This document shows, in pieces, positions 1-64,000 of a stretch of DNA of 64,000 nucleotides (position 1 is the stretch's first letter; every line of letters begins with the position of its first letter). The position numbers were made by a program, and so were the translations under genes. Under the pieces are notes generated by a model that saw only the letters and a list, made by a program, of their open reading frames with translations, was not told the origin of the DNA and made no database searches. The stretch is from NCBI RefSeq assembly GCF_019083995.1, contig NZ_JAHRCU010000002.1, positions 62,001 to 126,000 on the forward strand, written 5' to 3'. This DNA is from Roseococcus sp. SDR (GTDB lineage Bacteria > Pseudomonadota > Alphaproteobacteria > Acetobacterales > Acetobacteraceae).

Positions 1-3000
1 TGCTGTCCTCGACCGAGCGCCGCTCACCGGTCAGCCGCACGCGCGCCACGCCGATCTGCGGCGCGATCTCGAGGCCGCCCAGCATGGTCGAGGTCGGGAA
101 GCCGATGGGCGAGGAGCCGACATCGAAGCGGAAGGAATCGCCGCGCCGGTAGGTCATGCCGAGTGCCACACCCGCCGCCGTGGTGCGCGAATTGATCAGC
201 TGGTTCGCCAGCGCGCCGGTGCCGAAGCGCCGCTGCGTGTTGGTGTCGGTGCCAAGGCTGCCGGAATCGAGCGAGACGGCGGTGACATTGGCGGTGACGC
301 GCCCGCCGATGACGGGCGGCGTGAACTCCGCCTCCACCGGCGCGCGCAGATCGAGCAGGCGCTCGAGGCCGGAGCTGCCGGAACGCTGCCGCAGCGTGCC
401 GGCGAGGCTGGCGCGCGGCGCCGTGCGGTCCTCGAGCTGGGCCATCTGTTGGTTGATCTCGCGCGTCAGCCGGTCGGAGGGCTGCGGCGCGGCGCCGGGG
501 ATGGCGGGCAGCGGCACGGCGGCACCGGGCCGCACGAAGGGGTTGGGCTGGCCGGGCGTGCCCTGGCCGATCCCTTGCGCCATGGCCGTGGGCACGCCGG
601 CCGCGGTGCCCAGCTCGGCGCGGCGTTGCGCGGCGGCGACCTCCAGCGCGCGGCGGGCGCGATCATCCTGGTTGAAGGCGATGGCGACCCGCGCCTCCAG
701 CAGGCTCATCCGGCTCTCGCGCGGGAAGATCTCCTGGCCCTCGGCCAGCAGCGCCTCGGCCCGCGCGCGCTGGCGCAGCGCGATGGCGGCGTCGATGGCG
801 CCCTGGCGCGCGTCGAAATTGCGCGGGTTGCGGGCCAGCATGGCTTCCGCGATGCGCTGCGCCTCGCGCGGGTCGCGGGCGCCCTGGTAGAGCCGCGCCA
901 AGGCGAGGTTGGCCTCGGTGTTCTCCGGGTCCCGCTCCAGGGTCGGGCGCAGGCGCTCGAAGGCCTGGGCCTGGTTGCCCTCGGCGTTCAGCCGGTCGGA
1001 GGCGCGCACCGCGATGCCCGCGCGCAACGAGGCGACATCGCGCCGCTGCTCCGCCGTGAGGTTGGGGACGGCGTCGATCTGGTCAGCCAGGCCCGCCGCC
1101 TCGCCGTCCAGGCCCGCGCCCAGCAGCGCGCCGGCGATGGCGAGCCTCGCCTGCGGGCCGGCGCTGCGGTTGGCCGCCTCGCCCACGCGCGCGGCCTCGG
1201 CCGCGCCGAAGCGGTCATTGGCGTCGCCGAAGGCGCGGATCACGGCGGCGGCGGTGGCGCCGGTCGGGTCCGGCCGGGCGGCGATGGTGAGCAGCTGGAC
1301 CCGCGCATCGGCCGTGCTCCGTCCCAGGCCCTGCGCCGCGCGCTGCACGTCGCGCTGGGTGCGGATGCGCGCCTGGAGCCGCGCCATGTCGGCGCTGCGG
1401 GAAGCGGGCGGAATGCGGTTCAGGTAGTTCTCGGCGTCAGCGATGCGGCCGCCCTCATCGGCGAAGAGCGCCGCGGCATACAGGCTGTCCGGCCGCGGAT
1501 CGCGGATCACCAGCTCTTCCAGCACGGCGCGGGCGGGGACGAGCTGGCCCTGGCGGCGCAGCGCGCGCGCGAGGTCGAGGGTGATCCAGGGATCGTTCGG
1601 CGCGCTGGTCAGCGCCTGGCGCAGCAGGGCCTCGGCCACGAAGGGGTCGGTGGTGCGGGCCGCATCGGCCCGCAGCTGGTTCGCCATGCTGTTGACGGGA
1701 ACGGCCCCGCGCTCGCCCGGGCGGGGCTGCGCATCGGCGATGCGCGGCAATTCGGCGAGGCGCCCCTGGGCACGCAGCGCCTGGGCCAGCCCCTCGCGCG
1801 CCGGCGCGAAGCCGGGGCGGCGGGCCAGCGCCGTGCGGAAGCGCTGCTCGGCGGCAGCCGCATCACCGCGCCGCAGCGCGATCTGGCCGAGGATGACCTC
1901 GATGTCGGTGCGGTCATCCACCTGGCGGCGGGCGGCGCTGCGCGCGATGGTGTCGGCAGCGTCGAGGTCGTTGCGCCGCAGCGCCGCGCGTGCCTCGGCC
2001 AGTTCCAGGCCATAGGCCGCGCCATCCAGTGCCCCCTGCCATTGCGCGGCGCGCGACGGGTCGGCGGCCACGGCGCGTTCCAGCAATTCGCGCGCCTCGG
2101 TCGGCCGGTTCTCGCGCAGGCGGACAATCCCCAGGCCACCCAGCGCATCCGCGTCGCGCGGATTGGCGGCCAGCGCGGCCTCGAATTGCCGGGCGCTGTC
2201 GCGCAGGGCCGCGGCGCCGCCCGCCTCCAGCCGCTCGAACCCCTCCTGCCGGGCGGTGGCGCCCGGGTCCGGGCGGGGTGCCGCGGCAAGTGCGGCCTGC
2301 TGCGCCTGGCGCAGTTCGGCATCATTGGGATAGCGCTGCAGATAGGCCTGGATCAGCGGCGCATAGGCGGGGTCGGCGGCGCTCCAGCTCAGCGCCTGCC
2401 GCCAGGCGCGCCGCGCCTCCTCGCCCACCTCGGGGTCATTGGCCAGCGCGCTCAGACGCCGGATGCCCTCCTGCCGGGTCGCGGGCTGGAAGGTCTGGGT
2501 CTGGGCGAAGCTCAGGCGCGCGCGCGGCGTGGCCGTCGGGCTCTCGGCAAGGCGCGCGAGGCCGCGCCGCCCCTCATCGCCACCGGTCTGGGTGCCGGCG
2601 AGAACCGAGAAATATTCCTGCTGGAAGGCGGGCGGCGGGGTGCCGCCGCCAAAGGCCTGGCGATAGCGCGCGGCGGCTTCCTCGACGCGGCCTTCGCGCG
2701 CCAGGCGCCGCGCCTCCTCGATCGCGTTGCGGTCCACGCTCGCCTCACGCAGCGCGCCCTCGGCCACGCTGCGCTGCTCCTCGGTGCCCCCCGCCTCGCG
2801 CAGGCGGGTGGCGAGGCCGGCCGCGCCCGCGCGGTTGCCCCGCGCCGCCTCGATCCGGGCGGCGACAGCCAGCGCCTGGGTGTTGCGCGGATCAGCCGCG
2901 AGCGCGCGTTCGATGGAGGAGGCGGCGAGGTCCAGCCGATCCATGCCGAGCCAGCGTTCGGCCTGGCGCACCAGGATGTCCACCGGGCTCGCCGTGGCCA

Positions 3001-3100
3001 TGGAGGAAAACGACGCGGGTGTGGCCTGCGGCTGCGCGGCGGCAGCCACAGGGAGCAGCGCTGCCCCCCCGAGCAGCCAAGCCACAGACCCAGAACGCAT
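1..3100 (-). CDS. bcsC: Cellulose synthase outer-membrane/TPR subunit BcsC (C-terminus cut by window edge)
   Basis: BcsC is the periplasmic TPR scaffold plus outer-membrane porin through which the glucan leaves the cell. The frame is open from the ATG at 3100 to the window edge (about 1033 codons). It starts with a signal peptide (LLGGAALLPVAAAAQ) and is followed by many degenerate TPR units rich in Ala, Arg and Glu across roughly residues 40-850. A short linker then leads into the start of the BCSC C-terminal barrel region (around APVEAEFTPPVIGGRV). The start lies 27 bp after the bcsAB stop. Its Shine-Dalgarno GGGGGA sits inside a hairpin (see 3104-3125). Last gene of the visible bcs operon; anything further downstream is outside the window. 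The very long plus-strand frame opposite is a shadow. Confidence 0.9.
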   Translation of the reverse strand, partial: MRSGSVAWLLGGAALLPVAAAAQPQATPASFSSMATASPVDILVRQAERWLGMDRLDLAASSIERALAADPRNTQALAVAARIEAARGNRAGAAGLATRLREAGGTEEQRSVAEGALREASVDRNAIEEARRLAREGRVEEAAARYRQAFGGGTPPPAFQQEYFSVLAGTQTGGDEGRRGLARLAESPTATPRARLSFAQTQTFQPATRQEGIRRLSALANDPEVGEEARRAWRQALSWSAADPAYAPLIQAYLQRYPNDAELRQAQQAALAAAPRPDPGATARQEGFERLEAGGAAALRDSARQFEAALAANPRDADALGGLGIVRLRENRPTEARELLERAVAADPSRAAQWQGALDGAAYGLELAEARAALRRNDLDAADTIARSAARRQVDDRTDIEVILGQIALRRGDAAAAEQRFRTALARRPGFAPAREGLAQALRAQGRLAELPRIADAQPRPGERGAVPVNSMANQLRADAARTTDPFVAEALLRQALTSAPNDPWITLDLARALRRQGQLVPARAVLEELVIRDPRPDSLYAAALFADEGGRIADAENYLNRIPPASRSADMARLQARIRTQRDVQRAAQGLGRSTADARVQLLTIAARPDPTGATAAAVIRAFGDANDRFGAAEAARVGEAANRSAGPQARLAIAGALLGAGLDGEAAGLADQIDAVPNLTAEQRRDVASLRAGIAVRASDRLNAEGNQAQAFERLRPTLERDPENTEANLALARLYQGARDPREAQRIAEAMLARNPRNFDARQGAIDAAIALRQRARAEALLAEGQEIFPRESRMSLLEARVAIAFNQDDRARRALEVAAAQRRAELGTAAGVPTAMAQGIGQGTPGQPNPFVRPGAAVPLPAIPGAAPQPSDRLTREINQQMAQLEDRTAPRASLAGTLRQRSGSSGLERLLDLRAPVEAEFTPPVIGGRVTANVTAVSLDSGSLGTDTNTQRRFGTGALANQLINSRTTAAGVALGMTYRRGDSFRFDVGSSPIGFPTSTMLGGLEIAPQIGVARVRLTGERRSVEDS

Positions 3101-3103
3101 CGA

Positions 3104-3125
3104 TTCAGTCCCCCGAAGGACTGAA
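3104..3125 (-). promoter_or_regulatory. Intercistronic hairpin covering the bcsC ribosome-binding site
   Basis: A perfect 8-bp inverted repeat (TTCAGTCC / GGACTGAA, 6-nt loop) fills the gap between the bcsAB stop and the bcsC ATG. On the minus-strand RNA the second arm and loop contain GGGGGA, the only plausible Shine-Dalgarno for bcsC, so the folded form would hide it. It lacks a T-tract, so a terminator is less likely. An RNA-processing or stabilising role is also possible. Confidence 0.6.
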
Positions 3126-3127
3126 TC

Positions 3128-6100
3128 TCACGAATGCGTCCGTGCGCGCAACCTCGAAAGTGCCCGGCGGCGCAGAACCCAGTAGAGCGAAACGCCGACC
3201 AGGGCGGCGGCGCCCAGCATCAGCAGCAGCATCCGCTCCGGCCGCTCGCCCAGCCAGATCTGCGGCAGCAGCCACCAGGGCAGGCTGCCGACCGAATAGG
3301 AGCCCTGGGTGCGGAAGCTCTCCACCCGCCCGCCCGTCAGCACGGCGAGGTCCCCCTGGATACGCGGCGCCAGCGTCGGATCGGTCAGCGCCGCGACCAT
3401 CTGCGCGATGGCGGCCGGCGTCACGCCGGTGATGGCGACGACGGAGCGGCCGGACTGCAACGGGCTCTCGCCCCCCATCAGCGCCGCCAGCCCCTCGCCC
3501 GAGGCCTCGTTCAGCATGGTGGAAGCCCGCCCGCGCTCGGCGCTGCCGGGGGCGTCGGTGAAGAGGGCGCGAACATCCTGCAGCGGCCCGGGCGCGGAGA
3601 GCGTCAGCCGCTCGCCCTCGATCCGCAGGGGCGAATCACGGAACAGCGTGCCCAGTGCTGGCTGCCGGCCCAGCGTGCCGATCACCAGAAGGTCCCGCTG
3701 CGAAGCGGAGGGCAGCCCGCCCGGCGTCACGACCTGGATCCCCGTGGACGCGACGCCCACCGTCGCCGCCAATTGTCCCACCACATCGAGGAAGGCGCCG
3801 AGTTCCAGCGGGTTGGCGCGCTCGGGCAGCACCACGGCCATGCCGGAGAGATCGGCCATGCGGGTGAAGGGAAAGCCGGAGGAGGCGAAGAAGCCAAGAT
3901 TGGGCATCCGCGCGTGGCGATGGCCACGGCGGAGGTCCACCGTGCTGCCGGGCTCGATCGCGGCGCGGACATCGGCCGGCACCGCCACGCAATCGCCGCG
4001 CGCCATGGGGCGCATGTCGAAGCGCAACTGCAGCTCGTCCCGGCCCAGGACGAGGTAATGCGGGATCTCGAAGCGGCCCGAGCGCGTGGCGGAGGAGAAG
4101 CCCAGCAGCTCCGCGAACCAATCGGCGGCGGCGGTCAGGGGCGGGATCCATTCGGGGTCCGCCAGCCGGAAGGAGCGCAGATAGGCGCCCGAGAAGGCAG
4201 CGTCGAGCCGCGAGGCCGAGACATCGATCACGGGCCCGCCGGGCGAACGGTATTCGATGTGCACCGGGAAGCCGCGGTTGCGCCAGGTGACGAGGTCGGG
4301 CGCGGTGCGGACGGGGATGCGCACGGGGCCGGGCGAATAACCAGCCGATTGCAGTTCCTCCCGCGCCACGAGGCTGCCGAAGGTGACGGGCTGGTCGGTG
4401 CGGATCCAGCGCGGCGAATCATAGGGTTGGCGCGCCGGGATGGTGGGCGGCACCACGCGGGCGATCTCACCGGTCAGCGTGGCGCGGCCGGCCACCATGG
4501 CCTGCGCGGCGGCGACGAGGTCCGCCTCGCTGCGGCCCGCGATCACCAGCAGCGTGCCGAAGGCGTCGGTCGGGTTGGGCAGCAGGGCGAGCGTCGGCCC
4601 GTCCACACGGGGCATGTTGAGGCCGGGGATCGCATCCACGCCCATGGCGAGCACCACGGCGTCGCCCCGCTCGGGCAGCCCGCGGGAGACGGGGAAATTC
4701 GCCCCGCGGTAATCCGCCTGCACCGAGAACCAGGAGGCGGCGATGGCGGCGGCGCGCAGGCCGGAGGGGCCGAGCGTCTCGGGCAGCACCATCGGCACGG
4801 TGACGAGGCCCGAGAGGATGCGCCGGTCGAAGATCGGCTCCGGCAAGCGGGAGAGATCGCGCGAGGGGGGCAGCCGCTCGATGCGCATCTGCACGGTCGA
4901 GAGGTCGGAAATCGTGGCCCAGAGCAGGCCGGAAAGCGGGTCGTTGCACTCGGTCGTGTAGCGGCCGGCGAAGCGGAAGTTCAGCCGGTTGACCTCGCTG
5001 AAATAGAGCGGGTCGAGCGGGAATTCGAGCGGGCCGAAGCTCTGCCGCGCGGCATCCATCTGGATGGTGCCGACGAACTGGTCGTTCAGCGTGATGGCGA
5101 TCTGGCTGAGCGAAGGGATGAGCGCGGGCGAAGCGCCGCCCGCCACCGTCACGCGCGCCTGGGTCACCACCTCATCGGCGCGCAGGCCGAAGAGCACGCC
5201 CTGCAGGTCATTCGTGCCGCGCAGCTGCATCGGCCCCGAGAGGCCAAGCTCGCGCAGGCTGCGCGTGACGAGGCGCGCGCCGGGCGGCAGAGCATCGCGG
5301 TCCAGCGGCGGCAGGGCGACCGGGAGCCCGGCGGCGCCAGGCATCATGGCTGCCGCAGCGGCGGACGCCGGCGCCAAGGGGGCGGAAATCGGAGGGGTGG
5401 GTGCCAAGGCGGCGGGTGGGGCCCCCTGGACCAGGGGCGGCGGCGTGGGGGCTTGCGCGAGCGCCGGGCTCGCACCCAGCAGGGCAAGGGCCAGCAGGGC
5501 GGCGGTGCTGGCCGGCGCGGGCGCGGGCGTATTGGCGGGCGGCGCCGGGGGCGGGCCACGCCGGGGCGCCAGCACATCCGAGACGCGCGGCGCCTGGGGC
5601 TTGGAGGGCGCCGCCACCGGCTTGGAGGGGCGCAGGATGCCGAAGCGGTACTTGCGGAACACGGCATCGGCGGAAGCGAGCACGACGGTCCAGAGCGAGC
5701 GCAGGGGTTTGTCCTCGGGCCAATGGTCCCAGTAGAGCCAGGCGTCGGGGCGGCCGAAGAAGGCACGCACCACGCCGGCCTCGTCGGCCAGGGTTTCGAT
5801 GATGAATTCCAGATAGACCTCGTTGCCGTCCCAGCGGATCACGCGGGCGCGCAGCTCGATCGTCTCGCCGCCCGTCTCGAAGGCGACCTTCACCTCATCG
5901 CCCTCGGCGACACCCAGCGCGCGGTCAATGATGAGCCGCGCACCGGAGAGGGAGAGGTTGGCGCTGTGCGTGGGCAGCCGCTCGCCGGAGGCGAGGATGA
6001 GTTCGCCCGGCAGGTCGGCCTCGACGCGGGCGCGCACGCGCGACTGCTCTCGCTCCCGCCCCACCGCCACGGAACCGGCGAGCGGAATGAGGCAGAGCCC

Positions 6101-7762
6101 GGCCCAGATGGTGTTCAGCAGGTAGGCGCGGCCTTCCAGGCTGCTCAGGTCATGCGTGAGGCTGCCCCAGATGCCGATGCCGAAGCCGATGGTGAGCAGC
6201 CCCAGCATGATGAGGTTCGGGGCAACGGCGCGGAAATCGAGATAGCCCGCCTCCAGGATGCCGCCCTTGTCCGTCACGTTGAACTTGCCCTTGGAGGGGT
6301 CCCAGAGGGTCAGCAGCGTCACCGGCAGCAGCGGCACGGCGAGGGACGCCTCGTAGATCTCGGACCAGAAGGAATGCCGGTGCTTGCCGTTCAGCCGCGC
6401 CGTCGTCGCCACCGCATGGAACATGTGGCTGCCCGCATAGGCGATGATGGCGACGGGACTGGCCGCGATCACGCTCTCGCCGAAGAAGAGGAAGGCCAGC
6501 GGCGAAGTCAGGAAGATCACGCGCGGCAGGGCGAAGAGGAATCCGAAGCCCGCGATGAAGTAGCAGAAGCGCTGCATCCATTTCAGGCCGGGCGCGAAGA
6601 GCGTGTTCTCCGTCCGCATGATCTGCAGCATGCCGCGCGCCCAGCGCAGCCGCTGGCCGATATGCAGCGCGAGGCGCTCGGTGGCGAGGCCGGCGGCGAG
6701 CGGGATGCGGATATAGGCGGTGTGCCAGCCCTTCTGCTGCATCTTCAGCGCGCAGTGGCAGTCTTCCGTCACCGTGACGTGCGGCACGCCCCCCACCTCC
6801 TCCAGCGCGGTGCGGCGGATGACGGCGCAGGAGCCGCAGAAGAAGGCGGCGTTCCAGAGGTCCGAGCCCGGCTGGATGGCGCCGTAGAAGAGCAGCCCCT
6901 CGTTCGGCACCAGGCGCTGGCGCACCAGGTTCCGCTCGAAGGGATCGGGCGAATAGAAATGGTGCGGCGTCTGCACGAGGGCGATGCGCTTGTCGCGGAT
7001 CAGCCAGCCGAGCGTGAGCTGCAGGAAGGCGCGCGTCGGCGCGTGGTCGCAATCGAAGATCGCGATGTATTCGCCCGTGGTGTGGCGCATCGCGTGGTTC
7101 AGGTTGCCGGCCTTGGCGCCCTTGTTGTCGGGGCGGATGATGTAGCCGCAGCCGCATTCCTCGGCGAAGGCGCGGAACTCCGCGCGGCGGCCGTCATCCA
7201 GGATCCAGACGTTCAGCTTGTCCCGCGGGTAGTCCATGTTCATGGCCGCCAGCACGGTGGGGCGCACCAGGTCCAGGCTCTCATTGTAGCTGGGGACGTA
7301 GATGTCCACCGTCGGCCAGTCGTCCGGATTGGGCGGCATGGGGACGGGCTTGCGGTCCAGCGGGTAGCTCGTCTGGATGTAGGAGAGCGTCATCAGCGCG
7401 CCGGCGAAGAGCTCCGCGCCGAAGAGCAGCATGCCCAGGATGGATTGCAGCCAGGTCTCGAATTCCAGCGTCTCGGTCGCGCGCCAGAAGAGGTAGCGCG
7501 AGGTCACCATCACCGAGAGGACGACGAGGACGAGCCCCACCTTGCGGGACTTGTTGCGGTTGAGCACGAGGAAGGCGGCGATGCCGCCGATGGTCAGCCA
7601 GACCTGCCCTTCCTCCTCCATCGGTACGGTGATGAAGAAGAAGGCGCCGAGGAGGCCGAGCAGGATGGCGGCGGTGCGCAGCAGCCTCGCGTTGCGTGGC
7701 GCCGGCCCCGGGAAGGTCTGCACATACTCGGAGAAGCGCTCGCCGCTCACAGGCTGCCCCAT
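3128..7762 (-). CDS. bcsAB: Cellulose synthase BcsA-BcsB fusion (AcsAB-type)
   Basis: Polymerises UDP-glucose into cellulose and carries it across the inner membrane. Residues 1-710 are BcsA: N-terminal membrane helices, GT2 motifs D189-D190-G, D237-C-D239, T-E-D334 and Q370RLRW, the FFCGS priming motif at 307-311 and a gating loop FNVTDKG at 494-500. A PilZ c-di-GMP domain follows (R575-x3-R579 and N602-x-S-x-x-G607). Residues 710-800 are a Pro/Ala linker holding an apparent signal peptide (751-769, ALA then Q). Residues 810-1544 are BcsB, ending in a membrane anchor near 1517-1535. Fused subunits are known from Komagataeibacter AcsAB. The ATG used here overlaps bcsQ by 16 bp; a GTG at 7750 (4-bp overlap) is an alternative start. 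Confidence 0.95.
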   Translation of the reverse strand: MGQPVSGERFSEYVQTFPGPAPRNARLLRTAAILLGLLGAFFFITVPMEEEGQVWLTIGGIAAFLVLNRNKSRKVGLVLVVLSVMVTSRYLFWRATETLEFETWLQSILGMLLFGAELFAGALMTLSYIQTSYPLDRKPVPMPPNPDDWPTVDIYVPSYNESLDLVRPTVLAAMNMDYPRDKLNVWILDDGRRAEFRAFAEECGCGYIIRPDNKGAKAGNLNHAMRHTTGEYIAIFDCDHAPTRAFLQLTLGWLIRDKRIALVQTPHHFYSPDPFERNLVRQRLVPNEGLLFYGAIQPGSDLWNAAFFCGSCAVIRRTALEEVGGVPHVTVTEDCHCALKMQQKGWHTAYIRIPLAAGLATERLALHIGQRLRWARGMLQIMRTENTLFAPGLKWMQRFCYFIAGFGFLFALPRVIFLTSPLAFLFFGESVIAASPVAIIAYAGSHMFHAVATTARLNGKHRHSFWSEIYEASLAVPLLPVTLLTLWDPSKGKFNVTDKGGILEAGYLDFRAVAPNLIMLGLLTIGFGIGIWGSLTHDLSSLEGRAYLLNTIWAGLCLIPLAGSVAVGREREQSRVRARVEADLPGELILASGERLPTHSANLSLSGARLIIDRALGVAEGDEVKVAFETGGETIELRARVIRWDGNEVYLEFIIETLADEAGVVRAFFGRPDAWLYWDHWPEDKPLRSLWTVVLASADAVFRKYRFGILRPSKPVAAPSKPQAPRVSDVLAPRRGPPPAPPANTPAPAPASTAALLALALLGASPALAQAPTPPPLVQGAPPAALAPTPPISAPLAPASAAAAAMMPGAAGLPVALPPLDRDALPPGARLVTRSLRELGLSGPMQLRGTNDLQGVLFGLRADEVVTQARVTVAGGASPALIPSLSQIAITLNDQFVGTIQMDAARQSFGPLEFPLDPLYFSEVNRLNFRFAGRYTTECNDPLSGLLWATISDLSTVQMRIERLPPSRDLSRLPEPIFDRRILSGLVTVPMVLPETLGPSGLRAAAIAASWFSVQADYRGANFPVSRGLPERGDAVVLAMGVDAIPGLNMPRVDGPTLALLPNPTDAFGTLLVIAGRSEADLVAAAQAMVAGRATLTGEIARVVPPTIPARQPYDSPRWIRTDQPVTFGSLVAREELQSAGYSPGPVRIPVRTAPDLVTWRNRGFPVHIEYRSPGGPVIDVSASRLDAAFSGAYLRSFRLADPEWIPPLTAAADWFAELLGFSSATRSGRFEIPHYLVLGRDELQLRFDMRPMARGDCVAVPADVRAAIEPGSTVDLRRGHRHARMPNLGFFASSGFPFTRMADLSGMAVVLPERANPLELGAFLDVVGQLAATVGVASTGIQVVTPGGLPSASQRDLLVIGTLGRQPALGTLFRDSPLRIEGERLTLSAPGPLQDVRALFTDAPGSAERGRASTMLNEASGEGLAALMGGESPLQSGRSVVAITGVTPAAIAQMVAALTDPTLAPRIQGDLAVLTGGRVESFRTQGSYSVGSLPWWLLPQIWLGERPERMLLLMLGAAALVGVSLYWVLRRRALSRLRARTHS

Positions 7763-8574
7763 TCGCTGAGCGCGGAGAAGCCGCCGGAGCGGCCGCCCGA
7801 GGGTCCGCCGGGGCGCGAGAGCTTGAGCCGCTTCACGATCGCCTCGGTCAGCAGTTCCAGGTCCTCGCCGGCGCCGGGCTCGCCATTCAGCAGCATGCGC
7901 TTGTCGGCCAGCGCCTCGGCCAGCGCCGGATCGCGGCAGATGGCGCCGATCATGCGGTTGCCCATCGCGTTGCGCGCCATGTCGAAGACGGCGTCCGAAA
8001 GCGGCTCGGTGTCGTCCACCTGGTTCAGCACCAGCACGGCGCGGTCGGCCGCGCGGGCGCCCAGGGTGCCGCGCCCCAGCACGCGGTTGTTGGCGATCTG
8101 CGGGATGATGGCCGCACTGCCGGCATCGGCCAGCAGCAGGATCACCATGAGGTCGAGCCGCGGCATGAGGGAGGCCAGCGCGGCATTGGGCCCGGGCGGC
8201 GTGTCGAGCACGACGATGACGTCGGGCAGGGCCAGCATCTCGCGCACCGGCTCGGCCAGGTGCTGCGGCTCATTGGCCAGAAGCTGCGCGATCTCGAGCG
8301 CGCGCAGCGGATCGGCCGGCCCATAGGGCAGCACGCGCACGCCGCACTCCGTCTCCACCAGCGCCTCGCGCCAGGACGGGTTCGTGCCCAGGCGGCTCAG
8401 GAAGCAGCGCTCCTCGCGGAGCGAGACGCCGAGATGAAGGCGCAGCGCATTCTGCGGATCGAGGTCGATCGCGATGACCTTGTGGCCACGCCGCGCCAAC
8501 AGCGCCGCGACATGCGCGGCCACGGTCGTCTTGCCCACGCCACCCTTGGGCGAGGCGAAGGCGATCAGGCTCAT
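7747..8574 (-). CDS. bcsQ: Cellulose biosynthesis MinD/ParA-like ATPase BcsQ
   Basis: A 275-aa P-loop ATPase of the MinD/ParA/SIMIBI class. The deviant Walker A motif KGGVGKTT lies at residues 10-17, a Walker A' aspartate follows in IAIDLDPQN, and VVLDTPPG is the switch region. In enterobacteria BcsQ helps localise and assemble the synthase complex; here the role is inferred from position directly before bcsAB. Its start overlaps the upstream Pro-rich gene by 4 bp and its stop lies inside the first codons of bcsAB, so translation is probably coupled along the operon. Confidence 0.88.
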   Translation of the reverse strand: MSLIAFASPKGGVGKTTVAAHVAALLARRGHKVIAIDLDPQNALRLHLGVSLREERCFLSRLGTNPSWREALVETECGVRVLPYGPADPLRALEIAQLLANEPQHLAEPVREMLALPDVIVVLDTPPGPNAALASLMPRLDLMVILLLADAGSAAIIPQIANNRVLGRGTLGARAADRAVLVLNQVDDTEPLSDAVFDMARNAMGNRMIGAICRDPALAEALADKRMLLNGEPGAGEDLELLTEAIVKRLKLSRPGGPSGGRSGGFSALSEWGSL

Positions 8575-9260
8575 GCCCGCTTCCCGCTGCGCGCGCGCAC
8601 CCGGCGCGGGCGCAGCTCGCCGGCGATGTCCTGCAGCAGCGCGTACTGGCGCAGCGGCACCACGCCGGGCGCCGTCTCGATGGGCGGGGCGGCCAGCGGG
8701 GCGGCCAGCGGGGCGGGATGGGCGGGCGGCACGACGCGCGCAGGGCGCCGCGCCTCGGCCAGTTCGGCGGCGAACTCGGCGAGGCGGCGCATGCCGGGGC
8801 GCGGCGCGGCGTGCGGCGTTGCGAGCGGCATGGCAGGCCCCTCCACCGCCACGGGGATGGGCGTGGGGGGCGCCGGCACAGGAGGAGGAGGCTCGACGAC
8901 CGTCACGGCCGGCGGCGGGCCCGGCTTGGCAGGCATATCAGCCGGTTCGGCCAGGGCCGGAACCGGCGCACCCACGGCCTCCGCGAGCAGGGGCGCCGCC
9001 TCGGCCATGACAGGCGGCGGCAGCGCTTCCACCGTGACCGGGAGGGATGCCGTCTCCAACGCAGCGGGTTCCGCCACGACCAGCGGCAGCGGTTCGGCCT
9101 CGATCTCGGGGGAGGGCTCGGGCGCGGCGGCGGGGGCGGGCGTCGCGAAGACGACCGGCGGGAAGGTGACGTAGCGGATGTTGCGCAATCCGCAGGCCGC
9201 CATCACGGATGCGATCTCTCGCTGCAAGCTCGCCTGTTTCCCTTCCGCCGGGCGCGGCAT
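8571..9260 (-). CDS. Proline/alanine-rich cellulose-operon accessory protein (BcsR/BcsP-like, tentative)
   Basis: First gene of the bcs operon, 229 aa. The N-terminal ~35 residues (EIASVMAACGLRNIRYVTF) resemble in layout the short BcsR-type helix that precedes BcsQ in other bacteria. The middle ~140 residues are low complexity, rich in Pro, Ala, Glu and Val. The C-terminus is basic (RPRRVRARSGKRA) and contains VVPLRQYALLQDI. No signal peptide or membrane helix is seen, so it is probably cytosolic. Placement directly upstream of bcsQ with a 4-bp overlap supports a role in synthase assembly. The family assignment is a guess from position and composition. No good Shine-Dalgarno precedes the ATG. 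Confidence 0.5.
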   Translation of the reverse strand: MPRPAEGKQASLQREIASVMAACGLRNIRYVTFPPVVFATPAPAAAPEPSPEIEAEPLPLVVAEPAALETASLPVTVEALPPPVMAEAAPLLAEAVGAPVPALAEPADMPAKPGPPPAVTVVEPPPPVPAPPTPIPVAVEGPAMPLATPHAAPRPGMRRLAEFAAELAEARRPARVVPPAHPAPLAAPLAAPPIETAPGVVPLRQYALLQDIAGELRPRRVRARSGKRA

Positions 9261-9309
9261 GCCACGAGATGCATGTCCGCTTTATCGCCTAACCATCAGT
9301 TTGCAGCAT

Positions 9310-9364
9310 GCGCAACAGATTCGCGCCAGTTGCGCCCCCCCCCGCCTGGGTGACGCATGCGTCA
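9310..9364. promoter_or_regulatory. Inverted repeats in the bcs / phosphodiesterase divergent promoter
   Basis: The 143-bp gap between divergent starts holds a perfect 14-bp palindrome TGACGCATGCGTCA at 9351-9364 and, left of it, a 7-bp inverted repeat GCGCAAC (9310-9316) / GTTGCGC (9329-9335). Both look like dimeric regulator sites. The cognate protein cannot be named from sequence. Confidence 0.45.
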
Positions 9365-9403
9365 TGAGACGCCATCCTGCCTTCCTGCCCCGGAGAGCTC
9401 CCC

Positions 9404-10807
9404 ATGCGCTTCATCCTCATCGTGCTGGACGGCCTTCGGCCTGACATGGTGACGCCCGCCACCATGCCCGCGCTCTCAGCGCTGATGGCGCGCGGCACCC
9501 GCTTCGCGAATGCCCGCAGCGTCTTCCCGAGCGAGACACGGGTGGCCACGCCCTCGCTCGTCACCGGCTGCCGCCCGTCGGCGCATGGCATGGTGGGCAA
9601 TACCCTGTTCGACCGGGCCCTGGCGCCGGACCGCCTGCTGCGCACCAAGGAGGCCGAGGATTACCGCATCCTCTCGGCCGGGGCGGAATCGCCGCTGCAA
9701 CGGCCCGGGATCGGCGAGCATCTGGCCGCCGCCGGCCTCAGCTTCGCCGTGGTCTCGGCCGGCACGCCGGGCCAGACGCTGGTGGCGAGCGCGGCCGCGC
9801 GGCGGCTCGGCCAGTTCCGCTGGAACGCGGCCGATACCGGGACCGAGGAAGCGCGGGCGGTGGCCGAGCATCTTGGCCCCACGCCGCCCGCCGCCGTGCC
9901 CAACCTGGCCCGCAGCCGCCATGCCGCCCGCGTGCTGACCGAGCATGTCCTGCCACGGCACCGGCCGGATGTGGCGCTCTTCTGGTGCCCGGAGCCCGAT
10001 ATCAGCTTCCATTACCGGGGCCTCGGCCACCCCGAGACGGCGCTGGCCCTGGCCGAGGCCGATGCCTGCGTGGCCCGCATCCGCGACTGGCGGGACGCCC
10101 AGCCCGATGCGAAGGCGATCGGCCTCGTCGTCCTGTCCGACCACGGGCATGTGACGGGCGACCGCAGGATCGACCTCGCCGGGCTCATGGCGCGGGACGG
10201 GCTGCCGGCGGGTGCGGGCGGCACCGCGATCACCGTGGCCCCGGCCGGCGCGCCGGGCATCTGGCTGAATGACCCGGGCCTCGCGCCCCAGGTGGCGGAT
10301 TGGCTGGCCCACCAGGACTGGGCCGGGCCGCTGCTGGCCAATGACCCGGCGCTGCTGCCGGGCCGGACGGCGCCGCTCGCCCTGCTGGAGGCGAACCACC
10401 CCCGCGCGGCCGATCTCGTGCTGCTCTTCGCCGGCGATGAGGGGCCCGATGCCTTCGGCCTGCCCGGCCAGGCGCCCTTCGACGCGCCGGACGTGCCCGA
10501 GGGCGGCGGCATGCATGGCGGGCTGCACCGGCGGGAACTCGCCACCGTGCTGGCCTTCGAGGGCGGGCCCTTCACGCCAGGCCTGACCATGAAGGGCATG
10601 GCGGACCTGACCGATGTGGCGCCCACCCTCCTGCATCTCTTCGGGCTGCGCCCGCCGGGCCTGGGCGGGCTGGTGCTGCACCAGGCCTGGGACCCCTGGG
10701 CCGATGCCGCGCCGGAGCCGGAGACCATCCCCCTGCCCGGCGGCTTCGTGCTGGAGGGCGCGCGGCAGGGCGGCCGCTTCTACCCGACGGCGCTGCGGCG
10801 CGGCTGA
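9404..10807 (+). CDS. Type I phosphodiesterase / nucleotide pyrophosphatase family protein
   Basis: A 467-aa member of the alkaline phosphatase superfamily (NPP/autotaxin-like). The N-terminal metal motif is VLDGLRPD, the nucleophile region is PSETRVATPSLVTG with the probable catalytic Thr, SDHGH (near residue 246) supplies metal ligands, and GGGMHGG near 500 nt before the end supplies a C-terminal His. No clear signal peptide is seen, so it may be cytosolic. The substrate could be a phosphodiester or phosphonate. It is divergent from the bcs operon and convergent with the epoxide-hydrolase-like gene. RBS GGAGAG precedes the ATG. Confidence 0.8.
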   Translation: MRFILIVLDGLRPDMVTPATMPALSALMARGTRFANARSVFPSETRVATPSLVTGCRPSAHGMVGNTLFDRALAPDRLLRTKEAEDYRILSAGAESPLQRPGIGEHLAAAGLSFAVVSAGTPGQTLVASAAARRLGQFRWNAADTGTEEARAVAEHLGPTPPAAVPNLARSRHAARVLTEHVLPRHRPDVALFWCPEPDISFHYRGLGHPETALALAEADACVARIRDWRDAQPDAKAIGLVVLSDHGHVTGDRRIDLAGLMARDGLPAGAGGTAITVAPAGAPGIWLNDPGLAPQVADWLAHQDWAGPLLANDPALLPGRTAPLALLEANHPRAADLVLLFAGDEGPDAFGLPGQAPFDAPDVPEGGGMHGGLHRRELATVLAFEGGPFTPGLTMKGMADLTDVAPTLLHLFGLRPPGLGGLVLHQAWDPWADAAPEPETIPLPGGFVLEGARQGGRFYPTALRRG

Positions 10808-10817
10808 GGCGTCAGCC
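10802..10817. terminator. Short hairpin across two convergent stop codons
   Basis: GGCTGA-GGCG-TCAGCC forms a perfect 6-bp stem that contains the TGA of the upstream plus-strand gene and the stop of the minus-strand gene. No T-tract, so it is at best a weak bidirectional terminator. Confidence 0.35.
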
Positions 10818-11960
10818 CAGGCCGCGCAGGAAGTCCTTGATCAGCCGCACCGTTTCTGCCGGCTGCTCCTGCTGCACCCAATGCCCGGCGCCGGGGATGA
10901 GGTGCAGCCCCCTCAGATCCCGGCACCCCTGCCCCTGCATCAGTTCGAATTCGCCCGGCTTCTGGTGGATCCCCCAGTCGCTGGCGCCGGCGATGAAACA
11001 GGAGGGCACCTCGATTCCGCGCCCGGCGAAGAGGCGCATCTCGGCGGCCGCCTGGCCGCTGGTCGTGCAGCGATAGGATTGCAGCCCGCCCTGGAAGCCG
11101 GTGCGGCCATACTCCTCGGCATAGACGGCAAGCGCGGCCTCCGGCAGCCAGGTATTGGCGGCGATGGCGGCGGCATCGGGCATCTCGGCCGCCACCGTCT
11201 GCGCCATCCCCATCCCGGCATGCATGACGTAGTAGGTGGGCAGCACGGCCAGGGCCTCGGCGGTGAAGGACCCCAGCGGATAGGGCTTGTTGGCCGGCCA
11301 ATCGGCGCTTTTGTGGTGGTAATAGGCGCGCAGGAAGGCGTGCAGGCCCTGCGGCGCGTGGCGCATGTCGGCATCGGCCTCGCGCGTCGAATAGAACCAC
11401 TGATAGTGCAGCCGCGGCGGGTCGAGCTTCGCCAGCCCCGCATGCAGTTCGGGCGAAGCGAGGCCCGCCAGGCCCTCGGGCTTGGCCTGCTCGCCCAGCG
11501 GCCAGGCGCGCGGGCCGCCATAGGGCGCGCTCATCATCACCACGGCGCGGAACACATCGGGCCGGGTCAGCGCGGCATTGCCGGCGACGGGCGCGCCGAA
11601 ATCATGGCCGATGACGCAGGCGACGTGCGTGTGGCCGAGGGCCGCCACCAGGGCCAGGGCGTCCCGCACGTAACCCAGCGGGCGATAGGGGGTCAGGTCC
11701 TCGTCATAGACCGGGGTCGGCCCCTCCGTGCGGCCATAGCCGCGCTGGTCGGGGGCGACGACGTGGTAACCGGCCTCGGCCAGCGGGACCATCACGTTGC
11801 GCCAGGAATAGGCGAGCTCCGGGAAGCCGTGCAGCAGCAGGAGCAGCGGCCGCCCCGCCTCGCCCGCCTCCAGCACATGCATGCGCAGCCCGTTCACATT
11901 CGGAATGTGGCGGGCGCGCACCCCAGGGGGCAGATGCGCCGCGGCGAGCGATTCGAGCAT
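10812..11960 (-). CDS. Alpha/beta hydrolase, epoxide-hydrolase-like
   Basis: 382 aa. Oxyanion-hole motif HGFPE at about residues 44-48, nucleophile elbow GHDFGA with an Asp nucleophile as in epoxide hydrolases and haloalkane dehalogenases, and the catalytic His in GAGHW near the end. The cap region is rich in Tyr and Trp, which fits epoxide activation by Tyr. Length is larger than the usual ~300-330 aa because of a longer cap. No signal peptide. The start at 11960 is chosen because GGAGGAA precedes it by 6-7 nt; a longer frame to 12179 would run into the riboswitch region without an RBS. Confidence 0.82.
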   Translation of the reverse strand: MLESLAAAHLPPGVRARHIPNVNGLRMHVLEAGEAGRPLLLLLHGFPELAYSWRNVMVPLAEAGYHVVAPDQRGYGRTEGPTPVYDEDLTPYRPLGYVRDALALVAALGHTHVACVIGHDFGAPVAGNAALTRPDVFRAVVMMSAPYGGPRAWPLGEQAKPEGLAGLASPELHAGLAKLDPPRLHYQWFYSTREADADMRHAPQGLHAFLRAYYHHKSADWPANKPYPLGSFTAEALAVLPTYYVMHAGMGMAQTVAAEMPDAAAIAANTWLPEAALAVYAEEYGRTGFQGGLQSYRCTTSGQAAAEMRLFAGRGIEVPSCFIAGASDWGIHQKPGEFELMQGQGCRDLRGLHLIPGAGHWVQQEQPAETVRLIKDFLRGLG

Positions 11961-12150
11961 GGTGGTTCCTCCGGTTTCCCGAGAGGCTAGCCCGCGACAC
12001 CGGCGGCGGGAACCGGTGGCTGGGTTTTCAGGCGCTTCTGCGCGCATGCGCCTGGTTTTCATGCATGGGCCGTCCGCCCCCCTGGCGCGCTGCTTCGATA
12101 CGCCTTGCGTTCGACACGATCCGCGGGCATGACCCTCGGGCCTGTGCATC
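11961..12150. other. Divergent intergenic stretch before the glycine riboswitch
   Basis: About 190 bp between the hydrolase start and the first riboswitch aptamer. It must hold the promoters of both the hydrolase and the gcv operon, but I could not pick out convincing -35/-10 pairs. Short frames here have no codon or RBS support. Confidence 0.5.
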
Positions 12151-12353
12151 GCGCGCGGGAGAGAATCCGAGCCCGGCATCGGGCAAGGATCGCCGAAGGC
12201 GCAACCGGCCCCCGGAAACGCTCAGGCAAAAGGGCCGCGCGCGGGTGGGCACTCTGGAAAGCTCGCCTCCCGAAAGGGGGGCGGCACCGACGGAGTAAGG
12301 TGGTTGGCCCTGGCAAACCACTGAATCTCTCAGGTCTCTCGGACAGAGGGGGG
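12151..12353 (+). ncRNA. Tandem glycine riboswitch (gcvT leader)
   Basis: Two consecutive glycine aptamers precede gcvT. The first shows CGGGAGAG, then GCCGAAGGCGCAAC, then ACGCTCAGGCAAAAGG. The second shows CACTCTGGAAAG, then GGCACCGACGGAGTAAG, then ATCTCTCAGGTCTCTCGGACAGAGG. These are the conserved core elements of the family in the right order, joined by a short linker (about 12235-12248). The end lies ~38 nt before the gcvT GTG and its SD (GGGGG, 12383-12387), a spacing that allows control of translation start. No strong T-tract terminator is seen. Glycine binding would be expected to raise expression of the cleavage system. Confidence 0.9.
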
Positions 12354-12391
12354 TCACGACACTCAGATGCCGCCCAGCGGCAGGGGGATAC

Positions 12392-13477
12392 GTGACCGAG
12401 TCCGAATCACTGCGCACAACACCTTTGGATGCGCTGAACCGCGAATTGGGCGGCCGCATGGTGCCCTTCGCGGGCTATTCCATGCCCGTGCAATACACCG
12501 CCGGCATCATGGCCGAGCACCTGCATTGCCGCGCGCAGGCGGGGCTTTTCGACGTCTCCCACATGGGTCAGGCGGAACTGGTGGGCGAAGGCGCGGCCGC
12601 CGCGCTGGAGCAGCTCACGCCCGCCGATGTCCAGGGCCTCAAGCCCGGCCGCCAGCGCTACGGGCTGCTGCTGAACGAGGCGGGCGGCATCGTGGACGAC
12701 TTCATGTTCGCCAATATGGGCGACCGGCTGTTCCTCGTGGTCAACGCCTCCCGCAAGCAGATCGACCTGCCGCTGATCGAGAGCGTTCTGCCCAGCGGCG
12801 TGAAGCTCCGCCCCCTGCCCGACCGCGCGCTGCTGGCCCTGCAGGGCCCGGCCGTCGCAACCCTGATCCCGACGCCGATGAGCTTCATGGGCATCATGGA
12901 AATGGAGATCGCGGGCATCCCCGTCATCGCCTCGCGCTCCGGCTATACGGGCGAGGATGGGCTGGAGATTTCCGTCGCCGCCGAGCAGGCGGAAAAGCTC
13001 GCCCGCGCGCTGCTCGCCATGCCGGGCGTCATGCCGATCGGCCTTGGGGCGCGCGACAGCCTGCGCCTCGAGGCGGGCCTCTGCCTCTATGGCAATGACC
13101 TGGACGAGACGACCAGCCCGGTCGAGGCGAACCTCACCTGGTCCATGGGCAAGCGCCGCCGCATGGAATGGAATTTCCGCGGCGCCGATGTGGTGCGCGA
13201 CCACCTGGACCATGGCGTGAAGCGCCTGCGCGTCGGCATCCGGCCCGAAGGCCGGCAGCCCGCGCGCGGCCACACGGAAATTCGCAAGGACGGCGCCATC
13301 ATCGGCGAAGTCACCTCCGGCGGCTTCGGCCCTTCCATCGGGGCTCCCGTCGCCATGGGCTATGTGGCGCGCGACGCCGCGGCCGATGGCACCGCGCTCG
13401 ACCTCATTGTCCGCGACAAGCCGCTGCCCGCGCGCGTCGCCGCCATGCCCTTCCAACCCCACCGCTACGCACGCTGA
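12392..13477 (+). CDS. gcvT: Glycine cleavage system T protein (aminomethyltransferase)
   Basis: The T protein transfers the aminomethyl group from lipoyl-GcvH to tetrahydrofolate, giving 5,10-methylene-THF and ammonia. 361 aa, normal length. Typical segments are YSMPVQYTAGIMAEH, FDVSHMGQ, QGLKPGRQRYGLLLN, SGYTGEDGLEI with folate-site residues, GLGARDSLRLEAGLCLYGND, and a C-terminal barrel ending in ARVAAMPFQPHRYAR. Starts with GTG behind CAGGGGGATAC. First gene of gcvTHP, directly under the glycine riboswitch. Confidence 0.96.
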   Translation: MTESESLRTTPLDALNRELGGRMVPFAGYSMPVQYTAGIMAEHLHCRAQAGLFDVSHMGQAELVGEGAAAALEQLTPADVQGLKPGRQRYGLLLNEAGGIVDDFMFANMGDRLFLVVNASRKQIDLPLIESVLPSGVKLRPLPDRALLALQGPAVATLIPTPMSFMGIMEMEIAGIPVIASRSGYTGEDGLEISVAAEQAEKLARALLAMPGVMPIGLGARDSLRLEAGLCLYGNDLDETTSPVEANLTWSMGKRRRMEWNFRGADVVRDHLDHGVKRLRVGIRPEGRQPARGHTEIRKDGAIIGEVTSGGFGPSIGAPVAMGYVARDAAADGTALDLIVRDKPLPARVAAMPFQPHRYAR

Positions 13478-13487
13478 GGCCCGACCC

Positions 13488-13862
13488 ATGAGCGACATGA
13501 AATACACCAAGGACCATGAGTGGATCCGCTTCGAGGGCGATGTGGCCGTGATCGGCATCACCGACCACGCGCAGAACGCGCTGGGCGACGTGGTCTTCGT
13601 GGACCTGCCCGAAGCGGGCCGCGAAGTGACGGCGGGCGAGGCTGTCGCCGTCGTGGAGAGCGTGAAGGCCGCCTCCGACGTCTATGCCCCCATCGCCGGC
13701 CGCGTCACGGAAGTGAATTCCGGCCTGGTGGATGAGCCCGCGCTGATCAACAGCGAGCCCACGGGGGCCGGCTGGTTCTTCAAGATCGCCCCCGCCGGCG
13801 CGCTGCCGGATGACCTCATGGATGCGAATGCCTATGCGGCCTATGTGGAGAGCCTGGCATGA
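13488..13862 (+). CDS. gcvH: Glycine cleavage system H protein (lipoyl carrier)
   Basis: 124-aa lipoyl-domain shuttle between P, T and L proteins. Lipoylation site is Lys60 in [14 protein letters not shown]. Other family segments are [13 protein letters not shown] at the N-terminus, [17 protein letters not shown] and [13 protein letters not shown]. The start ATG at 13488 is 10 nt after the gcvT stop and gives a normal-length protein; the longer upstream frame is gcvT in another frame. The stop overlaps the gcvP start by 4 bp. Confidence 0.97.
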
Positions 13863-16747
13863 GCGTCCTCAGCGAACTCACGGCGCTCGAGGATTCGGGC
13901 GAATTCATCCGCCGCCACATCGGGCCGACGCCCGGTGAGGTGGCCTCCATGCTGGCCACCATCGGCTGCACGGACCTGGAGGAGATGACGGCGCGCACCG
14001 TGCCGGCGGCGATCCGCGGCATGGATTTCTCCGGCCTGCCGAGCCCGGTGAACGAGGCCGCCGCGATTGCCGAGCTGCGCGCGCTCTCCGAGCGCAACAT
14101 CCGCAAGCGCAGCCTCATCGGCATGGGCTATCATGGCACGCACACGCCGCCGGTGATCCTGCGCAACATCCTGGAAAACCCTGGCTGGTACACCGCCTAT
14201 ACGCCCTACCAGGCCGAGATCGCCCAGGGCCGACTGGAAGCGCTGGTGAATTTCCAGACGCTGATCACCGACCTGACGGGCCTGCCCGTCGCCGGCGCCT
14301 CGCTGCTGGATGAGGGCACGGCGGCGGCGGAGGCCGTGACGCTCGCCCACTCCGCGCACAAGGCGAAGAGCGATACGCTGGTCATCGCCGCCGATTGCCA
14401 TCCGCAGACCATCGCCGTCGTGCAGGTGCGCGCCGAGCCCGTGGGCATCCGCGTCGTCCTCGCCGAGCCCGCGCAGCTCGCCGCCACCATCGCGGCCGAG
14501 GCGCCCTTCGCCGTGCTGACGCAATATCCAGGCACGACCGGCGCGCTGCGCGACATCACCCCCGAGATCGAGGCGGCGCATGCGGCCGGCGCACTCGCCA
14601 TCGTCGCGGCCGACCTGCTGGCGCTGACGCTGGTCACGCCCCCGGGCGAGATGGGGGCCGACATCGTGGTCGGGTCCTCGCAGCGCTTCGGCGTGCCGCT
14701 CGGCTATGGCGGCCCGCATGCCGGCTACATGGCGGTGCGCGATGCGCTGAAGCGCAGCATGCCGGGCCGCCTCGTCGGCGTCTCCATCGATGCCGCCGGC
14801 GCGCCCGCGATGCGCCTCGCACTCCAGACGCGCGAGCAGCATATCCGCCGCGAGAAGGCCACCTCCAACATCTGCACCGCGCAGGTGCTGCTGGCGGTGA
14901 TGGCCTCGATGTACGCCGTCTGGCATGGGCCGGAAGGGCTGCGGCGCATCGCCCGCCGCGTGGCGCTCCAGGCCCGCGTGCTGGCCGGCGCCGCGCGCTT
15001 CCCGCTGCGCCACGACGCCTTCTTCGACACGATCTGCCTGGAGACGGGCAGCGAGACCGAGGCCGTGATGCAGGCCGCGCTGGACGCCGGCTTCAACCTG
15101 CGCCGCCTGGGCACGGATGCCATCGCCATCGCGCTGGATGAGACCGTCACGCGCGCCGAGCTGGCCACGCTCGCCGGCATCCTCGGCCAGGGCGACCTCG
15201 CCGCCGTGACGCCCAAGGGCGGCATCCCCGCCACGCTGGCCCGCACCACGGGCTTCCTCAAGGCCGAGGTGTTCAACTCGCACCACGCCGAGCACTCCAT
15301 GCTGCGCTACATGAAGCGGCTGGAGGACAAGGATGTGGCGCTGAACCGCTCCATGATCCCGCTCGGCTCCTGCACCATGAAGCTGAACGCGACGGCGGAA
15401 ATGATCCCCGTCACCTTCCCCGGCTTCGCCGATATCCATCCCTTCGCGCCGACCGACCAGGCGCAGGGCTATATCGCGATGATCCGGCAACTCGAGCAGT
15501 GGCTCTGCCGCGTCACCGGCTTCGCCGCCGTCTCGCTGCAGCCGAACGCGGGTTCGCAGGGCGAATATGCGGGCCTGCTCGCCATCCGCGCCTTCCACCA
15601 GGCGCGCGGCGAGGGGCATCGCAATATCTGCCTCATCCCGAGCTCCGCGCATGGCACCAACCCGGCCTCGGCCGTGATGGCGGGCATGAAGGTCGTCGTC
15701 ACTGGCTGCGACCGCGACGGCAATGTCGATGTGGAGGATCTGCGCGCCAAGGCCAAGCTGCATGGCCCGAACCTGGCCGCGCTCATGGTCACCTACCCCT
15801 CCACCCATGGCGTCTTCGAGGAGGCGATCCGCGAGATCTGCGCGATCATCCATGCCGAGGGCGGGCAGGTCTACATGGATGGCGCCAACATGAATGCGCA
15901 GGTGGGCCTGACATCGCCCGCCTCCATCGGCGCCGATGTCTGCCACCTGAACCTGCACAAGACCTTCTGCATCCCGCATGGCGGCGGCGGTCCGGGCGTC
16001 GGGCCGATCGGCGTGGCCGCGCATCTTGCGCCGCATCTGCCGAACCACCCGCTTGTGGCGGAAGCGGGCCCGGCGACCGGGTTCGGCCCCGTCTCCGCCG
16101 CGCCCTTCGGCTCGGCCGCCATCCTGCCCATCAGCTACGCCTATATCCGCATGATGGGCGGCGAAGGCCTGACGCGCGCCACGCAGATCGCGATCCTCAA
16201 CGCCAACTACATGGCCGCCCGCCTGCGCGACCACTTCCCCATCCTCTACCGGGGCGGCCAGGGCATGGTGGCGCATGAGTGCATCCTGGATTGCCGCGGC
16301 TTCCAGCAGAATGGCGGCGTCCTCGTCGAGGATATCGCCAAGCGCCTGCAGGATTACGGCTTCCATGCGCCCACCATGTCCTGGCCGGTCACCGGCACGC
16401 TCATGGTGGAGCCGACGGAGAGCGAGACCAAGTCCGAGCTCGACCGCTTCTGCGACGCGATGATCAGCATCCGCGCCGAGATCCGCGCCGTCGAACAGGG
16501 CCGGATGGACCGCGCCGACAACCCGCTGAAGAACGCGCCGCACACCATGGCGGAAGTGCTCGCCAGCGACTGGGCGCACCCCTACACGCGCGAACAGGCC
16601 GCCTTCCCGCTGCCCTATGTGCGGATCAACAAGTACTGGCCGCCGGTGAAGCGCGTGGACAATGTCCATGGCGACCGCAACCTGGTCTGCACCTGCGCGC
16701 CGCTTGAGGCCTATGCGGAGACGGCCACGTTGCAGGCGGCGGAGTAA
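13859..16747 (+). CDS. gcvP: Glycine dehydrogenase (decarboxylating), P protein
   Basis: PLP-dependent decarboxylase that takes CO2 from glycine and loads the aminomethyl group onto GcvH. 962 aa, the single-chain form typical of proteobacteria rather than the split GcvPA/GcvPB. The N-terminal half starts [13 protein letters not shown] and includes [15 protein letters not shown]. The C-terminal half carries the PLP lysine in [17 protein letters not shown] (about residues 699-715) and [11 protein letters not shown]-like [14 protein letters not shown]. The L protein gene is not nearby; it is usually shared with other dehydrogenase complexes. Confidence 0.97.
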
Positions 16748-16752
16748 CATCC

Positions 16753-16807
16753 CTGGGGAGAGCTCTGCTCTCCCCAGACCCCTCTCGCCGAGGGGCTTGC
16801 CCCTCGG
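16753..16807. terminator. Two tandem hairpins between convergent gcvP and NTF2-like gene
   Basis: First stem CTGGGGAGAGC / GCTCTCCCCAG (11 bp, loop TCT, 16753-16777). Second stem CCGAGGGG / CCCCTCGG (8 bp, loop CTTG, 16788-16807). Very GC-rich, no T-tract on either strand. Position between convergent ends suggests bidirectional termination or transcript-end protection. Such GC hairpins are often dispersed repeats in high-GC genomes. Confidence 0.55.
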
Positions 16808-16816
16808 AACCCGCAA

Positions 16817-17269
16817 TCAGGCCTGGGGCCGCACGAAGGCTTGGCGGGCGTAGAGCTTCCAGGCGCCGGCCTGCTTCTTCCACACCTGCAGAATGCCGAT
16901 ATTCACCGGCGTGATCCGCCCGCCACCCGTGGTGTGGCCGGTGAAGACGTGGCGCACGATCGCATCCTCGCCATTCACCTGGATCGTCTGGTTGGTGATG
17001 TTGATCTCGCCGAAGGGATTGTTGCGCTCGACGATATTGCCGATGAACTGCGCCCGGTTCTCGATGCGCCCGGCCGAATGGCCATAGCTCAGCCCCTCAT
17101 GCGTCACAGCCTCCAGCCCCGCGCGGTCGGCCGCCAGCATGGCGCGCGTCAACGCCGCGACGGCTTGCGCGACGGCCTGCTCATCAGCGGATTGCGCTTG
17201 GGCCAAAACGGGGACGAGCGTGGCGGCCAGAATGGCGGCCCCGCCCAGATGGCGACGGTTGATGGTCAT
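16817..17269 (-). CDS. Exported NTF2/SnoaL-like (DUF4440-type) protein
   Basis: 150 aa. The N-terminus MTINRRHLGGAAILAATLVPVLAQAQ is a signal peptide with a pair of arginines and an AQA cleavage site, so the product is probably periplasmic. The rest has the cone-shaped NTF2-like pattern: VAALTRAMLAADRAGLEAV, THEGLSYGHSAG, RENRAQF-like segment, and a C-terminal W-K-LYARQAF strand. Such proteins are small hydrolases, isomerases or ligand binders; no specific function can be assigned. Start chosen at 17269 because GGAGGAAG precedes it. A frame extending to 17431 has no RBS. Confidence 0.75.
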   Translation of the reverse strand: MTINRRHLGGAAILAATLVPVLAQAQSADEQAVAQAVAALTRAMLAADRAGLEAVTHEGLSYGHSAGRIENRAQFIGNIVERNNPFGEINITNQTIQVNGEDAIVRHVFTGHTTGGGRITPVNIGILQVWKKQAGAWKLYARQAFVRPQA

Positions 17270-17336
17270 GATCTTCCTCCCTCGCCGGTCTCTCGCCGGC
17301 TGTGGGAAGGCTAGGCCCGGCGCGGGCGCGCGTCCA

Positions 17337-17909
17337 TCAGGTCCGCACCAGCGGCTCGCGCGCGGCCGGCGCCGGCCCCACCAGCCGCCGGATCGCGGCC
17401 ACGAAGGGCGCCGTGTCCCAGGCCGCGTCACCCTCCAGCCGCGCCCGCTCCTGCCCCTGGCGGTCCACGATCACCGTCGTCGGCAGGCCGCGCGCGCCCA
17501 GCGCCCGCGCCGCCGCGCCGCGCGGGTCGAGCCAGATGCCGAGGCCCGTCAGGCCGATGCGCTGATAGAAGGCCTCCACCACCGCCCGCCCACCGCGATC
17601 CGACGACAGCGGCAGCACGGCGATGCGATCCGCGGCCAAGGTCTTCGCCAGCCGCTCCAGCGCCGGCATCTCGGCCACGCAGGGCGGGCACCAGGTCGCC
17701 CAGAGGTTGATCACCAGCCCCTGCCCCGGGAAATCCGCCAGCGTCTTCTCGGCGCCATCCGCGTCCTGGAAGGTGATGGCGGGCATGGGGCGCGCGGCTT
17801 CCCGCAGGCGCTCGACGCCCGCCGCCGCCCGCGCGGCTTGCGCGCCCAGCAAGGCGGGCGCTAGGACCATGCCAGCCAGAGCGCGGCGCGACGTCAAACC
17901 GGAAGCCAT
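17337..17909 (-). CDS. TlpA-family thiol:disulfide oxidoreductase
   Basis: 190-aa periplasmic thioredoxin-fold protein. An N-terminal signal sequence (residues 1-29, SRRALAG...AQAARA) is followed by [16 protein letters not shown] and the active site [14 protein letters not shown] with the CPPC redox pair. [12 protein letters not shown] supplies the cis-proline region. Members reduce cytochrome-c apoproteins or other exported thiol proteins. The ATG at 17909 has GAGGAT just upstream and lies only 6 nt from the argH start on the other strand. Confidence 0.87.
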
Positions 17910-17915
17910 ATCCTC

Positions 17916-19316
17916 GTGTCCATCCCGAACGAAACCAACACCAACCAGCAATGGGGCGGCCGCTTCGCCGAAGGCCCCTGGGCGATCATGCAGGCCATCA
18001 ATGCCTCGATCGGCTTCGATGCCAAGATGTGGCGCCAGGACATCCGCGGCAGCCTCGCCCATGCCGCCATGCTCGCCCATGTAGGGATCATCAGCGCGGA
18101 TGACGAGGCCGCGATCAAGCGGGGCCTCGCCGAGATCGCCGCCGAGATCGAAGCCGGCCGCTTCGAATGGTCCGAGGCGCTGGAAGACGTCCATATGAAC
18201 ATCGAGGCGCGGCTCACCGAGCGCATCGGCGAGGCCGGCAAGCGCCTGCACACCGCCCGCAGCCGCAACGACCAGGTGGCGACCGATTTCCGCCTCTGGA
18301 CGCGCGACGCCATGGATGGCCTCGCCGCCCAGATGCTCGACCTGGTGCGCGCCCTGGTGGCCCGCGCCGGGGAGCATGCCGGCACCATCATGCCGGGCTA
18401 CACGCATCTCCAGCCCGCGCAGCCCACCACCTTCGGCCACCACATGCTGGCCTATGCCGAGATGATCTGGCGCGACCGCGGCCGCATGCTGGACGCCCGC
18501 GCGCGGCTCAACGAATGCCCGCTGGGCTCGGCCGCCATGTGCGGCACCGGCTTCCCCATTGATCGCCACGCGACCGCCGCGGCACTCGGCTTCGACCGGC
18601 CGACCCGCAACAGCCTGGACGCCGTCGGCAGCCGGGACTTCGCCATGGAGTTCCTGGCCGCCTGCGCCATCTGCGCCACGCATCTCTCGCGCCTCGCGGA
18701 GGAGATCGTGATCTGGACCAACCCCTCCTTCGGCTTCGTGAAGCTCTCGGATGGGCTGACCACCGGCAGCTCCATCATGCCGCAGAAGCGCAACCCCGAC
18801 GCGGCCGAGCTGGTGCGCGGCAAGACGGGGCGGATCAACGGCAACCTCGTCGGCCTTCTCACCGTGGTGAAGGGCCTCGCGCTCACCTATGCGAAGGACC
18901 TCCAGGAGGACAAGGAAGGCGTCTTCGACTCGGCTGAGAACCTGACGCTCTGCCTGGCCGCCAGCGCCGCCATGGTGCGCGACATGCAGCCCAACATCGC
19001 CCGCATGGCCGCCGCCGCGGGCGATGGTTTCTCGACCGCGACCGACCTCGCCGATTGGCTGGTGCGCGAGCTGAAGCTGCCCTTCCGCGACGCGCATCAC
19101 GTCACCGGCCGCCTCGTCGCCAAGGCCGAGGGCATGGGCGTGGATCTCTCCGGCCTCACCATCGCCGAGATGCGCGAGGTGGAGCCGCGGATCAATGACA
19201 GCGTCTTCGGCGTGCTGACGCCCGCCGCCTCCGTCGCCTCCCGCCGATCCTATGGCGGCACGGCGCCGGACAATGTCCGCGCCATGGTGGCCGAGTGGCA
19301 GGAGCGCCTGGCGTGA
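17916..19316 (+). CDS. argH: Argininosuccinate lyase
   Basis: Last step of arginine synthesis: argininosuccinate to arginine and fumarate. 466 aa, normal length. Family landmarks are [10 protein letters not shown] at the N-terminus, [35 protein letters not shown], and the superfamily signature [12 protein letters not shown]. The GTG start at 17916 gives a short N-terminal lead before WGGRF; no better start is seen. It is divergent from tlpA with almost no spacer, so its promoter must lie inside the tlpA coding sequence. The next gene starts on the argH stop (GTGA). Confidence 0.96.
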
Positions 19317-19510
19317 GGCGCATCACCGCCTTGGCCCTGGCCGGCTTGGCGCTCGCCGCCTGCGGACGCGTGGGTCCGCCCCGCCCGCCCGGCCCGCAGG
19401 AGGCGATCACCTTCCCGCGCTCCTACCCCGCGCTGACCGCCGAGGAGCGCGCCGAGATCAACGCCCGCCGCGTTTCCCAGGGGCTGCCACCCCTGCCCCC
19501 ACCCCGGTAG
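19313..19510 (+). CDS. lptM: Small lipoprotein LptM (YifL-like)
   Basis: 65-aa lipoprotein. The signal peptide [17 protein letters not shown] has a lipobox LAAC with Cys at about residue 17. The mature part starts [11 protein letters not shown], the typical Gly/Pro-rich LptM motif, and ends PPLPPPR. LptM helps LptD assembly in enterobacteria. It starts with GTG overlapping the argH stop by 4 bp. The common argH-lptM-lysA order is broken here because rpmJ follows instead of lysA. Confidence 0.75.
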
Positions 19511-19525
19511 TCCGCCCCGCCGAGG

Positions 19526-19553
19526 TTGACTCGCCTGCCGCGCCCGATTATCT
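19526..19553 (+). promoter_or_regulatory. Sigma-70-type promoter for rpmJ
   Basis: TTGACT at 19526-19531, 16-nt spacer, TTATCT at 19548-19553, about 65 nt upstream of the rpmJ ATG. Good match to housekeeping hexamers in an otherwise GC-rich gap. Confidence 0.6.
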
Positions 19554-19618
19554 CGCGGTCTCCCCGGGGTTGGCATCGCTTTCCCCGCAACCTTTTTCGT
19601 GTTTCGTGAGTTCGCGCC

Positions 19619-19744
19619 ATGAAGATCCGCAACAGCCTGAAATCCGCCAAGTTGCGGGACAAGAACTGCGTCGTGGTGCGTCGCCGCGGCCGTCTCTACG
19701 TCCTCAACAAGAAGAACCCGCGCTTCAAGGCCCGCCAGGGCTGA
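19619..19744 (+). CDS. rpmJ: 50S ribosomal protein bL36 (zinc-free C- form)
   Basis: 41-aa ribosomal protein: [16 protein letters not shown] then [20 protein letters not shown] and KARQG. Zinc-type bL36 carries three Cys and one His; here only one Cys remains and the later positions are Asn and Phe, so this is the non-zinc C- type that occurs in alphaproteobacteria. It stands alone with its own promoter and a strong terminator. Too short for standard ORF cut-offs. Confidence 0.95.
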
Positions 19745-19769
19745 ACCGCTTCCGGTTCGACGAGTGATG

Positions 19770-19793
19770 ATGGGGGGCTCAGCCCCCCATTTT
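19770..19793 (+). terminator. Rho-independent terminator after rpmJ
   Basis: Perfect 9-bp stem ATGGGGGGC / GCCCCCCAT with a TCA loop, followed by TTT. It lies 25 nt after rpmJ and just before the end of the convergent photolyase gene. Confidence 0.85.
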
Positions 19794-19797
19794 CATG

Positions 19798-21327
19798 TCA
19801 GACATCCAGCGTCATCTGCCGCCGCGCCTTTTCCTCGCGCCGGGCGATCCTGGCGCGCTCGCCCATCGGGTCATCCTGCGCGAAGCGCCGCTGGCGGCTG
19901 CCGTGTTTCTGGAAAACGCGCCGCGCCTCCGCCTCGAAGCCCGCGGCCGCGCGAATCCGGCTGATCCGCTCCCGCGCCGCCTGCAGCGCCGCTGACAGCT
20001 CCACCACCGGCGCGGGGTACGCGGCGGGCGGGATCTCGAGCCGCCACGGCATATGGCGCAGCCCGGCCGGCAGATGCGCCACCTCCGGCACCCAGCGCGC
20101 GATGAAGACGGCCTCGGGGTCCTGATCCAGCCCCTGCTTCACCGGGTTGTAGAGACGGGGCGTGTTGATGCCCGTGGCCCCCGATTGCATCTGCACCTGC
20201 GGCCAATGGATGCCCGGCTCGTAATCCACGAAGAGGCGGGCCAGATGCGCGCCACTGGCCGCCCAGTCGAGCCCCAGATGGTGGCTCGCGAAGCTCATCA
20301 GCATCGCCCGCATGCGGAAGTTGATCCAACCCGTGGCGATCAGCGAGCGCATGCAGGCATCGAGGAAGGGATAGCCCGTCCGCCCCTCGGCCCAGGCCAG
20401 CAACAGCGGATCGTCCGGCGCGGTCGGCCGCCGCGCCGCCTCGGCGGCGGGATGCGCCGCGCGCCGCTCCAGTTCGGGCTCGCTCTCCAGCTTCTGGATG
20501 AAGTGGCAATGCCAATGCAGCCGTGAGGCGAGCGACTGCACCGCCCCCACCGGGAGGGGCCGCTGGCTGGGCGGCAGCGCCGCGATGTCACGCCCCGCGC
20601 GCTCCACCCGCTGCACCACCTCCCGCATCGAGAGGCTGCCCAGGGCGAGGTGCGGCGAGAGGCGGGAGCAGGCGGTGGGAGCGCTCACCGGAGAGGACAT
20701 GCCACGCCGGTAGTCGGCGCCGCGTCCGGCGAGGAAGCTCTCCAGCAGATCAAGCGCGGCCGCGCGGCCGGCGGGCTGCGCCTCGACCAGCCCGTCCTCG
20801 GGGTTCCAGTCGAAGGGCTGCTCCGGGATCGCCCCCTCGATCACCTCGGGCGCCGACAGCCCCCGCGGCGGTGCCTGTACGGGTGTCCCCATGAAGCCCG
20901 CCCAGCGCCGCGCCCAGCCATCGCGCGAGCCGAGCCGCCGCACCACGCCGAATTGCGGATGTTCGTGCCAGGGCAGGCCCGCCTCGCGGCAGAAGCGCGC
21001 CACCGCCCGGTCCCGCCCATAGGTCCAGAGGTTGCCCGTCTCCTCATGGCTGTGCAGCGCGCGGATGCCGCGTTCGGCATGCAGCCGTGCCAGCAGCGCC
21101 ACCGCATCGCCACGGCGCACCACCAGCGGCAGCCCGAGCGCCGCCAATTGTGCCCGCAGATCCTCAAGCGCCGCCCGCAGGAAGTGCCATTGGCGTGGCG
21201 AGGCATCGTCCCCCCGCCAGTATTCCGGCTCCACGATGTAGAGCGGCAGCACGGGCGCGCGCGCCGCCGCCAGCGCCGCATGGTCGGCCACGCGCAGATC
21301 CCGCTTGAACCAGACCACGTCGAGCAT
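19798..21327 (-). CDS. Cryptochrome/deoxyribodipyrimidine photolyase family protein
   Basis: 509-aa flavoprotein that should repair UV photoproducts with light or act as a photoreceptor. The N-terminal antenna Rossmann domain starts VVWFKRDLRVADHAAL. The C-terminal FAD domain has GYPFLDACMRSLIATGW, INFRMRAMLMSFASHHL and WPQVQMQSGATGINTPR with YNPVKQG, the conserved FAD-pocket and DNA-facing parts. The Trp chain residues cannot be verified by eye. Start: the MLDVVWF ATG at 21327 is preferred; an upstream ATG at 21354 lacks an RBS. Pairs head-to-head with the creatininase gene. Confidence 0.88.
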   Translation of the reverse strand: MLDVVWFKRDLRVADHAALAAARAPVLPLYIVEPEYWRGDDASPRQWHFLRAALEDLRAQLAALGLPLVVRRGDAVALLARLHAERGIRALHSHEETGNLWTYGRDRAVARFCREAGLPWHEHPQFGVVRRLGSRDGWARRWAGFMGTPVQAPPRGLSAPEVIEGAIPEQPFDWNPEDGLVEAQPAGRAAALDLLESFLAGRGADYRRGMSSPVSAPTACSRLSPHLALGSLSMREVVQRVERAGRDIAALPPSQRPLPVGAVQSLASRLHWHCHFIQKLESEPELERRAAHPAAEAARRPTAPDDPLLLAWAEGRTGYPFLDACMRSLIATGWINFRMRAMLMSFASHHLGLDWAASGAHLARLFVDYEPGIHWPQVQMQSGATGINTPRLYNPVKQGLDQDPEAVFIARWVPEVAHLPAGLRHMPWRLEIPPAAYPAPVVELSAALQAARERISRIRAAAGFEAEARRVFQKHGSRQRRFAQDDPMGERARIARREEKARRQMTLDV

Positions 21328-21395
21328 GCCCCTGATCTGCCCGCTTGCGCGCATCCGGCAAGGGGGAGAGGCTGCGCGAAACGAAGGAGATCACG

Positions 21396-22169
21396 ATGGA
21401 AGTGCGTTGGGAGAGACTGACCAGCCCCGAACTCAAGGCACTCGCCGAGCGCGGCGCGCTGCCTGTGCTGCCGATCGGCAGCCTGGAGCAGCACGGCCCG
21501 CATCTGCCGGTCTGGACCGACAGCTTCATCGCCCATGCGCTGAGCGTGGAGGCGGCAAAGCTCGCGACCGACATCCCGGCCATCGTCCTGCCCCCGCTCT
21601 GGACCGGCCTTTCCGAGCATCATTTGCCTTTCGGTGGGACCATCACGCTGGATCACGCGACGCTGCACGCGGTGCTGCGCTGCGTGGTCCGCAGCCTGCA
21701 GGCGCAGGGCTTCACGCGGCTGCTCATCGTGAACGGCCATGGCGGCAACATCGATCCGCTGAACGTCTCGGTGCGCGAATTGGCGCATGAATTCGGCATG
21801 CCCGTTGTCACCACCACCTGGCCCAATGTGGCGCCGGTCGAGATCGCCAAGGCGCTCACCACCCAGGCGGGCATCATGCATGCCTGCGAGGGCGAGACGG
21901 CGCTGTGGCTGGCGCTGGACCCTGCCCAGGTGCGGCAGGACAAGATCGAGGAGGCTGCGGGCGGCAATGCCGGCGTGCAGGCGCCGGCGGGCTTCTCGCG
22001 CTTCTACAGCTTCGCCGAGCGTGCGCCGCGCACCGGCGTGAAGGGCGACCCGCGCGCCGCGACGTCCGAAAAGGGCCAGGCCATGATCACCGCCATCGCC
22101 GCGAACCTCGCGCGCGCCATGCGCGATCCGGTGCTCTGGAGCAGGCCCGAGAGGGTCTGGAAGGCCTGA
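21396..22169 (+). CDS. Creatininase-family amidohydrolase
   Basis: 257 aa. Metal-binding motifs of the creatininase family are all present: SLEQHGPHLPVWTD (Glu, His, Asp ligands), NGHGGN in the middle and HACEGETALW late. The family includes creatinine amidohydrolase, MftE-like peptidases and FAPy deformylases (ArfB), so the substrate is open. No mycofactocin or flavin genes are nearby. AAGGAG sits 7 nt before the ATG at 21396; a longer frame from 21345 has no RBS. Confidence 0.85.
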   Translation: MEVRWERLTSPELKALAERGALPVLPIGSLEQHGPHLPVWTDSFIAHALSVEAAKLATDIPAIVLPPLWTGLSEHHLPFGGTITLDHATLHAVLRCVVRSLQAQGFTRLLIVNGHGGNIDPLNVSVRELAHEFGMPVVTTTWPNVAPVEIAKALTTQAGIMHACEGETALWLALDPAQVRQDKIEEAAGGNAGVQAPAGFSRFYSFAERAPRTGVKGDPRAATSEKGQAMITAIAANLARAMRDPVLWSRPERVWKA

Positions 22170-22226
22170 GCTGTGCTGAGAGGATGATTCAGCGTTTCGG
22201 CGATTCCGCCTCAACGCATCACGCTC

Positions 22227-24875
22227 TCACCCCACCTTCTGCTTCAGCCGCTCCAGCAGCGCCGCCCGCTGGACCGGCTTGCCGAGATAGTCATCCATCC
22301 CCGCCGCGCGGCATTGCGCCTCGAAGACGGGGCCGACGGCGGCGGTCAGGCCGATGATGCGGGTGCGGCGGTTCGGGCCGGGCGTCGCGCGGATCTGCCG
22401 CGTGGCCTCCAGCCCGTCCATCACCGGCATCTGCAAATCCATCAGGATCACGTCATAGGCGCTGGCATTGGCCATGCGCACCGCCTCCCCGCCATCGCCG
22501 GCCACATCCACATGGCAATGCGCCTTGCCCAGGATGGTCTTCATGACGAGCTGGTTGGTCGCATTGTCCTCCACCAGCAGCACCCGCTGCAGGGGGGCAT
22601 CCTCCACGGCGGCCGGGGTGGTGTCCGCCAGGATCGGCGCCAGCGCCTCGGCGCGGGGCGCGAGCGCGGCGAGCAGGCTGTCGCGCAGCCGGGCTGGGAG
22701 GGCGGGCTTGAGGAGCATGCCCTCGACCAGCCCTTCCTCCGGCTTGTCCTTGCCGAGCGAGGCGCCGGAAGAGCAAAGCAGGATGGCCGGGCGCGGCAGG
22801 CCGGGCTCGGCGCGGATCTGCCGCGCCACGTCCAGCCCGCGGGCATGCTCCAGCTGCCCGTCCAGCACCACGGCACGGATCGAGCGATCGCGGGCCGCCG
22901 CCTCTCGCAGCAGCGTCAGCGCCTCGGCGCCATCGCGGGCCAGGACGGGCTCGGCCCCCATGCTGACGAGCTGGCGGGCCATGATGTCGCGATTGAGCGC
23001 CAGGTCATCCACCACCATGACCTTCACGCCGGCCAGCGCGGTGGCCGGCGCGGCCTCCACCGGCCCAGGCGGCTGGCCGAGCTTGGCCGAGAAGGTGAAG
23101 CGGCTGCCCGCACCACGCGGCTTGGTCGGATCGCGCGGGCCCGCCTCGATGCCGCCGCCCATCTCCTCCGCGAGGCGCCGGCAGATGGCGAGGCCGAGGC
23201 CGGTGCCGCCATATTTCCGGCGGATCGAGGCATCGGCCTGGGTGAAGCGCTCGAACAGGTGCGGCACCTGGGCGGGGTCGAGGCCGATTCCGGTATCGAG
23301 CACGGCGATATGCATCAGCCAGCCGCGCCGCTGGCCGAGCGGCTCCAGCGTGACATCGAGCTGGATCCAGCCCTTGTCGGTGAATTTCACGGCATTGCCG
23401 ACGAGGTTGAACAGCACCTGCCGCACCCGGCCAGGGTCCCCCACCATGATGCGCGGCATGTCGCCCGGCAGCGCGACCAGCAGTTCGACGCCCTTGCTCG
23501 CCGCCTTGGGCGCGAAGAGCTCGACGATGGTGGAGAGTTCCTTCTCGAGCTCGAAGGGCACGCGCTCCAGCTCGACCGCGCCGGCCTCCAGCTTGGAGAA
23601 GTCGAGGATGTCGTTCAGCACCATCAGGAGGTGCTCGGCCGAGTTCTGGATGGTCTCGGCGTAGCGGCGCTGCAGGTCGTCGAGGCGGGTGTCCAGCAGC
23701 AGGCCCGTCATGCCGATCACACCGTTCATCGGCGTGCGGATCTCGTGGCTCATCGAGGCCAGGAAATCCTCCTTGGCGCGGGAGCCGGCGCGGGCCGCGG
23801 CCTCGCTCTCGGCCAGCTGCTCGCCCTGGGCGCGCAGCCGTTGCGCCTGACGGACCATCAGCCCCAGCGCCATCAGGATGAAGGCGCCCGCGCCGGCCAC
23901 GCCGAGGCCGAGGAGCAGCCCCAGCGCCCGGTTCGCCGCCATGGCATCGGCGCGGGCGCGCACCACCTCAACGACAAAGAGGCCCTGGCGGGTGACGGCG
24001 AAGCTCGCCATCACATTCTGCCCATCCTGGTCCACACCCACGAAGCTGCCGCGCTCCAGGCGCGGCAGGAAGTTGCGGAACGGCCAGGCGCCCGGATGGA
24101 TCTGCCCGATCCCCGCCCGGCTGCCGTCCGAACGTGCCAACAGGGCGCCGTTGAAGGAATGCAGCCGCACGGTCACGCCGAAGCCCTCGGCATATTGGCG
24201 GGCGATGCTGCTGAGATATTCGGGGTTGATGAGGGCGATGACGGTCCCCTCGAACTCGCCGCGCGCGTTGCGGACGGCGCGCGCCAGCGGGATGGACCAG
24301 AGTCCCGTCTCGCTGATCGGCCGGGCACCGGGCGCGGCCAGGAATCGCCCCGCCTCGGGCGCGCCGAGGCGCACCATCTGCCCGCTGAGCCGCAGGACGC
24401 GGAACCACTCGCGGTCTCCCAGGCTCTGGCCCACCAGGCCCTCGACGGTGGAATGGATGATCAGGCCGTTCGCATCGGTCACCAGCAGGGCGCGCAGCTG
24501 GGAGACGTCCCGCAGCAGGCTGGTGCGCTGCCCGGGGATGGTATCCACCCCCTGCCCGCTGCGCTCGGCCTGGTCGAGCATGACGATGTCCACCGTCTGC
24601 ATCGCCCGCGTCAACTGATCGGCAAGGGCCTCGGCGACAGATTGCGTGAGCCGTTCGGCGTCCAGCACCGCTTCCTGCTGGCCCCGGTACATGACGATGC
24701 CATAGACGGTCATCAGGCACAGGATGACGAGACCGGCGACAAGTGCGTAGAGTCGGCTGGGCCGTGGGGTGGCAGCGGAAGCGTCCGACGCTCCGCCACC
24801 CGGGGAGCCGCCCGAAGAGGCGCCCGAAGAGCCGAAGGAGAGGCGAATGCTGTTGCGGAGTGCTTTCAGGCCCAT
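22227..24875 (-). CDS. Hybrid sensor histidine kinase (dCACHE-HisKA-HATPase-REC-REC)
   Basis: 882 aa, inner membrane. TM1 is about 41-62 and TM2 about 317-341; the loop between (~255 aa, with [13 protein letters not shown] and [15 protein letters not shown]) fits a periplasmic dCACHE ligand domain. His[13 protein letters not shown] with phospho-His377. The HATPase has the N, G1 (DTGIGL) and G2 (GGTGLGL) boxes. REC1 (~630-740) has a reduced acceptor region VVLDGQL; REC2 (~765-882) has VEDN, acceptor Asp813 in LMDLQMP, and a late Lys in GKPV. No separate response regulator or output domain is nearby, so it probably relays through a phosphotransfer protein. AAGGACC precedes the ATG, and its 5' end overlaps that of the divergent binding-protein gene by 29 bp. 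Confidence 0.93.
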
Positions 24876-25734
24876 GGTCCTTGCAGTTATTGCAGGATTA
24901 TTCCCACTTTGCGAGGCATGGTCCCAGGCGGGGATACAAAGCCCGCCGCAAGCCACACCCCAGGCGCCATCCGCCGCGGCCGCGCCCGGCGCCGCTTCCC
25001 CGCCCGCGCAGGCCTCGCGTCTCGACATGATCCGCGCCCGTGGCGAATTGAAAGTCTGCATCTGGCCCGATTATTTCGCCATCTCTTTCCGAAACCCGCG
25101 CAACAGCGAATTGGAGGGGATCGACATCGACCTGGCCCGGGCGCTCGCCGCGCGCCTCTCGGTCCGGCTGACCTTCGTCGAGACCAATTTCGCGGTCTTC
25201 ATGGACCGCATCGAAGCGGGCGATTGCGACATCGCCATGATGGGGGTGGGGATCACGCCGGCGCGCGCCCAGCGCGTGGCCTTCAGTCGCCCCTACCTCG
25301 CGAGCCCCATGTATGCCGTGACCACGCGCAACAACACCCGGATCCGCAACTGGTCGGATATCGACACGCCGGGCACCGTCGTCGCGGTCGCGGCGGGCAC
25401 CATCATGGAGCCGCTGATGAGCCGGACCTTGCGCCGGGCGGAGCTGCTGGTCGTCGTCCCGCCCCGCTCGCGCGAGGCGGAGATCCAGGCGGGCCGCGCC
25501 GATGTCTTCATGAGCGACTTCCCCTACACGCGCCGCATGCTGCTGATGCATGACTGGGCCCGCGTGATCGATCCGCCGGACCGCTTCGGCGAGACGCTCT
25601 ACGCCTGGGCGCTGCCCATTCATGACGCGCCCTGGCTGGCCGAGGTGAACAGCTTCGTCGGCGCCGCCCGGGCCGACGGCACGCTGGCCCGTGCCGCCGC
25701 GAGGCATGGGCTGACGCCGATCCTGATCCGGTAG
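24847..25734 (+). CDS. Extracellular solute-binding protein family 3 (amino-acid type)
   Basis: About 295 aa from the ATG at 24847, which has GAAGGAGAGG upstream. The signal peptide ([21 protein letters not shown]) is followed by a Pro/Ala-rich stretch, then the family 3 fold: [64 protein letters not shown]. No ABC permease or ATPase is nearby, so it may be a sensor partner rather than a transporter part. The divergent, overlapping sensor kinase with a periplasmic ligand domain makes a ligand-presenting role attractive, but that is inference. Confidence 0.88.
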
Positions 25735-25735
25735 C

Positions 25736-26695
<960 letters not shown>

Positions 26696-26765
26696 GGCCT
26701 GAGGTGCGCCCAGGACGCCCTTCCGCACAAGCCCCAATCCTGCCATAAACTCCCACGGTGGAACC

Positions 26766-27227
26766 TTGTGGACGCCGGGAATGTTCCTGCATGGAAGCTG
26801 CGCGGCCCTGGCCGGCGAAGGCGTCCTCATCCTCGCACCCCCGGGCGGCGGCAAGTCGGATCTCGTGCTGCGTCTCATCGGGCAAGGCTGGACCCTGGTA
26901 GCGGATGACCAAGTGATGCTGGAGGCTGAGCAAGGCCTGTTGCGCGCATCCCCGCCCCCATCGCTGGCCGGGCGCATGGAGGTGTTCGGCCTTGGCCTGC
27001 TGGAGCGCCTGCCCTGGCAGACGGCGCCCCTGCGCCTCGTGGCGCAGCTGGCACCGCGGGCCGAGGTGGCGCGCCTGCCCGAGCCGGCCCGCTGGTCCGC
27101 GCTCGGCCTGGAATTGCCGGCGCTCCGTCTCGACGGCGCCGCCCCCTCCGCCCCCGACCTGCTCCGCCGCGCCCTGGACGTGCTGGCCGGGCGCGCGGCC
27201 ATGACCGCCGGGGCCTTTGCCGCATGA
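26766..27227 (+). CDS. hprK: HPr kinase/phosphorylase, short alphaproteobacterial form
   Basis: 153 aa. Only the kinase core is present: P-loop LAPPGGGKSDLVLRL and the following GWTLVADDQVML match HprK, while the N-terminal domain of Gram-positive enzymes is missing, as usual in alphaproteobacteria. It should phosphorylate HPr on its regulatory serine; the gene for that HPr lies 1.4 kb downstream. The first codon is TTG (or the ATG at 26781). Overlaps rapZ by 4 bp. The chvG-chvI two-component genes that often precede hprK are absent here. Confidence 0.88.
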   Translation: MWTPGMFLHGSCAALAGEGVLILAPPGGGKSDLVLRLIGQGWTLVADDQVMLEAEQGLLRASPPPSLAGRMEVFGLGLLERLPWQTAPLRLVAQLAPRAEVARLPEPARWSALGLELPALRLDGAAPSAPDLLRRALDVLAGRAAMTAGAFAA

Positions 27228-28165
27228 GCGAGGACAGCCGTCCCTTCGTGCTGGTGACCGGCCTCTCCGGCGCCGGCAAGGCCTCCATCCTGCGCGTCCT
27301 GGAGGATCTCGGCTTCGAGACGGTGGACAACCCGCCACTCGCCATCCTCGACGCCCTGGTGCAGGAGGGCTCCGGCCCGATCGCCGCGGGCATTGATACC
27401 CGCACGCGCGGCTTCGATCCGGCCAAGGCCCTGGCCGCGATCGCGCGACTGCGCCAGCGCCCGGACATCGCAGCCACGCTGGTCTATGCGACGGCCGAGG
27501 AGGAGGTGCTGCTGCGCCGCTACACCGAGACGCGCCGCCGCCATCCGCTGGCGCCGGGCGGCCCGCTGGGCAGCCGCGTGCAGGACGGAATCGCGCGGGA
27601 GGCCGCGCTGCTCGCGCCCCTGCGCGAGGCGGCGGACCTCATCCTCGACACTTCCACCCTGCCGCTGCCTGAGTTGCGCCGCCTGATCGAGGCGCGTTTC
27701 AAGCCCGAGGGGGCGCCGGGGCTGAACGTCAACATCAAGTCCTTCGGTTTCCCCAAGGGTCTGCCGCGCGAGGCCGACCTCGTCTTCGACATGCGCTTCC
27801 TCGCCAACCCGCACTACGATGCGCTGCTGCGGCCGATGACGGGGCGGGATCCTGCGGTCGCGGAATATGTCGCGGCGGACCCGGATTTCCCCGCCTTCTG
27901 GACGCGCCTCACGGGCTTCATCGAGCCCCTGCTGCCGCGCTATGTGGCCGAGGGGAAGAAGTACCTCACCATCGCCATCGGCTGCACGGGCGGGCGGCAT
28001 CGTTCCGTCTTCGTGGCCGAAAAACTGGCAGCCCATCTCCGCCAGCAGGGCTGGCGTGTGGATGTCGCGCATCGGGAACTGGGTCAGCTGCCCGATATGG
28101 TGTTATCAACCTCTCTCCCCCCCGCATCCCCCCCCATGCCCCTCACCGCGAATACCGAAACATGA
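27224..28165 (+). CDS. rapZ: RNase adapter RapZ (YvcJ family P-loop protein)
   Basis: 313 aa. N-terminal NTPase: VTGLSGAGKASILRVLEDLGFE (P-loop) and VDNPPLAIL. C-terminal domain: LNVNIKSFGFPKGLPREADLVFDMRFL, then YLTIAIGCTGGRHRSV, all standard for the family. RapZ controls aminosugar metabolism in E. coli by guiding RNase E; in alphaproteobacteria the target is unclear. The P-loop reads GK-A-S, so Ala replaces the usual Ser/Thr directly after Lys. Embedded in the PTS operon with 4-bp overlaps on both sides. Confidence 0.93.
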   Translation: MSEDSRPFVLVTGLSGAGKASILRVLEDLGFETVDNPPLAILDALVQEGSGPIAAGIDTRTRGFDPAKALAAIARLRQRPDIAATLVYATAEEEVLLRRYTETRRRHPLAPGGPLGSRVQDGIAREAALLAPLREAADLILDTSTLPLPELRRLIEARFKPEGAPGLNVNIKSFGFPKGLPREADLVFDMRFLANPHYDALLRPMTGRDPAVAEYVAADPDFPAFWTRLTGFIEPLLPRYVAEGKKYLTIAIGCTGGRHRSVFVAEKLAAHLRQQGWRVDVAHRELGQLPDMVLSTSLPPASPPMPLTANTET

Positions 28166-28608
28166 TTGGTCTTGTGCTCGTCACCCATGGGCGGCTCGCG
28201 CTCGAATTGCGCCACGCCATGGAGCATGTGGTGGGGCCCCAGGCCGCCGTCGCCACCGTCTGCATCGGGCCGGAGGACGACATGGAGGGCCGGCGCGCGG
28301 ATATCCGCGCGCGAATCGCCGATGTGGACCAGGGGGATGGCGTGATCGTGCTGACCGACATCGCGGGCGGCACGCCCTCCAACCTCGCCTTCTCGCTCGC
28401 CGACCACAAGACGATCGAGGTGATCGCGGGCGTGAACCTGCCGCTGCTGGTCAAGCTCGCCAAGATTCGCGGCAGCGAGCCGCTGGCCGAGGCGGTGGAC
28501 CATGCCGCCAAGGCGGGACGAAAATACATCACCGCGGCGAGCGACCTCGCAAACGGCCATGCCACGCCCCAAATGGCGGGCAAGAACGGGAATGGAAGCG
28601 CCCAATGA
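28162..28608 (+). CDS. PTS EIIA component, mannose family (regulatory)
   Basis: 148 aa. The phospho-accepting His9 lies in LVLVTHGRLA; LTDIAGGTPSNLA is the second hallmark. The last ~25 residues (HATPQMAGKNGNG) are an unstructured tail. EIIB and EIIC partners are missing, so this is a signalling EIIA rather than a sugar importer, as in other alphaproteobacterial manX-type clusters. Overlaps rapZ and the HPr gene by 4 bp each. Confidence 0.9.
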   Translation: MIGLVLVTHGRLALELRHAMEHVVGPQAAVATVCIGPEDDMEGRRADIRARIADVDQGDGVIVLTDIAGGTPSNLAFSLADHKTIEVIAGVNLPLLVKLAKIRGSEPLAEAVDHAAKAGRKYITAASDLANGHATPQMAGKNGNGSAQ

Positions 28609-28976
28609 ACGAGTGGCCCACGGAAGAGGGCGGCGCGCCGCACCTGGCCTCCGCCGCCGAGACGCCGGCCCCGCCGCTGGATTGCGGCTGCCCCGGCGGG
28701 GACGGGATGGTGCTGAAGCGCACCATCAAGATCATCAACAGCCGCGGGCTGCACGCGCGCGCCGCCGCCAAGCTCGTCGCGGTCGCCGAGCGCTATTCCG
28801 CCTGCCTGAATGTCAGCCGCGCCGGCCAGACCGTGCCCGCCTGCTCCATCATGGGGCTGATGATGCTGGGCGCCGGCCAGGGCAGCGAAGTGACGCTCGA
28901 GGCCGAGGGCTGGGACGCGCGCGAGGCGCTGGACGCGGTGGCCGGGCTGATCGAAGCCGGCTTCCATGAAGACTGA
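28605..28976 (+). CDS. ptsH: Phosphocarrier HPr (with N-terminal extension)
   Basis: The HPr domain starts at residue 35 (MVLKRTIKIINS). GLHARAAAKL holds the phospho-His (His16 of the domain), and ACSIMGLMML holds the regulatory Ser phosphorylated by HprK. From the ATG at 28605, which overlaps the EIIA stop by 4 bp, the protein is 123 aa, with a 34-aa Pro/Ala-rich lead including CGCPGG. Starting at 28707 would give the usual ~89 aa and a G-rich SD. Which start is used cannot be decided here. Confidence 0.9.
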   Translation: MNEWPTEEGGAPHLASAAETPAPPLDCGCPGGDGMVLKRTIKIINSRGLHARAAAKLVAVAERYSACLNVSRAGQTVPACSIMGLMMLGAGQGSEVTLEAEGWDAREALDAVAGLIEAGFHED

Positions 28977-30822
28977 CGCGACCAAGAGCGACGCGGAGCC
29001 CCGGCCGGAGCCGAAGCCGGAGGCCAAGCCCGCGCGCCGGAGCGCGAAACCGGCCGAACAGCGCCTCTCGGGCATCGCCGTCTCGCCCGGCATCGTCATC
29101 GGCACCATCTACGACACCACCGAAGAGCCCGCCGAGGCGCCGCGCCGCGAAATCACCGCCGATGCGGTGGAGCACGAGCGCACGAAGCTCCAGGACGCCG
29201 CCGCCCTCTCGCGCAAGCAGGTCAGCAAGCTCAAGACCCGCCTCACCGTCCTGCCCGAGGAAGCGCAGGAGGAACTCGAGCCGCTGCTCGACGCCTATAT
29301 CCTCATGCTCGGCAATTCGCGGCTGCTGCGCGGCGCGCGCAAGCGCATCGGGGACGAGCTGCTTTCGGCCGAGACCGCCGTGCAGGACGAGGCGGAGGCC
29401 ATCGCGCAAGCCATCCTCGCCGCCAAGGGCGATGACAAGGCCGGGCTGAACCGCCGCGCCGGCGAGGTGCGCGAGATCGCCCGCCGCCTGACGCGCAACC
29501 TGACGGCGACCCCCTTCCGCAGCCTGAAGGGCGTGCCGGCCGGCGCCATCGTGGTGGCGGATGAACTGACCCCCGCGGACGCCGCCCTGCTGGAGCCCGG
29601 CAAGATCGCTGCCGTCGCCACCGAGGAGGGCGGCGCGGATGGCCACACCGCCATCATGCTGCGCGCACTCGGCATCCCCGCCGTGCTGGGCTGCCATGGG
29701 CTGACGGCCGCCGCACGGCGCGGCGACATGGCGGTGCTGGATGGCGGCGCGGGCATCGTCGCGCTGCATCCCGATGCCGCGACCCTCACCCGCGCCAAGG
29801 CCGGCCTGGCCGCCCAGGCGAAGGAGCGGGTGCGCCTCGGCAAGCTCAAGACCCTGCCGGCCGAGACGCTGGACGGCCAGGCGGTGGAGCTGCAGGCCAA
29901 TCTCGAGATCCCGGCGGAGCTGCCGCTGATCGCGGAGGCCGGCGCCCAGGGCATCGGCCTGCTGCGCACCGAGTTCCTCTTCATGAACCGCGAGGACCTG
30001 CCCGACGAGGACGCGCAGGTCGAGGCCTATCGCGGCATCCTGGAAGCCATGGGCCAGGACCCCGTGACCATCCGCGTGCTCGACTGGGGCGGCGAGAAGG
30101 ACATGGAGGCGCTGGCCGAGGGCGTGCCGGTGCCGACCGGCCCGAATCCGGCGCTCGGCCTGCGGGGCCTGCGGCTTCTGCTAAAGCGCCCTGCGCTGCT
30201 GGAGGAGCAGTTCGCCGCCATCCTGCGCGTCGCGCATCTGGGCCAGGTGCGCATCCTGCTGCCCATGGTGACCGTACCTTCCGAGGTCGCGCAGGCGCGC
30301 GAGATCTATGAGCGCGTCGCCCGCCGCCTGCGCCGCCGCGGCGAGGCCCTGCCCGAGAAGCTGCCGCCGCTGGGTGCGATGATCGAGACGCCGGGTGCGG
30401 CACTCGCCGCTGACGCCATCGCGCTGGAAGCCGATTTCTTCGCGATCGGCACCAATGACCTGACCATGTACACGCTGGCGGTGGACCGCGCCGAGATCGA
30501 CGTGGCCCACCTCTATGACCCGCTGCACCCCGCCGTGCTGCGCCTGATGCAGTTCGCGACCGAAGCCGCGCTGCGCCTGCGCATGCCGGTCAGCGTCTGC
30601 GGCGAGATGGGCGGCAACCCGAAGCTGGTGCCGCTGCTGCTGGGCCTGGGGCTGCGCAGCCTCTCGATGAATGCCAGTTCCATCCCGCGCGTGAAGCAGG
30701 CGGTGCGGTCGCTCGACATTGACGACTGCGCGCGCTTCGCACGGCGCGTGATGGAGCAGAGCGACCCGAAGCGCATCGCCGAACTGGTGGATGAATTCGC
30801 AGCGCGGACGAACGAGAAATAA
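28966..30822 (+). CDS. ptsI: PTS Enzyme I (phosphoenolpyruvate-protein phosphotransferase)
   Basis: 618 aa. A basic, Pro/Lys-rich lead (residues 1-33) precedes the normal start LSGIAVSPGIVIG. Phospho-His lies in EEGGADGHTAIMLRALGIPA. The PEP-binding barrel has LLRTEFLFMNRE, NPALGLRG, IGTNDLTMYTLAVDR and the catalytic Cys in VSVCGEMGGNP. It takes phosphate from PEP and passes it to HPr. The GAF domain of PtsP-type enzymes is absent. Overlaps HPr by 11 bp and ends the operon. Confidence 0.95.
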   Translation: MKTDATKSDAEPRPEPKPEAKPARRSAKPAEQRLSGIAVSPGIVIGTIYDTTEEPAEAPRREITADAVEHERTKLQDAAALSRKQVSKLKTRLTVLPEEAQEELEPLLDAYILMLGNSRLLRGARKRIGDELLSAETAVQDEAEAIAQAILAAKGDDKAGLNRRAGEVREIARRLTRNLTATPFRSLKGVPAGAIVVADELTPADAALLEPGKIAAVATEEGGADGHTAIMLRALGIPAVLGCHGLTAAARRGDMAVLDGGAGIVALHPDAATLTRAKAGLAAQAKERVRLGKLKTLPAETLDGQAVELQANLEIPAELPLIAEAGAQGIGLLRTEFLFMNREDLPDEDAQVEAYRGILEAMGQDPVTIRVLDWGGEKDMEALAEGVPVPTGPNPALGLRGLRLLLKRPALLEEQFAAILRVAHLGQVRILLPMVTVPSEVAQAREIYERVARRLRRRGEALPEKLPPLGAMIETPGAALAADAIALEADFFAIGTNDLTMYTLAVDRAEIDVAHLYDPLHPAVLRLMQFATEAALRLRMPVSVCGEMGGNPKLVPLLLGLGLRSLSMNASSIPRVKQAVRSLDIDDCARFARRVMEQSDPKRIAELVDEFAARTNEK

Positions 30823-30839
30823 GGCTGGCTAAACCAGCC
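30823..30839. terminator. Hairpin between convergent ptsI and SDR genes
   Basis: GGCTGG-CTAAA-CCAGCC, 6-bp stem starting right after the ptsI TAA and including the SDR stop in its loop. No T-tract; possible weak bidirectional terminator. Confidence 0.4.
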
Positions 30840-31584
30840 CACCATTCACGTGCCAGACCTGGCCCGTGACATAGGCGGCCTCGGTCGAGGCCACGAAATT
30901 CACCGCCGCCGCCACGTCATCCGGCGTGCCGAGGCGCCCCAGCGGCACGCTGCGCTTCACCATCTCCCACTGGGCCGGCGAATAGGCCGCGTGCGCGCCG
31001 GGATCCTTCTGGGTGAAGCCCGGCGCCACCGCATTCACGGTCACGCCCTTCGGCGCGTATTCGATGGCGAGGCCGCGCACCAGCGCCTCCACCGCCGCCT
31101 TCGCGGCCGAGGTGGCGGGGAAGACCGTCACGTCGTTGCGGAAGCTGTGGGCGACGAAGGAGGAAATGGCGATCAGCCTGGGGTCGTGCCCCTCGGTCAG
31201 CACCGGCAGGGCGGCCCGCGCGAGCCGGATGAAGGCCCAGAGCACCGTATCCAGCGTGCGGGCGATCTGCGCGTCATCGGTCTGCAGCAGCGGAGTCTTG
31301 TCGGCGAAGCCGGCATTGGCGACGACCACGTCCAGCCCGCCGAAGTGCTCCTGCGCGGCAGCAACCAGCGCAGCCGGCGTGGCGGGATCGGCGATGTCGC
31401 CCAGCACCACATGGGCCGTGCCGCCCTTGGCACGCACCGCCTCGGCCGTGTGCTCCGCGCCTTCCGCGTTCTTGCGCGTGTGCACCAGGATGGCGGTGCC
31501 CGGCCCCGCCATCCGGCGGCAGCAGGCGGCGCCGATGCCGGTCGCGGCGCCGGTCACCAGGATGATGCGGTCTGCTCGTGCCAT
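30829..31584 (-). CDS. Short-chain dehydrogenase/reductase lacking the catalytic Tyr
   Basis: 251 aa. NAD(P) motif TGAATGIG at the N-terminus, VVVANAG in the middle and a late NGGLV-type end place it in the classical SDR family. The catalytic serine region is present (ISSFVAHS), but the YxxxK position reads T-S-A-A-K, so Thr replaces the key Tyr. It may be inactive, work by another mechanism or bind a ligand only. Last gene of the hpnCD-hpnE-ALDH operon, 16 nt behind the ALDH stop with GAGGAA upstream. Confidence 0.85.
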   Translation of the reverse strand: MARADRIILVTGAATGIGAACCRRMAGPGTAILVHTRKNAEGAEHTAEAVRAKGGTAHVVLGDIADPATPAALVAAAQEHFGGLDVVVANAGFADKTPLLQTDDAQIARTLDTVLWAFIRLARAALPVLTEGHDPRLIAISSFVAHSFRNDVTVFPATSAAKAAVEALVRGLAIEYAPKGVTVNAVAPGFTQKDPGAHAAYSPAQWEMVKRSVPLGRLGTPDDVAAAVNFVASTEAAYVTGQVWHVNGGLV

Positions 31585-31600
31585 CGCCGTGGGTTCCTCG

Positions 31601-32929
31601 CTACTTCAGGCCCACCAATTGCCGGATCAGCTTGCGGGCGAAGCCAGTCTGCGGCCGATCGAAGAGCCGCGCCAGCGCCCAGCCTCCGTTGCGCATACGC
31701 GCGCGCGGATTGCTGAATTCGCGGAACCCGGCCTCGCCATTGCGCCGCCCGAAGCCCGAGGCGCCGACGCCGCCGAAACCCAGCCCCGGCAGGGCCGCGT
31801 ATTCCACCGCACGCCCGGTCACCAGCGCGCCGGACTTGGTCTGGGCGGCGACCTGCGCTTCCTCGCTCGCATTCGCGCCGAAGAGGTAGATGGCCAGCGG
31901 ATGCGGCCGTGCGCGCACCCAGGCCAGCGCCTCCTCCAGCGAGGCGCATTCCTCCATGGCGAGGATGGGGCCGAAGATCTCCTCCTCCGCGAGCTGCCCA
32001 GCGGCCAGGGCGAGTCCCACCGAATGAGGCCCCGGCCCCATCCAGGCGATGGTGGCCCCCTCGCTGATGCGATCGAGCCGCGCCTGCTGGCGCGCGTTGA
32101 TCACGGCGGTGCCGGTCTCGGTCACGCCGCTCTCCCGCGCCGCGCGGGCGAAATCGGCCGCGCTGTGGCCGATGAGCAGCACCGTATCGGGCGCGATGCA
32201 GGTCTGCCCCGCATTGACGGCCTTGGCGACGAGGATGTTGCGCGCGGCGCGCTTCAGATCCGCGCCGGGCAGCACCAGGGCCGGGCATTTGCCGCCGAGC
32301 TCCAGCGTGAGCGGCGTCAGGTTCGGCGCGGCGGCCGCCATCACCTTGCGGCCGATCTCGGTGCCGCCGGTGAAGACCAGGTGGTCCCAGGGCTGGCTGG
32401 CGAAATCCTGCGCCACCTCCGGCCCGCCCTGCACGACCAGCGCAATGCGCGGCCCCCAGGCCTCGGCCAGGATGGTCTCGATGAGCGCGGCCACGCGCGG
32501 CGCCGCCTCGGAGGGCTTGATCACCACGCGGTTGCCGGCGGCGATGGCGTCGAGTGCGGGCATGAGGGCCAGCTGCACCGGATAGTTCCAGGGCGCCATG
32601 ATTCCGATGACGCCCTTGGGCATAGGCTCGACCCAGGCACGGGCGGGAAAGAAGGGCATGGGAACGGCGGCGCGGCGCGGCCGGGCCCAGCCGCGCAGCT
32701 TGCGGCGCGAGTAACTGCACGCATCGGCGATGAGCAGCACATCAGCCAACAGCGTGTCCTCGGCGCTGCGCGCGCCGTAGTCGGCGGCGGCGGCCTCGGC
32801 GATGGCGGCCGCGTGCTTCAGCACCACGCGGCGCAGTTCGGCCAGCAGGGCGCGGCGCGCATCCAGGCTCGGCGCGCCCTCCGCCGCCTCGACGGCGCGG
32901 AGCGCGGCGAGGGCTTCGGCCGGCGTCAT
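31601..32929 (-). CDS. Aldehyde dehydrogenase (class 3-like; candidate carotenoid-aldehyde dehydrogenase)
   Basis: 442 aa. NAD-site PWNYPVQLALMP and TGGTEIGRKV, catalytic Glu in TLELGGKCP, catalytic Cys in NAGQTCIAPD, and the late EEEIFGPIL motif are all intact. Short class 3-type ALDHs act on hydrophobic aldehydes; coniferyl aldehyde dehydrogenase and the staphyloxanthin-pathway AldH are of this kind. It starts on the hpnE stop (4-bp overlap), so it is tied to the squalene genes. I propose oxidation of a C30 carotenoid terminal aldehyde to the acid. The start at 32929 follows from this overlap; longer frames are shadows. Confidence 0.9.
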   Translation of the reverse strand: MTPAEALAALRAVEAAEGAPSLDARRALLAELRRVVLKHAAAIAEAAAADYGARSAEDTLLADVLLIADACSYSRRKLRGWARPRRAAVPMPFFPARAWVEPMPKGVIGIMAPWNYPVQLALMPALDAIAAGNRVVIKPSEAAPRVAALIETILAEAWGPRIALVVQGGPEVAQDFASQPWDHLVFTGGTEIGRKVMAAAAPNLTPLTLELGGKCPALVLPGADLKRAARNILVAKAVNAGQTCIAPDTVLLIGHSAADFARAARESGVTETGTAVINARQQARLDRISEGATIAWMGPGPHSVGLALAAGQLAEEEIFGPILAMEECASLEEALAWVRARPHPLAIYLFGANASEEAQVAAQTKSGALVTGRAVEYAALPGLGFGGVGASGFGRRNGEAGFREFSNPRARMRNGGWALARLFDRPQTGFARKLIRQLVGLK

Positions 32930-34140
32930 CGCAGGATCTCCCTTGCGGCAGCCTGGCCGGAGCAGATGGCGGCCTCGATGGTCGCGGGCAGATCGGGCCA
33001 GGTCCAGTCGCCGGCGAGCGCCAGGTTCGCCAGCGGCCGGCGCGGCGGCGCCGGAATCGGCCCGGGGCGCTGGCGCGGCGTGGCGCGGCGCTCCTTGATC
33101 ACGCGGCAGGGCGGCGGCGCCACCGGCCAGTCGCCCGGGACGTGAAAGGCGCGGACGGCAGCAAGGATCTCGGCCCAGGCGCGCGGGGCCAGTTCCTCCA
33201 CATCCTGCTCGGCCTCGGCATCGCCGGCGCTGACGGTGACGGCCACGCCGCCGGGCCGGATCAGCACCCATTGGCAGAGCGCGCCGAGCAGGCCGAGGAA
33301 GCGCACCTCGCCACCCGGCTGGAAGGCGAAATGCAGGTTCACGATGGGCGCGAAGCTGTCGGGCGCGGGCAGGCCGGGCAGCATGCGCGTCGCCTCCCAG
33401 GGCGGCAGGGCCAGCACCACGCGGTCGGCCTCGCCCAGCATCACATCCTGGTCCTGGAAGGTGAGGCTGCTGGCGCGGCCCTCCTTCACCTGGATGGCGC
33501 GGAGACGGCTGCCGGGGCGGTACTCCGCGCCCGCTGTCTCCAGCACCGCAAGCGCCGGGTCCACCAGGTCCGGCCCCAGCCCCCGGCTTGCCACGAAAAG
33601 CCGCGCGGCGCCCGGCGCTCCCAGCTTGCGCAGCACCTGGCCCAGGCGGCGCGTCGAGGCCTCGGCGGAAGGCGTATTCAGCGCAGCGATCACCAGCGGG
33701 TCCACGAAGCCACGCAGGAAAGCCGGATGCGCGGCCATCGCCTCGGCGATGGTCCGATCGCGCAGCGGCAAGGCCATCGCCATCATCGCCAGCACGCCGC
33801 CCCAGGAGATTCCGGCCGGCCGCCTGGCGCCATTCCACCAGCCGGCGGGCGAGAGCGCCACGAGGCGCGAGGAACCATCGGCGCAATCATGGACGGGCAG
33901 CCCGCCCGGCTCGGGCTGCACCCAGTATTGCCGCGCGCCAATGGCATCGAGGAAGCCGAGGGCCGCCGTGTTGCAGCCGATCAGCGCATGGGTGCCATTA
34001 TCCGTACCATCCGGCAGCGCGCGCGCGCGGCCGCCGGCCCCCGGTGTCGCCTCATGCAGCGTGACGGCGTGGCCTTGCGTGGCGAGCGCATGCGCGGCGG
34101 CGAGGCCGGCCATGCCGGCGCCGATCACATGGATGGTCAT
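32926..34140 (-). CDS. hpnE: Hydroxysqualene dehydroxylase HpnE
   Basis: 404-aa FAD enzyme of the amine-oxidase/desaturase fold. The N-terminal dinucleotide motif is MTIHVIGAGMAGLAAAHALA with GGRARALPDG, and the C-terminal FAD-contact segment is LALAGDWTWPDLPATIE with GQAAAREIL. HpnE reduces hydroxysqualene to squalene, completing the HpnCDE route that many bacteria use instead of eukaryote-type squalene synthase. Its start overlaps the stop of the HpnC-HpnD fusion by 4 bp and its stop overlaps the ALDH start by 4 bp. Confidence 0.92.
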   Translation of the reverse strand: MTIHVIGAGMAGLAAAHALATQGHAVTLHEATPGAGGRARALPDGTDNGTHALIGCNTAALGFLDAIGARQYWVQPEPGGLPVHDCADGSSRLVALSPAGWWNGARRPAGISWGGVLAMMAMALPLRDRTIAEAMAAHPAFLRGFVDPLVIAALNTPSAEASTRRLGQVLRKLGAPGAARLFVASRGLGPDLVDPALAVLETAGAEYRPGSRLRAIQVKEGRASSLTFQDQDVMLGEADRVVLALPPWEATRMLPGLPAPDSFAPIVNLHFAFQPGGEVRFLGLLGALCQWVLIRPGGVAVTVSAGDAEAEQDVEELAPRAWAEILAAVRAFHVPGDWPVAPPPCRVIKERRATPRQRPGPIPAPPRRPLANLALAGDWTWPDLPATIEAAICSGQAAAREILR

Positions 34141-35762
34141 CGCCCGGTCACCGCGAAGACCGCCATGCGGAACTTCTCAGCCTTCGTCATCCGCGCGCGC
34201 GGGCGCTCACCGGACCAGCCGCGCCGCAGCATGTGGTCCAGGATGCGGCGATAGCCCCACATCATCACGCGCGCGGGGCGCAGCGCCTCGGTGTCGTAAC
34301 GCGGGAGTTCCGCCTCGGCGCGGAAGAATCCGGCGACGGCGCGGCCCGCCAGTTCCTTGCAGATGCCCGGAAAGGCCGGATGCGTGACGATGGAGCGCGC
34401 CGGCCCATCCGGGATGCCCGCCTTCTCCAGCACGGAGAGCGGGATATAGACGCGGTCCCGCGTCGCATCCTCATCCACGTCGCGCAGGATGTTCGTCAGC
34501 TGGAAAGTGTGGCCCAGCGCCAGCCCCCAGGCCTCGGCCTTGGGCTCGCCGAAGATGCGGACCGACATGGCGCCCACGCTGCCGGCCACGCGGCGGCAAT
34601 AGAGATCGAGCGCCGCCTCATCCGGCAGGCGGAGATGGTCGGAGGCATCGGTCTCCATGCCCGCCACCATCGCCTCGCACTCTTCCAGCGGAATCTCGAA
34701 GGCCTCGCGCGCGAGCAGCAACTCGCGCGAGAGGGCGCAATCCGGCGTGGTGAGCTTCACGCGCCACTCGGCCAGCAGCCGGCGCTTCTCGCCCTCGGGC
34801 ATGGCACCATCCGCGATGTCATCCACCGCGCGGCAGAAGCCATAGACGGCCCAGAGGGCGCGGCGCCGCTCGCCCTTCAGCGTCGCCATGCCGCGCGCGA
34901 AGGAGGAGCCGGCGCGGCTGACGCGCTGCGCGACCAGCACAGGATCGGTCGGGCCGAGCAGCGGCGCGGCCAGCAGTTCCGCCGCGAAATCGAGCTTGCC
35001 CAGCGCGACCCGCCCCAGCACCGGATCAGCCGTGCGCAGCTTGCCGAGCAGCCGCCGCGCCAGGCCGATCGTCATGGCCGACTGGATGGCCAGCCGCCGC
35101 GCGGTGCAGAGCCGCGGCAACGCGCTGGCGCGGTCCAGCAGGTCCTCCACACGATCCAGCGCGGCATCCAGGATGTCGCGGCGCTTCGTGTTGCCCGGTT
35201 CGAAAAAGGCGGCCTCGCCGCCGGCCAGCGCGAGCCATGATTGCGGGAGATAGACGCGGTCCAGCTTCTCGCGGTCCGGCACCAGGTCCTGCAGGTGGTT
35301 CAGGATCTGCAGCGCGGTGCAGAGCCCGTCCGCCGCCTGCTTCGCGGCCTCGGCCGTCGTGCCGTGCAGGCGCAGCAGCATCCGGCCCACCGGGTCCGCG
35401 CTGCGGCGGCAGTAATCCACGAGGTCCGGCCATTCGGCATAGCGCGCCTGCTCGGAATCCTGCCGGAAGGCCGAGAGCATGAGGCGCGCTTCCTCGACGC
35501 CCACGCCCTCCGCCTGCATGCGCGCGCCTTCCGCGATGGGCGTGCGGGGATCATCCAGCGACGCTTCCATCGCATCGAGCCGCGCCAGCTTCTCGGCCGG
35601 GCTCAGGCTGTCGCTGTCGGCGATGTCGTCGGCCATGCGGACGAAGCGGTAGAAGGCCATGACCTTCGCCCGCACCGGCTTCGCCAGGATCAGCGAGGCG
35701 GTCGGGAAATTCTCCGTGTCATGGGTGCGGTTGGGCGCACCGGGCGCGGTCACATCATTCAT
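34137..35762 (-). CDS. hpnCD: HpnC-HpnD fusion: hydroxysqualene synthase + presqualene diphosphate synthase
   Basis: 541 aa holding two squalene/phytoene-synthase domains in one frame. Residues 1-265 look like HpnC: HDTENFPTASLILAKPVR, first Asp motif DDIAD at 45-49, second QD-x3-D motif at 158-163 with LDRVYLP. Residues 266-541 look like HpnD: SRAGSSFARGM, DDIAD at 314-318, and LRDVDEDA near 426-433 with DRVYIPL. HpnD joins two farnesyl diphosphates to presqualene diphosphate; HpnC turns that into hydroxysqualene. They are usually separate ~280-aa proteins. Start at 35762 behind AAAGGCGGC; the upstream frame to 35972 has no support. First gene of the operon with hpnE. Confidence 0.9.
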   Translation of the reverse strand: MNDVTAPGAPNRTHDTENFPTASLILAKPVRAKVMAFYRFVRMADDIADSDSLSPAEKLARLDAMEASLDDPRTPIAEGARMQAEGVGVEEARLMLSAFRQDSEQARYAEWPDLVDYCRRSADPVGRMLLRLHGTTAEAAKQAADGLCTALQILNHLQDLVPDREKLDRVYLPQSWLALAGGEAAFFEPGNTKRRDILDAALDRVEDLLDRASALPRLCTARRLAIQSAMTIGLARRLLGKLRTADPVLGRVALGKLDFAAELLAAPLLGPTDPVLVAQRVSRAGSSFARGMATLKGERRRALWAVYGFCRAVDDIADGAMPEGEKRRLLAEWRVKLTTPDCALSRELLLAREAFEIPLEECEAMVAGMETDASDHLRLPDEAALDLYCRRVAGSVGAMSVRIFGEPKAEAWGLALGHTFQLTNILRDVDEDATRDRVYIPLSVLEKAGIPDGPARSIVTHPAFPGICKELAGRAVAGFFRAEAELPRYDTEALRPARVMMWGYRRILDHMLRRGWSGERPRARMTKAEKFRMAVFAVTGR

Positions 35763-35902
35763 GCCGCCTTTGTGGCTTGTGTCGCGCCCGCTTTCCAGCC
35801 CAGGCCGGATGATCGGCAGAGCCGATCCGCGCGAGAGGCGCCACCGCGTTGCCACGGCACAGCCGGGACGGCCAATTTGCCATCGAGAGAGGAGACATCT
35901 CG

Positions 35903-36325
35903 ATGAAGCCGATATCGGGCGCTGGCAGCGCCACCCCGCTTCCCTTTCGTGCCCCAGGCCCGACCACGGCAAGCGGCCGAGAGGCCTACACCTGGCCGCC
36001 GCACCGCGTCAGCGTCACCCGGCGGGCGGGGGCTGCCTGTCAGCCCGACATCCTGGAGGTCTCGGGCCTCCCGGGGGGTCGCTCCCTGCGCGTGCGGGTG
36101 AGCCATCCGGTGACGGGGAGCATCACGGCGACCATCGAACTGACCCTGCATCACGGCCGGCAGGCGCTGCGCTATCGCGGTTGCGACAATCTGCGGCGCG
36201 GCACCGGTACGGTCCATCTGGCCGGCCCCCCCTTACCGGACGACCTCACGGGCAGCGCCGTCGAGGTCGCGGTGGACTCCTGCGAGATCTACGCGTTGAG
36301 TGCCCTGCGGCCGCCCGCCGCCTAG
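35903..36325 (+). CDS. Hypothetical protein between the hpn and crt operons
   Basis: 140 aa, not recognised. GAGAGGAGA lies 8 nt before the ATG at 35903, a good initiation site. No signal peptide or membrane helix; the N-terminus (KPISGAGSATPLPFRAPG) looks disordered, while residues ~45-135 alternate hydrophobic and polar residues like a small beta-sandwich (SLRVRVSHPVTGSITATIEL, VEVAVDSCEIYAL). Divergent from hpnCD over 140 bp and convergent with the glycosyltransferase gene. Codon use looks like its neighbours. Any link to pigment or membrane synthesis rests on position only. Confidence 0.65.
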   Translation: MKPISGAGSATPLPFRAPGPTTASGREAYTWPPHRVSVTRRAGAACQPDILEVSGLPGGRSLRVRVSHPVTGSITATIELTLHHGRQALRYRGCDNLRRGTGTVHLAGPPLPDDLTGSAVEVAVDSCEIYALSALRPPAA

Positions 36326-36326
36326 A

Positions 36327-36425
36327 GCATTTTCAAGCCAGGCAGCTTTGCTTGGCGACTCGGAAAATGCGTGAAAACAACGTGCTGGAGCCGTTTCACC
36401 GTCTTTGCTTGCGGTGAAATGGCTC
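36327..36425. repeat. Paired intergenic hairpins (palindromic repeat module)
   Basis: Two inverted repeats fill the gap between convergent genes. The first has outer arms GCATTTTC (36327-36334) and GAAAATGC (36363-36370), with an inner imperfect stem GCCAGGCA / TGCTTGGC. The second has 14-bp arms GAGCCGTTTCACCG (36388-36401) and CGGTGAAATGGCTC (36412-36425) with one wobble, and runs into the glycosyltransferase stop. It looks like a REP/RPE-type dispersed element and could also terminate both transcripts. Confidence 0.6.
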
Positions 36426-37525
36426 TAGCCCTCGGCCTTGGCCGCCGCATAGGCGCGGCCCTTCCACCCCGCCTTGAGCCCGAGGGCCGAGCGCACCAGG
36501 GCCGTCCACTGGATGGCGAGCGCCACCAGCACGGTGAAGGGGTGCAGCGGCACGGTCCACCAGGGCTCGCCCGTGCGCCAGGTGACGGCGGCGCGGAGTG
36601 CGAACATCAGACAGATGGTCAGCACCGCCTCGACATCGGGCAGAAGCGCCCAGGGCCAGAGATGGGCGCCAGCCAGCAGCACGGTCCAGATCGGCAGGCC
36701 CACGGGCGTCGCCATGCCTTCGCGCGCGTTCTTGATGAAGCCGCCCCAGGCATGGCCGAAATTGTCATACATGCGGCAGGTGGCAAGCGGCGTGCCGTCA
36801 ACGATTTCCGTGTCGTGGCCCAGGTCACGGAAGCGGCGTGCCAGAGCGATGCCGTCATGCAGCACGCCCTTGATGGCGGCATGCCCGCCGATCGCCTCAT
36901 AGGCACCGCGCTCGACGAGGATGAGCTGGCCGCAGGCGGCGGCGAGGCTCGCCTTGCGCTGCGCCGCCCGCCCGCCGAAGGGGAGGTAGCAGATCAGGAG
37001 GAAGTTGATGAAGGGAACGGTCAGCCCCTCGCCCAGGCTTCGGATGATCTGGCGCGGCACACCGCTCACCATCGCGATGGATTTTGAGGCGCTGTGCGCC
37101 GCCATGGCGGCCGCCGCATGCGGCGCGAGTCGCACATCCGCATCGATGAAGAGCAGATGCGTGCCCGTCGCGGCCTCAGCGAGGCGGGCGCAGGCATGCA
37201 CCTTGCCGGTCCAGCCCGGCGGCAGGCTCGGCGCCTGCACCAGGCGCACGCGGGCATCGCGATCCGCGTAGGATTGGACGATGGCGGCCGTCGCATCCGT
37301 GCTGCCATCGTCCATCACCACCACCTCGACCTCGCAGCCGGTGGAAGCCAGCGCCGCGTCCAGGCAGGCCGCGATATTGCCCGCCTCGTTGCGGGCCGGG
37401 ATCAGGATGGAGACGCGCGTGCCGGAGGGCGGCGTGCCACGCAGCCGCGGCATCCGGATCAGGTTGATCGTGCCGAAGATGATGGGCAGGAGCGCGAGGG
37501 CGAGCGCGATATGGGCGAATTCCAT
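36425..37525 (-). CDS. Family 2 glycosyltransferase, CrtQ-like (carotenoid glycosylation candidate)
   Basis: 366-aa membrane GT2. Hydrophobic N-terminal anchor (FAHIALALALLPIIFGTINLI), GT-A core with SILIPARNEAGNIAACLDA, VVMDDGSTDAT and the metal motif HLLFIDADVRLAP, then C-terminal helices (IWTVLLAGAHLWPWALL, VLVALAIQW). This layout is shared by HpnI/HpnB-type enzymes and by CrtQ, which glycosylates a diaponeurosporenoic acid in staphyloxanthin synthesis. Its place 2 nt after an acyltransferase and behind two desaturases favours the carotenoid role. Last gene of the crt operon. Confidence 0.8.
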   Translation of the reverse strand: MEFAHIALALALLPIIFGTINLIRMPRLRGTPPSGTRVSILIPARNEAGNIAACLDAALASTGCEVEVVVMDDGSTDATAAIVQSYADRDARVRLVQAPSLPPGWTGKVHACARLAEAATGTHLLFIDADVRLAPHAAAAMAAHSASKSIAMVSGVPRQIIRSLGEGLTVPFINFLLICYLPFGGRAAQRKASLAAACGQLILVERGAYEAIGGHAAIKGVLHDGIALARRFRDLGHDTEIVDGTPLATCRMYDNFGHAWGGFIKNAREGMATPVGLPIWTVLLAGAHLWPWALLPDVEAVLTICLMFALRAAVTWRTGEPWWTVPLHPFTVLVALAIQWTALVRSALGLKAGWKGRAYAAAKAEG

Positions 37526-37526
37526 C

Positions 37527-38345
37527 CTAGTCCCGCTTCTCCGCACGGCGCGCCTTGGTGTCGTGCCGCGGGTCATGCGCCTCGCCGCGCAGCACCGACC
37601 TGATATATTGCCAGGCGCCGTAGATTCCACCCATGCCGGCGCGACCATCGAGAACGGTGCGGAAGCGTTCCGGATCGCGGCTGATCGCATCCTGCGCGAG
37701 GCGGTCCATCGTCGCCGTCATGGCGGCGCGGATCGTCTCGGTCCGCGTATCGCGGTCCTCGGCCAGCAGGGCACGCGCATCGAGGGGTGCACCGCAGGCC
37801 ATCAGCGCCTCGCCCCGCTTCTCCGTCCAATGGGTGTATTCGAAGGCGAGCGGCACCAGCACCGCATCGGGCGCGATCTCGGGCAGGCGCGTCACACCTG
37901 GGGCCAGCGGCACCGGCCGCTCCCGCACATCGGCGAAGCGGCCGGGGGCGTTCATCCAGAGCATGTGGCGCGGATCCTCCAGCGCCTGCTTCGCCGTCTG
38001 CAGGAAGCGCACCGCGCCGCGCGCCGAATTCTGCTCGACGCCGAAGACGCCGAGCCGCTTCATGAAGGGGTATTTCTCCAGCGCCTCGGCATCCATCGGC
38101 GTGAAGCCGGGACGCTCCAGGAAGAAGCGGCGCATCAACAGCATGAACATCACGCCGTCCCACCAGCCCGGATGGTTGGCCAGCATGATGGCGGGCCGCC
38201 CCTCGGGCAGTTGCGGCTCACCCCAATGGGCGACGCGCAATGCCGAGAAATGCCCCGCGAAGGTGCGGCTGAAGGCGATGTTGAAGAACGCCATCATCCG
38301 CTCGGACCGGAGCGCGACAGGGGAAGGCGGCGTCTCCGTCGCCAT
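37527..38345 (-). CDS. PlsC-type acyltransferase, CrtO-like candidate
   Basis: 272 aa. The acyltransferase HX4D motif is NHPGWWD (His58, Asp63), followed by ALEKYPFMKRLGVFGVE and a substrate-site segment MLWMNAPGRFADVRERP. It moves an acyl chain from acyl-CoA or acyl-ACP to a hydroxyl. In the crt operon, between a desaturase/oxidase and a glycosyltransferase, the best guess is acylation of the carotenoid sugar, as CrtO does in staphyloxanthin. An ordinary lysophosphatidate acyltransferase is the alternative. Gap to the upstream gene is 5 nt. Confidence 0.8.
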   Translation of the reverse strand: MATETPPSPVALRSERMMAFFNIAFSRTFAGHFSALRVAHWGEPQLPEGRPAIMLANHPGWWDGVMFMLLMRRFFLERPGFTPMDAEALEKYPFMKRLGVFGVEQNSARGAVRFLQTAKQALEDPRHMLWMNAPGRFADVRERPVPLAPGVTRLPEIAPDAVLVPLAFEYTHWTEKRGEALMACGAPLDARALLAEDRDTRTETIRAAMTATMDRLAQDAISRDPERFRTVLDGRAGMGGIYGAWQYIRSVLRGEAHDPRHDTKARRAEKRD

Positions 38346-38350
38346 CGGCG

Positions 38351-39931
38351 TCAGGCGCCGATGAGTTCGGCCTCACGCCGGCCGGCCAGCTCCGCCTCGG
38401 GGCTCATGCCGCGGCCGCCCAGATCCTGGTCGAGGCTGTCGGCCGCGATCCAGCCGGACATCATGACCATCGGCATGCCGGGGCCCGGATGCGCCGCGCC
38501 GCCGGCCAGATACAGCCCCTTCACCTGGCGCGAGCGGTTGCCCGGCTTGAAGGCGCCCAGGAAAGAGCCGTGCGAGGCGAGGCCATAGATGGCGCCCTCC
38601 AGCACGCGATAGCGGTTGTGGATGTCCACCGGCGTGAGGCGCTGCTCGACGACGATGTTCTCCTCGATATCGTCCAGGCCCGCCGTGCGCTTCAGCTTGT
38701 CCAGGATCTTCTGGCGGTAGCCGGGGAAGATCTGGTTCCAGTCGTGATGCGGCCGCAGATGCGGCGTGTGGACGAGCGCATAGAGCGCCTCGCCGCCCGG
38801 GGGTGCGCTGGTCGGGTCGGTCTCGGCGGTGGCGGCCAGATAGACCGTCGGGTCCGGCGCGGGCTCGCCCTTCTTGTAGATCGCGTCGAACTCCTCCTCC
38901 GCATCGCGGGAGAAGACGAAACAGTGATGCGCCAGATGCGGGTAGCGCTTCTTCAGGCCCATATAGAGCACGACGCCCGAGCAGGCGGGCTCGAAGCCCT
39001 TCTTGTCATAGGTCTCGCCCGCCGAACCGCCGACCAGCTCCTTGTAGGTGCGGATCGCGTCCATGTTGGAGATCACCGCATCGCAGGCGATGCGCTCGCC
39101 GGAGGCGAGCTTCACGGCGACGACCTTGCCGTTCTCGATGTCGAAGCCCGTCACGTCGCTGGAGGGGCGCAGATCGGCGCCGAGCTCGCCCGCCAGCTTC
39201 GCGAGCCCCTCGGCCACGGCGCGCGTGCCGCCCACCGGATACCACACGCCCTCGCTCGCCTGCATATCGCCGATGGAGGCGAGCACGGCCGGCGCCAGAT
39301 AGGGGTTGGAGCCGACATATTGGCAGTAATGGTCGAGCATCTGCGCGAGGCGCTCATCGGGCACATTGCCGCGGATGACCTTGGCCACCGTCTGGCCCAT
39401 GCGCAGGCTCAGCACATCCTTCAGCGTGTTCGGGTTGAGGTTGGCGCGCATGTTCAGCGTGTCGCCGATGCCCTCGACCGACTTCCAGAAGAAGAACTTT
39501 TCCGAGACGCCGTGCAGGTGCTTCGCCAGGCGCTGGAACTTCCTGTAGCCCTCGGCCAGGCCCTTGCCCGGCGCGAAATCCTCCATGGCCTTCGCCATGA
39601 CGTCCACATCGGCCATCAGGTCGATGCGGCTGCCATCCTCGAAGAAGCAGCGCCATTGCGGATCCAGGCGGATCAGCGGCAGTTCCTTGGCCTGGTCACG
39701 CCCCGCCTCCGCATAGATGCGGCGCAGCACGCGCGGCACGGTGAGGATGGTGGGCCCCATGTCGAAGCGGAATTTTCCCGAACCATCGGGCGCGTCCAGG
39801 AAGAGCTGCGCGGCCTTGCCGCCGAGCCAGGGGTTCTTGTCCAGCAGCGTGACCTTGTGGCCGCGCGCGGCCGCGGTGCAGGCGGCGGCGAGGCCGCCGA
39901 GGCCGGCGCCGACAACAACGACATGGGACAT
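38351..39931 (-). CDS. CrtN/CrtP-type carotenoid desaturase or terminal oxidase (second copy)
   Basis: 526-aa FAD enzyme of the phytoene-desaturase family. FAD motif VVVGAGLGGLAAACTAAARG at the start, then LLDKNPWLGGKA, and the late LYLAGGAAHPGPGMPMVMMSG signature. GSNPYLAPA and YPVGGTRAVAEGLA are also typical. One of the two copies here probably dehydrogenates squalene and the other oxidises the end methyl group; by-eye reading cannot say which. The ATG at 39931 has GGAGG upstream; a TTG at 39937 would overlap the previous gene. Follows the first desaturase without a gap. Confidence 0.88.
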   Translation of the reverse strand: MSHVVVVGAGLGGLAAACTAAARGHKVTLLDKNPWLGGKAAQLFLDAPDGSGKFRFDMGPTILTVPRVLRRIYAEAGRDQAKELPLIRLDPQWRCFFEDGSRIDLMADVDVMAKAMEDFAPGKGLAEGYRKFQRLAKHLHGVSEKFFFWKSVEGIGDTLNMRANLNPNTLKDVLSLRMGQTVAKVIRGNVPDERLAQMLDHYCQYVGSNPYLAPAVLASIGDMQASEGVWYPVGGTRAVAEGLAKLAGELGADLRPSSDVTGFDIENGKVVAVKLASGERIACDAVISNMDAIRTYKELVGGSAGETYDKKGFEPACSGVVLYMGLKKRYPHLAHHCFVFSRDAEEEFDAIYKKGEPAPDPTVYLAATAETDPTSAPPGGEALYALVHTPHLRPHHDWNQIFPGYRQKILDKLKRTAGLDDIEENIVVEQRLTPVDIHNRYRVLEGAIYGLASHGSFLGAFKPGNRSRQVKGLYLAGGAAHPGPGMPMVMMSGWIAADSLDQDLGGRGMSPEAELAGRREAELIGA

Positions 39932-39933
39932 GT

Positions 39934-41493
39934 TCAAGCCTCCGTGGCGGGCGCGAGGGCGGGCTCCGCCGTCAGCGCCAAGTCTTGCTGGATGAGGCGC
40001 GAGGTGATGCGCGCGCCCTCATAGATCACCGGCAGGCCGGAGCCCGGATGCGTGCCGCCGCCCACCAGGTAGAAGCCCTGGGTATCATTGAAGCGGTTGC
40101 GCGGCCGGAAGCTCAGCATCTGCATCAGGTCATGGCTGAGGTTGAAGGTGGCGCCGAAGCCCACCGAGAACTCATCCTGCCAATCCTGCGGCGAGACGAT
40201 CCGCTCATAGCGGATGCGGGATTCGAGGTCGGTCAGGCCCAGCACCTTCAGCCGCTCGATCGCGATGTCGCGGTAGCGCGGCCCCTCCACGCTCCAATCT
40301 GCGCCATGGCGCAGATTGGGCACGGGCACCAGCACATAGAGCGCGGCATGGCCGGGGGGTGCCAGGCTCGGATCCGTCACGCAGGGGTTCTGGATATAGA
40401 GGCTCGGCACATCCGGCAGTTCGCCGCTCTCGATCTGGTGAATGTTGCGCTGATATTCCTCGGCCAGCAGCACATTGTGGTGCGACAGCTCCGGATAGGT
40501 GCCCTCGACGCCCAGATAGAGCATGAAGGTCGAGCAGGAATAGCGCGACTTCTCGATCTTCTGGTCGGACCAGGCCTTGCGGATGGCGTTCGGCACCAGC
40601 TTCGGCACGGCATGCGCGAAATCGCCATTCAGCACCACCGCATCGGCCGCGATGTGCTGGCCGCCCACCTCCACGCCCACGGCGCGGCGGCCGGCGAAGG
40701 TCACCTGATCGACCGGGGTGTTGAGGCGGATGTCCACGCCCAGGCGCTCGGCCACGCGGGCCATGGCGTCGCTCACCGCGCCGCAGCCGCCCACCGGGTG
40801 GTACACGCCATATTCGTATTCGAGGAAGCTCAGGATCGTGAAAAGCGAGGGGCACTTGAAGGGCGACATGCCCAGGTATTTCGTCTGGAAGCTGAAGGCG
40901 AGCCGCGTGCGCGGGTCCTTGAAGTAGCGCTTCAGGTCCTGGTCCACCTGCTTGTGCGGGCGCAGCTGCGGCAGGCTCTTCAGGATATCGGCGCCGACCA
41001 TGTCGGTCGTGTTCAGGAAGGGGCGCTCCAGGAAGGGGCGGAACACGGCGAGCTTCTCGCGATTCTCCTCCATGAAGCGGCGGATGCCCGGCACATCGCC
41101 CGGCGCGAAGGAGCCGATGTTGCGCTCCATCTGCGCGAGGTCGCCCGTCGCATCGATGCTGATGTTCGGCTTGCCCTCGAAGATCAGGCGGTATTGCGGG
41201 TCGAGGCGGATCAGCTCCACCTCCTCCTGCAGCTTGGCGCCGCAGGCCGCGAAGATCTCGTCCAGGATGCGCGGATAGAGGAAGAAGGTGGGCCCCAGGT
41301 CGAACTTGTAGCCCTCGGGCGAGGTCAGGGTGCGGGTGCGGCCACCCACCACGGCGTCTTTCTCATACAGCGTCACCCGCGCGCCGGATGCGGCCAGCTG
41401 CATGGCGGCGGCGAGGCCCCCGGGGCCGGCCCCGATGACAGCGACATGCGGGCGTGAGCGCCGGACCGAAGGGGAGGAAAGAGGTGCGTTCAT
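39934..41493 (-). CDS. CrtN/CrtI-type squalene/phytoene desaturase family protein (first copy)
   Basis: 519 aa. FAD motif VAVIGAGPGGLAAAMQLAASG, then LYEKDAVVGGRTRTL and YKFDLGPTFFLYP. The late signature is FYLVGGGTHPGSGLPVIYEGA, followed by an Ala-rich tail. First gene of the four-gene crt operon; a 135-bp gap upstream should carry the promoter. Together with HpnCDE nearby this fits stepwise dehydrogenation of squalene to a C30 polyene. A C40 phytoene role is possible but no crtB or crtE is in the window. Its SD is weak (CATCAGG). Confidence 0.88.
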   Translation of the reverse strand: MNAPLSSPSVRRSRPHVAVIGAGPGGLAAAMQLAASGARVTLYEKDAVVGGRTRTLTSPEGYKFDLGPTFFLYPRILDEIFAACGAKLQEEVELIRLDPQYRLIFEGKPNISIDATGDLAQMERNIGSFAPGDVPGIRRFMEENREKLAVFRPFLERPFLNTTDMVGADILKSLPQLRPHKQVDQDLKRYFKDPRTRLAFSFQTKYLGMSPFKCPSLFTILSFLEYEYGVYHPVGGCGAVSDAMARVAERLGVDIRLNTPVDQVTFAGRRAVGVEVGGQHIAADAVVLNGDFAHAVPKLVPNAIRKAWSDQKIEKSRYSCSTFMLYLGVEGTYPELSHHNVLLAEEYQRNIHQIESGELPDVPSLYIQNPCVTDPSLAPPGHAALYVLVPVPNLRHGADWSVEGPRYRDIAIERLKVLGLTDLESRIRYERIVSPQDWQDEFSVGFGATFNLSHDLMQMLSFRPRNRFNDTQGFYLVGGGTHPGSGLPVIYEGARITSRLIQQDLALTAEPALAPATEA

Positions 41494-41628
41494 GCCTGAT
41501 GGAGTTCTTGTGACCCGTGCAAGATGCTGCGTTGCGTCATTCGCGCAAGTCCCTGTGCCTTGGAAGGTCGGGCGCTTCGCGCGCAATTGTGGCGATTTGG
41601 CGACACATGGCGGGGCAATGCCCGAGCC

Positions 41629-43221
41629 TCATGCTGGGATGAGTGCCAGCACCTCCGCCGCCCCGGTGACTTCAGCCGCATGGGCTTCCGCGCGCGGCAG
41701 CAGGCGAGAGAGGTAGAAGCCGGCGATGGGCGCATAGCGCGGCTCCAGCGACGCGGCCCGGGCCAGCAGCGCGCCGCCCAGCACCCAGCCGCAGGCCTCG
41801 AGATAGGCGGTGGCGCTGGCCGCCACCTCCTCCGGTGCGGCGGCGAGAATCCAGCTTGTGGCCCGCTCCAGCGCCTCGACCGCGGGGGCGAGGCGGGCGT
41901 CGGCGGCCCGGGCCTCGGCCAGCATGCGGCGCAGCAGCGCCCCCTGGTCCCGCGGGAGCTTGCGGGTGACGAGGTCGAGCGCCTGGATGCCGTTCGTGCC
42001 CTCATAGATCGGCGTGATTCGCGCATCGCGCAGCACCTGGGCGGCGCCGCTGCCCTCGACGAAGCCCATGCCGCCATGCACCTGGATGCCGAGGCTCGCC
42101 GCCTCGACGCCCCGATCGGTGCACCAGGATTTCACGATGGGGGTCAGCAAAGCGAGCTTCGCCTCCGCCTCGGCATCGCCGGCCCGCGCATGGTCGGCCG
42201 CGATCACCGCCTCATAGGCCAGGAAGCGGCCGGCCAGCGTGGTGGCGCGGATCTCGGCCAGCATGCGGGCCACGTCCGGGTGGCGGGCGATGGGCTTGCC
42301 GCCCTGCACGCGGTCGGCCGCGTAGGCCTCCGCGAGCTTGCCGGCGCGCGCGCCGATCGCCACGCCCTGCACGCCCACCTGCAGGCGGGCATTGTTCATC
42401 AGCGCGAACATGGCCTGCAGCCCGCGATGCGGCTCATGGATCAGCTCCGCCACCGCCCCTTCGAAGAGCATGGTGCAGGTGGGCGAGGCATGGATGCCGA
42501 GCTTGTGCTCGATGCCGCCGCAGCGCAGCGCATTCGGCGTGCCGTCGGGCAGGAGGGTGGGTGTCGCGAAGAGGCTGATGCCGCGCGAGCCGGGCGGCGC
42601 ATCGGGCAGACGGGCCAAGACGAAATGCAGCGTGTTCGCCGCGATGTCGTTGGCGCCATAGGTGATGTAGATTTTCTGGCCGTGCAGCGCGTAGCGGCCA
42701 TCGGGCAGCGGCTCGGCCCGGGTGCGGACGGTGGAGAGATCGCTGCCCGCCTGCGGCTCGGTCAGGCACATGGTGCCATTCCAGCGGCCGCTGTTCAGCT
42801 CGGGCAGCCATTTCTCGCACTGCTCATGCGTGCCGTATTTCTCCAGCACCTCGATCGTGCCGGTGGTGAGCAGCGGGCCGAGCGAGAAGGCCATGTCGGC
42901 GGTCGCCAGCAGCTCGGACATCGCGGTCCAGAGCGCCAGCGGCAGCCCCTGCCCGCCATGCTCCTCGCCGGCGGCGAGCCCCTGCCAGCCGCCCTCCACC
43001 CAGGCGGCATAGGCGTCCTTGTAGGCGGGGGGGCAGGTGACGACGCCATCGGCGTAGCGGGCGCCGATGCGGTCGGCCTCGATGCAGCCGGGCTCGATCC
43101 GCCCTTCGGTGAATTTCCGCATCTCCTCCAGCAGGGCGGCGATGTCCTCGGCCTCCAGCCCGCAATCGGGGAGCTGGTGCAGCCTGGTCAGCGCGAAGAG
43201 GATGTCATCAGTCTGGGTCAT
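41629..43221 (-). CDS. Acyl-CoA dehydrogenase (DmdC-like subfamily)
   Basis: 530 aa, longer than the usual ~390 because of a C-terminal extension. FAD-binding segments MCLTEPQAGSDLSTVRT and YITYGANDI, the GVQGVAIGARA helix, and IQVHGGMGFVEGSG with YEGTNGIQALDL near the end are present. This long type includes methylmercaptopropionyl-CoA dehydrogenase DmdC and several branched or aromatic acyl-CoA dehydrogenases, so the substrate is not fixed. Its start overlaps the FAD oxidoreductase stop by 4 bp. Confidence 0.9.
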   Translation of the reverse strand: MTQTDDILFALTRLHQLPDCGLEAEDIAALLEEMRKFTEGRIEPGCIEADRIGARYADGVVTCPPAYKDAYAAWVEGGWQGLAAGEEHGGQGLPLALWTAMSELLATADMAFSLGPLLTTGTIEVLEKYGTHEQCEKWLPELNSGRWNGTMCLTEPQAGSDLSTVRTRAEPLPDGRYALHGQKIYITYGANDIAANTLHFVLARLPDAPPGSRGISLFATPTLLPDGTPNALRCGGIEHKLGIHASPTCTMLFEGAVAELIHEPHRGLQAMFALMNNARLQVGVQGVAIGARAGKLAEAYAADRVQGGKPIARHPDVARMLAEIRATTLAGRFLAYEAVIAADHARAGDAEAEAKLALLTPIVKSWCTDRGVEAASLGIQVHGGMGFVEGSGAAQVLRDARITPIYEGTNGIQALDLVTRKLPRDQGALLRRMLAEARAADARLAPAVEALERATSWILAAAPEEVAASATAYLEACGWVLGGALLARAASLEPRYAPIAGFYLSRLLPRAEAHAAEVTGAAEVLALIPA

Positions 43222-44333
43222 GCGGGGATCACCTCGTCGCCAGCGGCCCAGGCGGGCAGCGTCGCGGCGGTTGCGGGTTGTGCGATGGCCAGGGCGAGAC
43301 GCTCGCCCAGCACCGCGCCGAACTTGAAGCCGTGGCCGGAGAAGCCGGACATCACCCAGGCGCGGCGCCCGAGCGGCTCGATCACGAAGCGCTCCTCCGG
43401 CTCCACATCATAGAAGCAGGTGGCGGAACCGAGGCGCGCGAAGCCCTCGATGCCGGGGATGCGCTTGCGGGCCAGCGCCAGGATGCGCTCCACCTCGCGC
43501 GGATCGGGCGTGCGGTCGTCATCCGGGTGGCCCTCGCGGGAAAAGCTGTGGTCGCCGATCTTGATCGGCGTGCCGGCGACGGGCGGCACCAGGTAGAAGC
43601 CGCCCTCCACCGCGAGGTCGAGCAGCATGGGCGCCTGGACCCATGCGGCGGAGGGCGCCTCCAGCCGCACGACCACCTGGCGCGAGGGGGTGACGCGCGT
43701 GGCGATGCCTGGCAGCAGGCGCGGAATCCAGGGGCCGGCGGCGACCACCAGAACATCCGCGCCGCGCGTGGCCCCGCCCTCCAGCGTCACGCTGGCGCTT
43801 TCGGGGTGGATGGCGGTGGCGCGACCGACTTCGATCACCGCGCCGTGCGCCTGAATATGCCGCGCGAGCGCCGCCACGATGCGCTCGGCCAGCAGCACGC
43901 CGCCCGCCGGGCAGAAGAGCGCATCGCGGATGCCGGCACCCGAGAGGTAGGGGAAGCGCGCCTCGACCGCGGCGGCCGTCATGTCCTCATGGGCGCGGCC
44001 ATCCGCCCGGAGCGCGGCGCGCGTCTCGCGCAGCCAGGCGCCTTCCGCCTCATCCAGCGCCAGCACGCCCGTCGGCACATGCAGCACTTCACCGAGATCG
44101 GCCCAGAGGCGGTCCCAGGCGGCATAGGCGTCATCCACCATCCGCATATAGCCGCGCTGCGCGCCATAGGCGTGGCGGATCAGCCGGTGATGGTCCACCG
44201 AGGCGCCGGCGGGGTTGGGTGGCATCGCCTGGTCCAGCACCTGCACGGCGAAGCCCTGACGCAGCAGCGCCCAGGCGGTGCATAGCCCCATGATGCCGGC
44301 GCCAAGGATCAGGGCGGTCGGGCGTTTCTCCAT
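43218..44333 (-). CDS. FAD-dependent oxidoreductase, monomeric sarcosine oxidase-like (DAO family)
   Basis: 371 aa. N-terminal ADP motif LILGAGIMGLCTAWALLRQG and VLDQAMPP; a substrate-side segment DHHRLIRHAYG; late motif RAWVMSGFSGHGFKFG with the SGHGFK sequence typical of MSOX/N-methyltryptophan oxidase, where Cys in the flavin-linking motif is not obvious (CFYDVEPEERFVI includes a Cys). It should oxidise a secondary amine, giving H2O2 and an aldehyde. Translationally coupled to the acyl-CoA dehydrogenase downstream; the metabolic link is unclear. Confidence 0.87.
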   Translation of the reverse strand: MEKRPTALILGAGIMGLCTAWALLRQGFAVQVLDQAMPPNPAGASVDHHRLIRHAYGAQRGYMRMVDDAYAAWDRLWADLGEVLHVPTGVLALDEAEGAWLRETRAALRADGRAHEDMTAAAVEARFPYLSGAGIRDALFCPAGGVLLAERIVAALARHIQAHGAVIEVGRATAIHPESASVTLEGGATRGADVLVVAAGPWIPRLLPGIATRVTPSRQVVVRLEAPSAAWVQAPMLLDLAVEGGFYLVPPVAGTPIKIGDHSFSREGHPDDDRTPDPREVERILALARKRIPGIEGFARLGSATCFYDVEPEERFVIEPLGRRAWVMSGFSGHGFKFGAVLGERLALAIAQPATAATLPAWAAGDEVIPA

Positions 44334-44436
44334 GCCCCCATCCTGCCCGTTTCACCCCGCGCCGGGAAGCGGTTGCGGGGGGATGCGCCGCATGCCAGCC
44401 TTCATGTCGCGGAACATTCCGCCATAGGAGACCCGG

Positions 44437-46047
44437 ATGCATCGTCGTGACCTCCTGGCGGCGGGTGCCGCCCTCGCCGCCGCCGGCCCGATGGCCACTG
44501 AGGCCCAGGCCCAGGCCCAGACCACGCTGCGCGTCGGCATGACCGTCGCCGACATCCCCTTCACCACCGGCCAGCCGAGCCAGGGGGCCGAGGGCAACCG
44601 CTTCCTCGGCTACACGCTCTATGATCCGCTGATCGCCTGGGACCTGACGCGCGCCGACCGCGCGGCCTCCCTGCGGCCCAGCCTGGCCGAATCCTGGGCG
44701 GTGGATGCGGACAACAAGAAGCTCTGGATCTTCCGCATCCGCCCCGGCGTGCGCTTCCATGACGGCTCGCCCTTCACGGCGGAATCCGTGGCCTGGAACC
44801 TCGCCAAGCTGCTGGATCGCGACGCGCCGCAATTCGACCGCGCCCAGGCGGCCCAGGGCAGCCTCTATTCCGGCAATATCGAGCGCTGGCGCGTGCGCGA
44901 CCCGATGACCATCGAGATCGAGACCAAGGTGGTGGACGCGGTCTTCCCCTATCTCATGGCCAATCTCTTCTACTCCTCGCCGGCGCGGTGGGAGGAGGTG
45001 GGCCGCAACTGGGAACGCTTCGCGCAGCGCCCCTCCGGCACCGGCCCCTACATCGCCGACCGCTTCGTGCCGCGCGAGCGGCTCGAGATGGTGCGCAACT
45101 CGAGCCATTTCGACCGGACGCGCATCCCCCAGCATGACCGGCTCGCACTGATCCCGATGCCGGATGCGCTGACGCGCGTGGCGGCGCTGCTCTCCAACCA
45201 GGTGGATTTCATCGAGGCACCGCCGCCCGATGCCGTGCCGCGCATCCGCGCCGCCGGGCATCAGGTGGTGACCAATGCCTATCCGCATATCTGGTGCCAC
45301 CAGCTCTCCTTCGTGGAGGGCTCGCCTTTCCGTGATGTCCGCATCCGCCAGGCGGCCAATCTCGCCATCAACCGGCAGGCGCTGGTGCAGCTGCTGGGCG
45401 GCCTCGCCCTGCCCGCCAAAGGCATGATCACGGAAGGTCACCCGTGGTTCGGCAATCCCAGCTTCCAGATCGGCTATGACCCGGACCGGGCCCGCCGCCT
45501 GCTGGCCGAGGCCGGGTTCAGCCGCGCCAATCCGGTGCGCACCAAGTTCATCGTGGCGCCCACCGGCTCGGGCCAGATGCAGCCCATGCCAATGAACGAG
45601 GCGATCCAGCAGGATTTCCGCGCCGTCGGCATCGAGCTGGAATTCGAGGTGATGGACTGGGAGGCGCTGCGCGGCCGCCGCCGCCTGGGCGCCGAAGCCC
45701 CCGAGAATCGCGGCCTGCACGCCAACAACAATTCCTGGGCCTTCTGGGACCCGGATATCGGCCTGCTCGGCCCGAGCTACGGCGCGGGGCGCATCCGCGG
45801 CGGCTTCAACTGGGGCAATTACCAGGACCCGGAGGCCGATGCCCTGGTGGTGGAGGCGCGCAACACCTTCGAGATCGAGGCGCAGAACCGCGTCCTGGCG
45901 CGGCTCCATTCCCGCCTGGTGGACCAGGCCATGTGGATCTGGGTGGTGCATGACACCAACCCGCGCGGCCTCTCGCGCCGCGTGCAGAACTTCACGCAGG
46001 CACAGAGCTGGATGCAGGATCTGACACCGATCCGCATGCAGGGGTGA
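44437..46047 (+). CDS. ABC transporter substrate-binding protein, family 5 (dipeptide/nickel type)
   Basis: 536 aa. N-terminal MHRRDLLAAGAALAAAGPM looks like a Tat-like signal with AQA cleavage near residue 26. Family 5 landmarks are RPSLAESWAVDADNKKLWIFRIRPGVRFHDGSPFTAE, RPSGTGPYIADRFVPRE and FRDVRIRQAANLAINRQAL. No permease or ATPase genes adjoin, so it is an orphan. Its 3' end overlaps the 3' end of the convergent monooxygenase gene by 56 bp. Confidence 0.92.
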   Translation: MHRRDLLAAGAALAAAGPMATEAQAQAQTTLRVGMTVADIPFTTGQPSQGAEGNRFLGYTLYDPLIAWDLTRADRAASLRPSLAESWAVDADNKKLWIFRIRPGVRFHDGSPFTAESVAWNLAKLLDRDAPQFDRAQAAQGSLYSGNIERWRVRDPMTIEIETKVVDAVFPYLMANLFYSSPARWEEVGRNWERFAQRPSGTGPYIADRFVPRERLEMVRNSSHFDRTRIPQHDRLALIPMPDALTRVAALLSNQVDFIEAPPPDAVPRIRAAGHQVVTNAYPHIWCHQLSFVEGSPFRDVRIRQAANLAINRQALVQLLGGLALPAKGMITEGHPWFGNPSFQIGYDPDRARRLLAEAGFSRANPVRTKFIVAPTGSGQMQPMPMNEAIQQDFRAVGIELEFEVMDWEALRGRRRLGAEAPENRGLHANNNSWAFWDPDIGLLGPSYGAGRIRGGFNWGNYQDPEADALVVEARNTFEIEAQNRVLARLHSRLVDQAMWIWVVHDTNPRGLSRRVQNFTQAQSWMQDLTPIRMQG

Positions 46048-47629
46048 AGAGCAACTCGGCATATCCCCCCGCGGCGATCGCCTCGCCGCGGGCGCGATAG
46101 GCCGGTGCGCTGCCGCTGTAGCGCGAGAGGGTGCGGACCTGCCGCCCCTCGACATTCTTGTTCACGCCGGTGAACCAGGAATCCACCTCATTCGCGAGCA
46201 GGCCGACGGAGCACTCCAGCACGTGCTGCATCCAGCCCTCCACCGCCTCGGGCCGCGCTTCGGCCATCGCAAGGCCGTTCGCCTGCATGTGGCGCAGCAG
46301 GGCCGTCACCCATTCCACATTGTATTCGATGCTGCGCGGGATATTGCCGAGCGCTGTGTGCGGCCCCAGCAGCATGAGCATGTTGGGATAGCCCTCGGCC
46401 AGCATGCCGACCAGCGTGCGCGCGCCACTGGCCCAGTCCTCGCGAAGCGAACGCCCATCGCGGCCGCGGATGTCGATGCGGTCGAAGGCGCCGGTCAGGC
46501 CGTCGAAGCCGGTCGCGTAGATGATGATGTCGAATGCGAAGTCGCGCTCCGTGGTGGAAAGACCCGTCGGCGTGATGCGCGTAATGGGCGTGGCCTTGCT
46601 GTCCACCAGCTCGACATTGGGCTGGTTGTAGACCTCGTAATAGCGCGTCTCCATCGGCACGCGCCGGGTGCCGAAGCCGTGATTCTTGGGGATCAGCATC
46701 TCCGCCACGCTGGGGTCCTTCACCCGCTCCCGGATCTTGCGGGCGATGAAGGCGGAGAGCTCCGCATTGGCCTCCCGATTGGTGTAGCTGTCCTTGAAAT
46801 TGCCCACCCAGATGCCGAAGCCGGGCGAGGCGTAGAGCTTCTCCCAAAAGGCCTCGCGCTCCTCCTTTGAAACGTCGAAGGTGTTGCGCGGATCGGCCGT
46901 GTGCAGGAAGCAGGCATAGGTCTCGGCGCAGCGGGCGAAGATCTCGGGGTAGCTTTGCTTGATGCGCGCCTGCTCTTCCTCGGTGATCTTGCTGTTGTGC
47001 AGTGGCGTGCACCAGTTGGGCGTGCGCTGGAAGACGGTCAGGTGACCCGCGGTCTTCGCCACCTCCTGGATGGTCTGCACGCCGGTCGCCCCCGTGCCGA
47101 TGACGGCGACGCGCTTGCCGGCGAAATCCACGCCCTCCTTGGGCCAGCGCGCGGTGTGGAAGGACGGGCCCCGAAAACTCTCGATCCCCTCGATGCGCGG
47201 CAGGGTATGGGCGGAGAGCGCGCCGATGGCGGTGATCAGGAAGCGCGCCTCATGCGCGGTGCCATCGGCCAGCGTGACCCGCCAGCCCTCTCCCGTGAAA
47301 TGCGCGGACTTCACCTCGGCGTTGAACTGGATGTCGCGCTGCAGGTCGTATTTCTCGGCGACGCGATTCAGGTAGCGCAAAGTCTCGGGCTGGGGCGCGA
47401 AATGCTCGGACCAGCTCCATTCCTGCAGCAGCTCCGGGTCGAAGGAGAAGCCGTAGGAATAGCTCTCGGAATCGAAGCGCGCGCCGGGGTAGCGGTTCCA
47501 GTACCAGGTGCCGCCCACCCCCGTGCCCGCCTCGAAGACACGGACGCTCATGCCGAGTTCGCGCAGGCGGATGAGCTGGTACATGCCGGACATGCCGGCG
47601 CCGATGATGATGGCGTCGAAGCGGGCCAT
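45992..47629 (-). CDS. Type I Baeyer-Villiger flavin monooxygenase
   Basis: 545 aa. Two Rossmann motifs (IIIGAGMSGM at 7-16 and VIGTGATGVQ near 177) flank the fingerprint FRGPSFHTARWP at residues 152-163, which matches FxGxxxHTxxWP exactly. VGGTWYWNRYPGARFD and ATGFDGLTG are also typical. Such enzymes use NADPH and O2 to turn ketones into esters or lactones. The ATG shares one base with the stop of the GMC oxidoreductase gene, so the two are coupled; an alcohol-to-ketone-to-ester sequence is a reasonable inference. Confidence 0.93.
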   Translation of the reverse strand: MARFDAIIIGAGMSGMYQLIRLRELGMSVRVFEAGTGVGGTWYWNRYPGARFDSESYSYGFSFDPELLQEWSWSEHFAPQPETLRYLNRVAEKYDLQRDIQFNAEVKSAHFTGEGWRVTLADGTAHEARFLITAIGALSAHTLPRIEGIESFRGPSFHTARWPKEGVDFAGKRVAVIGTGATGVQTIQEVAKTAGHLTVFQRTPNWCTPLHNSKITEEEQARIKQSYPEIFARCAETYACFLHTADPRNTFDVSKEEREAFWEKLYASPGFGIWVGNFKDSYTNREANAELSAFIARKIRERVKDPSVAEMLIPKNHGFGTRRVPMETRYYEVYNQPNVELVDSKATPITRITPTGLSTTERDFAFDIIIYATGFDGLTGAFDRIDIRGRDGRSLREDWASGARTLVGMLAEGYPNMLMLLGPHTALGNIPRSIEYNVEWVTALLRHMQANGLAMAEARPEAVEGWMQHVLECSVGLLANEVDSWFTGVNKNVEGRQVRTLSRYSGSAPAYRARGEAIAAGGYAELLFTPACGSVSDPASSSVPA

Positions 47630-49224
47630 CACGCGACCCGCTTGATGAAATCGGCGCAGCGCTCGCCGATCATGATGCAGCCGGCATTGGTATTGCCGCT
47701 CACCACCGTCGGCATGATGCTGGCATCCGCCACGCGCAGCCCGCCCACCCCCTTCACGCGCAGTTCGGTGTCCACGACGGCACCCGCATCCTCGCCCATG
47801 CGGCAGGTGCTGGTGGGGTGATAGATGGTGCCGCTGTTGCGGCGGACGAAGTCGAGCAGCGCCGCGTCATCACGCCCCGCGCCGGCCGGGGGCGCATAGG
47901 GTGCGGCGATGAAGCGGCCGAGCGCCTTGGTCTCGGCCAGGCGATGGGCGAGCTTCACGCCCTCCACCATGCATTGCTTATCCGTCTCGCTCGTCAGATA
48001 GCGCGCGTGGATATGCGGCTTGGCCATGGGGTCGGGGCTGGCGAGCCTGATCTCGCCACGGCTTTCGGGGCGGAGCTGGCAGACGCTGATGGTGAAGCCC
48101 GGGAATTTGTGCAGCCCCTCCTTCACGCTGTCCGCACTCCAGGGGATGAAGTGGAACTGCACATCCGGCGTCGCGCTCTGCGGCAGCACGCGGGCGAAGA
48201 GACCGGAGGTGCCGGCGGCGAAGCTGAGCGGGCCGCCGCGCGTGAGCGCGAATTCGATCCCCATCTTCGCCATGCCGATCCAGGAATTCACGCGCTCGTT
48301 CATCGTGACGTTCTGGCTGGCCCGATACATGAGCCGCGCCTGCAGATGGTCCTGCAGGTTCTGCCCCACCTGCGGAATGTCCCGCTGCACGGCGATGCCC
48401 ATCTCGGCCAGATGCTGCGCCGGGCCCAGGCCCGAGAGCATCATCACCTGGGGCGAGTTGATGGCGCCCGCACTCAGCACCACCTCGCGCGTCACCTTGA
48501 TCGTCCGCTCCTCGGAACCCACGCGATAGACCACGCCGGTGACGCGCCCGCCCTCGATCACCAGGCGCTGCACCTGTGCGTCGGTGATCAGGCGCAGGTT
48601 CGGGCGCTTCAGGTTGGGCTTGAGATAGGCGGTGGCGGCCGAGCAGCGGAAGCCGTTGCGCACGGTCACCTGATACCAGCCCGCCCCTTCCTGGTCGGCG
48701 CCGTTGAAGTCGTCATTGCGGGGGAAGCCCAGCTCGAGGGCGGCATCGATGAAGGCCTGGGGCAGCACACCCTTGTCGCGCAGGTCGCTCGTCGTCAGCG
48801 GGCCGCCCGAGCCGTGGAAATCGTCACCGCCGCGCTCCTGGTTCTGCGAGCGCTTGAAGTAGGGCAGGCAATCCTCATAGGCCCAGCCGGTACAGCCCAG
48901 CTGCCGCCAATGGTCGTAATCCGCCGCCTGGCCGCGGATATAGATCAGGCCATTGATGGCGGAGGAGCCGCCCAGCACCCGCCCGCGCGGCCAGGGGACG
49001 GAGCGGCCATGCAGCTCGGCCTCCGCCTCGGTCTGGTAATTCCAGCTGATGGTCGGGTGGTACATGGTCTTGGCGTAGCCGATGGGAACATGCAGCCAGG
49101 GATTCGTGTCCTTGGCGCCGGCCTCCAGCACCGTCACGCGGATGCGCGGATCCTCACTGAGCCGTCCGGCCAGCGCGCTGCCGGCCGAGCCGCTGCCCAC
49201 CACCACCACATCCGTCTCGTCCAT
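47629..49224 (-). CDS. GMC-family oxidoreductase (choline/alcohol dehydrogenase type)
   Basis: 531 aa. FAD motif VVVVGSGSAGSALAGRLSED, GMC signature 1 PRGRVLGGSSAINGLIYIRG, signature 2 GAINSPQVMMLSGLGP, and the C-terminal HPTSTCRMG and NTNAGCIMIGERCAD with a catalytic His/Asn pair. It oxidises a primary or secondary alcohol. Start at 49224 behind GGGGAGGATCG; the upstream frame to 49260 is not needed. Middle gene of the NTF2-like / GMC / BVMO operon. Confidence 0.93.
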   Translation of the reverse strand: MDETDVVVVGSGSAGSALAGRLSEDPRIRVTVLEAGAKDTNPWLHVPIGYAKTMYHPTISWNYQTEAEAELHGRSVPWPRGRVLGGSSAINGLIYIRGQAADYDHWRQLGCTGWAYEDCLPYFKRSQNQERGGDDFHGSGGPLTTSDLRDKGVLPQAFIDAALELGFPRNDDFNGADQEGAGWYQVTVRNGFRCSAATAYLKPNLKRPNLRLITDAQVQRLVIEGGRVTGVVYRVGSEERTIKVTREVVLSAGAINSPQVMMLSGLGPAQHLAEMGIAVQRDIPQVGQNLQDHLQARLMYRASQNVTMNERVNSWIGMAKMGIEFALTRGGPLSFAAGTSGLFARVLPQSATPDVQFHFIPWSADSVKEGLHKFPGFTISVCQLRPESRGEIRLASPDPMAKPHIHARYLTSETDKQCMVEGVKLAHRLAETKALGRFIAAPYAPPAGAGRDDAALLDFVRRNSGTIYHPTSTCRMGEDAGAVVDTELRVKGVGGLRVADASIMPTVVSGNTNAGCIMIGERCADFIKRVA

Positions 49225-49276
49225 GCCGCGATCCTCCCCGGTTTGGGGGGGATGGTCCATGCAGCGCGGCGCGCGG

Positions 49277-49678
49277 TCAATCCAGGCGGCGCCAGCCTTC
49301 GAAGACGGTTTCCCGCGCGATCAGCCCGTCCTGCATCGCGAAGATGTGCAGAAGGCGCAGTTCCACCCGCGTGCCGATGCCATAGGGCGCGTTGGTCAGC
49401 CCATCGCCCGTGATGCGGAACCGGACGTGGCAGTCATCCACCACCCGGTCCTCGGTGGCGAAGCGTTCGCCGGGCGTCAGCTCGATCTCGGCCATGGATG
49501 CGAACATGCGGCGGTAATTCGCTTCGATCTCGGCGAGCGTCTCGAAGCGCAGGCCGCGCGAGGGAACCTCCAGCACGATTCCGGGCGCGTAGAGCGCCAT
49601 GACGGCGGCGGGGTCCTGCGCCTCGCCGCGGATATGCGCGTCCACGGTGGCGAGGTTGCGGGCGACAAGGTCGGACAT
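49277..49678 (-). CDS. NTF2/SnoaL-like protein
   Basis: 133 aa, cytosolic, alpha+beta barrel of the NTF2-like superfamily: NLATVDAHIRGEAQDPAAVMALYAPGIVLEVP, EIEANYRRMFASM, then strands ending ETVFEGWRRLD. Members include polyketide cyclases, ketosteroid isomerase-like enzymes and ester hydrolases. First gene of the operon opposite the MarR gene; possibly acts on the substrate or product of the GMC-BVMO pair. No catalytic residues can be assigned with confidence. Confidence 0.8.
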   Translation of the reverse strand: MSDLVARNLATVDAHIRGEAQDPAAVMALYAPGIVLEVPSRGLRFETLAEIEANYRRMFASMAEIELTPGERFATEDRVVDDCHVRFRITGDGLTNAPYGIGTRVELRLLHIFAMQDGLIARETVFEGWRRLD

Positions 49679-49691
49679 CGGCGTTTCTTTC

Positions 49692-49733
49692 GTCAGATTA
49701 TCTGACCACTAGCGTTTCGTCAGATCATCTGTC
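49692..49733. promoter_or_regulatory. Two MarR operator palindromes
   Basis: Site 1 GTCAGATTATCTGAC (49692-49706) is a perfect palindrome. Site 2 GTCAGATCATCTGTC (49719-49733) differs in one arm base. Centres are 27 bp apart, and both lie in the 65-bp gap between the NTF2-like and MarR starts, where they could control both directions. Confidence 0.75.
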
Positions 49734-49743
49734 AATATGGATC

Positions 49744-50181
49744 ATGCCCCGCACGCCCCTGCCCGAAGCCCGCCGCACGCTGGGCGCCTTGCTGCGCCAC
49801 GCCTACGAGGCCCTGGCCGAGGAGGTCTATGGCGCCCTGCCCGCGCGCGGCTTCCCCGAGATACGCCGGGCGCATGGCGCCGTCTTCCGCCATCTGCCGC
49901 CGGCCGGCGCCCGCCTGACCGAGCTCGCCATCGCCGCGGGCATGGCAAAGCAGAGCATGGCCTATCTGGTGGAGGATCTGGCGAGGCTCGGTCATGTCGA
50001 GAGCCGCCCGGACCCGGAGGATGGCCGTGCCCGGCGCATCCTCTACACAGCGCGCGGACGGCGCCTGCTGGAACTGCTGCTGCGTCTGAGCGCCGAGGCG
50101 GAGTTACGCCTCGCGGCGCGCATCGGCATCGAGGAGGCCGCCACGCTCCGTCGCGCGCTGGAGCGCCTCGCGCCCGCTTGA
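49744..50181 (+). CDS. MarR-family transcriptional regulator
   Basis: 145 aa. Winged-helix pattern: LTELAIAAGMAKQSMAYLVEDLARLGHVESRPDPEDGRARRILYTARG, which is helix-turn-helix plus wing with the conserved DxR. It is divergent from the NTF2-like/GMC/BVMO operon and has two palindromes in the shared gap, so autoregulation and control of that operon are likely, with release by a small molecule. The FAD-linked dehydrogenase gene follows 44 nt downstream. Confidence 0.9.
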   Translation: MPRTPLPEARRTLGALLRHAYEALAEEVYGALPARGFPEIRRAHGAVFRHLPPAGARLTELAIAAGMAKQSMAYLVEDLARLGHVESRPDPEDGRARRILYTARGRRLLELLLRLSAEAELRLAARIGIEEAATLRRALERLAPA

Positions 50182-50225
50182 CGCAGGGACCCGGCTGGCG
50201 TGCGATGCGCCGCAAAGGAAGCCCC

Positions 50226-51638
50226 ATGTCCCCGCTCGACGCCCTGACCCAGTCCCTCGGCCCCACCGCCTGCCTGCGCGCGGAGGCCGACATCGCCCCC
50301 TATGCCGTGGATTGGCGCGGCGTCTATCACGGCCAGCCCATAGCCGTGCTGCGCCCGGCAGATACCGCCCAGGTCAGTGCGGCACTCAGGCTCTGCGCCC
50401 AGCTCGACCTCTGCGTGGTGCCGGCCGGCGGCCGCACCTCGCTGGCGGGCGCGGTGGTGCCCATCGCCCAGGGTCCGGCCAGCGTGGTGCTGAGCCTGGA
50501 GCGCATGAACCGCCTGCGCGAGGTGGACCCGCTGGACAATTCCATCACCGCCGAGGCCGGCTGCACCATCGAGGCGGTGCAGAACGCGGCGACCGAGGCC
50601 CATCGCTTCTTTCCGCTGCATTTCGGCGCCCAGGGCTCGGCGATGGTGGGTGGGGCTCTCTCCACCAATGCGGGCGGCATCCGCACGCTGCGCTACGGCA
50701 ATGCGCGCGATCTCGTCCTGGGTCTGGAGGTCGTCCTCCCGGATGGTCGTGTGCTGGATGATCTACGCCGGGTGCGGAAGGACAACACCGGCTATGCGCT
50801 GCGCCACCTCTTCATCGGCGCCGAGGGCACGCTCGGCGTCATCACCGCCGCCTCGCTCAAGCTCTTTCCGCAGCTCGCCAAGCGCGAGACGGCGCTCGTC
50901 GCCGTCCGTTCACCGCGCGAGGCGCTGCAGCTTCTCGCCCGCTGCCAGGAAAGCGGCGCGGAGCTGGTCGCCTTCGAGCTGATCCGCAAGATCTGCATCG
51001 ACATCACGCTGCGCCATGGCACCAACATCCGCCAGCCGATGGAGCTCTCCACCGACTGGTACTGCCTGATCGAGGCCGCGAGCACGCATGCCGCCATCCC
51101 GGTGCGCGAGGCGCTGGAATCCGCGCTGATGGAAGCGATCGAGGCGGGCGAGGCCGAGGATGTCGTGATCTGCGAGAGCGAGGCGCAGCGCCAGAACCTC
51201 TGGAACATCCGGGAAACCTTCCCGACCTGCTCGCGCATGGAAGGCCCGGGCCTGTCCACCGACACCTCCGTCCCCGTCTCGCGCATCCCGGACTTCCTGG
51301 AGCGCAGCCAGGCGCTGATCGACGGCAATTGGCCGGAGGGGCGGATGATCGCGCTCGGCCACATGGGCGATGGGAACATCCATCTCTCGCTGCAGGCGCC
51401 CTCCGGCATGGGCCATGCCGAATGGCAGGCGCGCGCGCCGGAATTCGAGGGGCTGATCGGCGAGATCGCGGTGGAACTGGGCGGCAGCTTCTCCGCCGAG
51501 CACGGCATCGGCCAATCGAAGCGCGCCGCCATGGCCAAGCTGAAATCGCCCGTGGCGCTCGACCTGATGCGCGCCATCAAGGCGACGCTGGACCCCGAGG
51601 GCCGGATGAATCCCGGCAAGGTGCTGCCGCCCGCTTGA
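50226..51638 (+). CDS. FAD-linked oxidase, D-2-hydroxyacid dehydrogenase type (GlcD/D2HGDH family)
   Basis: 470 aa. N-terminal FAD_binding_4 domain with VVPAGGRTSLAGAVVP, GGALSTNAGGIRTLRYGNARD and FIGAEGTLGVITAASLK; C-terminal oxidase domain with ALGHMGDGNIHLS (metal His) and AEHGIGQSKR. This family oxidises D-lactate, D-2-hydroxyglutarate or glycolate. The AGGAAGCCCC RBS sits before the ATG at 50226. No other glc genes nearby. Confidence 0.9.
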   Translation: MSPLDALTQSLGPTACLRAEADIAPYAVDWRGVYHGQPIAVLRPADTAQVSAALRLCAQLDLCVVPAGGRTSLAGAVVPIAQGPASVVLSLERMNRLREVDPLDNSITAEAGCTIEAVQNAATEAHRFFPLHFGAQGSAMVGGALSTNAGGIRTLRYGNARDLVLGLEVVLPDGRVLDDLRRVRKDNTGYALRHLFIGAEGTLGVITAASLKLFPQLAKRETALVAVRSPREALQLLARCQESGAELVAFELIRKICIDITLRHGTNIRQPMELSTDWYCLIEAASTHAAIPVREALESALMEAIEAGEAEDVVICESEAQRQNLWNIRETFPTCSRMEGPGLSTDTSVPVSRIPDFLERSQALIDGNWPEGRMIALGHMGDGNIHLSLQAPSGMGHAEWQARAPEFEGLIGEIAVELGGSFSAEHGIGQSKRAAMAKLKSPVALDLMRAIKATLDPEGRMNPGKVLPPA

Positions 51639-51673
51639 AGCGCCGCGCAGCCGCGCCTAAACACCGCAGCGGA

Positions 51674-51749
<76 letters not shown>

Positions 51750-51753
51750 TGCC

Positions 51754-52737
51754 CTACTCGATCCGGATATTCGCCCGCCGCACGATCTCCGCGTGACGCG
51801 CGATCTCGGCGGCCAGGAAGCGCTCCGCATCGGCGGGCGTTCCGCCGGCGGCACCATCCTCCAGCTCCAGCCCCAGCTGCGCCAGCGTCTCGCGCCCCGG
51901 CCCGGCCAGCGCCTCGTTCGCCGCCGCGTTCAGCGCCTCGATGATGCGCGGCGGCGTGCCCTTGGGCGCCAGCAGCATGAACCAGGTGCCCATGACCACG
52001 CCGGGCAGGCCCTGCTCGATCGCCGTCGGCACCTCGGGCATCACGCGGGCACGGCGCTCGGCCAGGACCGCCAATGCGCGGATCTGCCCACCGCGCAGCA
52101 GCGGCACCGTGCCTGGCGCGCCGAGGAACATGGAGTCGAGCCGCCCCGCGATCAGATCCGTCGTCGCGGCGGCGGGTGAGCTGTAGGGGATGTGGTTCAA
52201 CTCCAGCCCCGCCGCCTCCGAGAGCAGCGCGCCCGCCAGATGCATGGAGCTGCCGCTGCCGGTGGAGCCATAGGCCACCGAGCCCGGCCGCGCCCTCGCC
52301 CGCGCGACGAAATCGCCAAGGCTCTGGATGGGCGAGCCCTGTCCCACCACCAGGACATTGGGCACGCCGCCCATCCGCACGATGGCGTCGAAATTCCGCT
52401 GCGTCTGGAAAGGCAGGTCGCGATACAGCGCGAGATTGGTGGCGAGCGGCCCGGCGAAGGCAAAGAGCAGCGTATGGCCATCCGGCGCAGCCCGCGCCGC
52501 CGCCGTCATGCCGACATTGCCGGCCGCCCCCGGCCGGTTCTCCACCACGAATGCCTGGCCAAAGCGTGCCGCATAGGCCTGCGCCAGGAGCCGCGCGATG
52601 GGGTCGCTGCTGCCGCCGCCGGCGGCCGGCACGATGATGCGCACCGGGCGCTGCGGCCATTCCTCCTGCCCCAGGACCGCGGGGGCCAGGGCCGGCGTGG
52701 CCAGCGCCGAAAGGGCCAGGATGTGACGGCGCTTCAT
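51754..52737 (-). CDS. Bug/TctC-family tricarboxylate-type binding protein (second of two)
   Basis: 327 aa. Signal peptide (HILALSALATPALAPAVLGQ), then the Bug core: WPQRPVRIIVPAAGGGSSDPIARLLA, VVENRPGAAGNVG, and DGHTLLFAF. Bug proteins catch carboxylates or other small organic acids for TctAB permeases; none is nearby. It starts on the stop of the citE-like gene (4-bp overlap) and is the last gene of the tctC-iclR-maoC-citE-tctC operon. Confidence 0.92.
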   Translation of the reverse strand: MKRRHILALSALATPALAPAVLGQEEWPQRPVRIIVPAAGGGSSDPIARLLAQAYAARFGQAFVVENRPGAAGNVGMTAAARAAPDGHTLLFAFAGPLATNLALYRDLPFQTQRNFDAIVRMGGVPNVLVVGQGSPIQSLGDFVARARARPGSVAYGSTGSGSSMHLAGALLSEAAGLELNHIPYSSPAAATTDLIAGRLDSMFLGAPGTVPLLRGGQIRALAVLAERRARVMPEVPTAIEQGLPGVVMGTWFMLLAPKGTPPRIIEALNAAANEALAGPGRETLAQLGLELEDGAAGGTPADAERFLAAEIARHAEIVRRANIRIE

Positions 52738-53591
52738 GGTGTTCCCCCTTGGGCGAGCAGGCGCTGAGCGAGGCGCAGATGCGGCCGGTCCAGCATCTTG
52801 CCATCCATGCGTGTCGCCCCTGCCCCGCCATCAGCGAAGGCGGCGACAACGCGGCGCGCCCAGTCCAGTTCCTCCGGCGCCGGTGTGAAGGCGGCGTTGG
52901 TGGTCGCGACATGGCTCGGATGGATGATCATCTTCCCCGCGAAGCCGTCGCGCCGCGCGGCGCGTGCATCGGCCGCGAGGCCGTTCAGGTCGTTGATCTC
53001 CACATGCACGGTATCAATCGCCGGCACGCCGGCCGCCGCGGCCCCCGCCAGGCACATCTCCCGCGCCAGGCGATAGACGCCGAGCCAGGCGCCCTCCGCG
53101 CGATTGGCCAGGCCGCCGATATCGGCCGAGAGGTCCTCCGCACCCCAGGTCAGCGCCGCGAGGCGCGGCCCCGCCTGCGCATAGCTGCCCAGGCCGAAGA
53201 GCGAGCCCGCCGTCTCGGTCGCGATGGCCAGGATGCGCGTGGAACCGGCTGGCAGCCCATGCGCCGCCTCGAAGGCATCAAGCCAATGACCGAGCTGCCG
53301 CACCTGCCCGGCCTCGGCGCATTTCGGCAGCACGATGCCATCCGGCCGCGCCGGCATGACGGCGGCGAGATCCTCCAGCGTGAGGCCCGTGTCCAGCGCG
53401 TTCACGCGCGCCCAGCGCTGCTGCCGGCCGCGCGGGGCTTCGAGCATGGCGCGGGTGATGCCACGGGCAGCCGGCTTGTTGGCGGGCAGCACGCTGTCCT
53501 CGAGGTCGAGGATCAGCGCATCCGCCTCGCCTTCCGCGGCGCGCGCGAATTTCCGCTCGCTGTCGCCCGGGACGAAGAGCCAGCTGCGCAT
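52734..53591 (-). CDS. CitE/HpcH-family C-C lyase
   Basis: 285-aa TIM-barrel lyase: MRSWLFVPGDSERKFARA, ALILDLEDSV (metal Asp/Glu), IVLPKCAEAGQV, IATETAGSLFGL, LTWGAEDLSADIGG, and GKMIIHPSHVATTNAAF. Family members cleave citramalyl-, malyl-, methylmalyl- or citryl-CoA/ACP. Next to a MaoC hydratase and CoA-transferases, cleavage of a beta-hydroxyacyl-CoA such as citramalyl- or methylmalyl-CoA is the likely role. Start at 53591 shares one base with the maoC stop. Confidence 0.9.
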   Translation of the reverse strand: MRSWLFVPGDSERKFARAAEGEADALILDLEDSVLPANKPAARGITRAMLEAPRGRQQRWARVNALDTGLTLEDLAAVMPARPDGIVLPKCAEAGQVRQLGHWLDAFEAAHGLPAGSTRILAIATETAGSLFGLGSYAQAGPRLAALTWGAEDLSADIGGLANRAEGAWLGVYRLAREMCLAGAAAAGVPAIDTVHVEINDLNGLAADARAARRDGFAGKMIIHPSHVATTNAAFTPAPEELDWARRVVAAFADGGAGATRMDGKMLDRPHLRLAQRLLAQGGTP

Positions 53592-54049
53592 CAGCTGGAC
53601 ACCGGCCGCTTGCGCATGAAGGCCATGCGGCGGCAGGTGGCGACGATCTCGCCGCGCTGGTTCAGGCATTCATGCTCGAACTCGACGAGCCCCGCATCGG
53701 AGCGCGAGCGGCTCTCGCGCTTGGCGATGACGCGCGTGCGCGAGCGCAGCGTGTCGCCATGGAAGACGGGCTTGGGGAAGCGCACCTCCGTCATGCCCAG
53801 ATTGCCGATGGTGGTGCCAAGCGTGGTGTCGCTCACCGACATGCCGATCATGATGCCGAGCGTCATCAGGCTGTTGAACAGCGGCTGGCCCCATTCGGTG
53901 GATTCCGCGAAATGGCGGTCGATGTGCAGCGGCTGCGGGTTCAGCGTCATCAGGCTGAAGGTCATGTTGTCGGCCTCGGTCACGGTGCGCGAAAGCGCGT
54001 GCTCGAAGAGCTGGCCTTCGGTGAATTCCTCGTAGTGCAAGCCGGGCAT
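53591..54049 (-). CDS. MaoC-like hydratase
   Basis: 152-aa hot-dog protein. Catalytic Asp/His region is in TEADNMTFSLMTLNPQPLHID, with FNSLMTLGIMIGMSV and VFHGDTLRSRTRVIAKRES following. It should add water to an enoyl-CoA such as mesaconyl- or itaconyl-CoA, giving the substrate for the CitE-type lyase encoded next. AAGGAACC precedes the ATG at 54049; the longer frame to 54079 is not needed. Confidence 0.88.
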   Translation of the reverse strand: MPGLHYEEFTEGQLFEHALSRTVTEADNMTFSLMTLNPQPLHIDRHFAESTEWGQPLFNSLMTLGIMIGMSVSDTTLGTTIGNLGMTEVRFPKPVFHGDTLRSRTRVIAKRESRSRSDAGLVEFEHECLNQRGEIVATCRRMAFMRKRPVSS

Positions 54050-54059
54050 GATGGTTCCT

Positions 54060-54857
54060 TCAGCTGGGACGGTGGCCAAGGCGGCGGGATATCTGCGCCG
54101 CCGCCTCGCGCACGCGGCGGGAGAGAAGAGGCAGGCGCGGTTCGACCCGCGCGATGGGACCGGCGAGCACGATGGCGGCCACCACCTCGCCCCGCGCGCC
54201 GAAGATGGGGGCGGCCAGGCCCGCGACGCCTTCGGTGGCTTCGCCCAGCGTCACGGCGAAGCCCTGCTCGCGCGTCTCGGCGACGATGCGCCGCAGCGCG
54301 CGGCGGTCTGTCACGCTGGTGGGGCTGAGCGCGGTCAGGCGCGCGGTGCGCAGGAATTCGGCCGGCCAGGGCGGCGGCAGGAAGGCCAGCATGACGCGGC
54401 CGGAGGCGGTGCAATGGATGGGCCGCGCATCGCCCACGGTCGCGGCGAAGCGCAGCGCGGTGCGGCTCTCCACCTTGTCGGCATAGACCATGGCGCGGCG
54501 ATCGGGCGCGAGGACGGCCAGCATCGCCGTCTCGCCCACCGCGCTGGCCAGCGATTCCAGCGAAGGGCGCGCGGCGGCGGTCAGATCGCCATCGCCGGCG
54601 GCGGAGAGAATGGCGCGCGCCAGGCCCACCGCCTCCGGCCCCAGGCGCCAGCGTGCCTCCTGCTGCACGGCATAGCCCTCGGCCGCGAGTCCGCGCAGCA
54701 GGCCGAGCAGGCTGGTCTTGGGCGCGCCCATCGCACTCGCCAGCGCGGCCAGTGTCAGCCCCTCCGGCACAGCGGCCAGCCGCGCCACCAGGTCCAGCAC
54801 GCGCGCGACGGAGCGCGGGCCGCCACGTTGCTCACTGGGGGTGAAACCGCCATCCAC
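54060..54857 (-). CDS. IclR-family transcriptional regulator
   Basis: 265 aa. N-terminal winged helix (SVARVLDLVARLAAVPEGLTLAALASAMGAPKTSLLGLLRGLAAEGY), then the effector domain with MVYADKVESRTALRFAATVGDARPIHCTASGRVMLAFLP and GVAGLAAPIFGARGEVVAAIVL. GTG start at 54857 overlaps the tctC stop by one base (TAGTG). It probably controls the divergent acyl-CoA genes through GTTCG-N6-CGAAC at 55876; IclR members such as PcaR bind similar GTTCG-type sites. Confidence 0.9.
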   Translation of the reverse strand: MDGGFTPSEQRGGPRSVARVLDLVARLAAVPEGLTLAALASAMGAPKTSLLGLLRGLAAEGYAVQQEARWRLGPEAVGLARAILSAAGDGDLTAAARPSLESLASAVGETAMLAVLAPDRRAMVYADKVESRTALRFAATVGDARPIHCTASGRVMLAFLPPPWPAEFLRTARLTALSPTSVTDRRALRRIVAETREQGFAVTLGEATEGVAGLAAPIFGARGEVVAAIVLAGPIARVEPRLPLLSRRVREAAAQISRRLGHRPS

Positions 54858-55849
54858 TATTGCGGCTCGACGCCCGCGATGCGGACCAATTCGCCCCAAC
54901 TCGCGAGCTGGCTGCGAATATAGGCGCCGAACTGCTCGGGCGTCTGGGTGAAGGGCAGGAAGCCCAGCTGGCGCAGGCGGCCGACCACCGCTTCATCACG
55001 CAATGCGCCGTTCAGCGCCTCGTTCCAGCGGCGCACGATGGGTTCGGGCGTGCCGGCGGGCGCGGAGAGGCCGAACCAGACATTGATGTCATAGCCCGGC
55101 ACCACCTGGGCCACGGGCGGCACCTCGGGCGCCAGCGGGGTGGGCTGCCCGGCGGATTGCGCGATGCCCCGCACCCGGCCGCCTTGCGCCTGGGCCAGGC
55201 CATTCGCGAAGTCGGTGAAGGTGCAGTCGATGCGGCCCGCGGCCACGTCCGTCAGCGCCTCCGCGCCGCCGCGATAGGGCACGGCGTTGATGCGCACGCC
55301 GGCACGGCGGGCCATCACCTCCGTCATGATCAGCGCGCTGGCATTTCCGTGGCTGAAAGTCAGCTCGCCGGGGCGGGCGCGGGCACGATCAAGGAACTGC
55401 GCGAGCGTGGTGTCCGGGCTGCTGGCAGGCACGACCAGCAGGTAAGGCGCCTCGGCAATGGCGCCGATATGCGTGAAGTCCCGCACCGGGTCGAAGGGCA
55501 GGCGGCGGATGATGTGCGGATTCACCGAGGCCGCGCTGGTGCTGATGATCAGCACCGTGTTGCCGTCGGGTGCCGCCTGCTGCACCGCGATGGTGCCCAC
55601 CGTCCCGTTCCCGCCCGCGCGATTATCCACCACGACGGGCTGGCCGAGGCGCTGGCCGAGCGGTTCGGCCAGCAGGCGCGCCAGCACATCGGTCAGGCTG
55701 CCGGCCGGGAAGGCGACGGTGAGGCGCAAGGGCCGGTCCGGCCAGGATTGCGCAAGCGCGGGGGCGGCCAGCGGCAGAGCGGATGCGGCCAGCGGCAGAG
55801 CGGACGCGGCCAGCAGCGCGCGGCGCCGGAACGGCGTCAGAAGCACCAT
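54857..55849 (-). CDS. Bug/TctC-family tricarboxylate-type binding protein (first of two)
   Basis: 330 aa. The signal peptide RRRALLAASALPLAASALPLAAPALAQ contains a duplicated ASALPLA, coded by a 21-bp tandem repeat. Mature core: WPDRPLRLTVAFPAGSLTDVLAR, VVVDNRAGGNGTVG, DGNTVLIISTS. It binds an unknown organic acid for uptake. First gene of the minus-strand operon; CTGGAGGAAAC precedes the ATG at 55849. No TctA/TctB permease genes in the window. Confidence 0.92.
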   Translation of the reverse strand: MVLLTPFRRRALLAASALPLAASALPLAAPALAQSWPDRPLRLTVAFPAGSLTDVLARLLAEPLGQRLGQPVVVDNRAGGNGTVGTIAVQQAAPDGNTVLIISTSAASVNPHIIRRLPFDPVRDFTHIGAIAEAPYLLVVPASSPDTTLAQFLDRARARPGELTFSHGNASALIMTEVMARRAGVRINAVPYRGGAEALTDVAAGRIDCTFTDFANGLAQAQGGRVRGIAQSAGQPTPLAPEVPPVAQVVPGYDINVWFGLSAPAGTPEPIVRRWNEALNGALRDEAVVGRLRQLGFLPFTQTPEQFGAYIRSQLASWGELVRIAGVEPQ

Positions 55850-55875
55850 GTTTCCTCCAGCGCCTGTCATCAGGC

Positions 55876-55910
55876 GTTCGTTTATGCGAACAGGCTATGA
55901 TTTTGCGAAC
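55876..55910. promoter_or_regulatory. Probable IclR operator in the divergent promoter
   Basis: GTTCGTTTATGCGAAC (55876-55891) has 5-bp inverted arms GTTCG/CGAAC; a second TGCGAAC follows at 55904-55910, 19 bp further on. Located between the tctC start and the acyl-CoA dehydrogenase start. The GTTCG...CGAAC form is known for several IclR-type regulators. Confidence 0.6.
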
Positions 55911-55981
55911 GCATACGTCAAGCGCTGCGTTGACGCGCGCGCCTGCTCGCCGCATGCTCGCGCCACTGGGAAGGAAACGTC

Positions 55982-57148
55982 ATGGACTTCACCCTCTCGG
56001 CCGAGCAGGCCGCGATCCGCGAACAGATCACCCGCATCTGCGCCGATTTCCCCGATGAATACTGGCTGGCGAAGGACCGCGAGGGCGTCTTCCCGCATGA
56101 TTTCCACGCGGCCATGGCACAGGGCGGCTGGCTCGGCATCGCCATGCCCACCGAGTATGGCGGCGGGGGCCTGGGCATCTTCGAGGCGGCGCTGATGATG
56201 GAGGCCATCGCGGCCTCCGGCGCCTGCATGTCCGGCGCCTCGGCGCTGCACATGAACATCTTCGGCCTCAACCCCGTCGTCATCTTCGGCAATGAGGCGC
56301 AGAAGCAGCGTTTCCTGCCACCGTTGATCGCAGGCAAGGACAAGCCCTGCTTCGCCGTGACCGAGCCCGATGTCGGCCTCAACACCACGCAGCTCAAGAC
56401 GCGGGCCGAGCGGCACAATGACCGCTACGTGGTGCATGGGCAGAAGATGTGGATCTCCACCGCGCAGGTGGCGAACAAGATGCTCCTGCTGGCCCGCACC
56501 ACGCCGCTCGACCAGGTGCGCCGCAAGACCGATGGCCTGACCCTGTTCTACACGGAGATCGACCGCAGCAAGGTGGAGATCCGCCTCATCGAGAAGATGG
56601 GCCGCCATGCGGTAGACTCCAACATGGTCTTCTTCGACGGCTTCGAGATCCCGATGGAGGACCGCATCGGCGAGGAAGGCCGCGGCTTCCAGGCCATCCT
56701 GCACGGCATGAACCCCGAGCGCATCCTGATCGCCGCCGAGGCCGTGGGCATCGGCCGCGCCGCACTGCGCAAGGCATCCAATTACGCGAAGGAACGCCGT
56801 GTCTTCGGCCGCCCGATCGGGCAGAACCAGGCGATCCAGCACCCCCTCGCGCGCAACTGGGCGGAGCTGGAAGCCGCCGAGCTCATGGTCTGGAAGGCGG
56901 CCAGTCTCTATGACGCGGGCCAGGAATGCGGCGCCGAGAGCAATGCCGCGAAGTATCTCGCCGCCGAAGCGGGCTTCCGCGCCTGCGAGACGGCGGTGAT
57001 GACGCATGGCGGCATGGGCTACGCGCAGGAGTACCATGTGGAGCGCTACCTGCGCGAAAGCCTGATCCCGCGCATCGCCCCCGTCTCGCGCGAGCTGATC
57101 CTCTCGCACATCGCCGAGCGCGTGCTCGGCCAGCCCAAATCCTATTGA
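55982..57148 (+). CDS. Acyl-CoA dehydrogenase
   Basis: 388 aa, normal length. MDFTLSAEQAAIREQI start, FAD segments CFAVTEPDVGLNTTQLKT and GQKMWISTAQV, ERILIAAEAVGIGRAAL, and the late MTHGGMGYAQEYHVERYLRE. The usual catalytic Glu cannot be placed with certainty. It should introduce a double bond into an acyl-CoA made by the adjoining CoA-transferases, feeding the MaoC hydratase across the promoter. AAGGAAACGTC precedes the ATG. Confidence 0.92.
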   Translation: MDFTLSAEQAAIREQITRICADFPDEYWLAKDREGVFPHDFHAAMAQGGWLGIAMPTEYGGGGLGIFEAALMMEAIAASGACMSGASALHMNIFGLNPVVIFGNEAQKQRFLPPLIAGKDKPCFAVTEPDVGLNTTQLKTRAERHNDRYVVHGQKMWISTAQVANKMLLLARTTPLDQVRRKTDGLTLFYTEIDRSKVEIRLIEKMGRHAVDSNMVFFDGFEIPMEDRIGEEGRGFQAILHGMNPERILIAAEAVGIGRAALRKASNYAKERRVFGRPIGQNQAIQHPLARNWAELEAAELMVWKAASLYDAGQECGAESNAAKYLAAEAGFRACETAVMTHGGMGYAQEYHVERYLRESLIPRIAPVSRELILSHIAERVLGQPKSY

Positions 57149-58386
57149 GCCTGGATCTCGCACGGCATATCCGCCCAGGGGATCACATCCTCTGGGGCCA
57201 GGTGACGGGCGAGCCGCCTTCGCTGGTCGAGGCGCTGGTGGAACAGCGTGCCGCGCTTGGCGGCGTCGGCGTCTTCCTTGGCACGGGCCTGGCGCGCGTG
57301 CTGCGGCCGGAGCATGCGGATCACATCGCCATGCGCGGCCTGGGCGGCCTCGGCACCTTCCGCGCGCTGGCGAGTGCCGGCGTGCTGGAGGTGCTGCCGG
57401 TGCATGGCGGCCAGGTGCATCGCATGATCGCGGCGGGAGAGATCCGCTGCGATGTCGCGCTGCTGCTGCTGCCGCCCGCGGATGAGGCGGGCACGCACAG
57501 CCTCGGCCCCTGCGTGGACTACATGGATGCGGGGGTGGCACGCGCGCGGACCGTGATCGCCGAGATCAGCCCGCATGTCCCCGACACGGGCGGCCATGCG
57601 CGTATCCCGGCGGCACGGCTCGATGCCGTGTGGCACAGCGACCGCTCGCCCTATCTGCTGCCGCGCGCGCAGCCGAGTGCGGTGGAGCGCGCGATCGGCG
57701 CGCATGTGGCCGCCCTCATCCCGGATGGCGCCACCATTCAGACCGGCCTCGGCGCTCTGCCTGAGGCGGTTCTGGCGGCACTCACGCATCACCGCGACCT
57801 CGGCCTGCATTCCGGCATCCTGGGCGATGGCGCGATGGCGCTGATGCGGGCGGGCGTGATCACGAATGCGCGGAAGCCGCTCGACCCCGGCATCTCCGTC
57901 ACCACCACGCTGGTCGGCAGCGCGGAGTTGCATCGCTTCGCGCATCGCAATGCGGCCATCGCGCTCAAGCCCTCCAGCCACACGCACAATGAGGTGGTGC
58001 TGGCGCAGCTTCCCTGCCTCTTCGCCATCAATGCGGCGGCGGAAGTGGACCTCACCGGTCAGGTGAATGCGGAGCGCATCGGCGCGAACGTCATCGGCGG
58101 CGTGGGCGGCCAGGCGGATTTCGCCCGCGCCGCGGCGCGCTCCCTGGGCGGCGCCTCGATCATCGCGCTGCCCGCCACCGCCTCGGACGGATCGAGCCGC
58201 ATCGTGGCCCGCCTCTCGGGCCCCGTGACCACGCCGCGCTCCGATGTGGATGTCGTCGTCACCGAGCTTGGCCTGGCCGATCTGCGCGGCGCCTCCGAGC
58301 GCGAGCGCGCCCGCCGCATCATCGCCGTTGCCGCCCCCGCCGCGCGCGAGGATCTGGAACGCGCCCTGAAGGAGAACCCGCCATGA
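57145..58386 (+). CDS. Acetyl-CoA hydrolase/4-hydroxybutyrate CoA-transferase family protein
   Basis: 413 aa. IQTGLGALPEAVLAAL, the active-site Glu in NAAAEVDLTGQVNAE, NVIGGVGGQADFARAAARS, and VVTELGLADLRGAS match the Cat1/acetyl-CoA hydrolase-transferase family. Starts with TTG at 57145 in a 4-bp overlap (TTGA) with the dehydrogenase stop; no ATG or GTG gives a better N-terminus. It could load CoA onto the organic acid or recycle it. Overlaps the next CoA-transferase by 4 bp. Confidence 0.85.
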   Translation: MSLDLARHIRPGDHILWGQVTGEPPSLVEALVEQRAALGGVGVFLGTGLARVLRPEHADHIAMRGLGGLGTFRALASAGVLEVLPVHGGQVHRMIAAGEIRCDVALLLLPPADEAGTHSLGPCVDYMDAGVARARTVIAEISPHVPDTGGHARIPAARLDAVWHSDRSPYLLPRAQPSAVERAIGAHVAALIPDGATIQTGLGALPEAVLAALTHHRDLGLHSGILGDGAMALMRAGVITNARKPLDPGISVTTTLVGSAELHRFAHRNAAIALKPSSHTHNEVVLAQLPCLFAINAAAEVDLTGQVNAERIGANVIGGVGGQADFARAAARSLGGASIIALPATASDGSSRIVARLSGPVTTPRSDVDVVVTELGLADLRGASERERARRIIAVAAPAAREDLERALKENPP

Positions 58387-59597
58387 CCACGCAACCCGGG
58401 CGCGGCTTCGGCGCGCTGGCCGGCCTCAAGGTGCTGGACCTGACGGCCGTGCTGATGGGCCCCTTCTGCACGCAGATCCTCGCCGATCACGGCGCCGAGG
58501 TGATCAAGGTGGAAGGCCCCGAGGGCGACACGACGCGCGAGGTGCCGGTGATGAAGGCGCCGCGCGAGGGCGCCATGTTCCTCAACCTCAATCGCGGCAA
58601 GCGGGGGCTCGCGCTCGATCTCAAGAAGCCCGCCGCGCGCGCCGCGCTGCTGCGCCTCGCGGAAGGCGCCGATGTCTTCGTGCATGCGATGCGGGCGGAT
58701 GCCATCGCGCGGCTCGGCCTGACCTATGCCGATGTCGCGGCCGTCAATCCGCGCATCGTCTATGCCAATGTCTATGGCTTCTCCCGCCGCGGGCCCTATG
58801 CGCCGAATGCCGCCTATGACGACATCATCCAGGCCATCAGCGGCATGGCGGGCATCCAGAGCCGCATGCAGGGCAAGCCCAGCTATTCCGGGACGCTGGT
58901 GGCGGACAAGGTCTCAGGCCTCACCGTGCTCTACGCCATCCTCATGGCGCTGCTGCACCGCGCCCGCACCGGCGAGGGGCAGGAGATCGAGGTCGGCATG
59001 TTCGAGACCATGGCCAACTTCGTGCTGACCGATCACATCAACGGCGCGCTCTTCGAACCGCCCCTGGGCCCGCCGGTCTATCCCCGCGCCGCCTCGCCCG
59101 AGCGGCGGCCCTACCAGACGCGGGATGGCTGGATCGCGGCCCTCGTCTACACGGACAAGCAGTGGCGCGCCTTCTTCGACCTGATCGGCCACCCCGACTG
59201 GTCGAAGGATCCGCGCTTCCAGAGCTTCAAGGGCCGCTCGCAGAACATCGATGAATGCTACGGCCATGTGGCGGCCACGCTCGCCACCCGCACGACGGCC
59301 GAATGGCTGGAGGGCTTCGCGCAGGCGGGCATCCCCGCCGCGCCGGTGAACAGCACGGAGGAGGTGCTGCAGGATCCGCATCTCGCCGCCACCGGCTTCT
59401 TCATCGAGCAGGAAACGCGGCACGGCACCATGCGCTTCCCCGGCATGCCCGCCTGGTTCTCGGCCACGCCGGGCCGCGTGGACGGCCCCGCTCCGGCCCA
59501 TGGCGAGCATGGCCGCGCCGTGCTGGAGGAGGCCGGCTTCACGGCGGAAGAGATCGCGGCGCTGGCGGCCGAGGGTTCGCTCATCCTGCCCGGATGA
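58383..59597 (+). CDS. CaiB/BaiF family III CoA-transferase
   Basis: 404 aa. GLKVLDLTAVLMGPFCTQILADHGAEVIKVE start, LNRGKRGLALDLKKP, NVYGFSRRGPYA, HRARTGEGQEIEVGMFETM, and a C-terminal domain with AAPVNSTEEVLQDPH. Formyl-CoA transferase has a catalytic Asp in the segment that reads GMFETM here, so Glu seems to take its place; this may be a subfamily feature. It moves CoA between carboxylic acids. Last gene of the acd-cat-caiB operon. Confidence 0.9.
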   Translation: MTTQPGRGFGALAGLKVLDLTAVLMGPFCTQILADHGAEVIKVEGPEGDTTREVPVMKAPREGAMFLNLNRGKRGLALDLKKPAARAALLRLAEGADVFVHAMRADAIARLGLTYADVAAVNPRIVYANVYGFSRRGPYAPNAAYDDIIQAISGMAGIQSRMQGKPSYSGTLVADKVSGLTVLYAILMALLHRARTGEGQEIEVGMFETMANFVLTDHINGALFEPPLGPPVYPRAASPERRPYQTRDGWIAALVYTDKQWRAFFDLIGHPDWSKDPRFQSFKGRSQNIDECYGHVAATLATRTTAEWLEGFAQAGIPAAPVNSTEEVLQDPHLAATGFFIEQETRHGTMRFPGMPAWFSATPGRVDGPAPAHGEHGRAVLEEAGFTAEEIAALAAEGSLILPG

Positions 59598-59618
59598 GCG
59601 AACCCTGGCTGTCCAGAA

Positions 59619-60497
59619 CTACCGCGCGAAGATCCAGTCGTAGCTCCCGCCCGCGCGCTTCAGGCGGCCGGCGGTGGGCGTGGGGAAATGGATCGGCAGC
59701 AGCAGCGTGTCGGTCTCGGCCACCTCCTCGAAGACGCGCTTGCGGCTCTCGGCCGCCGCGTGCGGGTCCCAGCAGAAGATGGTGGACATGGTGGGGTCCA
59801 GGCATTGCAGCTGGTGGTGCATCATGTCGCCCGCGATGATCGCGGTCTGACCCTTGCTGCTGATCTTCACGCAGACATGGCCGGGCGAATGGCCGGGGGT
59901 CAGGATCAGGCTGATGCAGTCATCCAGCGTGAAGCTCTCATCCACCAAGAGCGCCTGGCCGGCCTTCACGATGGGCTCGCAATTCATCCGCCAGACGCCG
60001 CCCGCGCCGCCCGCACGTTCCTTGCCCTCGCGCTCCAGCGCCTCCCAGGCGGCGTATTCGCCCTTGTGGAAGATGTATTTGGCATTGGGGAAGGTCGGCA
60101 CCCACTGGCCGTTCACCAGCTTGGTGTTCCAGCCGCTGTGGTCGATGTGCAGATGGGTGCAGAAGACGTAGTCGATATCGGCCGGCGTCAGCCCCTCGGC
60201 GGCCATCGCGTCCAGCCAGGGCTGCTTCGGGAAATCCATGGGCGCGGGATAGCCCTTGTCCTCGCCGGTGCAGGTATCCACCAGGATGGTGTGGCGGCCG
60301 GTGCGCACCACGAAAGTCTGGTAGGTGATGACCATCTTGCCCGAGGCGCGGTCGAAGACCTCCGGCGCCAGCTTCGCCACATCGGCCGCCTTGGCCGCGC
60401 TGTCGTAGTTGAGGAAGAAATCCTCCGGCCGCCGCCAGGGCCCGTCGCGTTCGATGAGGCTGGTGATGGCGACGTCGCCGATCTGCAGGCGCTTCAT
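59619..60497 (-). CDS. Metallo-beta-lactamase fold hydrolase
   Basis: 292 aa, lactonase-like. Zinc motif THLHIDHSGWN (HxHxDH), later GHSPGHVCV and IIAGDMMHHQLQ with Asp/His ligands. The family includes N-acyl homoserine lactonases and other ester/lactone hydrolases. No signal peptide. GGAGGAAC precedes the ATG at 60497. It is convergent with the CoA-transferase operon. A lactonase role would fit with lactone-producing enzymes such as the BVMO, but that gene is 12 kb away. Confidence 0.88.
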   Translation of the reverse strand: MKRLQIGDVAITSLIERDGPWRRPEDFFLNYDSAAKAADVAKLAPEVFDRASGKMVITYQTFVVRTGRHTILVDTCTGEDKGYPAPMDFPKQPWLDAMAAEGLTPADIDYVFCTHLHIDHSGWNTKLVNGQWVPTFPNAKYIFHKGEYAAWEALEREGKERAGGAGGVWRMNCEPIVKAGQALLVDESFTLDDCISLILTPGHSPGHVCVKISSKGQTAIIAGDMMHHQLQCLDPTMSTIFCWDPHAAAESRKRVFEEVAETDTLLLPIHFPTPTAGRLKRAGGSYDWIFAR

Positions 60498-60564
60498 GTG
60501 TGTTCCTCCGAAGTCTTGGACTGCGCCTATCCTGAATCGGATCGCGCGGGCGCGCCAGGGAGGG

Positions 60565-61392
60565 TCAGGTGCTGCGCGCGAGCACGGCGCGGGCCAGTGC
60601 ATCGAAGGCGCTGACCGGCAGTTCCTCGGCCCGGCGCTCGCCCGCGATGCCGCATTGCTCCAGCAGCGCCTCGGCGCCGCCCAGCGATTTCAGCGAGCCG
60701 CGCAGCATCTTGCGACGCTGGCCGAAGGCGGCCGCCGTCACGCGCTCCATCGCGCGGAACAGCTCGGGCGGCGGCTGCTCGGCATGGGGCGTGACGACCA
60801 CCACGGCGGAATGCACGCGCGGCGGCGGGCGGAAGGCGCCCGGGGGCAGCCGCATCCCGATCATGCAATGCGCCACCCATTGCGAGAGCACGGCGAGCCG
60901 CCCGTAATGCTCGGTCTGCGGGGCGGCGGTGATGCGGAAGGCCACCTCCTCCTGGAACATCAGCGTCAGCCGTTCCCAATGCGCGGCCTCACGCAGCCAG
61001 CCGATGAGCAGGGGAGTGCCGACATTATAGGGGAGGTTGGCCACGACCTGGCGGGGGGCAGGCAGTTCCGCCACGCCGTCGAACGTCATCGCATCCTGGC
61101 GCAGCACGGTGAGGCGGTCCGGATGCGCCGCCACCACCTCTTCCAGCGCTGCGATGGCGCGCTCATCCAGCTCGACGGCGGTGAGGTGCGCAAGCGGCTT
61201 GGCCAGCAGCGCCCGGGTGAGCCCACCCGGCCCAGGTCCCACCTCGAGCACGTGACGCCCCGCCAGGTCGCCAGGCAGCAGCGCGATGCGGGCACAGAGC
61301 GTCTCATCCAGCAGGAAATGCTGGCCGAGCGCCTTGCGGGCATCCAGGCCGTACTTGCCGACGACGCCGGCGAGGGGTGTCAACTCAGACAC
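60565..61392 (-). CDS. rsmA: 16S rRNA dimethyladenosine transferase RsmA (KsgA)
   Basis: 275 aa. SAM-binding KALGQHFLLDETL, LEVGPGPGGLTRALL, and catalytic NLPYNVGTPLLI; C-terminal PPGAFRPPPRVHSAVV and AAFGQRRKMLRGSLK. It dimethylates two adenines near the 3' end of 16S rRNA. GTG start, overlapping the surA stop by 8 bp. In enterobacteria pdxA lies between surA and rsmA; it is missing here. Confidence 0.96.
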   Translation of the reverse strand: MSELTPLAGVVGKYGLDARKALGQHFLLDETLCARIALLPGDLAGRHVLEVGPGPGGLTRALLAKPLAHLTAVELDERAIAALEEVVAAHPDRLTVLRQDAMTFDGVAELPAPRQVVANLPYNVGTPLLIGWLREAAHWERLTLMFQEEVAFRITAAPQTEHYGRLAVLSQWVAHCMIGMRLPPGAFRPPPRVHSAVVVVTPHAEQPPPELFRAMERVTAAAFGQRRKMLRGSLKSLGGAEALLEQCGIAGERRAEELPVSAFDALARAVLARST

Positions 61393-62752
61393 GCATCTCG
61401 ATCACGGCACGGCGGCGCAGGTCGCGCTGGAGCTGGCGCGAGAGCAGTTCCACGCGGTCACGCAGGATCTGCTGGCGCGCGGCGTCGGGCGTGAACTCAT
61501 TCATGTTCCGCTGCTCGCGCGAGCAGACCATGAGAAGCAGCACGCCATCAGGCGCGATCACCGGCTGGCTCGGCCGGCCGATGGGCAGGCTGGCCAGCAT
61601 GCTGCGCAGCGCGGGCGGGTTCAGACCCTCGAGGCGGATGGGCCCGGGGTCGGTCGGGCGGTCGCTCGAACGGGGCAGCGCGTCCACCTGCTCGCAGCCG
61701 CGCAGCGTCTGCGAGAGGCGCTGGGCGCGTTCCACCACGGCGCGCTGCTGCTCGGTCGGCGCCTGCGGGTCGAGCGGACGGTCGAAGGGCGTGAAGACCT
61801 GGCGGATGGTCAGCATGGTCGAGAGCTGCGCCGCCGTCCCGCCCTCGCGCCGCGCGCGCAGGGTGACGATCTGGAAGCCGCCCGCCACGCGGATCGGGTT
61901 GCTGACCGCGCCGGGGGGCATGCGGGTGACAATGGCCGCCACCTCCGGGTCGAGCTGGTTGACGCCGACCCAGCCGACATCGCCGCCGCCGAGCGCCGTC
62001 TGCGCCTGGCTGAACTGCGAGGCCACCACCGGGAAGGGCGAGCCACGGCGGATCTGGCCGATCACTTCATCGGCGAAGCGGCGCACTTCGGCCTCGTTGG
62101 CGGGGTCATCCACCGGCAGGTAGATCTCGCTCACCAGGTATTCGGCCTGCGCCTCCTGCGCGCGGCGGGAGGCGATGGCGTCGGCCACTTCCTGCTCGCT
62201 GATCTCGCCGAGCGGGCCGAGCGCCTGGCGCAGCAGCCGGCCCCAGCCGATCTGCGCGCGGATCTGATCGAACAGCACACGCGGCTGGATGCCGGCATTG
62301 CGCAGCTGGTTCCGCATGGAGCCGGGCGGCAGGTTGTTGCGCCGCTCGATATCGGCGATGGCCTCGGCGATGTCGGTGTCGCTGACGCCGATGCGCCGGC
62401 GCTGGATCTCCTGGATGCGCAGGCGCTCATCCACGGCGAGGCGCAGCACCTGCGGCTGCAGCCGGGTCAGGATCTCGGGCGCCACGCCCATGCCCACATT
62501 CAGCGCGAAGAGGCGCGAGCGGGAGGTGACCTCGGCTTGGGTGATGGGGTCCCCGTTCACCACGGCCAGGATGCGGTTGCCGGCGGCGGGCGCGGCGGCG
62601 CCTTCGGGCGCCGCTCCTGGCCGCGGCTGGGCCACAGCCATGGGCACCGCGCCCAGGGCGAGCAACAGCGCCATCCCCAACGGGAGCAGCCGCCTGGGGC
62701 GCAGGCCCGGCGGGAGCAAGCTGGCGGCGATTCGGGGACGGATGCGGGTCAT
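61385..62752 (-). CDS. surA: Periplasmic chaperone/peptidyl-prolyl isomerase SurA
   Basis: 455 aa. Long basic N-terminus with a signal peptide ending VPMAVAQ. SurA_N: ILAVVNGDPITQAEVTSRSRLF and AVDERLRIQEIQRRRIGVSD. Parvulin domain 1: EYLVSEIYLPVDDP, VVASQFSQAQTALGGGDVGWV, PPGAVSNPIRVAGGFQIV. The second parvulin-like region (from about 300) is degenerate, ending VIEMRV. It escorts outer-membrane proteins, including LptD encoded just upstream. RBS AGGGATC before the ATG. Confidence 0.93.
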   Translation of the reverse strand: MTRIRPRIAASLLPPGLRPRRLLPLGMALLLALGAVPMAVAQPRPGAAPEGAAAPAAGNRILAVVNGDPITQAEVTSRSRLFALNVGMGVAPEILTRLQPQVLRLAVDERLRIQEIQRRRIGVSDTDIAEAIADIERRNNLPPGSMRNQLRNAGIQPRVLFDQIRAQIGWGRLLRQALGPLGEISEQEVADAIASRRAQEAQAEYLVSEIYLPVDDPANEAEVRRFADEVIGQIRRGSPFPVVASQFSQAQTALGGGDVGWVGVNQLDPEVAAIVTRMPPGAVSNPIRVAGGFQIVTLRARREGGTAAQLSTMLTIRQVFTPFDRPLDPQAPTEQQRAVVERAQRLSQTLRGCEQVDALPRSSDRPTDPGPIRLEGLNPPALRSMLASLPIGRPSQPVIAPDGVLLLMVCSREQRNMNEFTPDAARQQILRDRVELLSRQLQRDLRRRAVIEMRV

Positions 62753-62798
62753 GATCCCTGTGTCTTAGAGCAGAACCGCCCAGGCCGGAAACCGGGCC

Positions 62799-64000
62799 TC
62801 AGATGGCCCGGAAGAAGTAGTCGCCAACCGTCTTGAAGCCGAGCCTGACCAGAAAGACCGTGTTGCCGATGAAGGGTTCGCCGGTCGTCGTGTTGCGGGC
62901 GTAGCGCTTGAGGAAGCGCCCCTCCAGGATGAAGCATTCGTCCTCATAGCCGAAATTCGCGACGATCATGGCAGGCGTGTCGGCCACCACGTCGTAGCGC
63001 AGCGAGCCGGCGGCGCGCCAGACGCCGCCCGCCGCGGTGCGGTACTGCACGGAGGCGCCCACCAGAACCTCGTTGCGGCCGGTGCTGGTCGGGAATTGCG
63101 GCAGGCGGTTGTTGAAGAGGTAGCCGCCGCTGAGCGAGAGGTTGCTCAGCGCGCCCACCCGGCCCAGGTTGAAGTTGGCCACCGCATCGGTGGCGCGGTG
63201 CTGGAAGCTTTCGCTGTCGAAGCGGTTGCGGGCGATGATGTCCACCCAGGAGACCGGCGTCCAGGTGGAACGCGTCACCCAGTCCGAGGCGCGGTCGTTC
63301 AGGCCGGTGTTCAGCGGGAAGGTGGTGGATTGGGTGGCGCGGAAGGAGCGGCCGATGACGGCCTCCGCCCGGCCGCCATTCACGAAATCCCAGCTGCCGC
63401 GCAGCGCCATGTCGGCGCGCGTCGTGCCCTCCATGCGGTCCCGGCCGGTGTAGCGGCTGAGCTGGAAGAGGTTGGCCTCGGTGAACTCGAAATCCAGCGC
63501 ATCCTCGTTCGGGAAGCGCAGCTGGCGGCCGAGATTGGGGCCGGTGACGAGCTGCACGCGCGGCTCGATCATCTGCGTGCCCCATTCGCCGGCGGAGCGG
63601 ATGAAGGGCATGCGCCAGTCGGCTGCGAGGCGGATATTGCCATTGGCATGGATGCCATTGGCTTCGGGCAGCGGGTTGAAGCCGTTGTTCTGCTGGTTGC
63701 CGGCGTAATAGCCGGTGCCGTCGAACTGCCCACGGAAGGTGATCTGGTCGCCGAAGAGGCCCTGCTGCGGGTTCTCATAGACGACGCGGCTGGCCAGGCG
63801 CTGGCTGAAGGTGCCGGTCGGGCGCGTCAGGCCCAGGATGCCGACATCGGAGGTGACGTAGCCGCCCAGGATCTGCTTGCGCGGCGCATGCTCGTAGATG
63901 CCGTTGGGGCCGACGAAGGGGATGCTGGAGAGATTGTCCTGCGTGTTGAGGCCCTGGTAGTAGCGCACATCCATGCGCGCATAGGCCTCGGTGCCCCAGA
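62799..64000 (-). CDS. lptD: LPS-assembly protein LptD, C-terminal part (5' end outside window)
   Basis: The frame is open through the right edge; about 400 residues are visible. They begin WGTEAYARMDVRYYQGLN and continue as alternating beta strands of the LptD 26-strand barrel (MIEPRVQLVTGPN, TRSTWTPVSWVDIIARNRFD, FGYEDECFILEGRFLKRY), ending in FFRAI with a terminal aromatic-rich strand. LptD inserts lipopolysaccharide into the outer leaflet. The DDECFI-type motif with Cys in FGYEDECFIL matches the conserved late cysteine. Followed after 46 bp by surA, as in other lptD-surA operons. Confidence 0.93.
   Translation of the reverse strand, partial: WGTEAYARMDVRYYQGLNTQDNLSSIPFVGPNGIYEHAPRKQILGGYVTSDVGILGLTRPTGTFSQRLASRVVYENPQQGLFGDQITFRGQFDGTGYYAGNQQNNGFNPLPEANGIHANGNIRLAADWRMPFIRSAGEWGTQMIEPRVQLVTGPNLGRQLRFPNEDALDFEFTEANLFQLSRYTGRDRMEGTTRADMALRGSWDFVNGGRAEAVIGRSFRATQSTTFPLNTGLNDRASDWVTRSTWTPVSWVDIIARNRFDSESFQHRATDAVANFNLGRVGALSNLSLSGGYLFNNRLPQFPTSTGRNEVLVGASVQYRTAAGGVWRAAGSLRYDVVADTPAMIVANFGYEDECFILEGRFLKRYARNTTTGEPFIGNTVFLVRLGFKTVGDYFFRAI

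Follow-up and report, generated by a model that had tools for sequence, protein, structure and literature searches.

The 64,000-nucleotide stretch of Roseococcus sp. SDR DNA analyzed here (the window) contains a C30 carotenoid cluster of eight minus-strand genes (positions 30829–41493; all reading frames open) that we read as encoding a complete squalene-route C30 carotenoid pathway, with a squalene pool shared with an unlinked SHC. We put the probability of this reading at roughly 86 %. It builds on directly observed genes, families, motifs, orthology, synteny and the absence of another recognizable squalene source, from which we infer the reactions, their order and the product. The final pigment would very probably be a red, sugar-linked C30 carotenoid made from farnesyl diphosphate via squalene, and the acyl group that it probably bears would be a fatty one. 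The cluster represents a known kind of pathway, and its families, motifs, desaturase phylogeny and synteny all point to the squalene route to C30 carotenoids that had originally been predicted.

The genes form two tight runs, just as the original prediction described (Table 1): the gaps are 2, 5 and 1 bp in DesA-DesB-PlsC-GT2 and −4, −4 and 16 bp in HpnCD-HpnE-ALDH-SDR, that is, HpnE overlaps both HpnCD and ALDH by 4 bp, and 662 bp separate GT2 from HpnCD. Gene order and orientation are the same in all 18 same-genus loci, for every cluster gene that lies inside the contig, so the arrangement is not due to chance. The congeneric Roseococcus thiosulfatophilus RB-3 (L118) also possesses the cluster (73–88 % for eight parts). 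The 140-aa ORF between the two runs has no Pfam match up to an E value of 0.1; a similar ORF (32–50 %), likewise opposite to the cluster, is present in 3 of the 18 genus loci.

Table 1 Genes of the C30 carotenoid cluster and the intervening ORF
Feature	Position in the window	Strand	Family, counterpart or proposed role
DesA, CrtI-family desaturase, alphaproteobacterial CrtN type	39934..41493	-	Ortholog by synteny of META1p3670
DesB, CrtP-type terminal oxidase	38351..39931	-	Ortholog by synteny of META1p3665
PlsC-type acyltransferase	37527..38345	-	PF01553; counterpart of META1p3664
GT2 glycosyltransferase	36425..37525	-	PF00535; counterpart of META1p3663
Small divergent ORF, 140 aa, between both gene runs	35903..36325	+	
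Fused HpnC-HpnD (HpnC half N-terminal, HpnD half C-terminal)	34137..35762	-	TIGR03464 + TIGR03465
HpnE, hydroxysqualene dehydroxylase	32926..34140	-	TIGR03467, full length, below cut-off
Aldehyde dehydrogenase, ALDH	31601..32929	-	PF00171; proposed terminal C30 aldehyde oxidation
SDR, lineage-specific	30829..31584	-	PF13561; role doubtful

HpnC and HpnD are both present, as predicted, but as a single 541-aa ORF. This fused protein scores above both NCBIfam cut-offs (310.7 vs 250.45 bits for TIGR03464 and 323.7 vs 278.6 bits for TIGR03465), carries both Asp motifs in each half (at 45, 158, 314 and 427) and yields a confident AlphaFold2 model (mean pLDDT 92.7, pTM 0.90). The best family for HpnE is TIGR03467, with a full-length match at 259.9 bits that stays below the equivalog cut-off of 283.05, a point against the reading. 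In the proposed route, the HpnD half would condense two molecules of farnesyl diphosphate into presqualene diphosphate, from which the HpnC half would form hydroxysqualene, and HpnE would then produce squalene. The fusion is found in 18 of the 21 genus genomes; it is cut by contig ends in two and has no match in one. Locus L143 shows HpnC alone owing to the end of its contig. On sequence comparison, the pigment-adjacent fused HpnCD forms one clade across Acetobacteraceae and Microvirga/Salinarimonas. Five of the 20 Acetobacteraceae fusion loci examined contain no DesA, DesB, PlsC or GT2 beside HpnCD-HpnE; the link between squalene and pigment genes is therefore not universal. The fusion itself is no novelty: according to the accessible part of a published report, SD2 Acidobacteria likewise have HpnC and HpnD in one gene, and Actinobacteria and Rhodospirillum centenum are also named as carriers (PMC5462960). 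The likeness to the acidobacterial gene is one of description, and its context is hopanoid synthesis, whereas the Roseococcus fusion adjoins C30 pigment genes.

A bypass of squalene, with the fusion working as a bifunctional dehydrosqualene-type (CrtM-like) synthase, is scarcely plausible. In its favor are the relationship of the HpnD half to CrtM (23 % over 264 aa) and the best fold matches in the PDB, which are to CrtM-like enzymes and, like all PDB matches obtained, at the family level only; both halves, however, exceed the HpnC and HpnD cut-offs, HpnE follows with its 4-bp overlap and would not be needed for a bypass, and SHC needs squalene. No CrtM-like enzyme was detected in the genome, which encodes four SQS/PSY domains: two in the fused protein, one in CrtB and one in a paralog that lacks the Asp motifs. 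HpnCD and HpnE stand in place of CrtM, in agreement with the original prediction.

The squalene would be desaturated by DesA, of the CrtN type, working with the CrtP-type DesB, which would oxidize the chain ends to aldehyde. Both proteins match TIGR02734 (531 and 388 bits, respectively). In phylogenetic trees that included six CrtI and two CrtD reference sequences, with the crt operon of Staphylococcus pasteuri as the firmicute C30 reference (a Niallia plasmid locus with a single desaturase was dropped as unsure), neither desaturase falls inside C40 CrtI or CrtD. The 12 DesA sequences, including Methylorubrum and Azospirillum genes, form one clade (100/99), so that the tree as well as synteny makes DesA the ortholog of the Methylobacterium CrtN-type gene. 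This clade is separate from firmicute CrtN; its neighbors in the tree are CrtI, CrtN and a protein from a cyanobacterium. All 12 DesB sequences also form one clade, which is sister to staphylococcal CrtP (99/95), the CrtP sequence having a long branch. Accordingly, we reject the assignment of these proteins to C40 CrtI/CrtD: the firm grouping with those families that the original prediction had named as evidence against itself did not occur, and its call of two CrtN/CrtP-type flavoenzymes stands.

C40 carotenoids are nevertheless to be expected as well, since the genome encodes CrtB, CrtI and CrtD along with photosynthesis genes, and a pair of glycosyltransferase and PlsC genes is also found in a Thermus locus with CrtI. 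One might thus propose that the flavoenzymes use C40 lycopene-type substrates and that the cluster modifies the carotenoids made by CrtB and CrtI. We consider this most unlikely because DesA and DesB lie outside C40 CrtI (100/100) and CrtD (100/100), and because, within the genus, CrtB-like second matches go with reaction centers while the cluster is also present in six genomes with neither. Furthermore, the Methylobacterium orthologs and, judging from the accessible part of the Azospirillum report, those of Azospirillum produce C30 precursors or rely on them.

Under the squalene-route reading, GT2 would attach glucose as an ester and PlsC would acylate the sugar. The expected product is the glucosyl ester(s) of 4,4'-diapolycopene-4,4'-dioic acid, probably acylated. 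One of the closest known systems is that of Methylobacterium extorquens AM1, in which the same CrtN-type, CrtP-type, PlsC and glycosyltransferase genes (META1p3663-3665 and 3670) are accompanied by HpnCDE (META1p1815-1817); when the glycosyltransferase and acyltransferase genes were deleted, the dioic acid appeared in free form and the glucoside without acylation, identifying the product of this cassette as an acyl-glucosyl C30 acid (PMC10448405). The order DesB-PlsC-GT2 is common to the Roseococcus cluster and the Methylorubrum loci, HpnCDE being the squalene source in M. extorquens and the predicted one in Roseococcus, and is kept in 79 of 80 named loci, Methylorubrum included; these 80 are the best of 576 confirmed in a contig scan, and counts from them are not frequencies. 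The Methylobacterium side of the synteny comes from relatives of M. extorquens, the species itself not being among the loci. Both the counterparts and their conserved order uphold the predicted glycosyltransferase and acyltransferase, which are as in the M. extorquens cassette. There are differences as well: HpnCDE adjoins SHC in M. extorquens (PMC10448405), whereas squalene and pigment genes share one locus in Roseococcus, and the M. extorquens relatives examined have individual HpnC and HpnD proteins in place of the Roseococcus fusion.

Azospirillum brasilense encodes DesA and DesB homologs (56–64 % identical) together with PlsC, a glycosyltransferase and an ALDH. As far as the accessible part of the respective report goes, deletion of either hpnCDE or crtNPOQ abolishes its carotenoids, and the crtNPOQ deletion accumulates squalene; hpnCDE and crtNPOQ-aldH provide the same set of functions, with the ALDH beside the pigment genes, but occupy two separate loci rather than one, and the ALDH belongs to another clade (PMC13274349). 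A single plasmid locus of Microvirga ossetica (NZ_CP016619) encodes the two desaturases together with PlsC, GT2, an HpnCD fusion, HpnE and an ALDH from the clade of the window ALDH; it additionally contains a methyltransferase and IspH, and its SDR is not similar to that of the window at E 1e-5.

The window ALDH, which would oxidize the C30 aldehyde to the acid, contains the motifs LELGGK and GQTC and belongs to a 12-sequence clade with other C30-cluster ALDHs (100/99; the 150-aa ALDH of locus L111 was too short to be included). In M. extorquens, the aldehyde dehydrogenase of the pathway was not identified (PMC10448405), whereas the Roseococcus locus carries one. The two cannot be equated by orthology: no ortholog of the window type or of the Azospirillum type was detected in eight Methylobacterium/Methylorubrum genomes (best E values 1.3e-26 and 2.1e-36, respectively, vs 3.4e-209 in Roseococcus). 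Nor did the tblastn queries reveal anything ALDH-like among the genes that separate the sites of DesA and DesB in Methylorubrum. The SDR does follow ALDH, as predicted, but is a weak candidate for a pathway enzyme: it adjoins ALDH in only 5 of the 14 relatives whose contig reaches so far, and in 6 of 6 sequences ATSAAK or ATAAAK replaces YxxxK, with Thr in place of the catalytic Tyr.

With staphyloxanthin synthesis (crtOPQMN-aldH), the cluster shares the logic of a C30 backbone, CrtP, aldehyde oxidation, glycosylation by GT2 and acylation; the differences are that HpnCDE replaces CrtM, that DesA does not group with CrtN and that the acyltransferase belongs to PF01553 instead of the PF18927 family of CrtO. 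The predicted mirroring holds for the CrtP grouping, the CrtQ-like GT2 (26 % to staphylococcal CrtQ, E 2e-25) and ALDH, and breaks down for CrtO, an identity that we reject for the window acyltransferase, which matches PF01553 only and has no BLAST match to a staphylococcal CrtO. Both transferases also resemble proteins of Thermus: the GT2 its glycosyltransferase (40 % over 228 aa), and the acyltransferase the PlsC encoded at its carotenoid locus (28 %).

SHC and CrtB lie outside the window, as originally noted, yet both are encoded elsewhere in the genome. The genome search that had been proposed for SHC and a second HpnCDE set recovered SHC (752.9 bits; on contig C10, HpnCDE being on C2) and HpnH (518.4 bits), but no second HpnC or HpnD, the other SQS/PSY proteins being CrtB and the paralog without Asp motifs. 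Thus, by sequence criteria, the cluster HpnCDE is the only recognizable squalene source of this genome and should feed hopanoids too: the same squalene pool would reach the unlinked SHC, and the cluster enzymes seem to supply hopanoid membrane lipids as well. The earlier suggestion that HpnCDE serves pigments rather than hopanoids is therefore abandoned. Dedication of HpnCDE to the pigment, with hopanoids absent or made from another squalene source, is very unlikely. It would fit the position of HpnCD-HpnE next to the pigment genes and away from SHC, and SHC gave no match in 9 of the 39 genomes with a pigment-type fusion, where the enzymes could serve the pigment alone; but SHC and HpnH are both present in the Roseococcus genome itself, and the other 30 of the 39 hold SHC. 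In 29 of these 30 sampled Acetobacteraceae genomes, no other HpnC or HpnD was found, the sole exception (G180) having a hopanoid-type HpnD beside SHC.

A broader scenario, to which we give somewhat less than even odds, is that across much of the Acetobacteraceae the fused pigment-locus HpnCD displaced the HpnC/HpnD of the hopanoid pathway, leaving a single gene of pigment type in control of C30 carotenoids and hopanoids alike; that in phototrophs such as Roseococcus the C30 carotenoid at the end of the route takes part in light harvesting, alongside the C40 carotenoids that belong to the photosynthesis genes; and that the fusion passes presqualene diphosphate between its active sites.

A C30 carotenedioate and the corresponding diglucosyl ester have been reported from R. 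thiosulfatophilus, with no acyl group named in the accessible part of the report (PMC12654162). Within the partial literature covered, we found no paper assigning cluster genes in Roseococcus or Roseomonas; the cluster would be the gene locus for these carotenedioate glycosides. The findings also carry a warning: HpnCDE genes are not evidence for hopanoids, and distance from SHC is not evidence against them. Two questions become testable now, namely, the identity of the aldehyde dehydrogenase behind the C30 acid, which the M. extorquens study reported as an unsolved step (PMC10448405), and whether one pigment-type squalene synthase also feeds hopanoids.

The eight genes of the predicted C30 carotenoid cluster lie on the minus strand of the window (C2:62001-126000 of a 5.0-Mb draft genome, C2 being the contig) in two tight runs, with intergenic gaps of 2, 5 and 1 bp in the first and -4, -4 and 16 bp in the second. 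All gene calls of the original prediction were correct except that HpnC and HpnD form a single ORF rather than two. The 662 bp between GT2 and HpnCD contain a small ORF on the plus strand that yielded no match in a Pfam search; in locus L043, where HpnCD is 96% identical to that of the window, the counterpart of this ORF is merely 50% identical.

Features of the C30 carotenoid cluster, in order of transcription of the cluster genes
Feature	Coordinates	Length (aa)	Strand	Family	Placement
DesA		519	-	CrtI	upstream-most
DesB		526	-	CrtI	after DesA
PlsC-type acyltransferase		272	-		after DesB
GT2 glycosyltransferase		366	-		after PlsC; end of upstream run
Small divergent ORF	35903-36325		+		between the runs
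Fused HpnC-HpnD (HpnCD)		541	-		opens second run
HpnE		404	-		after HpnCD
Aldehyde dehydrogenase (ALDH)		442	-		after HpnE
SDR		251	-		after ALDH; last gene

In stretches of at most 20 kb that surround HpnCD in 18 genomes of the same genus, the order and orientation DesA-DesB-PlsC-GT2-HpnCD-HpnE-ALDH are constant for all genes within the contigs, indicating that both runs travel as one unit. ALDH is present in all 14 loci that reach that far, the other four contigs stopping before it. Only 5 of these 14 loci have SDR behind ALDH, and in all six genomes that have it, including that of the window, Thr replaces the catalytic Tyr of the YxxxK motif; given this patchiness and substitution, a role for SDR appears doubtful and it was left out of the proposed pathway.

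The grouping that would have spoken against the C30 reading, with both flavoenzymes among C40 CrtI/CrtD, did not appear. In a 36-row tree, DesA and DesB each form one clade (12 of 12 rows and 100/99 support in both cases), and neither groups with the C40 enzymes CrtI and CrtD, which fall into clades of their own (100/100 each). Staphylococcal CrtP, on a long branch, groups with DesB (99/95), and staphylococcal CrtN groups with a Niallia protein, away from DesA, so that 'CrtN-type' denotes here the alphaproteobacterial type tested in Methylobacterium rather than demonstrated descent from firmicute CrtN.

A scan of named genomes with the DesB alignment confirmed 576 loci. Among the best 80 of these, which come from Microvirga, Methylobacterium/Methylorubrum, Salinarimonas, Azospirillum, Skermanella, Roseomonas-type genera and others, DesB, PlsC and GT2 are consecutive in 79, the remaining locus being cut by a contig end. 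In the Methylorubrum loci, the DesA counterpart is located ~5 kb upstream of DesB-PlsC-GT2, the same arrangement as META1p3670 and META1p3665-3664-3663 of M. extorquens AM1; we infer this correspondence of gene numbers from gene order. The AM1 wild type is reported to produce an octadecenoyl-glucosyl ester, the glycosyltransferase deletion 4,4'-diapolycopene-4,4'-dioic acid, and the acyltransferase deletion the glucoside of this acid (PMC10448405). In Azospirillum brasilense Sp7, deletion of hpnCDE or crtNPOQ reportedly abolishes carotenoids, and squalene builds up in the crtNPOQ mutant (PMC13274349).

With respect to tailoring, GT2 and the CrtQ encoded in a staphylococcal plasmid operon share 26% identity (E 2e-25). 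PlsC gave no match to CrtO of the same operon and belongs to PF01553, whereas CrtO belongs to PF18927, which rules out the window acyltransferase as CrtO; the acylation would thus resemble the CrtO step in action, with an enzyme from outside that family. A PlsC-GT pair resembling PlsC (28%) and GT2 (40%) of the window is found in a carotenoid locus of Thermus thermophilus HB8, near CrtI on the megaplasmid (L202:414-2110).

The relatives also carry additional genes. Many C30 loci outside the genus of the window (L059, L060, L061, L067-L073 and others; 21 of the best 80 of 576) encode a DUF2141 protein, Microvirga/Salinarimonas loci (L057, L064-L073, L089, L101, L102, L112) contain ispH, and most Microvirga loci a methyltransferase gene. 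A sulfotransferase gene adjoining GT2 in Palleronia (L060:13860-14969), with a similar one in Azospirillum agricola (L135), suggests that sulfated C30 carotenoids may be made there. In Gluconobacter thailandicus (L061, NZ_CP043044.1), the pigment genes reside on a plasmid typed as conjugative, with no HpnCDE in the examined plasmid stretch.

HpnCD is fused in 18 of the 21 genomes of the genus (two are cut by contig ends and one lacks a match) and in all 37 named loci with both halves among the best 80 of 576. In a tree of the halves, 14 of the 15 fused proteins form one clade (HpnC 100/99, HpnD 100/98) that spans Acetobacteraceae and Microvirga/Salinarimonas, with 18 separate pairs outside. 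The fusion of genome G021 also lies outside, adjoins squalene-hopene cyclase (SHC), and arose separately. Fusion as such has been described before, in Acidobacteria, Actinobacteria and Rhodospirillum centenum (PMC5462960). The Palleronia C30 locus has HpnC and HpnD as separate genes, so fusion is not required for the pathway. In the AlphaFold2 model (mean pLDDT 92.7, pTM 0.90), the protein is a single compact unit of two domains, and both halves resemble structures of CrtM/HpnC; that an intermediate is channelled from one half to the other is conjecture.

For M. extorquens, AldH is given as unknown, two candidates having been deleted without effect (PMC10448405). In a 46-row tree, the ALDHs encoded in C30 loci fall into two clades. 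The first (12 rows, 100/99) comprises those of the window, of other Acetobacteraceae, and of Microvirga and Palleronia; the second (7 rows, 100/100) those of Azospirillum, Skermanella, Elstera, Gluconobacter and one MAG. The other 27 rows, general ALDHs from the same search, lie outside both. Microvirga guangxiensis (L146) encodes its ALDH away from the C30 locus, yet the protein belongs to the clade of the window. ALDH was detected in 27 of the best 80 of 576 loci, and 18 of these proteins, all from Acetobacteraceae by name, score best with that of the window. The window ALDH is thus a good candidate for the AldH of this lineage. Eight Methylobacterium/Methylorubrum genomes yielded no ortholog of either type, so that this candidate does not extend to the Methylobacterium case.

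The suggestion that this HpnCDE set serves pigments rather than hopanoids did not hold at the genome level. The genome encodes SHC (752.9 bits, cut-off 431.1) and HpnH (518.4 bits, cut-off 225.05), and its squalene/phytoene synthase family (SQS/PSY) proteins other than the fusion are CrtB (416.8 against 500 with model NF045921; 182.6, far lower, with the HpnD model) and a paralog in which the first Asp motif is missing. This paralog, lacking DDxxD, is conserved in 21 of 21 Acetobacteraceae genomes checked (L016:6921-7754, L225-L244) and can be mistaken for squalene synthase. In a sample of 200 Acetobacteraceae genomes, 40 have a fused HpnCD match: 37 full-length, two cut at at least 59% identity, and G021. 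SHC is present in 30 of the 39 others than G021. Leaving aside the CrtB of the window's own genome and the fusion of G021, the 40 genomes gave 20 additional high-scoring SQS/PSY hits. All 20 were retrieved: 19 proved to be CrtB, and the exception, from G180, is an HpnD of the hopanoid type encoded next to SHC. Of the additional low-scoring hits, 20 were checked, and each was the motif-less paralog. On these typed hits, 29 of the 30 genomes with fusion and SHC show no other HpnC or HpnD. The surroundings of 20 of these fusion loci include DesA, DesB, PlsC and GT2 in 13 cases; another locus is truncated at GT2, a further one is that of G021, and in the remaining five (G025, G066, G078, G145, G194) no pigment genes flank HpnCD-HpnE. 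Four of these five genomes encode SHC; unless they carry pigment genes in another place, the pigment-type enzyme may serve only hopanoids there. Microvirga massiliensis has both the fusion and a separate HpnC/HpnD pair. Our reading that the pigment-type enzyme replaced the hopanoid-type one takes its direction from distribution patterns rather than a rooted tree.

The genome of the window also encodes BchP, BchG, AcsF, BchI, BchO, CrtB, CrtD (above the equivalog cut-off), CrtI and two reaction-centre proteins. A reaction centre is present in 14 of the 21 genomes of the genus. Among the 20 HpnCD-positive ones, these 14 are the same that have a second, CrtB-like match (typed as CrtB in the window's genome, G019 and G020 only), and the six without a reaction centre have a single match. 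The C30 cluster occurs in both groups, so that phototrophy goes along with the C40 set but not with the C30 set. For Roseococcus thiosulfatophilus, a member of the same genus, a review states that light transfer involves a C30 carotenedioate and the diglucosyl ester of this compound (PMC12654162); a title cited there has most polar carotenoids not bound to BChl complexes.

Collectively, the kind of pathway and its parts are already known; the analysis adds the placement of the pathway in this genus, a fused enzyme that forms one clade, the apparent double duty of that enzyme, and the two ALDH types.
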